DNA from: Chloroflexota bacterium
Lineage (GTDB): Bacteria > Chloroflexota > Limnocylindria > Limnocylindrales > CSP1-4
Assembly: GCA_003141955.1 (NCBI GenBank)
Contig: PLOC01000024.1
Location: forward strand, 1-32,440
DNA length: 32,440 nucleotides
Direction of reading: 5' to 3'
The notes under the pieces were generated by a model, which searched no databases, was not told where the DNA came from, and saw nothing but the letters and a program-made list of their open reading frames with translations. Below are positions 1 to 32,440 of the stretch, piece by piece. The stretch's first letter is position 1. The number at the start of each line of letters is the position of its first letter. A program made the position numbers and the translations under genes.

Positions 1-307
1 GCCGCGGCGGCGGGCCGCGGGCGCTTTCTCGCGCTCCTTTGTTGCCCAATATCGCCCCCGGCGACGCTAAGTGGCGCGGTCCGCCCCCGATCGCCCGATC
101 GGCCAGCCAGTTAGTCTACTGCGGCTGACTACACCTCAAACGCACCCTGATCGGCGCCATCCCGGCCGCTGGGCCCGCCCAGGCGAGCAGATCGCTCGCG
201 TAGCATCGCCCCCGGCGATATTGGGCAGGAATCGCGTGCGCGTCGGCCTCGCCGGCGATGCCACGCCCCGGCCGCGCACCCTCGCCACACCCCGGCGGGC
301 CGGGCGC
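1..307. other. Non-coding window edge downstream of the response regulator
   Basis: No convincing gene is visible here. The ORFs that cross it read through the response regulator in other frames and have low-complexity Arg/Pro-rich translations. The stretch lies 3' of the minus-strand regulator gene and contains the paired palindromic element listed separately at 43-227. No T-rich terminator tail was recognised. Confidence 0.5.
43..227. repeat. Two inverted copies of a 25-bp palindromic element (REP/MITE-like)
   Basis: Positions 43-67 and the reverse complement of 203-227 agree at all but about four positions: TGCCCAATATCGCC, three variable bases, GGCGA, a pyrimidine, GC. The outer 14 nt (43-56 and 214-227) are perfectly complementary. 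Each copy is itself palindromic (ATCGCC, CCC, GGCGAT at 205-219). The pair frames about 135 bp of unassigned sequence. It could be a REP-type doublet, the ends of a 185-bp miniature element, or a pair of regulator sites. No other copy was seen in the window. Confidence 0.55.
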
Positions 308-919
308 CTACGGCACCTCGAGCCAGCCCTCGCGCAGAGCCCGCGTCGCCAGCTCCGTCCGCGACTGCAACCCGAGCCGATCGAAGAGCCGGCGGAGATG
401 AGCCTCGACCGTCTTCGAGGCGATGCCGAGCTCCGCGCCGATCTCGTCGTTGCTGCGGCCGTCGACAATCAGCCGGACGACATCGAGCTCACGACGAGTC
501 AGCGGGGCCGGAGCCGACAGGTCGGGCTTGCAGCCGAAGGCGAGTCCGCCCGAGGCCGCCCTTCGAATCGCATCCACCAGCTCGGCGATCGGCGCCGTTT
601 TGACCACGAAGCCCGAGGCGCCAAGCCGCAGCGCCGCGGTCGCATACTGCGGGTAGTCGTAGGCGGTCAGGACGACGATTGCCGGCTTCGGCGCGCCGCC
701 CCGCAGGACGGAGAGCCCGCTGTCGGCACCAAGCCGAATGTCCAGCAGCAGCACATCGACGGCAGAAGGATCCAGCAGAGGCGCGGCCTCGTCGAGCGAG
801 GCGGCCGTCCCGACCATTCGAAGTCCGGGCTGCCCGTCCAGCAGGGCTGCGGTTCCCTCTCGAACGACGGGGTGATCATCCACGATCGCTACCCGAATCG
901 GGACCGGGCTGTCCGTCAT
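308..919 (-). CDS. LuxR/NarL-family response regulator
   Basis: A 203-residue DNA-binding response regulator. The receiver domain (about residues 8-120) has the acidic pair D14-D15, the phospho-acceptor D60 in LLLDIRLG, T85 and K107. The C-terminal LuxR-type helix-turn-helix (about 137-198) shows LTRRELDVVRLIVDGRSNDE and the recognition helix region SKTVEAHLRRLFDRLG. The ATG at 919 overlaps the stop of the upstream sensor kinase gene in ATGA (916-919), so the two are translationally coupled and form a classic HisKA_3 kinase/NarL regulator pair. The signal and target genes cannot be read from the sequence. No autoregulatory site was recognised. Confidence 0.95.
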   Translation of the reverse strand: MTDSPVPIRVAIVDDHPVVREGTAALLDGQPGLRMVGTAASLDEAAPLLDPSAVDVLLLDIRLGADSGLSVLRGGAPKPAIVVLTAYDYPQYATAALRLGASGFVVKTAPIAELVDAIRRAASGGLAFGCKPDLSAPAPLTRRELDVVRLIVDGRSNDEIGAELGIASKTVEAHLRRLFDRLGLQSRTELATRALREGWLEVP

Positions 920-2742
920 CGAGCCTCCATGGCCCGCGCCTCTGCGGGCACGGCGGACGCTCCTGCCGCCGCCCCGGCACGGGGATCGTCCCAGACCAGC
1001 TTGACCCGCGTTCCCCCGCCGGGCCTCGGCCCCACCGTGAGTACGCCGCCGATGGCTTCGGCCCGCTGGGCCATGCCCACCAGCCCGAGGCGCCCGGTGT
1101 GTTCGGCCAGTTCGGCGGCGCCGGGGGCGAGACCCGGGCCGGCGTCATCGACCTCCAGCCCCACGCCAACCGCCTTCTGGCGGTAGCGCACAACGATGGG
1201 CGGCGCTCCGTGCTTGACGGCGTTGGTCAGCGCCTCCTGGGCGACGCGGTAGACGGCCAGCTCGACATCGTTGGGAAGACGGCATTCGTCGCCTTCGCGC
1301 TCCAGGCGGACCGGGCCGCCGAGACGGTCGAGGCGGTCGACGAGCCACTCCAGAGACGGGCCCACGCCCAGATCGTCCAGTATCGGCAGCCGCAGGTCGC
1401 CGCATATGGCGCGCAGGCGGGCGGCTATGCCCCGAGCCGCGTCGGCATTCTCGTGGTCGCCGGCGACGTCGAGCCGGCGGACCAGCATCGTCAGCTCCTG
1501 CAGCGCGTCGTCATGGATGTTGGCCGCGATGCGGGCTCGCTCCGCCTCGGCGGCGGCAGCCTCGAGGTCCCGCTGGCGGGTGGTCCGCGTGGCCAGCCGG
1601 GCCAGCGGCCGCAGTGTGAACCGCCTCGCGACCCAGACCGCCGCCAGCCACACCAGGATCGGCCAGACGGTGTAGGAATATGGGACGGAAGTGAACGTGA
1701 GGGTGATGCAGGCGATCCCGGGAGTCATCGCGGCCAGCGCCACGTCCGTGGATTCGATCAGGGCCCAGGGCGTGGCCCCCGTCTCGACATCCGCGCCGGA
1801 GGCACGACGGCCGAACGGCCGGGCAGCGAAAAAGCCCGGAACGAACGCCACTCCGGCGGCCAGGATGGCGCCCCACGTGTGCAGGCTCGTCCCGCTGGGG
1901 ATGAGGAGGCTTGCCGCGGCCGACCCAATGGCGAGCACAAACGCGGCCGAGCCCACCAGCCGACGCGTTCGCCGGCCCTCGACTCGGCCCAGGAAATCGA
2001 TCGCGAGCGGAAGCATCGCCAGCGGCACGAGCACGGAGCCGACCACTGTCTCGAGGGCCGATTGGTAGCGAACGATCGGCACAACGAGCAGAGGCACGGC
2101 TGTGGCGACGGGCAGGGTCACCGTGCAGCGCCGGAGCGCCGTGCCAGCCCGACCGCTGCCGACCCACCACCAGCCCACGATCAGGATCGCCAGCCCGAAG
2201 ACGAGCGGGCCCGGCTCCCACGGCACGCTCGTCTCCAGGGAATATGAGTCTTCGGCCGAGCCGGGGAGCGCTCCAGGGTAGACCGCGTAGGCCCTTGGGA
2301 CGCCTTGCGCGTCCATCCACGTCAGCTCCCACTGGACCTGCTCCCGGACATCGACCATGGCCCATTCGTATTGGGCGACCGCATACGCCGCGATCCCGTC
2401 GGGAGAGACGGTGTGCACCACGTCCCAGGGTCCGCTCGATCGCGCCAGGTCGCGCTTGGTCTGATCCGAGGCCCAGAGGACGTAGTGAGGGTCATCGTTC
2501 CAGGTCCCGGGCGGGTTGGAGCCGTCCAGCTCCACGACGACGTCTCCGGGCCGGATCCCGGATTGCTGAGCTGCCGAGCCGTAGTCGACTGACGCGACCA
2601 CGACCTGGCCGTTCTCGTAGGCTAGGTGAAGCCCCTGGTCCGGAGCCGGCGACGCCTCCGCAACAACTGCGGCCATCACAGTGGCGGCGACCACGGCGAT
2701 CGGGACAAGGGCTCGAGCGAAGGTGCGTTGGAGAGACTTCAT
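916..2742 (-). CDS. Sensor histidine kinase (HisKA_3 type) with an N-terminal PDZ domain
   Basis: A 608-residue membrane sensor kinase. Residues 1-30 form a hydrophobic signal or anchor segment. Residues about 35-75 look like a PDZ domain (GSAAQQSGIRPGDVVVELDG), placed outside the membrane. Several hydrophobic helices follow (about 178-370), then a short coiled segment. The HisKA_3 dimerisation helix has the phospho-acceptor H410 in RIAANIHDDALQEL. The HATPase domain has QEALTNAVKHG (N507) and DDAGPGL, and ends near 586. The ATG at 2742 is preferred over an upstream ATG at 2943: it begins the signal-like segment and has TACCTT 7 nt before it (leaderless pattern), with no Shine-Dalgarno. It is co-transcribed with the regulator gene. 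An extracytoplasmic PDZ on this kinase class suggests sensing of a peptide or protein C-terminus; that is inference. Confidence 0.92.
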   Translation of the reverse strand: MKSLQRTFARALVPIAVVAATVMAAVVAEASPAPDQGLHLAYENGQVVVASVDYGSAAQQSGIRPGDVVVELDGSNPPGTWNDDPHYVLWASDQTKRDLARSSGPWDVVHTVSPDGIAAYAVAQYEWAMVDVREQVQWELTWMDAQGVPRAYAVYPGALPGSAEDSYSLETSVPWEPGPLVFGLAILIVGWWWVGSGRAGTALRRCTVTLPVATAVPLLVVPIVRYQSALETVVGSVLVPLAMLPLAIDFLGRVEGRRTRRLVGSAAFVLAIGSAAASLLIPSGTSLHTWGAILAAGVAFVPGFFAARPFGRRASGADVETGATPWALIESTDVALAAMTPGIACITLTFTSVPYSYTVWPILVWLAAVWVARRFTLRPLARLATRTTRQRDLEAAAAEAERARIAANIHDDALQELTMLVRRLDVAGDHENADAARGIAARLRAICGDLRLPILDDLGVGPSLEWLVDRLDRLGGPVRLEREGDECRLPNDVELAVYRVAQEALTNAVKHGAPPIVVRYRQKAVGVGLEVDDAGPGLAPGAAELAEHTGRLGLVGMAQRAEAIGGVLTVGPRPGGGTRVKLVWDDPRAGAAAGASAVPAEARAMEAR

Positions 2743-2749
2743 TGCGCCG

Positions 2750-2755
2750 AAGGTA
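2750..2755 (-). promoter_or_regulatory. Candidate -10 box (TACCTT) for the kinase-regulator operon, leaderless
   Basis: TACCTT preceded by GC lies 7 nt before the ATG at 2742 on the minus strand. There is no Shine-Dalgarno. It is one of six genes in the window with this geometry. No -35 element was recognised. Confidence 0.5.
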
Positions 2756-3131
2756 GCACCCGGGGGCCGGCTCGGAATGGAGTGGAATCCCTGAACGGCG
2801 CCCTCGGGCCATCCCCGGTTGGCGCGGCAAGGGCCGCCTCCGCTGTTCGCCGGTTTCTGCGAAATTCCCAACCTGCGAGCGCTATTCAGGAGGTAGGCGA
2901 GCAGCCCGTCTCGGTCCGGGCCTCGGGCCGCTCGGCCGAGCACGGTCCACGCTCAGAACGGGCTCGCTCCGGGTGGCCACCCGCGCGCGAGGCGCCGAAC
3001 TCGACGGCCTCGGCGCCGATTCCAGCGTAGTGCCCGTTCGGTGCACAACTTGCAGGAACCCGCGGGCCGCGGAGGCGGGCAAGGGGCCGGGCCGCGGCGT
3101 GGCAAGCCCGTTATCCGCAATGGATGCCCTG
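2756..3131. other. Intergenic stretch between the divergent kinase and dap operons
   Basis: No gene can be supported in this part of the gap. The long minus-strand frame crossing it (to 4990) is a shadow of dapB/dapA. The only recognisable elements of the gap are at its right end, 3132-3202. Confidence 0.45.
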
Positions 3132-3202
3132 GTGCATAACGACGCTATACGATGTGCATGATGCACGCAACACTTGCGCATGATGCCCCAGTGGTGCATA
3201 GT
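3132..3202 (+). promoter_or_regulatory. Promoter/operator region of the dap operon with phased GTGCAT sites
   Basis: GTGCAT occurs at 3132-3137, at 3154-3159 and at 3194-3199; GCGCAT occurs at 3176-3181. The first three starts are spaced exactly 22 bp, about two helical turns. The second belongs to a perfect palindrome GTGCAT-G-ATGCAC (3154-3166), and its core GCATGATGC recurs at 3178-3186. A weak promoter fits inside: -35 TTGCGC (3174-3179), 17-nt spacer, -10 CATAGT (3197-3202). The third and fourth GTGCAT-like sites overlap the -35 and -10, so a bound protein would block transcription. The regulator is unknown. Confidence 0.5.
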
Positions 3203-3211
3203 CCGCCGGCA

Positions 3212-3280
3212 ATGTTCGTTCAGATGCTCGCCAAGCCCAAGTCCAAGCGTTGGCGGCCCAGCCGGGAGGCGAGGCCCTGA
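3212..3280 (+). CDS. Candidate lysine-codon leader peptide of the dap operon
   Basis: A 22-codon ORF opens with ATG at 3212, 9 nt after the candidate -10 box, and closes with TGA at 3278-3280. Codons 8, 10 and 12 are all AAG (Lys; 3233-3247), inside the stretch A-K-P-K-S-K-R-W-R. No Shine-Dalgarno is visible, consistent with a nearly leaderless start. A terminator-like hairpin lies 50 nt downstream and dapB begins at 3401. Three Lys codons in five, in front of a lysine-biosynthesis operon, is the layout of ribosome-mediated attenuation. The Lys codons sit in a hexamer repeat (NCCAAG three times, 3230-3247), so chance repetition is the main competing explanation. Function is inferred. Confidence 0.5.
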   Translation: MFVQMLAKPKSKRWRPSREARP

Positions 3281-3329
3281 GGCTCGGCGAAGTTCGAGAA
3301 GAACCGCGGGGCCAGGGCAAGGCTCCGAG

Positions 3330-3368
3330 GGCCGCGACACCGAGGGTGGGTGTTGCGGCCTTCTTGTT
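3330..3368 (+). terminator. Intrinsic terminator/attenuator in the dap leader
   Basis: The arms GGCCGCGACACC (3330-3341) and GGTGTTGCGGCC (3349-3360) pair over 12 bp with one G-U and a 7-nt loop. TTCTTGTT (3361-3368) follows directly. It lies 32 nt before the dapB ATG and ahead of the whole operon, so it can only act as a conditional terminator. A rival pairing is possible: GGCC 3273-3276 with GGCC 3330-3333, together with CTCGG 3283-3287 with CCGAG 3325-3329. It would disrupt the 5' arm. Confidence 0.65.
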
Positions 3369-3400
3369 CGTCCGAGGGGATCGCTACGGAGGTCACGGGA

Positions 3401-4225
3401 ATGCAGAGCGTCGTCGCCGGGGATGGCGGAATGGGTCGAGCGGTCGCGGCTGCGCTGGCCGCCGGCGGCATGCCGCCGGCGGCGATCCTGGGCATGCCCG
3501 CCGACCCGACGGCCGGCCACGAGCCAGCGCGATTCGCCGGCGCTCAGGTGCTGTTCGAATTCAGCCAGGGCGACGCCGTACTCCCCAACGTCCGCGCAGC
3601 GCTGGCCGGCGGAGTCCGAAACTTCGTCATCGGCACGACCGGCTGGGCGGATGACCGCGGCGAAGTCGCCGACCTGCTTGCCGACCGCGACGCCGCGGCC
3701 GTGGCTTCGGCCAACTTCAGCCTGGGCGTCATGCTCTTCGCCCGCCTCGTCGAGGAGGCCGCCCGGCTCTTCGGCCCGTTCGCCGAATACGACCCCTACA
3801 TCGTCGAGTGGCACCGCCGCACCAAGGCCGATCGCCCGTCCGGAACCGCCATCGAGCTGGCGCGGCGGCTCATCGCCGCGCACCCTCGCAAGACGCGCGT
3901 CGCCCAGCCGACGGCTCACGGCGCCCCCGCACCGGAGGAGCTGGACGTGGCCGTCATTCGAGCTGGCGCAGCTCCGGGGATGCACCTGGTCGGCTTCGAT
4001 GCTCCGGGCGAGAGCCTGGAAATGCGGCTCACGGCGCGGGATCGATCGGCCTACGCGTCCGGCGCCGTCACCGCCGCCGAGTGGCTGCTGGTCGAGCCGC
4101 GCTCGCCCGGCTTCCACCCATTCGATGAAGTCGTCGACTCGATGATCGCCGTCACGAGGGCCAAAACGGGCGCGGCGGCCGGCGCCGAACCCTCCTCGGC
4201 CGCGGCGGCCGCCCCTGTCAGATAG
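3401..4225 (+). CDS. dapB: 4-hydroxy-tetrahydrodipicolinate reductase
   Basis: A 274-residue DapB, which reduces the DapA product to tetrahydrodipicolinate with NAD(P)H in lysine/DAP synthesis. The N-terminal nucleotide-binding loop is AGDGGMG (7-12). VIGTTGW lies at 77-82 and ANFSLGV at 104-110. The active-site signature is WHRRTKADRPSGTA (137-150): the catalytic His (H138) and Lys (K142) are kept, but the usual second His of the HH pair is Arg. The ATG at 3401 is chosen because GGAGG (3388-3392) lies 8 nt upstream; an in-frame upstream start at 3350 would fall inside the terminator hairpin. The Ala-rich C-terminal tail (about 255-274) is beyond the usual end. It is the first gene of dapB-dapA-dapD-lysA and the one directly behind the attenuator. 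Confidence 0.93.
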   Translation: MQSVVAGDGGMGRAVAAALAAGGMPPAAILGMPADPTAGHEPARFAGAQVLFEFSQGDAVLPNVRAALAGGVRNFVIGTTGWADDRGEVADLLADRDAAAVASANFSLGVMLFARLVEEAARLFGPFAEYDPYIVEWHRRTKADRPSGTAIELARRLIAAHPRKTRVAQPTAHGAPAPEELDVAVIRAGAAPGMHLVGFDAPGESLEMRLTARDRSAYASGAVTAAEWLLVEPRSPGFHPFDEVVDSMIAVTRAKTGAAAGAEPSSAAAAAPVR

Positions 4226-4261
4226 CCGCCGACCCACGCCGCCACCAAGGAGCAACCCCCG

Positions 4262-5299
4262 ATGCCACTCACACGCCAGATCCGAGGAGCCTTCACCGCC
4301 CTCGTGACGCCCTTCACGCCCGACGGCGCAATCGACAAGCCGGCATTCGGGGCGCTGGTCCGCCGCCAGCTCGACGCCTGCATCGACGGCCTCGTCCTGG
4401 CCGCCAGCACCGGCGAGAGCCCGACGCTCAGCCCCGAGGAGCGCGAGTGGCTGGTCGGGACGGCCGTCGAGATCGCGTCGGAGCGACCGTCGCGCTGCCG
4501 AGTCAGGATCGTCGCCAACACCGGCAGCAACGACACCGCGGCCACGATCCGCGCCACTCGGCGCGCGGCTGAGCTCGGCGCAGACGCGGCCATGTGCGTC
4601 GCCCCGTACTACAACAAGCCGGATCAGCGGATGATCGAGGCCCACTTCCGGGCCATCGCCGACGACGGGGCGCTGCCGATCGTCGTCTACAACGTCCCGA
4701 GCCGGACCGGCGTCAACGTCGAGCCGGCGACGCTGATGCGCCTGGCCGAGCATCCACGTATCGTGGCCGTCAAGGAAGCCTCGGCGAACATGGATCAGAT
4801 CGCCACGATCCTGCGCGATCGCCCGGCTGGCTTCTCGGTCATGGCCGGCGACGACGTCTGGACCCTGCCGATGCTGGCGATGGGCGGGGACGGCGTGATC
4901 TGCACCTGCTCCAACGAGATCCCCGGCGAGATAGCGGCGATGTGCGCCGCGGAGTTCGCGGGCGATTGGGACACCGCTCGGCGGATCCACGAGCGCTGGC
5001 TGCCGCTCATGAAGGCCAACTTCATCGGTGGGCCGAACCCGGTGCCGGTGAAGGCCGCCCTATCGCTGATGGGCCTGACGACCGACATGGTGCGTCTGCC
5101 CCTGCTGCCGCTCGAGGAGACGCATCGCGCCCGATTGCGCCTGGTCCTCGAGACGACCGGCGCCCTGGAGTTCGACGGGACGGCTGTTGTCGGATCCACC
5201 AGCGGTGCCGACGCCAACGGTGCGTCTAGGTCGACCGGACCAAAGCGCTCCACGGCGCGGTTGGCCATCGTCCAGGCGACCGCGACGGCCCACACGTGA
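4262..5299 (+). CDS. dapA: 4-hydroxy-tetrahydrodipicolinate synthase
   Basis: A 345-residue DapA that condenses pyruvate with aspartate semialdehyde, the committed step to lysine and DAP. It is a TIM barrel with STGESPTL (49-56), the catalytic Tyr143 in YNVPSRTG and the Schiff-base Lys171 in VAVKEAS. AAGGAG (4247-4252) lies 9 nt before the ATG. It follows dapB by 36 nt. The protein is about 45 residues longer than usual: from about residue 303 a Ser/Thr/Ala-rich tail follows the normal end, with no recognised domain. The first substrate-loop residue of the common GTTGE motif is altered to A-S-T-G-E, a conservative change. Confidence 0.95.
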   Translation: MPLTRQIRGAFTALVTPFTPDGAIDKPAFGALVRRQLDACIDGLVLAASTGESPTLSPEEREWLVGTAVEIASERPSRCRVRIVANTGSNDTAATIRATRRAAELGADAAMCVAPYYNKPDQRMIEAHFRAIADDGALPIVVYNVPSRTGVNVEPATLMRLAEHPRIVAVKEASANMDQIATILRDRPAGFSVMAGDDVWTLPMLAMGGDGVICTCSNEIPGEIAAMCAAEFAGDWDTARRIHERWLPLMKANFIGGPNPVPVKAALSLMGLTTDMVRLPLLPLEETHRARLRLVLETTGALEFDGTAVVGSTSGADANGASRSTGPKRSTARLAIVQATATAHT

Positions 5300-5341
5300 C
5301 TTCGACCGAATCGGCCGGTCGATCCGCGCGATGATGGCGCC

Positions 5342-6151
5342 GTGAACGACCGAACGCTATCCGAGATCCTGTCCGACCTCAACTCCGGCCGAATCCGAGC
5401 GGCCTACCCGGACCCGAACGCGCCCGGCGGGTGGCGCGTCGATTCGGCGGTGCAGTCGGCTATCCTGGGACTCTTCGCCGACCGCGAGACCCGGACGTGG
5501 GAGCTGGGCGGCGCGTTCCAGTTCCGCGACCGCGTCGGGCTGCCGGTGAAGGATCTACTCGACTCCGCGGAGGCGCGCGAGGCGGCGGCGGCCGGCAAGC
5601 CGTGGCGCGTCGTCCCCGGCGGCACCACCGTCCGCGGCGGCGTCTACCTCGGGCCCGGCGTGACGATCATGCCGCCCTCCTACATCAACATCGGGGCCTG
5701 GGTCGGCGAGGGCACGATGGTCGACTCCCACGTTCTGGTCGGCTCGTGCGCCCAGATCGGGGCGCGCGTCCACCTTTCGGCCGCGGTCCAGATCGGCGGC
5801 GTGCTGGAGCCGGCCGGCCGCCGCCCGGTCATCGTCGAGGACGAGGTCTTCGTCGGCGCCCAGTCGGCGCTGCTCGAGGGCGTGCTCGTCAAGCACGGCG
5901 CCGTGATCGCGGCGGGGGTTATCCTGACCGGCACGAGTCGCCTGTACGACCTCGTGCGGAGCGGCGTCCTCGTCGGGACGCTGGAGGAGCCGTTGGTCGT
6001 CCCCGCCGGCGCCGTCGTAGCGCCGGGCGTGCGGCAGGCCCGGGGCGAGTTCGCGGAGAGCAACGGTATCGGCCTCTCCGCCGCGGTCGTGATCAAATAC
6101 CGGGACGAACGCACAGACGCTCGCGTCGCGCTGCAGGAGGCTTTGCGGTGA
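5342..6151 (+). CDS. dapD: 2,3,4,5-tetrahydropyridine-2,6-dicarboxylate N-succinyltransferase
   Basis: A 269-residue DapD that transfers succinyl from succinyl-CoA to tetrahydrodipicolinate. Its presence indicates the succinylase branch of the DAP pathway. The left-handed beta-helix hexapeptide region spans about 98-230, with the family signature INIGAWVGEGTMVDSHVLVG (115-134) followed by SCAQIG. The residues corresponding to the catalytic Asp and Glu are D128 and E179. The start is GTG at 5342, 42 nt after dapA. It has neither a recognisable Shine-Dalgarno nor a -10 box, so it probably depends on coupling or weak initiation. Its last bases overlap the lysA start in GTGA (6148-6151). The later genes dapC, dapE and dapF are not in the window. 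Confidence 0.94.
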   Translation: MNDRTLSEILSDLNSGRIRAAYPDPNAPGGWRVDSAVQSAILGLFADRETRTWELGGAFQFRDRVGLPVKDLLDSAEAREAAAAGKPWRVVPGGTTVRGGVYLGPGVTIMPPSYINIGAWVGEGTMVDSHVLVGSCAQIGARVHLSAAVQIGGVLEPAGRRPVIVEDEVFVGAQSALLEGVLVKHGAVIAAGVILTGTSRLYDLVRSGVLVGTLEEPLVVPAGAVVAPGVRQARGEFAESNGIGLSAAVVIKYRDERTDARVALQEALR

Positions 6152-7515
6152 CTTCGGAGGACGGGCCGGTCGAAGGCAAGCCGGTCGAATCATCGGCCGA
6201 GCGGGAGGTCGAGCAGGCGATCGAACCCGAGGCGCCTCCGATCGACGGCCTGCTGCGAAATGGCCTGCTGGCCGGCCTCGCGCCGCACACGCTCGCGACG
6301 GACTTCGGCACTCCTCTCTACGTCTACGACCTGGACCTCGTTGGTCGCCGCATCGACGCCCTGGGGGCCGTCCTGCCTTTCGGCTTCCGCCTCGCCTTCG
6401 CCGTCAAGGCAAACCCCGCGCTCGGCGTCCTGACCCACATCGCCGGCTCCGGCATCGGCGCGGACGTCGCATCGGGCGGAGAGCTCGAGGCGGTCCTCCG
6501 GGCCGGCTTCGCCCCGGTTGCCATCGCCATGACCGGGCCCGGCAAACGAGACGACGAGCTGGCCGCCGCCGTCACCGCCGGCATCGGCGCCGTGACCGTC
6601 GAGTCGCTCGGCGAACTCGCCCGCCTGGATGCGATCGCCGAACGGCTCCGTCGCCGCCAGCCGATCCTGCTCCGGCTGGCCGTCGCCGACGACGCCAAGT
6701 TCGAGCGCGTCCGCCTCATCGGCGGCGCCGCCGGCAAGTTCGGCATGCCGCTGCCGGTTCTGCGGGAAGCGGCCGGGATCGCCGCCGCATCGCCGAACCT
6801 CGAACTGCTGGGCGTGCACGCCTTCGGCGCCTCGAACCTGCTCGACGCGAGCCGGCTCGCCGATCACGTAGCGGAGCTCGTGGCGGTAGGCGAGGAAGTG
6901 GCCACAGCAACGGGCGTCCCTCTCCGGCTCGTCGACGCGGGCGGCGGTTTGGGGATCCCGTACGCGGACGGGGAGCAGCCCCTGGACCTCGCCCTGCTCG
7001 GCACGCGGCTGGAGGAGCTGCGCGGACGCTGGGATAGCAACCCCGCCCTGCGCGAGATGGAGGTGCTGCTGGAGCCGGGCCGCTTCCTGGTGGGTCCGGC
7101 GGGTGCCTACGTGGGCCGGGTCGTGGACGTCAAGGGCACGGACAAGGCTCCGGTGGCAATCCTCGACGGCGGCATAAACCACCTCGTCCGACCCGCCCTC
7201 GTGCGCCAGGAACATCGGCTGGCCGTCCTGGCCCCCGACGCAGATTCGCGCGACCGCGTTCCTACGACAGTCGCCGGGCCGCTCTGCACCGGCCTCGACG
7301 TCTTCACGTTGCACGCGAAGCTGCCCCGCCCGCAGGTCGGCGATCTCATCGCCGTCCTGGACGCGGGCGCCTACGGCTTCACCGAGTCGATGCCGTTCTT
7401 CCTGTCGCACCCGACCGCCGCCGAGATCGCGGTCCGCGGCGGGCATGCCTGCCTCATCCGGCCGCGCGTGTCGCCCCACGACCTCCTCGACCAGCAGATC
7501 GCCCCGCGCTGGTAG
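6148..7515 (+). CDS. lysA: PLP-dependent diaminopimelate decarboxylase (LysA), Btrk-like signature
   Basis: A 455-residue fold-type III PLP decarboxylase, expected to convert meso-DAP to lysine as the last operon step. The PLP lysine is K87 in FAVKANP, the glycine-rich phosphate site is GGGLG (265-269), EPGR lies at 309-312 and the active-site Cys380 is in GPLCTGLDVF. LysA enzymes usually read C-E-S-x-D there and H-x-H-x-GS near residue 224; here they read C-T-G-L-D and HAFGAS. Those are closer to my memory of the Btrk-type decarboxylases. A 45-residue acidic N-terminal extension precedes the barrel. The GTG start at 6148 overlaps the dapD stop and has AGGAGG (6135-6140) 7 nt upstream. The operon context supports DAP as substrate; the motif change leaves some doubt. 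Confidence 0.85.
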   Translation: MTSEDGPVEGKPVESSAEREVEQAIEPEAPPIDGLLRNGLLAGLAPHTLATDFGTPLYVYDLDLVGRRIDALGAVLPFGFRLAFAVKANPALGVLTHIAGSGIGADVASGGELEAVLRAGFAPVAIAMTGPGKRDDELAAAVTAGIGAVTVESLGELARLDAIAERLRRRQPILLRLAVADDAKFERVRLIGGAAGKFGMPLPVLREAAGIAAASPNLELLGVHAFGASNLLDASRLADHVAELVAVGEEVATATGVPLRLVDAGGGLGIPYADGEQPLDLALLGTRLEELRGRWDSNPALREMEVLLEPGRFLVGPAGAYVGRVVDVKGTDKAPVAILDGGINHLVRPALVRQEHRLAVLAPDADSRDRVPTTVAGPLCTGLDVFTLHAKLPRPQVGDLIAVLDAGAYGFTESMPFFLSHPTAAEIAVRGGHACLIRPRVSPHDLLDQQIAPRW

Positions 7516-7517
7516 CC

Positions 7518-7569
7518 GCCGAGCGGGCGGCGCCCCTGGAGCGAAGCCTGGGGCGGAGCCGCGCTCGGC
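7518..7569 (+). terminator. Nested stem-loop after lysA, likely operon terminator
   Basis: Two nt after the lysA stop, GCCGAGCG (7518-7525) pairs with CGCTCGGC (7562-7569). Inside it CGGC/GCCG (7528-7531/7558-7561) and GCCCC/GGGGC (7532-7536/7550-7554) also pair. There is no T-run after it, so it may act in a factor-dependent way or as a 3' stabiliser. Confidence 0.45.
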
Positions 7570-7879
7570 GTTGTGGAGCACCGGATTCCCTAACACGCAT
7601 GGTGTGAGTGCTGCGCGCCGACAACGTCTTCCGCGGCCGAGAATTCGGGTTCACGAGCACAGGTTCGGCCGCCGAAGCCGACACAAGTAGCCGCTCACGG
7701 CTAACTACGACACCGTAAGCCCCAATCGATCGGCGCGTGAGGCCCTGTGCTCTACTTACTACTCAGCCCATGCGTATTGAGGAATTGGGCGAGCGGAGTT
7801 CCGCCCTCGCCATGCTGCGGCGCCGCTCTAGCTGCGGGCGCAGCGCCGGCTCTCGCCGCGGGGGCGGCGCCGCCCTGCC
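7570..7879. other. Intergenic region between convergent lysA and cydB
   Basis: No gene is supported. A compact hairpin at 7788-7811 (GGCGAG-CGG, loop AGTT, CCG-CC-CTCGCC) sits about 70 nt beyond the cydB stop on the minus strand and could end cydAB transcription, although no T-run follows. The minus-strand frame crossing into cydB here is a shadow. Confidence 0.4.
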
Positions 7880-8899
<1,020 letters not shown>

Positions 8900-8900
8900 G

Positions 8901-10313
8901 TCAGTGTCCTCCAGCGCTCGCGGTGGTGGCGGACGCGCCGGACGCGCCGGACGCGCCAGCTCCGGCCTCACCCGGTGCCAGCTCGGGGCCGCGACTGATC
9001 TCCTTCCACAACGAGTACAGCCACAGGAAGAACAGAAGCGTGTAGAGGAGGATGATGCCGATCAGGGAGATCGCGACGTCCGTGCTGGAGACACCGGGCG
9101 AGACCCCGGCGGAGGTCTTCATCAGGCCGTAGACGATCCACGGCTGGCGGCCGACCTCGGCGACCATCCAGCCGATCTCGATGGCCAGGATCGGCAGCGG
9201 AATGGCCAGCACCGCCAGCTTGAGCCACCACCTGTGGCTCTCGACCGTTCGTCGCCAGAGGAACAGGGCGCCAAGAGCCATGAGCAGCAGCATCAGCGCG
9301 CCGATGCCGACCATGGTGTGGAAGCCGAGGAACGGGACCGCGACCGGCGGCCACAGCGTCTGGTCTGGCTGCTGATCCAGGCCATTGATCTGGCTGTTGG
9401 GATTGAGGTTCATCATCAGGCTCAGGCCGTCCGGGACGGCCAGCGTCTCGGCGGCGGCCGTGCAGTCCTGGCTCGGCGGGAGCCCGAAGATCGCCAGCTC
9501 GACGTTCGTTCCCGTCTTGCAGACGCCCTCCATGGCCGCGAACTTGAGCGGCTGGTACGTGGCCACTTCACGGGTCTGGAGATCGCCGCTGACAAACATC
9601 AGTCCGGACCCGAGGAACGCCACGACGATGCCGAGGCGCAGCGAAAGTCGCGCGACATCGAGGTGGTGCCCTCGAAGGAGGTACCAGGCGGCCACACCGA
9701 CCAGGAAGAAGGCGCCGGCGACGTAGCAGGCCGCGACCGTGTGGAAGAAGCGCGGCAGCGTGGACGGATTGAAGACCGCTGCCCAGAAGTTGGTCAGGAC
9801 AAGCTTCGTGGTCGTGGGCCCGCAAGCCGGGTCGGGTGAGCACGTGTAACCGGCAGGCGTCTGCATGAACGAGTTGGCGACCAGGATCCAGAAAGCCGAG
9901 AGAAGTGTCCCGAAGGCGACCAGCAGGCCGGCGATCCAGCGGACCGTCGATGAGACGCGATCGCGGCCAAAGAGGATGAGGCCGACGAATGCCGACTCGA
10001 GGAAGAAGGCGAATACGCCTTCGGCCGCGAGCGGCGCCCCGAAGATGTCGCCGACGTAGCCGGAGAAGGTGGACCAGTTTGTCCCGAACTGGAACTCCAT
10101 CACCACACCGCTCACGACGCCGATGACGAAGGTCACGGCGAACAACTTCGTGAGGAAGACCGCCATTCGGTCGAAGACTTCGCGCTTCGTCCGCCAGCGA
10201 AGCGTCTCCGTTATTGCGATCAGGCCGGCCAGACCGATCGTGATCGACGGGAAGATGAAGTGGAAGCTGATCGTCAGGGCGAACTGAAGCCGCGACAGCT
10301 GGACAACGTCCAC
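8901..10313 (-). CDS. cydA: Cytochrome bd ubiquinol oxidase subunit I
   Basis: A 470-residue heme-bearing subunit. The ligand and channel residues are visible: H18 in FALTISFHFIFP, E98 in APLAAEGVFAF, E106, H191 in FFHTVAACY, M383 in GWMVAEVGRQPW, and the quinol-site GRQPW (388-392). The Q-loop is of the short type. External loops carry cysteine pairs (C158/C164 and C265/C284) that could form disulfides. The tail (about 445-470) is a low-complexity Gly/Ala/Ser stretch. The GTG at 10313 is preferred because GGAGG lies 9 nt upstream and translation begins VDVVQLSRLQ like the family; the ATG at 10373 would add 20 foreign residues. It is the first gene of cydAB. Confidence 0.95.
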   Translation of the reverse strand: MDVVQLSRLQFALTISFHFIFPSITIGLAGLIAITETLRWRTKREVFDRMAVFLTKLFAVTFVIGVVSGVVMEFQFGTNWSTFSGYVGDIFGAPLAAEGVFAFFLESAFVGLILFGRDRVSSTVRWIAGLLVAFGTLLSAFWILVANSFMQTPAGYTCSPDPACGPTTTKLVLTNFWAAVFNPSTLPRFFHTVAACYVAGAFFLVGVAAWYLLRGHHLDVARLSLRLGIVVAFLGSGLMFVSGDLQTREVATYQPLKFAAMEGVCKTGTNVELAIFGLPPSQDCTAAAETLAVPDGLSLMMNLNPNSQINGLDQQPDQTLWPPVAVPFLGFHTMVGIGALMLLLMALGALFLWRRTVESHRWWLKLAVLAIPLPILAIEIGWMVAEVGRQPWIVYGLMKTSAGVSPGVSSTDVAISLIGIILLYTLLFFLWLYSLWKEISRGPELAPGEAGAGASGASGASATTASAGGH

Positions 10314-10395
10314 GGACACTCTCCTCCGGCAGATGGACCGACCGCTGATGGCGGCTGGCGACGGCAGCCGCATCTAGACCTGGACTGTTCCACTC

Positions 10396-10401
10396 ACATT
10401 A
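10396..10401 (-). promoter_or_regulatory. Candidate -10 box (TAATGT) for cydAB
   Basis: TAATGT on the minus strand would start transcription about 75 nt before the cydA GTG, leaving a normal leader with the GGAGG site. It sits in the only AT-rich patch of the short gap between cydA and the Kelch gene. No -35 was recognised. Confidence 0.3.
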
Positions 10402-10453
10402 TGTAGAAGGTCCCGTGGTGGGTCTATGCCCGGTCCGCGACCCGGAAAGGTGG

Positions 10454-12826
10454 CTACGGGCCGGGCACGAAATAACCGGTGAGGTCGATGATGAAATGCG
10501 TCGATGCGCTACGGGTCGCCTCGAACAGGACCGCCAGCGATCCGTCCCCGTACAGGCTCACGAAGAAACCGTTCGCCCTGTTGTCGCCCTTGGGGAAGTT
10601 GAGAGTCGAGGTCTCGGGCACGACTCCCGAATCGAAGTGCGGGGCAACCGCCAGGAATCCCGAAGCGGACTGCAGGGTAACGGTCAGGTTGCCGCTGACT
10701 CCGGTTGCGGAAGCTGGAATGATTCCGTGACCGGCGAGGGTTATGGTCGCCGGCGTGGCTCTGCTCACCGGGCCGGTGAACGGCAGGTTGTACCGGGTGT
10801 CGACGACCCTGATCGGCTCGAGGGGCACGAACTCGGAGCCCCCGCTGATGCCTTTGGCGAAGTAGCCCGTGACGTCGAACACCACATCCGCGCTGGACCC
10901 GTCAGCGCCCACCCACACGGCCCAGAGGGAGCCGTCGCTTGCCAGTTTGACGGTGACTCCGTCGGCTCGAGTGTCGCCGCGAGGCGAGTTCACAGTAGAG
11001 ACGTTAAGCGTGCCGGGATCTGCCGGCATCTTCGGGCCCACGAACGCCCAACCGGCGGCTGAGGGACCGACCACGGTCAGGTTGCCGGTCACCGCCAGCG
11101 CCCCGGCGGGCACTCCGTCGTTACCGGTAACCTGGAATTGATGAGCGACCTTGTTCACAAACCTGACCTTGGCGCCCAAGCCCGTGCCGTTGCGGCTGTC
11201 CAGCACACGCCCCGGATCGATCGGGAAGAAGGTCGCGCCCGTGTCGTCGGCGGTGAAGTAGCCGGTCACGTCGAACAGGGCATGGGTCTTGCCCGTTCCG
11301 ATGTAGACCACTGACAGCATCCCGTCGGCGTCGAGAGCCACCGCGACGTTGTTGGCCCTGTTGTCGCCCTTCGGGAAATTGAGCGTAGAGAAAGTGGGCG
11401 CGGCCGTGAAGACCGGCCCGATCGTCAGGTACCCGGAGGCCGTCGAGGCGGTCGTGGTCAGGATGCCGGTCACCGCGACGGGCGGGTTGGGGTCATCCAT
11501 AGCGGGCACGCCTCCGCGGCCGGCCACCTGGAACCGGCGCGGCACGCCCTTCGAGAACATGCCGCTCAGGCCGTTCGCGCCGTTCGCAACGCGGGTGTCG
11601 AGGATTCGGACCGGGTCGAGCGGGTGGAAGGTCGTGGCCGGGTAGATGACTGGCGCCGGCGGCGGCGTGTAGATCTCGCACGAGGCCAGGTAGTCGGACG
11701 AGGCGCCGTGGCCGCCGATCACGAGCACGCTGCCGTCGGCCAGCGGCGTGGCCGTCTGGTACCGGCGCCCCGTGACGAGCGACCCCGTACCCGTCCAACC
11801 GTCGCTCGTCGGGTCGAACAGGTCGACGTTGTTTAGAGCCTGGCTGGGGTTGGTCCCATAACCCCCCGCAGCCACGACTTGCCCGTCGGGGAGCACGGTC
11901 AGCGTGAACCCGGCCCGAGCATTTGTCATCGAGCCGATGAGCGTCCAGTGGCCGGTCGTGGGATCGTAGACCTCGGCCGAGTTCAGAGCGGTTCCGCTGG
12001 CATCGACGCCGCCGGCAACCAGGACGCGACCGTCCTTGAGCAGGACGGCGGCCTGGTCGAGGCGGACCTTGTGCATCGATTCGGCCGCGGCCCAGCTGCC
12101 GGCGGACCCGCCCGACCCGGGCGTGTAGATCTCGACCGAGGAGAGGGCCGAGGTCGAAGAGAGCGAGCCGTCGTCGCCGCCCGCGACCAGCACCCGGCCG
12201 TCGCTCAGGGTCGTGGCCGTGAAGGCGTACCGGCCGCCGGGAAGCGCCGGCCCGGCGCTCCAGGTTCCGTCCGCTGCGGAGTAGATGTCTACGGCGCCGG
12301 TGGTGAAGGTGTCGCCACCGTCGTAGCCGCCGATGACCATGACGTCGCCGTTTGCCAGGGAGGCGGCGGCGGCGTAGGCGTGGGCGTGGGCCATCGCGGG
12401 CGTCTGGGTCCAGGTTCCGGCGCCGGGATCGAACACGTCGCCATGGGTGTAGTAGCTCATGGCGTCGGCTCCGCCGGCGAATAGGGCGTCGCCGTCGGGC
12501 AGCAGGGCGGCGACCTGGCCGGCCACCGCCTGGCCGATCGATCCGGCGCTGGTCCATGTTCCGCCGGAGAAGCGCTCGGCGGCGGCCGTGAAGGAGGCGC
12601 CGTCGGTTCCGCCGGCGGTGATGACCGTGCCGTCGTTGAGCAGAACCGCGGGCGCGAAGCCTGTGGCCTGCGGCAGGCTGCCCGTGGCGGCCCAGGTCCC
12701 CGGTGTCGACGCAGCGGCCGGGACCGTCGAGGCGGCAGCCGCGACCGTCGGAACGGGCCCGGTCGCGATCAGGCTCACCATGGCGACGACGGCGGCGACC
12801 CGGCGGAGGATGTTGACTCGGCGCAT
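10454..12826 (-). CDS. Secreted Kelch-propeller protein with three C-terminal DTR/TGYF repeats
   Basis: A 790-residue exported protein. Residues 1-33 are a signal peptide (basic start, hydrophobic core, Ala-rich end). Seven Kelch-type blades follow, marked by DG-x-V-x-x-AGG strands near residues 60, 107, 155, 205, 261, 310 and 360, each with a D/Y-P-x-x-x-x-W turn, so a seven-bladed propeller is likely. From residue 400 come three copies of a 120-125-residue repeat that begins PLDPxRxxDTR and ends FDVTGYF. The ATG at 12826 has GGAGG 7 nt upstream and opens the signal peptide; the upstream ATG at 12874 lies before that site. No catalytic Cys/Tyr of galactose oxidase was recognised, so it is probably a binding or adhesion protein. 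Ligand unknown. Confidence 0.88.
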   Translation of the reverse strand: MRRVNILRRVAAVVAMVSLIATGPVPTVAAAASTVPAAASTPGTWAATGSLPQATGFAPAVLLNDGTVITAGGTDGASFTAAAERFSGGTWTSAGSIGQAVAGQVAALLPDGDALFAGGADAMSYYTHGDVFDPGAGTWTQTPAMAHAHAYAAAASLANGDVMVIGGYDGGDTFTTGAVDIYSAADGTWSAGPALPGGRYAFTATTLSDGRVLVAGGDDGSLSSTSALSSVEIYTPGSGGSAGSWAAAESMHKVRLDQAAVLLKDGRVLVAGGVDASGTALNSAEVYDPTTGHWTLIGSMTNARAGFTLTVLPDGQVVAAGGYGTNPSQALNNVDLFDPTSDGWTGTGSLVTGRRYQTATPLADGSVLVIGGHGASSDYLASCEIYTPPPAPVIYPATTFHPLDPVRILDTRVANGANGLSGMFSKGVPRRFQVAGRGGVPAMDDPNPPVAVTGILTTTASTASGYLTIGPVFTAAPTFSTLNFPKGDNRANNVAVALDADGMLSVVYIGTGKTHALFDVTGYFTADDTGATFFPIDPGRVLDSRNGTGLGAKVRFVNKVAHQFQVTGNDGVPAGALAVTGNLTVVGPSAAGWAFVGPKMPADPGTLNVSTVNSPRGDTRADGVTVKLASDGSLWAVWVGADGSSADVVFDVTGYFAKGISGGSEFVPLEPIRVVDTRYNLPFTGPVSRATPATITLAGHGIIPASATGVSGNLTVTLQSASGFLAVAPHFDSGVVPETSTLNFPKGDNRANGFFVSLYGDGSLAVLFEATRSASTHFIIDLTGYFVPGP
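10469..11629 (-). repeat. Three tandem DTR-to-TGYF protein repeats
   Basis: Encoded by 11629-11255, 11230-10859 and 10831-10469 (Kelch protein residues 400-524, 533-656 and 666-786). Copies 1 and 3 share the exact 13-residue segment STLNFPKGDNRAN with similar DNA, while copy 2 has diverged (STVNSPRGDTRAD). The pattern is internal duplication followed by drift. Such repeats occur at the C-termini of many secreted proteins of Chloroflexota and actinobacteria, from memory. Confidence 0.8.
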
Positions 12827-13118
12827 TTGTATGCCTCCGATCTCTGGGCCTTCGACCGGCGGTAACCGGCCCATTGAACGGGCCCGGTGACGGGCGCCGC
12901 CCGATTGAGGAGCCCGCCGTGGTGGAAGCGAGCTCCGTTCTGTGCCATCGCTCCGCGTCGATCGCCGCGGGCGATCGGACCGGTGCGAGTGCAGTGTGCC
13001 GCCTCAGCGCCCGATCATGCAACCCGAGGGGCGTCGCCTCGACCCGGTACTGACGTCACCTGAAGGCTGCCCTCATCCTTGCGGTGGCATCCTCGGCCGT
13101 TCCGTGCTACAAGAGTCG

Positions 13119-14054
13119 ATGATGGGCATCTTCCCCGACATGGCCCCGGAGCGTCGGCGAGCGGGCGCTCACCGTCGAGCTTCGCGTGGCTCGCGTTGGG
13201 TCCGCATCGCCGTACCGGGCTTCGCCCTGGCAATCGTGGCGGTCGCGGCGGTGGTGGCGCTGGCGGCCGGATCGGTGCTCGTATCGCAGGCTGCGGTCGC
13301 GCCGTCCCCCACTCCGAGTCCATCGCCGACTGCCTCTCCAACGGCGGTCGCAACGCCGACTTCCTCGCCGACACCCACTCCCATTCCCGTTCTGACGCCG
13401 CCCCCGGGCCCACCCACCCCGACCCCGCCCTCCCAGCTGACTGGCTACGTCTGGCCGCTCGTGAACGCCAGGGTCACGCTGCCCTTCGGGCCGAGCAAGT
13501 ACGGCGATTTCCTCGTTAACGGCCAGCTGTTCCACGACGGCGTGGACATGGCGACCAAGTGCGGAGACAACGTCATGGCGGCGCACGACGGAGTCGTCCT
13601 GACGGCGGGGCGAGACTACGTCGACTTCATGGGCTGGAATGGCGATCTGACCGCCTACAAACAAAAGTTCTCGCGGCCGGCCCTGAAGGCGTCGCTGCCG
13701 ATCGTGATCGTCATCGACGACGGGGATGGCTATCGCAGCATCTACGCCCACGAGTCCCGGGTAACGGTCAAGGCCGGCCAGCAGGTCAAGGCCGGCCAGG
13801 TGATCGGCTACGAGGGCGCGACCGGGGATGCCACCGGGTGCCACGTCCACTTCGGCATGTACAGCCCGCTCGAGACGGCGACCTTCGCGAACCTGCCGCA
13901 GTACATCAAGGACTACCACCTCCCGGCCACCGAGACGGCGCGCATAAACCCGCTGCTGGTGCTTCCGTATCGGAACGACGTCACGGAGATGCAGTCGCTT
14001 CGGCCCGCCGACGCTGCCGCCTGGGCCTCGGCTCACCCTTCGGCAAGTCCCTAA
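13119..14054 (+). CDS. Membrane-anchored M23-family peptidase (LytM-like)
   Basis: A 311-residue cell-wall hydrolase candidate. A basic cytoplasmic start is followed by one membrane helix (about 28-58), a Pro/Ser/Thr linker (61-105) and an M23 metallopeptidase domain (about 110-290). The zinc ligands are in place: H139 and D143 in FHDGVDM, H242 and H244 in CHVHFGMY, with H211 in YAHES. A loop of about 30 residues (165-195) interrupts the usual domain. The N-terminus is the Met-Met pair at 13119/13122; no Shine-Dalgarno is seen, and TACAAG lies 5-8 nt before them, a weaker version of the leaderless pattern. It stands alone, next to minus-strand genes on both sides. The target is presumably peptidoglycan outside the membrane. 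Confidence 0.9.
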   Translation: MMGIFPDMAPERRRAGAHRRASRGSRWVRIAVPGFALAIVAVAAVVALAAGSVLVSQAAVAPSPTPSPSPTASPTAVATPTSSPTPTPIPVLTPPPGPPTPTPPSQLTGYVWPLVNARVTLPFGPSKYGDFLVNGQLFHDGVDMATKCGDNVMAAHDGVVLTAGRDYVDFMGWNGDLTAYKQKFSRPALKASLPIVIVIDDGDGYRSIYAHESRVTVKAGQQVKAGQVIGYEGATGDATGCHVHFGMYSPLETATFANLPQYIKDYHLPATETARINPLLVLPYRNDVTEMQSLRPADAAAWASAHPSASP

Positions 14055-14084
14055 GCCCGGCGGACGACCGCCGGCGGTCAGCGG

Positions 14085-15560
14085 TCAGCCGGCGCGGCGA
14101 TAGCGCCTCGCCACCAGAGAGTAGGCGGGCAATCTCCCGAGTGACTGGCTAAGCGGCGCCGCCGGCGCGCCGTCCCGGCCCACGATGGCCAGCAGCGAAT
14201 CGGTGGCCGTGGCGTCGGCGGGGCGGGCGTCGATCTCGGCCAGATCGATGATCACCAGCCCCGGCGTCGCCTGCCCAAGCTCGACCTCCGCCGCAGCTCG
14301 CGTCGCCTCGCGTTCCGGCCCCTCGTAGTCGCGGCGCAACTCGGCGTCGGCGCGCCAGCGCGAACGGCGCAGCAGGATGGCCTGCCAGACCCGGGCGACT
14401 TCGGGCGTGACCGTCCCGTCGCCCGGTGCCGGCTCGTCGGAGAGGGCCTCGCCGCGTGCCCAGAGGGCTGCCTGGTGCAGCAGGGCGTACTCGTCGAGGT
14501 CCGTGTAGTGGCTCAGGGCCTCCGCCGGCGAGGCATCGCCGAAGATCGCCAGGATGCTCGGCCGGAAGACCTCCGCCAGATCGAGGTCTATCGCCCGGAC
14601 CGATCGATGGAAGTAGATCTGCTGATACATGAAGAGCCGCGCCGTCAGGAACATCTCCAGGGCACCAAGCCCCGGTTCATAGAGAGACAGCCCACGCGGG
14701 CCGATGAAGCTGTATCGGCGGAGCCGCTCCACGTCGATCGGTCCCGCCGAGACGCCGATGAGGTAGGCGTCGCGCCGGACGTAGTCGAGGTTGTCGACGG
14801 TGAAGACGCCCGACAGCAGGGGCTGCAGCCAGCGCAGCCAGCGCGGCATGCTCGGGTCGGCCAGGGCCGGCTTGGAGACCAGGAACGAGACCCAGCGGGG
14901 ATCGATGCGTTCGTCCGCCCTCAGGGCGTCGCGCTCGGGAACGATGCCGGGGGCGCGCCGGATCGCCGCGATAGTGTCGCCCAGCTCGCGCTCGATGATC
15001 AGCGCCGAGAGGTCCTCGTGGGTGAGGCTCTTGGCTCGGCCGCGACGGGGATCGGCCGGAGCCGGGAAGTGGCACAGGACATGCTCGTCGAAGAAATGGG
15101 CGAACGGCCCGTGGCCCACGTCGTGCAGCAGCCCAGCGAGGCGGAGAGTCTCGACGACCAGGCCTTCGGAGGGTGCCACGGCGCCGGGATCAACGCCAGC
15201 CAGCGCCGCCCGCAGGCTGGGATAGAGCTGGCGGGCCCACAGCCCCGCTTCGTTCATGACGCCCAGGCCATGGGTGAAGCGGCTGTGCTCGGCCGTGGGA
15301 AAGACCCAGCGGGCACTCTGCAGCTGGCTGATGCGGCGCATCCGCTGCAGCCAGGCCGAGTCGAGCAGGTCGCCCTCGGCCGCCTCTTCTGGCGCCAGGC
15401 CGAGCGCGCGTGCGTGTTCGAGCGTGAGACGCTTGGTCAGCTCGATGTAGCCATGGATCGGGTCGCTGACGAGGTTGACGGCCCACATCTGTGGATGGGC
15501 CTGGCCGTCAGTGGGCGGCCCGTCATGCTCGGTGGCTCGCGCGGCAGGCTTCGACTCCAT
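14085..15560 (-). CDS. HD-domain phosphohydrolase (SAMHD1/dGTPase-like)
   Basis: A 491-residue cytoplasmic HD-superfamily enzyme, likely acting on nucleotides. The family opening VSDPIHGYIELT (31-42) leads to RRISQLQ (75-81), then EHSRFTHGLGV (91-101, first metal His H97), LLHDVGHGPFAHFFDEH (144-160, HD pair H146-D147) and NLDYVRRDAYLIG, which supplies the last metal Asp. These match the SAMHD1-type dNTP triphosphohydrolases. The C-terminal third is not recognised. The ATG at 15560 is preceded by TACGCT exactly 6 nt away and no Shine-Dalgarno, fitting leaderless translation; an alternative ATG at 15488 begins just before the conserved segment. It could be a dNTPase or another nucleotide phosphohydrolase. 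Confidence 0.88.
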   Translation of the reverse strand: MESKPAARATEHDGPPTDGQAHPQMWAVNLVSDPIHGYIELTKRLTLEHARALGLAPEEAAEGDLLDSAWLQRMRRISQLQSARWVFPTAEHSRFTHGLGVMNEAGLWARQLYPSLRAALAGVDPGAVAPSEGLVVETLRLAGLLHDVGHGPFAHFFDEHVLCHFPAPADPRRGRAKSLTHEDLSALIIERELGDTIAAIRRAPGIVPERDALRADERIDPRWVSFLVSKPALADPSMPRWLRWLQPLLSGVFTVDNLDYVRRDAYLIGVSAGPIDVERLRRYSFIGPRGLSLYEPGLGALEMFLTARLFMYQQIYFHRSVRAIDLDLAEVFRPSILAIFGDASPAEALSHYTDLDEYALLHQAALWARGEALSDEPAPGDGTVTPEVARVWQAILLRRSRWRADAELRRDYEGPEREATRAAAEVELGQATPGLVIIDLAEIDARPADATATDSLLAIVGRDGAPAAPLSQSLGRLPAYSLVARRYRRAG

Positions 15561-15566
15561 GGGATA

Positions 15567-15572
15567 AGCGTA
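15567..15572 (-). promoter_or_regulatory. Candidate -10 box (TACGCT), leaderless HD-domain gene
   Basis: GCTACGCT on the minus strand is followed by 6 nt and the ATG at 15560. Confidence 0.5.
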
Positions 15573-15962
15573 GCCTCCCGCGGCCGAGACGACCGAGCGA
15601 CTCGGCCATGAGCGGGGCTCGGGCCTGCGGTCGGAGGATCCGCGAACCGACCCGCCCCTACATGCGGCTATGCATGGAGTGACTACTATCCAGCCTCGGC
15701 TTGCCCCAGAGGCAGCGGCGACGCCGTTATCCGTGATTCGGACGGTCCGACCGAGCGTGAATGAGCGTCACACGACCTCGCCCCGAGTCGCTCGAGGAGG
15801 CCGCGCTCTCGATACCAGTCGCCTGATGGATAGGCGACAACTCCGGGAGGCGACGATGGCGCGTTTCGGGCTGAAGGCGCCCGCGAGTCGGCCAGGCGCT
15901 CTTGACGCCGGCGCTGCGCGGGACGGCGCCGCTGCGGACGCCGCCGCCCACGCCGCGCCGCC
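15573..15962. other. Intergenic stretch upstream of the HD gene and downstream of the WYL gene
   Basis: No supported gene. A perfect 7-bp stem with a 7-nt loop (GTCGCCT 15818-15824, AGGCGAC 15832-15838) lies 125 nt beyond the WYL stop and could be its terminator, though no T-run follows. A 44-codon plus-strand frame at 15856 has a GGGAGG site but an alanine-rich translation without family features. Confidence 0.4.
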
Positions 15963-16988
15963 TCAGTACCGTGCCGCTGCCGCTCGGTAAGTAGCCGCCA
16001 CCTCATCCCGCAGCTCCGGGGGCGCCAGCACCTCGACCTGCGCGCCCCACTCCAGGATCCACCGCCTGATCTCCAGCGTGCCGGGAACACGCCCGCGCCA
16101 CACGACACTGCCATCGGCCTCGCGCGTGACCTGCTCCGTCGGATGCCACGTGGTCTCCGTTACCAGGCCGGCGATCGCGGGGTCGAAGCGCAGCACGACC
16201 TCTACTTCTTCCTGGTCGGCGATGACGCCCCAGGCCCGACCCAGGCGCTCCTGCACCACGCGCGGTTCGGGCGGCTCGAAGGTGTCGGGCGTCAGCGAGA
16301 GCTCCAGGATCCGCTGCAGCTTGAAGGTTCGAATCGCATCGCGCGACTCGTCGAAGCCCATCAGGTACAGGGCCCGGGTCGTCGCCGACGCCTCCAGAAG
16401 GTAAGGGTGGACGCGCGACCGCCGCGGCGGCCGGCCGGGGCTGTAAGTGGCGGCGTCGTAGGTGAGCTCCACGACCCGCCGCTCGGCCCAGGCTCGGGCC
16501 AGGGTCCGCAGATTGCGCGTCAGCTGCTCGTCCGGGGGCCGGCTCGCCAGGACGTCGATCGTCCGCTCCAGGTGCCGCGCGACGACGGACGGTAGGATCT
16601 CCGCCAGCTTCTGGAACGCGGCGCCCATATCGGGCTCGTAGCGGTCGGCGAACTGGGCCGTCAGCCGCGCCGCGAGGAAGAAGGCCACGGCCTCGTCCAG
16701 CGTCAGGCGCAGCGGCGGCAGGAACGCCCCCTCGACGATCCCCCACTTGCCGGCTTCGCTCCACAGCGGGATCTCGATCTCGCCCTCCAGGGCCTGGAGG
16801 TCGCGATAGACGGTCCGCCTGGACATGCCCACGAAACCGGCGATCGCATCGGGAGTGGCGCCCTCGGGGTGGGCCTGCAGGTAGCGGATGACGCGGTAGA
16901 AGCGGGCCAGCCGATCGTGCTTGGCCGAGGCTCGATCGGACGACCGCTCGGGCGCTACGTCGTGGTCGTGCGGCGCGGTCGGCGTCAT
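15963..16988 (-). CDS. HTH-type WYL-domain transcriptional regulator
   Basis: A 341-residue DeoR-like regulator. The N-terminal winged helix-turn-helix spans about 25-75, with IAGFVGMSRRTVYRDLQALE. The WYL domain (about 160-250) carries RRVVELTYDA, the S-R-V-H-P-Y stretch and LYLMGFDE, where the eponymous W-Y-L reads L-Y-L. The wCX C-terminal extension (about 265-341) ends the protein. WYL domains bind nucleic acids or nucleotides in known cases. The ATG at 16988 overlaps the stop of the upstream membrane protein in ATGA (16985-16988), so the two are translationally coupled; an in-frame ATG at 17252 would run inside that gene. It may regulate its own operon. The effector is unknown. Confidence 0.92.
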   Translation of the reverse strand: MTPTAPHDHDVAPERSSDRASAKHDRLARFYRVIRYLQAHPEGATPDAIAGFVGMSRRTVYRDLQALEGEIEIPLWSEAGKWGIVEGAFLPPLRLTLDEAVAFFLAARLTAQFADRYEPDMGAAFQKLAEILPSVVARHLERTIDVLASRPPDEQLTRNLRTLARAWAERRVVELTYDAATYSPGRPPRRSRVHPYLLEASATTRALYLMGFDESRDAIRTFKLQRILELSLTPDTFEPPEPRVVQERLGRAWGVIADQEEVEVVLRFDPAIAGLVTETTWHPTEQVTREADGSVVWRGRVPGTLEIRRWILEWGAQVEVLAPPELRDEVAATYRAAAARY

Positions 16989-18175
16989 TGGCCGGCCTTC
17001 GGCGGCGAGATGCTGACGGGCTGGCCCCGGTCGGTCGCCGTGAGCTTGATCTGGACAGTCGCCAGCAAGCCGTGGGGCAGGATCTCCTGGGCGTTCCCAT
17101 TCACCGAGCCGCTGATCATGCCGATTTCGCCGTCGCCGAACACCCAGAAGTCGATCTCGCCGCGCCACGTCGCCAGACTCGCGTCGCCGACCAGCCAGAC
17201 GACCTGCGGGAACGACGCCTCGAAGGTCGCACCGTCGATCGCCACGCGGCAATGGCGTGCGCGCGCCCCTTCGACGTACTCGAGCCCGAAATCCTCGGCC
17301 GTCGCACGGTTCCCGGGAGAGAGGGCTTGGGCGGCAGCCGTGCTATCGACCATGTCCGAGTCGAGCGAGGAGTACGAGACGCTGCTCCAGCCCTGTCCGG
17401 GAGCCAGCAGCCATGCCGCAGAGCCGACTCGGATGGCGCCGAACTCGCCGAAGAGGTCGCTTCGCACGACCTGCGCCGTCCAGTCGACGTCGTTGCCGGA
17501 GCGCTGCCCCGTCAGCTCCACTGTGCCGATGGAGCGCGAGTCGACGTCGCCCCAGACGTCGAGCGTCAGCTGCGCCGTTGCGGTCCGCTGCAGCGTCTGA
17601 TCGCATTGAGGAGGCATGAGAGCGGCAGAAGTTGGGCCAAACTGCGAATAGACGGCCGGTCTGTCGCTCAGCGCGGCGTTGTCGGCCAGGCTGACGCCGG
17701 CGAAGGCACCGCCGATGACGGTGGTCGTGATCAGCGCGAAGCCGATCGAGGCAGCCAGCCGCTTGCGGCCGATGCCGGTTTCGGTGATCAGCTGGCGGCT
17801 CACGCCCAGGCCGGCGAAGAGGCTTGTGGCGAGCAATGCGACAGCCCATGGGTACACGACCTCGGCGGATGGCAGCAGCGGCTCGGAGGTGCGCGCCAGA
17901 ACCTGGGCGGTGACGCTCACGATCGCAGGCACCAGCAGCAGCCCCGCTACGAGACCGATCCAGAACACGCCAGCGGAGCCGCGGTCGCTCGTCACCAGCG
18001 GCGGCCACACGATCGGGGCCACGGCCACGAGGAGCGGCAGCGCGGCGGTCACGCCCACGAGCAGGTCCCAGGGACCGCCTGGTCGGTAGCCGATCAACAC
18101 GATTCCGCCGCCCGCAGCCCATAGGACGGTGAGGGCGACGGCCAGGAGCCGCAACTCGAAAAGGCGGACGCGCAC
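16985..18175 (-). CDS. Membrane protein of unknown function with a C-terminal extracytoplasmic domain
   Basis: A 396-residue protein, not recognised as a named family. The first about 175 residues hold four to five hydrophobic helices (about 8-30, 38-58, 70-95, 108-125, 142-165). The remainder (about 180-390) is polar and beta-rich, with phrases such as TAQLTLDVWGDVD and GSAAWLLAPGQGWSSVS and two cysteines (in PPQCDQT and ARHCRVA). It resembles LolA/LppX-like lipid-binding beta folds in texture only. The GTG at 18175 has TAGACT exactly 6 nt upstream and no Shine-Dalgarno, the leaderless pattern. It is the first gene of a two-gene operon with the WYL regulator, so it may be a sensor or target of that regulator; this is inference. 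Confidence 0.75.
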   Translation of the reverse strand: MRVRLFELRLLAVALTVLWAAGGGIVLIGYRPGGPWDLLVGVTAALPLLVAVAPIVWPPLVTSDRGSAGVFWIGLVAGLLLVPAIVSVTAQVLARTSEPLLPSAEVVYPWAVALLATSLFAGLGVSRQLITETGIGRKRLAASIGFALITTTVIGGAFAGVSLADNAALSDRPAVYSQFGPTSAALMPPQCDQTLQRTATAQLTLDVWGDVDSRSIGTVELTGQRSGNDVDWTAQVVRSDLFGEFGAIRVGSAAWLLAPGQGWSSVSYSSLDSDMVDSTAAAQALSPGNRATAEDFGLEYVEGARARHCRVAIDGATFEASFPQVVWLVGDASLATWRGEIDFWVFGDGEIGMISGSVNGNAQEILPHGLLATVQIKLTATDRGQPVSISPPKAGQ

Positions 18176-18181
18176 GCCCGC

Positions 18182-18187
18182 AGTCTA
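18182..18187 (-). promoter_or_regulatory. Candidate -10 box (TAGACT), leaderless membrane protein-WYL operon
   Basis: GCTAGACT on the minus strand is followed by 6 nt and the GTG at 18175. Confidence 0.55.
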
Positions 18188-18230
18188 GCGGCGAAACGGC
18201 CCCGTCGGGGCAGGCCTGCCTGACGGCCCG

Positions 18231-18271
18231 CGCCGGAACCACCAACATGGGTAAGACTCGCCGGAACCACC
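18231..18271. repeat. 13-bp direct repeat in a divergent intergenic region
   Basis: CGCCGGAACCACC occurs at 18231-18243 and 18259-18271, with a period of 28 bp. It lies between the leaderless minus-strand promoter (18182-18187) and the plus-strand unknown gene at 18471. It could be a pair of regulator sites, perhaps for the WYL regulator next door. The rest of the gap (18188-18470) shows only a weak -10 candidate TATCGT at 18329-18334. Confidence 0.45.
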
Positions 18272-18470
18272 TAATCCGAACGAACCATTGATGGACCGCA
18301 AGTACCTGGGACCTTAAGCCGTGCGGGGTATCGTGCCCGGCCGCGCCGGCGCCGACCCTTCCGGTACGGATGGCTGGAGCCAGGCCGGATCGACCGGTCA
18401 AGCGGCGATCCCGCGGATTCGGGCTGAGGCCTCGGTCGCCGATACCACAAAGGGTCGAAAGGTTAGCGAG

Positions 18471-18881
18471 ATGGCAGGCAAGGCGGACCCCCCGAGCGCA
18501 GACGGCTCACGGCAGACGGCAGGACGGCAGACGCCCTCCCGCGCGCGTGCCGCACGAAACTCGCAGGCGACACCCGTGCCCATCGGCATCGACCCATCCG
18601 CGCCGATCCCCGAGCCGCTGGCCGACGAGACCGTCGTCAAGGTCGCGTCGGCCATGGCGCCGGACGTGCTCCCGCGAATAGTCAAGACCCAGGCGTCATA
18701 TCGCCAGCTCGTCTCGAGCGGGCTCACCGGCGCCGAGGCTGCGGGCCTGATCGGTTACGTCTCCGGCCTGCCGACGAACGTCTCACCCTGGGCAATGACC
18801 CAGATCCATCAACTGCTGTTCCTCCGGGCGCTCTACAACGAAGCCAGGTGGGGCGAGGCCGAGCGAAAGCCGGGCGACTGA
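18471..18881 (+). CDS. Unknown small protein, disordered N-terminus and helical C-terminus
   Basis: A 136-residue protein with no recognised family. Residues 1-50 are Pro/Ala/Arg/Ser-rich and probably disordered. Residues about 52-128 are likely helical: LADETVVKVASAMAPDVL, then SSGLTGAEAAGLIGYVSGL and MTQIHQLLFLRALYNE. No membrane helix or signal peptide is visible. The ATG at 18471 is chosen because AAAGG lies 8 nt upstream; the in-frame ATG at 18321 would add 50 residues of low-complexity character. It stands alone between a minus-strand operon and the DUF62 gene. The codon use looks like its neighbours, so it is probably a real gene. Confidence 0.6.
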   Translation: MAGKADPPSADGSRQTAGRQTPSRARAARNSQATPVPIGIDPSAPIPEPLADETVVKVASAMAPDVLPRIVKTQASYRQLVSSGLTGAEAAGLIGYVSGLPTNVSPWAMTQIHQLLFLRALYNEARWGEAERKPGD

Positions 18882-19073
18882 TCGGATCGACCGATCGGCC
18901 GGCAGCGACCACGCGTCCCCCGCCGAGCCGCCACGACAACTGAACAGAGCCCACAGTTTCGAGGCCTCCCTCCTCCGCCTCGAAACGGGCATCGACCGAG
19001 GCGGCGCCCTCTCTCCCGTGGGCGCCGCCTCGACGTTTGTTGCGCGAGGTACGCGGCATCGCATCGCCGGGGC

Positions 19074-19079
19074 TACCAT
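19074..19079 (+). promoter_or_regulatory. Candidate -10 box (TACCAT), leaderless SAM-hydrolase gene
   Basis: GCTACCAT is followed by 7 nt and the ATG at 19087. The box itself contains the alternative in-frame ATG at 19078, so transcription from here would use 19087. Confidence 0.5.
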
Positions 19080-19086
19080 GCTGCCC

Positions 19087-19923
19087 ATGCCTGAGCCCTT
19101 CGTTTCGCTCCTGACCGACTTCGGCCTGGCCGATCCGTCGGTGGCGGCCTGCAAGGGCGTCATTCTGCGCATCAACCCCGACGTCCGGCTCATCGACATC
19201 AGCCACGGCATTGCCCGCCACTGTGTCGCCCACGGGGCGGCGATCCTGTGGGCCGCTCTGCCATACCTTCCCGCGGGCGTCCATCTCGCGGTCGTGGACC
19301 CCGGCGTTGGGACCGAGCGGCGCGGCATCGCGCTGCGCACCGGTCGAGGAGACCACCTCGTTGGGCCGGACAATGGCCTGCTGCTGCCCGCCGCCGAGCG
19401 GCTCGGCGGGATCGTGGCGGCACATCTGCTCGAGGCTCGGGCCTACCGCCTCGCCACAGTCAGCCGAACCTTCCATGCCCGCGACGTCTTCGCGCCCGCC
19501 GCCGCCTATCTCACCAGGGGAGTGACGCTGGACGCCTTCGGACCGGCGCTCGACCCCGCTTCGCTGGTGCGCCTTGAGACACCCGCTCCCGAGCATTCGC
19601 CAGGCTACCTGGACGCGAGCATCGCCTTCGTCGACACCTGGGGCAACGTTCAGCTGATGGCCGAGCCGGCGGATCTGGAGGCGGCCATCGGGCGAGTGTC
19701 GAACGGCGACGAGCTGAGAGTCGAAGCCGCGGACGGGTCCTCGCTTGACGGCCTGGACGGGATCGAGCTGCGGTGGCGACTGACGTACGGCGAGGCCGAG
19801 CCCGGCGAACCACTTCTCTGCCTGGACTCCTACGGTCGGCTGGCGCTGGCGGTCAATCTGCAGAGCGCAGCCGAGAAATACGGCCTCGAGTCCGATCGCC
19901 GGCTGCGAATCAGACGCCGCTGA
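19087..19923 (+). CDS. SAM hydroxide adenosyltransferase / SAM hydrolase (DUF62 family)
   Basis: A 278-residue member of the family that includes the fluorinase and chlorinase; ordinary members split S-adenosylmethionine into adenosine and methionine with water. Landmarks are LLTDFGLAD (8-16), IDISHGI (36-42), VVDPGVGTERRG (69-80, D71 and the following Arg), GPDNGLL (93-99) and TFHARDVFAP (128-137, H130), so the Asp-Arg-His set of the hydrolases is present. The usual FHGRD reads FHARD. The C-terminal beta domain (about 165-278) contains FVDTWGNVQL. Hydrolase-like residues argue against a halogenase. The start at 19087 fits the leaderless geometry; 19078 is an alternative. No operon partner. 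Confidence 0.88.
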   Translation: MPEPFVSLLTDFGLADPSVAACKGVILRINPDVRLIDISHGIARHCVAHGAAILWAALPYLPAGVHLAVVDPGVGTERRGIALRTGRGDHLVGPDNGLLLPAAERLGGIVAAHLLEARAYRLATVSRTFHARDVFAPAAAYLTRGVTLDAFGPALDPASLVRLETPAPEHSPGYLDASIAFVDTWGNVQLMAEPADLEAAIGRVSNGDELRVEAADGSSLDGLDGIELRWRLTYGEAEPGEPLLCLDSYGRLALAVNLQSAAEKYGLESDRRLRIRRR

Positions 19924-20314
19924 GGCCTTCGGCCGACGCGGAAACGGGCGCGCGGCGCGCGGACGAACGCGGCACGGAAGGAGCGCCCGGCGGCTCTGAC
20001 GGCCTGCGCGGGGCATAGGAAACGCCCGAAAGAACCTTCTCGCTGCGTGGGCGTTGATGTCATCGCTGCCACTAGCAGTCGCTCGACCCCTTCGGGCGCA
20101 ACGACACGCTACATACGGGTGGGTCGCCCATTCAATCGGGTACTCCACCTAGATCCCACTTCGGGCAGGCGATTTGTCCACCGTTCATCCACCGTCCCTG
20201 CCCAATCCGTGGATGAGCCCGCCGGCGCGGAATGGCCCAAAACGGCCCTGACCCGGACTCGGGCGACCCGAAAGCGGACGGTGGACGAATGAGAGAGCGA
20301 GCGGCCGGCAGAGC
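19924..20314. other. Convergent intergenic region with a cluster of DnaA-box-like sites
   Basis: No gene is supported. Four nonamers with a TCCAC core lie within 115 bp: TTGTCCACC (20174-20182), TCATCCACC (20185-20193), and on the minus strand TCATCCACG (20208-20216) and TCGTCCACC (20280-20288). They match 7-8 of 9 positions of TTGTCCACA/TTATCCACA. The second and third form a perfect 8-bp inverted repeat (20185-20192/20209-20216). GGCC-TTC-GGCC directly follows the DUF62 stop. Confidence 0.4.
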
Positions 20315-20878
20315 CTAGGCGGTCGACCCGCCGGTTTCGAAGCGCATCCGCGTGTCCAACCCGATCGCGGCCGGGATCCACGCCTCCTCGGCGATCGGCG
20401 CGACCAGGGCGTTGGCGAGGATCCGGAGCGTGCCCGGAGGCACCGGGAAGATGGCGGCGTCGGTGCCAGCCGAGGCCCAGACCACAGGGTAAGGGCAGAG
20501 ATCCGGGTCCATCACGATGCGCACGTCGTGGCCGTGGCCGAAGGGCGGGATCCCACCGATCGAGAAGCCGGTGAGGTCGCGCGCTTCACGAGCGGTGGCT
20601 CGCCGGATGGCGGCTTCGCCGGTGACCGCGGCCAGCTGCGCGAGGTCAACTCGGTTGCGCCCGGAAACCAGGCACACGATCGGGACCAGGCGGCCGCCGG
20701 CCCGCGGCGCGACGAAAACGAGTGACTTGACGATCTGCCCCAGGTCCGCGCCAACGACCGCAGCCGCCTCTTCGGCGGTGTGCGTCGAGTCGTCGAATAT
20801 GATTATGTCCAGCTTGACGCCCTTGCGGGCCGCCGCCTGGACAACGCGCTGGATGGCGGGGTGCGACAGGTCGCTCAC
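20315..20878 (-). CDS. YbaK/EbsC-family aminoacyl-tRNA deacylase
   Basis: A 187-residue single-domain protein of the YbaK/ProX family, which hydrolyses mischarged tRNA, typically Cys-tRNA(Pro). The conserved lysine is K51 in GQIVKSLVFV. The family features VSGRNRVDL (about 72-80) and the loop GGIPPFGHG (about 118-126) are clear, and the protein ends just after the last strand and helix. The start is GTG at 20878, with TAGATT 7 nt upstream and no Shine-Dalgarno (leaderless pattern). It is a lone gene, convergent with the SAM hydrolase. Exact tRNA specificity cannot be told from sequence. Confidence 0.9.
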   Translation of the reverse strand: MSDLSHPAIQRVVQAAARKGVKLDIIIFDDSTHTAEEAAAVVGADLGQIVKSLVFVAPRAGGRLVPIVCLVSGRNRVDLAQLAAVTGEAAIRRATAREARDLTGFSIGGIPPFGHGHDVRIVMDPDLCPYPVVWASAGTDAAIFPVPPGTLRILANALVAPIAEEAWIPAAIGLDTRMRFETGGSTA

Positions 20879-20885
20879 GGTTCGA

Positions 20886-20891
20886 AATCTA
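20886..20891 (-). promoter_or_regulatory. Candidate -10 box (TAGATT), leaderless YbaK gene
   Basis: GGTAGATT on the minus strand is followed by 7 nt and the GTG at 20878. Confidence 0.5.
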
Positions 20892-21120
20892 CCATGCGTT
20901 CGACTTGGTTTCCTTGAGAGTATCGGCGCGCGGGATGCGATCCAACAGTCGGAGGACGCGGTCCCTCAACTAGAGGACCCCAATCGTGCGCCTTTGGTTC
21001 CCAGACTTTCTGTAGTCAATTCGTCGCATACGGCGCTTTGGATCGTAGCTGCCAGAACCATTCTTCGCACGGCCTCAGCGCAACTCGGAACCGGGCTGGC
21101 GAGGGCCCCCCGCGCGGGTG

Positions 21121-21126
21121 TAGAGT
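21121..21126 (+). promoter_or_regulatory. Candidate -10 box (TAGAGT) of the thiamine operon
   Basis: GTGTAGAGTC at 21118-21127 is followed by ACCGGACA; transcription would begin about 15 nt before the riboswitch. Nearly the same string recurs at 25704-25727, before the PIG-L gene. No -35 was recognised. Confidence 0.45.
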
Positions 21127-21147
21127 CACCGGACAACAGAACAAAGA

Positions 21148-21236
21148 CAGGGGAGCGCCGGGGCGGCGCTGAGAGTGCGGAGCAAGATCCGCAGACCCTT
21201 GGAACCTGATCCGGGTCATGCCGGCGAAGGGAGTCA
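21148..21236 (+). ncRNA. TPP riboswitch (THI element)
   Basis: The conserved blocks appear in order: GGGGAGC at the 5' side (21150-21156), GGCGCTGAGAGTGCGG (21165-21180) with the invariant CUGAGA, then ACCCTTGGAACCTGATCCGG (21194-21213) and TCATGCCGGCGAAGGGA (21216-21232). It binds thiamine pyrophosphate. It precedes thiamine pyrophosphokinase and the ykoEDC transporter, the expected regulon. The expression platform appears to be the hairpin at 21246-21271. Confidence 0.96.
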
Positions 21237-21245
21237 AGCACCGAG

Positions 21246-21271
21246 CACCTCTGTCGAGTCCGATGGAGGTG
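21246..21271 (+). promoter_or_regulatory. Shine-Dalgarno-sequestering hairpin, riboswitch expression platform
   Basis: CACCTC (21246-21251) pairs with GAGGTG (21266-21271), which holds the GGAGG ribosome site of the first cistron (21265-21269); the stem can extend outward by G-U/A-U pairs. There is no terminator between the aptamer and the start. Control of translation initiation is therefore the likely mode. Confidence 0.6.
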
Positions 21272-21276
21272 TTTTC

Positions 21277-21354
21277 ATGTGCGAACGGACGGTCGAAAGG
21301 GCGGCGTTGGGGCTCGCCGCGGCGAGCGGGGATGGGCGGGCGTGCACGCGCTGA
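21277..21354 (+). CDS. Possible 25-codon upstream ORF overlapping the thiamine pyrophosphokinase start
   Basis: The ATG at 21277 has the best spacing (7 nt) to the GGAGG at 21265-21269, but its frame ends after 25 codons at TGA 21352-21354. The kinase frame has GTG codons at 21279 (overlapping as ATGTG) and at 21342, the latter inside the end of this ORF and exactly where family similarity begins. A ribosome could read the small ORF and re-initiate at 21342. The peptide has no recognisable features. It may instead be an unused frame, with the kinase starting at 21279. Confidence 0.35.
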   Translation: MCERTVERAALGLAAASGDGRACTR

Positions 21355-22055
21355 TCGTCGCCGACGGCGACGTCCCGGGCCGCTCCGCGCTGGACGCGGG
21401 CTGGCCCCGCTGGGAAGGCGACGTGGAGTTGATCGTGGCCGCCGACGGCGGCTGGGACAAGGCCGTGGCGCTTGGCCTGCGACCCGGGCTGCTGGTCGGC
21501 GATGCCGACTCTCTGCCCGAGGCTCGCTACGCAGAACTGGCCGCGCAGGGGGTCCCGATCGAGCGTTCCCCCACGGCCAAGGACGAGTCGGACACGGAGC
21601 TGGCGCTCCTGGCCGCTCTCCGGCGGGGGGCCACCCACGTGACGATCCTGGGGGCTCTGGGCGGCAGGCGTTTCGACCACGCTCTCGCGAACATCGGCCT
21701 GCTGGCGTTCCCGGAACCTGGAGTTGCGCAGGTGGAGTTGCTGGACGCGAGGACGCGGGTGCACCTCCTGCGCGCTCCGGCGGGGGGCGGAGCCACGGCT
21801 CGGCTCGATCTCCCCGGGTACGAGGGCGATCTGGTCTCGCTGCTCCCGCTCGGCGGGCTCGCCCAAGGCGTGACTACATCCGGGCTTCTCTACCCGCTCC
21901 TCAACGAGACCCTGCGTGCGGGACCGGCCCGCGGGCTCTCCAACGTCCGAAGCGCGGCCGAGGCAAGCGTCTCGCTCCGCCACGGCCATCTGTTGATTGT
22001 CGAAACCAGAACGAACGCAGACACCGAGCAACCGGGAACAGGAGATCTGATTTGA
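21279..22055 (+). CDS. thiN: Thiamine pyrophosphokinase
   Basis: A kinase of up to 258 residues that converts thiamine to TPP with ATP. Motifs, numbered from GTG 21279: VAADGGWD (53-60), GDADSLP (74-80), KDESDTELAL (101-110) and LGGRRFDHALANI (127-139). These cover the substrate and nucleotide sites. The C-terminal beta domain follows. The start is uncertain. GTG 21279 is 9 nt from GGAGG but adds 21 Arg/Gly-rich residues; GTG 21342 gives VHALIVADGD, the family-like N-terminus. The riboswitch hairpin masks the site serving 21277/21279. It is the first gene of the thiamine operon, and its stop overlaps the next start in TTGA (22052-22055). Confidence 0.9.
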   Translation: MRTDGRKGGVGARRGERGWAGVHALIVADGDVPGRSALDAGWPRWEGDVELIVAADGGWDKAVALGLRPGLLVGDADSLPEARYAELAAQGVPIERSPTAKDESDTELALLAALRRGATHVTILGALGGRRFDHALANIGLLAFPEPGVAQVELLDARTRVHLLRAPAGGGATARLDLPGYEGDLVSLLPLGGLAQGVTTSGLLYPLLNETLRAGPARGLSNVRSAAEASVSLRHGHLLIVETRTNADTEQPGTGDLI

Positions 22056-22639
22056 ACGCCTTTCCAGCCTCGCGGCATTCCGCCGAGCTCTTCCGCTGGC
22101 GGACGGTCGACATCGTTGTCGTGGCCCTGTTGGCCGTCGCCTTTGGAGTTGTCTTCTGGGCGTGGGGCACTTACGTCTGGGCCTGGGGCAGCTTCCTCGG
22201 CCCCCAGACCGAGTCGCTTCTCACCGGCGTCTGGCTGCTTCCAGCCGTCGTCTGCCCGCTGATCGTACGCAGGCCGGGCGCGGCGCTCTTCGGCGAGCTC
22301 GTCGCCGCCGTCGTCTCGGCGCTGCTCGGTAGCTACTGGGGCCTGGATACGCTGCTTTCCGGGCTTCTCCAGGGCGCCGGCGCGGAAGTCGTCTTCTTCG
22401 TCACGATGTACAGGGCGTGGAACCCGGCCGTCGCGATCCTGGCCGCGGCGGGGGCCGGGATCGGCGAGGCCACACACGACCTGATCGTCAGCTATCCGGG
22501 AATCGACTACGCCGGCCGGGCGGCCATCGGCGCAGCCGAGATCGTCTCGGCCATCGTGGTCGTCGGGATCGGCGGGTGGCTGCTGGTCAGGGCGCTGCGA
22601 CAAACGGGCGCGCTGCAGACGTTCCCGTCCGGAGCGTGA
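22052..22639 (+). CDS. ykoE: ECF transporter substrate-binding subunit, YkoE-like
   Basis: A 195-residue integral membrane S component, expected to capture a thiamine precursor (hydroxymethylpyrimidine or thiamine) for the YkoEDC energy-coupling-factor transporter. About five to six hydrophobic helices are visible. The family-like stretches are FWAWGTYVWAWGS, the LLGSYWGLDTLLSG segment and QGAGAEVVFFVTMYRAW. Translation begins at TTG 22052, with AGGAG (22040-22044) 7 nt upstream, overlapping the kinase stop. The gene ends in GTGA, shared with the ATPase start. Position behind a TPP riboswitch strengthens the substrate call. Confidence 0.88.
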   Translation: MNAFPASRHSAELFRWRTVDIVVVALLAVAFGVVFWAWGTYVWAWGSFLGPQTESLLTGVWLLPAVVCPLIVRRPGAALFGELVAAVVSALLGSYWGLDTLLSGLLQGAGAEVVFFVTMYRAWNPAVAILAAAGAGIGEATHDLIVSYPGIDYAGRAAIGAAEIVSAIVVVGIGGWLLVRALRQTGALQTFPSGA

Positions 22640-24351
22640 CCGAAGCCACAACCGGCCGGCCGTTGACGGCGGTCTCCCCGCCCTCCATCGAAGCGACGGA
22701 TCTGAGCTGGACCTACGCTGGCAGATCCCGACCGGCCATCGAAGGCCTGACGTTTCGGCTCGAGGCGGGGCGCGTCCTGCTCGTTCTCGGCCCGTCCGGA
22801 TCAGGCAAGAGCACCCTGGCTCGCGCCCTCGCGGGCCTGGTGCCGCACGTCGTGCCCGGCCGCTGGCAGGGCGGGCTTCGAGTCGGCGGGCTGGAGGTCG
22901 CCGAGACGCCGGCCCGGTTGCTGGGTGAGCGGATCGGCCTCGTCTTCCAGGACCCCGACAGCCAGCTCGTCATGTCTCGCGTGGACGACGAGGTCGCGTT
23001 TGGCCTGGAGAACCGGGCCTGGCCGCGCCCGGAGATGGTGTCGGGAGTTCGCGAGGCGCTGGCGCAGGCGGGCCTGTCGGGCTTCGAGCAGCGCAGCACA
23101 GTCACTCTCTCGGGTGGCGAGAAGCAGCGTCTTGCCATCGCAGACGTGCTCGCGGCCCGCCCGGGGTTGCTGGTCCTGGACGAGCCGACGGCGAACCTCG
23201 ATCCGCCCGGGATGTACGCCGTCTTCGAGCGGCTGGCGATCCTGGCGCGGCGCCGCGAGCACACCATCGTCTTGATCGAACACAGGCTGGAGGCGGCCCT
23301 GCCTCTGGCCGACGAGGTTCTGCTGCTCGACGATGAGGGCCACCAGCTGGCCTTCGCGCCGGCCGGTGCCGTCGGCCGGGAGGCAGTCGAGCTGCTCGAG
23401 CGCAGCGGCGCCTGGGTGCCGCGGGCCTGGCGCGGCGCGCAGCCAGCCGCGTCGGGGGCGGTCGAACCGGCGGTCGAGCGAGCGGCTTCCGGCGGCCGGG
23501 CGATCGAGGCCGGCGCGCTTCTGCTGGAGGCCGCCGACGTTCGCGTCGAATACCCTGCCGACGAGAGCGGGAAGCGCGTGGCCCTGGATGGGGTCTCGGT
23601 GTCCGTGCGAGCCGGCGAGCGAGTGGCTCTCGTTGGGCCGAATGGCGCGGGGAAGTCGAGCCTGCTGTTCGCCATGGCGGGGCTGCTACGGCCGGCGGAC
23701 GGGACCGTGCGGCTGCGCGCGTTGCCACGGGATGGCGAGGCGGCCGAGCCCATGCGCGACCCTTCGCGGCTGAGTGCGCGTGAGCTTGCTGCGCGCATCG
23801 GGCTGGTCTTCCAGGATCCCGAGCTCGGTTTCGTGGCGGGCACGGCGCGCGACGAGGTCAGCGCCAGCGCCCGCGCGATCGGCGGTCGCGACGGCACCTC
23901 GGCCCGCGCACCGGACGAGCAGGGCACCGACGGCGTGCTGGCTAGCTTCGGCCTCGGTCATCTCGCCACGGAGATCCCGTTTCGGCTCAGCCAGGGCGAG
24001 CAGCGCCGCCTGAGCCTGGCCGCCCTTGCGCTGCGGCCCCCTGCCGTCCTGCTCCTCGATGAGCCGACCTTCGGGCTCGATCGGCGCGGAACCGAAGCGG
24101 TGCTGGCACTCCTGGACGAGCGCCGAACGGCTGGGCAGGCGCAAGTCCTCGCCACCCACGACCCGCGGCTCCTGCCGGCATGCGACCGCGTTGTGGCTCT
24201 CGATCGCGGCCGCGTCGTGTTCGACGGATCGCCAGACGCGTTCCTGGCCGCGCCGCCGTACGCGCCCGCTTCGCCGTGGCGTGATGGCGTTGCGCTCGGC
24301 CGGCCTGCAGGCTCCGATCCGGCGGCCATACCCCGGCGAGGCGCCCGATGA
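22636..24351 (+). CDS. ykoD: ECF transporter ATPase with two ABC domains, YkoD-like
   Basis: A 571-residue fusion of two ABC ATPase domains that drives the ECF transporter. Domain 1 (about 18-245) has Walker A GPSGSGKST (52-60), Q-loop VFQDPDSQL, signature LSGGEKQR and Walker B LLVLDEPT. A linker of about 60 residues follows. Domain 2 (about 300-550) has Walker A GPNGAGKSS, Q-loop VFQDPELGF, signature LSQGEQRR and Walker B VLLLDEPT. Both sites look complete; the second signature has Gln for the first Gly. The GTG at 22636 overlaps the ykoE stop (GTGA) and has CGGAG only 1 nt away, so coupling probably drives initiation. Its stop overlaps ykoC in ATGA. Confidence 0.93.
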   Translation: MTEATTGRPLTAVSPPSIEATDLSWTYAGRSRPAIEGLTFRLEAGRVLLVLGPSGSGKSTLARALAGLVPHVVPGRWQGGLRVGGLEVAETPARLLGERIGLVFQDPDSQLVMSRVDDEVAFGLENRAWPRPEMVSGVREALAQAGLSGFEQRSTVTLSGGEKQRLAIADVLAARPGLLVLDEPTANLDPPGMYAVFERLAILARRREHTIVLIEHRLEAALPLADEVLLLDDEGHQLAFAPAGAVGREAVELLERSGAWVPRAWRGAQPAASGAVEPAVERAASGGRAIEAGALLLEAADVRVEYPADESGKRVALDGVSVSVRAGERVALVGPNGAGKSSLLFAMAGLLRPADGTVRLRALPRDGEAAEPMRDPSRLSARELAARIGLVFQDPELGFVAGTARDEVSASARAIGGRDGTSARAPDEQGTDGVLASFGLGHLATEIPFRLSQGEQRRLSLAALALRPPAVLLLDEPTFGLDRRGTEAVLALLDERRTAGQAQVLATHDPRLLPACDRVVALDRGRVVFDGSPDAFLAAPPYAPASPWRDGVALGRPAGSDPAAIPRRGAR

Positions 24352-25133
24352 GCGTGCTCCCGGCCCCGCTCGCGCCGACCCGGCCGGCCTTCCTGACGCG
24401 GACCACGCCCGCCGCGCGTCTCGTGGCCGGCACAGCCTGGCTCGTCGCCGCCATCGTCACTCTCGACCCCATCGTGCCCGCCAGGCTGTTTCTCGCCGCG
24501 ATCGTCGCCCTGTGGCTCTGGTCGGGTCTGCCGCTGCGGCGCATCCCCGCCAGGCTTGCCCCGCTCGGCTTCGCCATCCTGAGCCTGACCGTATTCTCGA
24601 TCCTGCTCTCGAGCGCCAACGGTGATCGCTCGCTCGCGACTATGGCCCAGATCGGCCCGGCCCGGATCACCGGCCCGGCCATCTCGGCCGGCCTGGCCAT
24701 CGGGCTGCGGGTGGTCGTGATCGCCCTGACGACGCTGCTGGTCTTCGGCCCCTCCGACCCAACCCGCATGGCCGACTCGCTCGTCCAGCAGTGGCACGTC
24801 CCGGACCGGTTCGCCTACGGCACGCTGGCCGCCCTGCGAGTGGCCCCGTTCATGGCCGGCGACTGGGCCACGATCGGGGCCGCCCGTCGCCTCCGTGGCC
24901 TCGCGCCCCGAGGCCCCGTCGCGCGCGTGCGCGAGGCCGGCGGGCGCCTGCTGGTGATGCTCGTCTCGGCGATCAGGCGGGCGGAGCGTCTTGCGCTGGC
25001 CATGGACGCGCGCGGCTTCGACAGCGGCGTTCGGCGCACCCACTTCCGCGAGCTTCGGACGAACTGGCGCGACTGGCTGACTATCGTCCTTTCCTTCGCC
25101 GTCGCGGCAGCCGCGCTCTTCGTCGCTCGTTAG
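24348..25133 (+). CDS. ykoC: ECF transporter transmembrane component, YkoC-like
   Basis: A 261-residue EcfT-type membrane subunit that couples the two ATPase domains to the substrate subunit. Hydrophobic helices lie at about 22-50, 60-88, 110-138 and 238-260. The cytoplasmic coupling motif appears as AMDARGF (A-R-G) near residue 222, following a helix with RRAERLALA; an earlier RRLRGLAP motif may be the first coupling segment. The ATG at 24348 overlaps the ykoD stop. It is the last gene of the operon. No clear terminator follows in the short gap before bcp. Confidence 0.92.
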   Translation: MSVLPAPLAPTRPAFLTRTTPAARLVAGTAWLVAAIVTLDPIVPARLFLAAIVALWLWSGLPLRRIPARLAPLGFAILSLTVFSILLSSANGDRSLATMAQIGPARITGPAISAGLAIGLRVVVIALTTLLVFGPSDPTRMADSLVQQWHVPDRFAYGTLAALRVAPFMAGDWATIGAARRLRGLAPRGPVARVREAGGRLLVMLVSAIRRAERLALAMDARGFDSGVRRTHFRELRTNWRDWLTIVLSFAVAAAALFVAR

Positions 25134-25155
25134 TGGCTGTCGCGGGACGCGCTGC

Positions 25156-25161
25156 TAATCT
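25156..25161 (+). promoter_or_regulatory. Candidate -10 box (TAATCT), leaderless bcp gene
   Basis: GCTAATCT is followed by 6 nt and the ATG at 25168; there is no Shine-Dalgarno. Confidence 0.55.
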
Positions 25162-25167
25162 ACTTGC

Positions 25168-25653
25168 ATGAGCAACATGCCAAGCGCGGGCGAGTTCGCC
25201 CCCGATTTCGAGCTTCACGACGACGAGGGGCGGACCCACCGCCTCTCCGAGAGACAAGGCCATTTCACGGTCGTTTACTTCTACCCGGCCGACGACACCC
25301 CCGGCTGCACCAAGGAGGCCTGTGCCTTCCGCGATGCCCGCGCCGCGTTCGACGACGCCCGCACGGAGGTCTGGGGCATAAGCCCACAGGGAGCCGCCAG
25401 CAAGGCGGCCTTCCGCGCCAAGTACGGCCTGCCCTTCACGCTCCTTGCCGACGAGAACCACGCCGTGGCCGACTCGTACGGCAGCTGGGTGGAGAAGGAG
25501 AACTACGGCAGGACCTACTGGGGCGTGGCCCGTAACAGCTTCCTGGTAGGGCCGGACGGGCGAATCGTCACCGTCTGGACGAAGGTCAAACCTGAAGACC
25601 ACGCGACCGAAGTCCTGGCCGCCCTGCGAGAGGCCCGCGCCGCCCTCGTTTGA
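25168..25653 (+). CDS. bcp: Thioredoxin-dependent peroxiredoxin, Bcp/PrxQ type
   Basis: A 161-residue cytosolic peroxidase that reduces hydrogen peroxide and organic peroxides using thioredoxin. The active site is YPADDTPGCTKEACAFRD (39-56): the peroxidatic Cys47 follows the P-x-x-x-T-x-x-C signature, and the resolving Cys52 lies five residues on, as in atypical 2-Cys PrxQ proteins. The family end NSFLVGPDGRIVTVW (about 126-140) is intact and the length is typical. The ATG at 25168 is the only sensible start. It lies 34 nt after ykoC but seems to have its own leaderless promoter. Confidence 0.96.
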   Translation: MSNMPSAGEFAPDFELHDDEGRTHRLSERQGHFTVVYFYPADDTPGCTKEACAFRDARAAFDDARTEVWGISPQGAASKAAFRAKYGLPFTLLADENHAVADSYGSWVEKENYGRTYWGVARNSFLVGPDGRIVTVWTKVKPEDHATEVLAALREARAALV

Positions 25654-25706
25654 AGCAGGCCGGCGCGAGATCGTCGGTCGCGGGCGCCCCGGTCCGCGCC
25701 AGAGTG

Positions 25707-25712
25707 TAGAGT
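25707..25712 (+). promoter_or_regulatory. Candidate -10 box (TAGAGT) for the PIG-L gene
   Basis: GTGTAGAGTC-CCGGACA repeats the thiamine-operon promoter string, including the first transcribed bases. Transcription would start near 25719 and leave a leader of about 185 nt. Confidence 0.4.
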
Positions 25713-25726
25713 CCCGGACAGCAACA

Positions 25727-25762
25727 GAGGCCTCGCCCGTGGGGGGAGACGGGCGAAGCCTC
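25727..25762 (+). terminator. Strong hairpin between bcp and the PIG-L gene
   Basis: GAGGCCTCGCCCGT (25727-25740) and ACGGGCGAAGCCTC (25749-25762) pair at 13 of 14 positions around an 8-nt G-rich loop. It lies 74 nt after the bcp stop and may terminate it, but there is no T-run. Because a candidate promoter sits just before it, it may instead be the first structure of the PIG-L leader. Confidence 0.5.
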
Positions 25763-25847
25763 GGGCGGCATGATACCTCGGGTTCGCTACACGCGGGGTC
25801 GCGTTTCCGGCCGGTTTACGCGGGCTGAAGACATGTCTGTTGCCGTC

Positions 25848-25866
25848 GGACAACGGTGAGTTGTCC
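25848..25866 (+). repeat. Perfect 7-bp inverted repeat before the PIG-L gene
   Basis: GGACAAC (25848-25854), loop GGTGA, GTTGTCC (25860-25866). The right arm runs into TTGTCCACA (25862-25870), a perfect match to the DnaA box of high-GC bacteria. It could be an RNA hairpin or an operator. Confidence 0.5.
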
Positions 25867-25899
25867 ACAAGCCACAAGCCAGGAGCCAGGAGCCAGAAC
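25865..25899 (+). repeat. Heptamer tandem repeat carrying duplicated ribosome-binding sites
   Basis: Five 7-nt units run without gaps: CCACAAG twice, CCAGGAG twice, then CCAGAAC. The two CCAGGAG units each hold AGGAG, so the Shine-Dalgarno of the PIG-L gene is doubled, 12 and 19 nt before the ATG. Confidence 0.7.
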
Positions 25900-25904
25900 G
25901 CATC

Positions 25905-26681
25905 ATGTCCGAAGAAACGCCCTCCCCCCACAACTGGCGACCACGGCGCTTCATGGTCATCGTCGGCCACCCCGACGACGCCGATTTCGGCCCGGCCGGG
26001 ACCGCCTCGGCCTGGATCGACGCCGGCTCCGAGGGCTGGCTCGTGTGCTGCACCTCGGGGGACGCCGGCGGCGAGGACCCTGAGGCGAACCCGCTCGAGC
26101 TGGCTCAGGCGCGCGAGGACGAGCAGCGCCGGGCGGCTCGCATCGTCGGCTACCAGGGCGTGACCTTCCTCCATCAGCCGGATGGCAACCTGGTCAACGA
26201 CCTGTCCCTGCGCGAGATGCTCGTCCGCGCGATCCGGACCTTCAAACCCGACGCGGTCCTCGCCGGCGATCCAGAGGTGGTGATCAATCGAGGTGGAGGG
26301 ATCAACCATACCGACCACCGGGCGGCGGCGATGGCGGCCGTGGACGCGGTCTACCCGGCCGCCCGCAACCCGATGGCCTTCCCGTGGCTCCAGCGCCAGG
26401 GATTGCCGGCTTACCGGGTGCGGAGGCTGTACCTGATGTGGTCGAACCAGCCCGACGTTTGGATCGACGTCAGCGCGACCGCCGATCGGAAGATCGAGGC
26501 CCTGCGGGCCCACGAAAGCCAGCTCCACGATCCCGAGGCGGTGTTCACGCGGGTGCGCGACCGGATGGCCGAGCAAGGAGCCGCGATCGGCGTAGCCGCC
26601 GCGGAGAGTTACCGGCTGGTGGTTTTCGACCAGGACCCGGCCGAACCCGAATCGGCGGCCGGGCAGCCGAAGGCACAGTAG
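25905..26681 (+). CDS. PIG-L/LmbE-family deacetylase
   Basis: A 258-residue zinc-dependent N-deacetylase of the family that includes MshB and BshB, which remove acetyl groups from N-acetylglucosamine conjugates. The zinc motif is GHPDDADFG (21-29; H22, D24, D25) and the second ligand motif is GINHTDHRAA (132-141; H135, D137, H138). TSGDAGGE (50-57) is the expected following loop. The ATG at 25905 is preceded by two AGGAG sites at suboptimal distances within a heptamer repeat. No thiol-biosynthesis partner is next to it, so the substrate (a thiol precursor, glycan or antibiotic) is open. It is a single-gene unit with an unusually elaborate leader. Confidence 0.92.
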   Translation: MSEETPSPHNWRPRRFMVIVGHPDDADFGPAGTASAWIDAGSEGWLVCCTSGDAGGEDPEANPLELAQAREDEQRRAARIVGYQGVTFLHQPDGNLVNDLSLREMLVRAIRTFKPDAVLAGDPEVVINRGGGINHTDHRAAAMAAVDAVYPAARNPMAFPWLQRQGLPAYRVRRLYLMWSNQPDVWIDVSATADRKIEALRAHESQLHDPEAVFTRVRDRMAEQGAAIGVAAAESYRLVVFDQDPAEPESAAGQPKAQ

Positions 26682-26705
26682 GCGTTCGAGCAGGTCTCCG
26701 GGCCG

Positions 26706-28028
26706 CTACTCGCGACTGGGCAGGAGCAGCAGCGGCCGCGCGCGCGGCCAGTCGTTCCAGAGATCGGCCACTACCTCCGCGCGACGCCCAAGCATGAGGA
26801 CCAGCTCGCCCATCGTGATCGAGGGCGCCTTCTCGGCCAGGAGCGCGATCGGGTCCACCCGGACGTAGCGGTACAGGCGGGCCACTTCCTCGGGCCGCGG
26901 CCAGTGGCGAACGCGGACGGTGAGCAGACCCGCCTGACCGAGGGCCATCGAGAGCTCGTGCTGACCCGGTACGCGTCCGTCCGCGAACTCACCCATGCCG
27001 TCGTAGCGGAAGCCAAGCGCGGCCAGACCGCGTGCCACTTCGCGAGCCTCCTCGACGGTGAGCTGATCCCAGAACGGATTGCCGGCCGCGAAGATGAAGC
27101 AGCCGTTTTCGATGGCGGTCGCGGCTACCGCGTCCACGAAGTTGGAGAGGCAGAGCTGCCAGCGACGCCGCTGCTCGGCATCGGGGCCCGCCAGCCAATC
27201 CACCAGGCGGCTCATCGTGGCGCCGTCGCGCTGCAGGAGGCGAACGATCGTGGGTGGCTTCGGCCCGCGCAACTCGACCGGCGCCCCTGACTCCTCCAGT
27301 TGGGGAGCGGCGCCTGCGGCCCGGCCTGCCGGCGCGGGCGGCGCGCCAGCCTCGCCAGCGCCGACCTTTCGGACTCCGACGGCTGGCGCGGCTCGGGGGA
27401 TCGCCGCCCGCGCCGGGGTGGCGGACGGCCGCGTCCGCGCCGGGGCGGACTGCGCAACCTCGGGCGCCGAGATCGGTGCCGCCGCCGACATGCTCGACTG
27501 ATCGCCGGCACCGACTACGGCCTCGCCATGAGTGGCGGCCAGCGCCTCCCGCGCTTCGCGGCACGCCTCAACGGCGGACTCTGCCATGGCCCGGCTCGCC
27601 TCCGCGATCGCCGTCAGGCGGTCGAGCTCGGCTGCCAGCGCGTCGGTCGTATCGCGCTCCCGCTGGATCCTCGTTTGCGCCGCCCGGACGGCGCCGTTGA
27701 CCCGGTTGATCTCGGCCAGCCAGGATGCTGCGGCGAGCTCCACCTGATTCCGCGACGTGGCCCTGCCGATCGCCTCACGAAAGGCTCGGTGGGCCTCTTC
27801 CTTCGCGCTGCGAGTGGCGCGCGGATCGACCGCCGTCTGGGCAGATATCAGGATCGCCAGCTGAGCATCGAGCTGGCGGCGGGTCTCGGCGACGCGCGCC
27901 TCGGCAGCTTCCGTCTCACGACGCGCCAGCTCGGCGAAGCCGCACCGAATCTCGACCAGTCGGCTCCAGTTCGACCCGAGATCGAGCGCATCGGCCCCCG
28001 CCTGGCTCTGCTGGTCATCGACCTGCAA
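26706..28028 (-). CDS. Unknown protein, long coiled coil plus a conserved-looking C-terminal domain
   Basis: A 440-residue protein, not recognised. Residues about 25-170 are Ala/Glu/Arg-rich with heptad-like spacing and should form a long helix or coiled coil (FAELARRETEAAEARVAETR). Residues about 175-255 are an Ala/Pro-rich disordered linker. Residues 258-435 form a compact domain with FVDAVAATAIENGCFIFAAG, GNPFWDQLTVEEAREVARGL and a leucine-rich end. No membrane segment or signal peptide is seen. The start is TTG at 28028 because GGGAGG lies 5 nt upstream; GTG 28106 is a longer alternative that abuts a -10-like box. It converges with the PIG-L gene. The architecture suggests a scaffolding or partner-binding protein, but function is unknown. 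Confidence 0.65.
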   Translation of the reverse strand: MQVDDQQSQAGADALDLGSNWSRLVEIRCGFAELARRETEAAEARVAETRRQLDAQLAILISAQTAVDPRATRSAKEEAHRAFREAIGRATSRNQVELAAASWLAEINRVNGAVRAAQTRIQRERDTTDALAAELDRLTAIAEASRAMAESAVEACREAREALAATHGEAVVGAGDQSSMSAAAPISAPEVAQSAPARTRPSATPARAAIPRAAPAVGVRKVGAGEAGAPPAPAGRAAGAAPQLEESGAPVELRGPKPPTIVRLLQRDGATMSRLVDWLAGPDAEQRRRWQLCLSNFVDAVAATAIENGCFIFAAGNPFWDQLTVEEAREVARGLAALGFRYDGMGEFADGRVPGQHELSMALGQAGLLTVRVRHWPRPEEVARLYRYVRVDPIALLAEKAPSITMGELVLMLGRRAEVVADLWNDWPRARPLLLLPSRE

Positions 28029-28107
28029 GTGGTCCTCCCAGTGCACCGGTGGCGCCCGCTCTACGAGGACTCTCGTGAACTGGCCGCCGCAGGTGCCGAC
28101 AGGCACA

Positions 28108-28113
28108 TCTTAC
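28108..28113 (-). promoter_or_regulatory. Candidate -10 box (TAAGAT) for the coiled-coil gene
   Basis: GTAAGAT on the minus strand would give a leader of about 73 nt to the TTG at 28028. The box touches the alternative GTG at 28106, which argues against that start. Confidence 0.35.
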
Positions 28114-28273
28114 GCAACCGACCCAGGCACGAAGGGCTGGGCGGATGGCCGCTCATCGCCGCGTGAGAAGTTGTCCACGAGGCCCCACATGGCGCGGAGT
28201 CAGGACGCAACCGCTACGCGGATGAGCGCGCCGAGGTGCACGAACTCACTTGGATGCGTGAGCGCGCCGAACG

Positions 28274-28606
28274 TCAGCCCTTGGGCGCGCCCGCAGCGCG
28301 GCGCCCGCGATTGGTGCGACGCTCAGGTGTGAGCAGTCCGACGAGGAAGCCGTCGCCGTGCTTTCGGACGGCGATCTCAACGTTGGCTTCGGCGGCGACG
28401 CGCAGCAATCGCTGCCGGATCGTTATCGGCTTCTCGGTGGGATCGAGCCGAACCGCGAAGACCTGCTCAGGACCTTTGAGCTGGGCAATGAGCCGCTTGA
28501 ACTGGCGCTGTTGCTGATCTCGCTCCTTTGCAGCCGGGCTCAACTCGCGGGTCGGTGTGGCGGCTTTGTCCATGAGAGCAGGATCGGCCTTGCGTACAGT
28601 GACCAT
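28274..28606 (-). CDS. Small basic protein of unknown function
   Basis: A 110-residue protein with no recognised family. Residues 1-35 are polar and probably flexible. Residues about 36-98 look folded: FKRLIAQLKGPEQVFAVRL, then PITIRQRLLRVAAEANVEIA and VRKHGDGFLVGLLTPERRTN, ending in a basic tail RGRRAAGAPKG. The net charge is strongly positive, which would suit nucleic-acid binding (inference). The ATG at 28606 has GGAGGAGG 6 nt upstream, among the strongest ribosome sites in the window, and a plausible promoter at 28675-28702, so it is probably well expressed. No partner gene is adjacent: the coiled-coil gene lies about 245 nt downstream on the same strand. Confidence 0.75.
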   Translation of the reverse strand: MVTVRKADPALMDKAATPTRELSPAAKERDQQQRQFKRLIAQLKGPEQVFAVRLDPTEKPITIRQRLLRVAAEANVEIAVRKHGDGFLVGLLTPERRTNRGRRAAGAPKG

Positions 28607-28674
28607 CGTCTTCCTCCTCCGGTCCGCGACGCGATTCGGTGTGACTCGCCGGCAGCACCGGCTATAGCAGAATC

Positions 28675-28702
28675 ACTATACGCCTTCGTGGAAATGTGAC
28701 CA
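28675..28702 (-). promoter_or_regulatory. Candidate promoter of the small basic protein gene
   Basis: On the minus strand: -35 TGGTCA (28702-28697), 16-nt spacer, -10 TATAGT (28680-28675), leaving about 62 nt of leader to the ATG at 28606. It is among the best sigma70-like matches in the window. Confidence 0.55.
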
Positions 28703-28917
28703 GAGGGCATCTTCGAATGAGTCGAGGTGTGGGCGCGAAGTCGATCTGGCGAGACATGAGACTGCGTCGATCGCAGGGAAATGTGAGATGTGCGATGGTC
28801 GGACCTCGCCAGGATGCCGGCCCGGACGATCCCTCGAGATCGGTCTCCAACGGACGGCCTCGGGATCGAGCAAGAGCGCCCGTGCCAGTCGGCGCGGCAC
28901 GGCCCGGCGAGCCGGGC
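28703..28917. other. Intergenic region between divergent small protein and pnt operon
   Basis: No gene is supported. GGAAATGTGA occurs at 28690-28699 and again at 28777-28786, and CTGCG-TCGAT-CGCAG (28762-28776) is a small inverted repeat beside the second copy. These could be regulator sites shared by the divergent genes, but the evidence is thin. Confidence 0.35.
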
Positions 28918-28923
28918 TAGACT
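28918..28923 (+). promoter_or_regulatory. Candidate -10 box (TAGACT) of the pnt operon
   Basis: GGCTAGACTG gives a transcript start near 28930 and a leader of about 68 nt ending in the AGGTGG site of pntAA. No -35 was recognised. Confidence 0.45.
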
Positions 28924-28997
28924 GTCGGGCGCGTCCTCGCTGGACGCTCCTGCCTTGAGCCGGCCGGTCCAAGATGCGTGCAGCAGGTGGTACCACC

Positions 28998-30158
28998 ATG
29001 AAAGTTGGCGTAGCCAGAGAGATCGCTCCGGAGGAGCGGCGCGTGGCGCTGGTCCCCGACGCGATCCAGAAGCTCCGGGGAGCGGACATGACCGTGCTCG
29101 TCGAGCGCGGCGCTGGGGCGGCGGCCTCGTTCCCGGATCAGAGCTACGTCGAGGCGGGTGCGAAGATCGTCAGCACCGCGACCCTCTACTCGACCAGCGA
29201 CGTCATCCTGCGCATCCACCGCCCCACTCCGGACGAGGCGAAGATGCTCCACGAGGGCCAAGTCGTCATCGGCCTGCTCGCGCCGTTGCTCGATCCCCGC
29301 GCGATGGCCGGCCTCGCTCGCCAGAAAGTGACCGCCATCAGCCTCGACGCCATACCGCGCACGCTGAGCCGCTGTCAGGGCATGGATGCCCTTTCGTCGC
29401 AGGCCAACGTCGGCGGCTACAAGGCCGTGCTCATCGCGGCGAACGCCTTCGGTCGGTACTTCCCGCTCCTCACGACCCCCGCCGGCACCGCCAAGCCCGC
29501 CAACGTGCTGGTGCTCGGTGTGGGCGTGGCCGGTTTGCAGGCCATCGCCACCGCCCGCCGGCTGGGAGCGATGGTCAAGGCGTACGACGTCCGCAGCGAC
29601 ACCAAGGAGCAGGCCGAATCCCTGGGCGCGCAGTTCGTCACGCTCAAGTCCGCGATCGAGGCCACCGGCCAGGGTGGATACGCCCGCCCCCTCACGGCGG
29701 AGGAACAAGCCGCCCAGCAGGCCGAGCTGAACGGGATCATCGCCGCGTCGGACATCGTCATCACGACCGCCCAGGTCCCCGGTCGCCGCCCCCCCGTCCT
29801 CGTGACTCGCGCCGCAGTCGAGAGCATGAAGACCGGCTCGGTGATCGTCGATATGGCCGCCAGCGAGCTGGGCGGCAACTGCGAGCTGTCCAGGCCGGGC
29901 AAGGTCGTGGCCAGCTCGAACGGCGTCGAGATCCACGCCCCGCTCAACCTGCCCGCATCGATGCCGACCGGGGCCAGCATCTTCTACTCGCGCAACATCT
30001 CCAACCTGCTGCTGAATTTCGTCGTCGACGGGGGCATCAACCTCGACTTCGACGACGAGGTAACGGCCGCGACGGTGATCACACACGGCGGCAAGGTCGT
30101 CCAGCCGGCGACCCTCAGGCTGCTCCAGCCGGCTCCAAAGGGAGGCGCCCAGGGATGA
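28998..30158 (+). CDS. pntAA: NAD(P) transhydrogenase subunit alpha, part 1 (NAD-binding domain I)
   Basis: A 386-residue soluble NAD(H)-binding subunit of the proton-translocating transhydrogenase, which uses the proton gradient to reduce NADP with NADH. The alanine-dehydrogenase-like opening MKVGVAREIAPEERRVALVP is clear. RCQGMDALSSQANVGGYKAV (about 125-144) and the Rossmann motif VLVLGVGVAGLQAI (about 170-183) follow; the usual GAG reads GVG. Mobile-loop and dimer segments end near PLNLPASMPTGAS. The ATG at 28998 has AGGTGG about 8 nt upstream; the in-frame ATG at 28974 lies before that site. Its stop overlaps pntAB in ATGA. The split AA/AB form is typical of many non-enteric bacteria. Confidence 0.95.
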   Translation: MKVGVAREIAPEERRVALVPDAIQKLRGADMTVLVERGAGAAASFPDQSYVEAGAKIVSTATLYSTSDVILRIHRPTPDEAKMLHEGQVVIGLLAPLLDPRAMAGLARQKVTAISLDAIPRTLSRCQGMDALSSQANVGGYKAVLIAANAFGRYFPLLTTPAGTAKPANVLVLGVGVAGLQAIATARRLGAMVKAYDVRSDTKEQAESLGAQFVTLKSAIEATGQGGYARPLTAEEQAAQQAELNGIIAASDIVITTAQVPGRRPPVLVTRAAVESMKTGSVIVDMAASELGGNCELSRPGKVVASSNGVEIHAPLNLPASMPTGASIFYSRNISNLLLNFVVDGGINLDFDDEVTAATVITHGGKVVQPATLRLLQPAPKGGAQG

Positions 30159-30469
30159 ACGTCGGCACGCTAATCAACGATCTGACGGTCTTTGTGCTGG
30201 CGATCCTACTCGGCTTCGAAGTGATCAGCCGCGTCCCGGCTACGCTGCACACACCGCTGATGTCGGGCACCAACTCGATCCACGGCATCGTTCTCGTGGG
30301 CGCCATAGCCCTCGGGGCCGCAGCCGACAATCCGCTGACCGGCGTCATCGCTTTCGTGGCCGTTGTCTTCGCCGGGGCGAATGTCGTCGGCGGCTACTGG
30401 GTCACCGATCGGATGCTGCAGATGTTCAAACGACGCCCGGTCCCCAAGGCCGACAAGCCCGCCGAATGA
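30155..30469 (+). CDS. pntAB: NAD(P) transhydrogenase subunit alpha, part 2 (membrane domain)
   Basis: A 104-residue membrane subunit that completes the alpha chain of the transhydrogenase. Three hydrophobic helices are visible (about 8-28, 42-60, 64-84), with the family signature LHTPLMSGTNSIHGI (about 31-45). The ATG at 30155 overlaps the pntAA stop and has GGGAGG 9 nt upstream. It lies 13 nt before pntB. Together with pntB it forms the proton channel (domain II). Confidence 0.95.
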   Translation: MNVGTLINDLTVFVLAILLGFEVISRVPATLHTPLMSGTNSIHGIVLVGAIALGAAADNPLTGVIAFVAVVFAGANVVGGYWVTDRMLQMFKRRPVPKADKPAE

Positions 30470-30482
30470 CGAGGAGCCGGCC

Positions 30483-31943
30483 ATGAACACCACCGACCTG
30501 GGGAACCTGGTTCAATTCGCCTTCCTGATCGGCGCCTCGCTTTTCGCGATGGGCCTGCACCTGATGAACTCGCCGGCCTCGGCGCGCAATGGCAACCGCC
30601 TGTCCGCGATCGGAATGTGCATCGCCGTCATCTCAGAGCTGGTCTTCGTCGCCAACTCGAGTCCGGGGATCGGCAACTGGCTGATCATCATTGGCGGCCT
30701 GCTGGTCGGCGGAGCGGCCGGCCTGCGGCTGGCTCGGACGGTCGCCATGACCGCCATGCCGCAACTCGTCTCGCTCTTCAACGCCATGGGCGGCGGGGCT
30801 GCGGCCTTGCTGGCCATCGATGACTTCATTCGCCTGAGCGGCCAGCGCACTCCCGAAGGCGCACTGGCGAGCCTGGACGGCTGGCTGATCTTCTTCATCG
30901 TCGTCGACGTCGTCGTGGGTTCGGTGACCTTCACCGGTTCGCTGATCGCCTCGACCAAGCTGATGGGCAGGCTCAAGGGCCAGCCGATCATCCTGCCGGG
31001 CGGGCGCTTCCTCTCGGCCGTCGCCCTGATCGTCTCGATCAGCTGCTCCATCGTGCTGGTGCTGGCCGGCGCCGGCCTGTTCAACTACGACACGGAGACC
31101 CTGGATGTTCTCCTGATCGCGGCCCTCGTCGGCGCCCTCATATTCGGCGTCACGATGGTCCTGCCGATCGGCGGGGCGGACATGCCGGTCGTGATCTCGC
31201 TGCTCAATGCCTTCACCGGCACTGCCGTGGCCATGGCCGGTTTCGTTGTCGGCAACGTGATCCTGATCGTGGCCGGCGCCCTCGTCGGGGCGTCTGGCGC
31301 GATCCTGACGAAACTCATGGCCGACGCGATGAACCGCTCGATCGCCAACATCCTGGTCGGCGGCTTCGGCGTCGCCGAGGGGTCGCAGGCGGCGATGACG
31401 AGCGAGGGCGGCACGATCCGCGAGGTATCCGTGGACGACGCCGCGATCCAGCTCGCCTATGCCAGCAAGGTCGTCATCGTCCCCGGCTACGGCCTGGCAG
31501 TCGCCCAGGCGCAGCACGGCGTCCGCGAGCTGGCCGACCTGCTGGAGGCTCGCGGGATCGACGTCTCCTACGCCATCCACCCGGTGGCCGGCCGGATGCC
31601 GGGCCACATGAACGTGCTGCTGGCCGAGGCCAATGTGCCGTACCCGCAGCTCAAGGAGATGGACGACATCAACCCCGAGTTCGAGCGGACGGACGTCGCC
31701 CTGGTAATCGGTGCCAACGACGTCACTAACCCCGCCGCCCGAACGGACCGTTCCAGCCCGATCTTCGGCATGCCGATCCTGGACGTGGACCGCGCACGAT
31801 CGATAATCGTCATTAAGCGCTCGATGGGTCGCGGCTACGCCGGCGTCGACAACCCGCTCTACGTGAACCCGAAGACGGGCATGTACTTCGCCGACGCCAA
31901 GCAGGGCCTCGCGAATCTGATCGCGGCAGTCAAGGCCCAGTAG
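30483..31943 (+). CDS. pntB: NAD(P) transhydrogenase subunit beta
   Basis: A 486-residue subunit with the rest of the membrane domain and the NADP(H)-binding domain III. Hydrophobic helices fill residues about 8-300. Domain III (about 315-486) shows VPGYGLAVAQAQHGV, the loop HPVAGRMPGHMNVLLAEANV, GANDVTNPAA, GMPILDV and IVIKRSMGRGYAGVDNPLY, all hallmark NADP-site segments. The ATG at 30483 has GAGGAG 6 nt upstream. The length is slightly longer than E. coli PntB. It closes the three-gene operon. Confidence 0.96.
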   Translation: MNTTDLGNLVQFAFLIGASLFAMGLHLMNSPASARNGNRLSAIGMCIAVISELVFVANSSPGIGNWLIIIGGLLVGGAAGLRLARTVAMTAMPQLVSLFNAMGGGAAALLAIDDFIRLSGQRTPEGALASLDGWLIFFIVVDVVVGSVTFTGSLIASTKLMGRLKGQPIILPGGRFLSAVALIVSISCSIVLVLAGAGLFNYDTETLDVLLIAALVGALIFGVTMVLPIGGADMPVVISLLNAFTGTAVAMAGFVVGNVILIVAGALVGASGAILTKLMADAMNRSIANILVGGFGVAEGSQAAMTSEGGTIREVSVDDAAIQLAYASKVVIVPGYGLAVAQAQHGVRELADLLEARGIDVSYAIHPVAGRMPGHMNVLLAEANVPYPQLKEMDDINPEFERTDVALVIGANDVTNPAARTDRSSPIFGMPILDVDRARSIIVIKRSMGRGYAGVDNPLYVNPKTGMYFADAKQGLANLIAAVKAQ

Positions 31944-31952
31944 CGGCCGCCC

Positions 31953-31972
31953 CGCCGTGCTCGGGGACGGCG
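31953..31972 (+). terminator. Candidate hairpin after pntB
   Basis: CGCCGT (31953-31958) and ACGGCG (31967-31972) pair perfectly around an 8-nt loop, 9 nt after the pntB stop. There is no T-run, so it may be only a weak terminator or a 3'-end stabiliser. Confidence 0.35.
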
Positions 31973-32002
31973 TCAGGACCCCGGCGCCCGGGTGCACCGG
32001 CC

Positions 32003-32008
32003 TAGGAT
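32003..32008 (+). promoter_or_regulatory. Candidate -10 box (TAGGAT) for the PAS-domain gene
   Basis: GCCTAGGATCG would begin a leader of about 160 nt before the GTG at 32176. No -35 element and no known riboswitch fold were recognised in that leader. Confidence 0.35.
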
Positions 32009-32175
32009 CGCCTCCCACGAATGACGCATGTACGCGCGGGGATCGCGGTGCGAAGATGGCCGCGTCTGCCGACCGCTGGCTGGCGGCGTTGGGTCATATC
32101 CAGGAACTGCGAATGGCTGGCCCGGCATCGGCGGCGGCATGAGGCAGTACGGACGAGCCGGGGAAGGGGCGGAGC

Positions 32176-32440
32176 GTGGCGAACCCGGGCCGGGGCGGGC
32201 CGAATCGACCGACGCGAACGGCTGCCGTAATCACGAACGAGGGCGGGATCGAGAACATCCATCGGCTGCTCTTCGAGCAGATGTCGAGCGCCGTCGCCAT
32301 TGGCGAGACGCTCTTCGACGAGGCCGGCAAGCCGATCGACTACAGCATCATCGACGTCAATCCGGCATACGAGAGGCTGACCGGTCAGAGGGCCGATCAG
32401 GTGATCGGCATGCATGCTTTAGGGGTCAACCCCCAGCTGA
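32176..32440 (+). CDS. PAS-domain sensor protein, 5' part only
   Basis: The first 88 codons of a gene cut by the window end. After a basic N-terminus (GTG, then A-N-P-G-R), the frame reads IENIHRLLFEQMSSAVAIGE and a PAS core LFDEAGKPIDYSIIDVNPAY followed by ERLTGQRADQVIGMHA, which is characteristic of sensory PAS domains. The GTG at 32176 is the first start after an in-frame TGA at 32140-32142 and has AAGGGG about 6 nt upstream. Output domain (histidine kinase, GGDEF or other) lies beyond the window. Confidence 0.8.
   Translation, partial: MANPGRGGPNRPTRTAAVITNEGGIENIHRLLFEQMSSAVAIGETLFDEAGKPIDYSIIDVNPAYERLTGQRADQVIGMHALGVNPQL

Follow-up and report, generated by a model that had tools for sequence, protein, structure and literature searches.

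The dap operon and its leader region

The window, i.e., the whole stretch of DNA analyzed, comprises 32,440 nucleotides of contig C99 in a 2.8-Mb genome (G000). Where genomes are named, close relatives of its DapB come from metagenome bins of Chloroflexi, including a Candidatus Limnocylindrales. On its plus strand, which also carries all the leader features described below, lie dapB (3401 to 4225; PF05173/PF01113), dapA, coding for DHDPS (4262 to 5299; PF00701), dapD, for a hexapeptide acyltransferase (5342 to 6151; PF00132/PF14602), and lysA, for diaminopimelate decarboxylase, a PLP decarboxylase (6148 to 7515, start approximate; PF02784/PF00278). These Pfam matches uphold the assignment dapB-dapA-dapD-lysA made in an initial annotation of the window. 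A Shine-Dalgarno (SD) sequence, GGAGG, precedes dapB at 3388 to 3392. Elsewhere in the window, an ordinary TPP riboswitch (21139 to 21249, plus strand, 72 bits) is followed by a thiamine pyrophosphokinase-like ORF.

Upstream of dapB, a short ORF (3212 to 3280) encodes the peptide MFVQMLAKPKSKRWRPSREARP. It begins with ATG at 3212, comprises 22 sense codons, ends with TGA at 3278 to 3280 and has no SD. Three AAG codons specify Lys, namely codon 8 (3233 to 3235), codon 10 (3239 to 3241) and codon 12 (3245 to 3247), which are at positions -6, -4 and -2 from the Trp codon. The initial annotation had reported this ORF and its AAG codons at exactly these positions. A short ORF that repeats codons for the amino acid made by the operon it precedes is one criterion of a trp/his-type attenuator, and the dap leader satisfies it.

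An intrinsic terminator sits between the leader ORF and dapB, as this kind of attenuator requires. Its stem (3327 to 3363) has 15 pairs and a 7-nt loop, with a T-rich tail at 3361 to 3368, confirming what had initially been described as a GC-rich hairpin with a U-rich tail just before dapB. It is the sole intrinsic terminator in the interval 3050 to 3450, for which shuffled sequences give an expectation of 0.1, and the hairpin alone has a free energy of -27.0 kcal/mol. The fold z-score of the window leader is only -2.0. Other pairing elements are hairpin H in the last part of the ORF (3255 to 3277), segment B (GGCTCGGCG, 3281 to 3289) immediately 3' of the stop codon, segment C (CGCGGGGCC, 3305 to 3313) and segment D (GGCTCC, 3321 to 3326). 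B can pair with A, which contains the Lys codons, or with C, and C can pair with B in the antiterminator or with D in the terminator state.

Conservation of the Lys codons

We compared the leader with those of its family, Limnocylindrales (Chloroflexota), represented by 107 genomes. DapB was found in 68 of them, and Lys codons were counted at the 65 loci whose upstream DNA could be read in register. All 65 leaders had at least two in-frame Lys codons within the 10 codons before the conserved core, a criterion met in the other two frames by 0/65 and 3/65 and by 3.5% of shuffles. The relatives' ORFs carry two or three Lys codons in the ten codons 5' of the core, which usually reads (L/R)WRPCREAR. 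Lys occupies position -4 in 61/65 leaders and position -2 in 64/65, with both AAG and AAA in use, i.e., with synonymous change, whereas the Lys at -6 is restricted to the AKPK genus. Nine different amino acids occur at position -3, between the Lys codons, and the Lys stretches of relatives include KPKSK, KKK, KQK, KAK and KRK. Within the family, the WRPCREAR end is strongly conserved; 8/65 leaders have lost its Trp and 18/65 its Cys.

In another family of the same class, two genomes keep AKSK before dapB. One of them (G144) has a leader starting MITLHPFEAKSKPIAARPIG, without the WRPCREAR ending, and the leader of the other (G496) ends in FVAKSKPMRSCREARA followed by the stop codon. A covariance model of the leader found matches upstream of dapB family-wide, with E values down to 1e-35.

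These results bear on two points of the initial annotation. It had cautioned that the Lys codons lie in a hexamer repeat; that caution is removed because the Lys stretches of relatives differ, Lys at -4 and -2 is spelled AAG or AAA and the intervening codon is free. It had also held that relatives lacking the ORF or its Lys codons would refute its proposal of Lys-codon attenuation, and both are kept.

Two variants were seen along the way. In one genome (G027), dapB is present twice and preceded both times by a Lys leader (G027:C253:2560-3806 and G027:C168:11494-11653); about 1 kb from one copy there is a further leader, of the Met-Cys type, in front of a carbonic anhydrase gene. In another Lys leader (L008, G040:C171:33426-33608), about 28 nt have been inserted into the terminator hairpin, on its 3' side.

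A putative promoter abutting the leader ORF

A putative -35 element, TTGCGC (3174 to 3179), and a putative -10 element, CATAGT (3197 to 3202), precede the ORF. Relatives have TTGnnn (TTGACA in one genus) some 17 to 18 nt before a -10 of the form CATAAT or TATnnT. In 63/65 leaders, a -10-like hexamer lies 6 to 11 nt, mostly 9, 5' of the leader ATG, from which we predict that the transcript starts almost at the ATG. An SD was present at only 1/65 leader ORFs, compared with 62/65 dapB starts. Given this lack of an SD in 64/65 leaders and the promoter abutting the ATG, the leader ORF is predicted to be leaderless or nearly so. As a general sigma-70 scan of the window did not call the leader promoter, the promoter assignment rests on conservation.

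Just upstream of this promoter, between 3133 and 3200, TGCAT/ATGCA boxes cluster in the window, the palindrome GTGCATGATGCAC among them. The same cluster occurs at the corresponding place in 16 leaders of the same genus, with a density per 110 nt of 5.3 in this genus, compared with 0.9 in other genera and 0.06 in the background. It resembles an operator array and might be one for an unidentified DNA-binding regulator, an inference drawn from sequence alone.

Mutually exclusive structures and ribosome position

Structure statistics were obtained on 60 aligned leaders (alignment A1). In the helices of the terminator state, H, C:D and E:F, 89% of the cells were paired and 9 pairs had changed on both sides, a level of covariation reached by 4 of 500 shuffles. 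Hairpin H was paired in 93.9% of cells family-wide, with 3 pairs changed on both sides, and C:D in 88.3%, with 2.

RNA folding in which the RNA was masked to 13 nt past a ribosome stalled at Lys(-4) yielded the antiterminator, a long hairpin. Its outer arm, GCGGCCC (3253 to 3259), lies within the Trp-Arg-Pro codons and pairs with GGGCCGC (3329 to 3335), part of the terminator 5' arm, which is thereby sequestered. A middle helix joins GGAG (3265 to 3268) with CTCC (3323 to 3326), and B:C completes the hairpin. The outer arm was paired in 99.8% of cells (419/420), the middle helix in 85% and B:C in 90%. Over the whole antiterminator, 92.7% of cells were paired, and cells with changes on both sides numbered 9, compared with 3.1 for shuffled data. 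As the outer arm is nearly invariant, its covariation rests on few events, one compensated change within the family (G041) and one in G496 (GCGGTCC with GGACCGC). The requirement that the same bases pair with the terminator arm accounts for the conservation of the peptide end WRPCREAR.

In the model, a stall at Lys(-4) left the arm free and the antiterminator dominant in 60/60 leaders, with a mean probability of 0.98 for ribosome edges of +12 to +14. With the ribosome at the stop codon, the antiterminator fell to zero and the terminator was favored instead. In 55/60 leaders, moving the ribosome switched the fold between B:C (stalled) and C:D (terminated); the remaining 5 showed no switch in this simple model. 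A stall at Lys(-2) hid the arm in most cases, and with a strict +13 edge it exposed the arm in 0/60 leaders, even though the -2 codon is conserved too. Without a ribosome, the antiterminator formed before completion of the terminator in 25/60, and basal control is therefore not clean in the model.

For the full-length stalled RNA at equilibrium, the terminator (-72.8 kcal/mol) was more stable than the antiterminator helix (-64.0 kcal/mol). Since the terminator is more stable once its 3' arm exists, we infer that the antiterminator must win kinetically, by forming first. Kinetic antitermination is usual for attenuators. A further criterion of an attenuator, a mutually exclusive antiterminator that depends on ribosome position, is met in computation only, and the preference is kinetic rather than one of equilibrium.

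Two other antiterminators were considered and set aside. The initial annotation had proposed a rival pairing (3273-3276 with 3330-3333 and 3283-3287 with 3325-3329), whose complementarities are present in the window; it failed as a conserved antiterminator, being kept in 74% of cells without covariation above that of shuffles. A scheme of the his type, with six segments and D:E as antiterminator, was pairable in 93% of cells. It had almost no probability in the stalled-ribosome model, and the fold gives the longer hairpin with the ORF arm in place of D:E.

Sister leaders with other codons

The covariance model R1, which describes the lysine leader, also detected second leaders in many of the same genomes, with the same core and other codons (loci L148-L184, L187, L204 and L213-L220). 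Their downstream genes were named by reading translations by eye, without a family search. The 21 leaders before metY have two to four Met codons and no Lys, in Met-x-Met arrangements (MCM, MMSM), and the 8 before cysE have two or three Cys codons and no Lys, as Cys-x-Cys (ACFC, ACSC). In the same comparison, Lys was present in 65/65 dap leaders. More sister leaders precede cysK (CSC) and a sulfite/nitrite-reductase-like gene (CVCMC), as well as beta-carbonic anhydrase and OsmC-like genes. Three leaders occur in G000 itself, the Lys leader described here, a Met leader before metY (G000:C54:161-280) and a Cys leader before cysE (G000:C102:613-721).

Codon identity thus tracks the amino acid of the operon, be it Lys, Met or Cys; this is shown by comparison, without mutant data. 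These leaders, with the same core, Met or Cys codons and no Lys in the same genomes, are the strongest evidence for the attenuator. Sampling of the phylum with both models gave credible members in this class only. A weak match elsewhere in the phylum (G404) was discarded, as it lies at the terminator of another gene without a comparable leader. A 28-bp match to the leader was discarded as well: it falls within helicase-like coding sequence of contig C13 and is, in our judgment, due to chance. A search for the core pattern allowing 3 mismatches did no better than its reversed control.

Two leaders (L220, G016:C121; L185, G012:C95) combine the same core with a peptide containing four Cys codons in a row (CCCC) and precede a membrane-protein-like gene (DUF4395-like by eye).

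Proposed mechanism

We propose that the region from 3174 to 3368 acts as a trp/his-type, ribosome-mediated transcription attenuator, which senses charged lysyl-tRNA and controls dapB-dapA-dapD-lysA. We consider this very likely (probability about 0.9), in the absence of any experimental evidence, i.e., of expression, translation or lysine-response data. The initial idea of Lys-codon attenuation is supported by the exclusive conserved structures, the covariation, the ribosome geometry and the codon-swapped sisters. The anatomy, conservation, covariation and codon swap are shown; stalling, termination and the response to lysine in the cell are inferred.

In this model, RNA polymerase would initiate very close to the ATG, after which the near-leaderless ORF would take on a ribosome. 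When Lys-tRNA(Lys) is scarce, the ribosome would stall at the Lys codons, chiefly at the one four codons before Trp, the predicted main sensing codon. The stall would free the mRNA from GCGGCCC (3253) on, so that the long hairpin could take up the terminator 5' arm and polymerase would read into dapB. With ample lysine, the ribosome would reach the UGA at 3278 and cover the end of the ORF and B; C:D would then pair, the terminator (3327 to 3363) would form and transcription would stop.

Alternative explanations

The leader might instead encode a nascent-chain arrest peptide of the TnaC type, K-x-K-L/R-WRPCREAR, whose signal is not codon speed but free lysine or some other ligand. The very high conservation of the WRPCREAR end in the family speaks for it. 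However, that stretch doubles as the antiterminator arm and hairpin H, so conservation at the RNA level explains it. Moreover, the Trp and Cys residues have been lost in the leaders counted above, G144 retains AKSK and the pairings yet reads PIAARPIGTGPA, and the sister leaders retain the RNA core with other peptides. We regard an arrest peptide as very unlikely.

Somewhat less likely still is a terminator controlled by an unrecognized riboswitch or RNA-binding protein, with the ORF incidental. Alternative structures do exist, and Rfam covers described families only. Against this stand the in-frame Lys codons in 65/65 leaders with their synonymous changes, the exchange for Met or Cys codons when the operon changes, the absence of the L-box from 107 genomes and the lack of a T-box at the site.

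A chance combination of a constitutive terminator with a K-containing ORF derived from an AAGCCC repeat could be entertained for the window alone, given its hexamer-like repeat and its fold z-score of only -2.0, but it is all but excluded by the relatives, with conservation in more than 60 genomes, covariation and family-wide covariance-model matches before dapB.

A possible attenuator family

Setting these alternatives aside, a bolder form of the attenuator reading appears likely to us. The dap leader would belong to a Limnocylindria-specific family of codon-interchangeable attenuators. In this family, a single near-leaderless core, whose GCGGCCC within the ORF pairs with the terminator arm, would be combined with two sensing codons, -4 and -2, for Lys, Met or Cys, depending on the operon. 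Its Lys member would be the first lysine-sensing ribosome attenuator. Our search of the open-access literature on lysine-codon, Chloroflexi and Met/Cys-codon attenuators found no lysine attenuator; as subscription papers were outside the search, novelty means "not found" and is not proven. Ribosome-mediated attenuation is already known, and it is the lysine signal and the codon-interchangeable family that we did not find described in the open literature.

If the proposal is true, lysine, hitherto missing, joins the amino acids that are sensed through the ribosome, and the mechanism is extended to the Chloroflexota. The same RNA core with Lys, Met or Cys codons is a natural codon-swap experiment, in which three factors can be tested one by one: the identity of the codons, the geometry of the ribosome edge and leaderless initiation. 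The model also predicts that codon -4 is the most important one and accounts for the conserved peptide end as the antiterminator arm.

Comparison with known systems

Lysine operons are run by L-boxes, T-boxes or proteins. The L-box (RF00168) and the T-box (RF00230) are likewise RNA controls of genes for lysine or other amino acids. Among the Rfam covariance models, no family, these two included, matched the dapB leader, so that a known riboswitch or T-box there, the other finding that would have refuted the initial proposal, was not detected. No lysine riboswitch was found in the 107 family genomes, and control genomes were positive. T-box matches, none of which reached the Rfam cut-off of 93 bits (the best scored 82), occurred in 101/107 genomes, elsewhere than at dapB; in the window's genome they lie at G000:C29:27798-28087 (minus strand) and three other places. 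tRNA-sensing RNAs are therefore probably present in these genomes, not at dapB, and the matches are likely to be divergent Chloroflexota T-boxes worth curating.

Closer parallels come from leader ORFs, the nearest that the literature search turned up being the uORFC-8-2 motif and the SEP5 sORF, the latter a passing mention. The uORFC-8-2 motif in cysS leaders of Rhodobacterales combines a conserved uORF, tandem Cys codons and a terminator, and ribosome-mediated attenuation has been proposed for it (PMC8632094). It differs from the dap leader in its amino acid, phylum and gene, and the relevant passage reports no interchangeable codons. The trpL/rnTrpL leader of S. meliloti (PMC10117765) has, as is predicted for the dap leader, a leaderless ORF and a transcription attenuator; it differs in responding to Trp and in belonging to Alphaproteobacteria. 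The S. meliloti SEP5 sORF, near an aspartate-metabolism gene, has six Thr and three Lys codons and was only suggested to encode a leader peptide (PMC10117765). Both it and the dap leader have Lys codons, but SEP5 mixes Thr with Lys and is confined to Sinorhizobium.

The thr, his, trp, ilv, leu and phe operons of enterobacteria have ribosome-mediated attenuators (Vitreschak et al. 2004, cited in PMC9413887; thr in PMC12925634). As in those, the dap leader has an ORF with codons for the operon's amino acid, and the position of the ribosome would choose between antiterminator and terminator. Unlike them, it has lysine as its proposed signal, an ORF predicted to be near-leaderless and an unrelated sequence, occurs in Chloroflexota and places the 5' arm of its antiterminator inside the ORF, just after the sensing codons.
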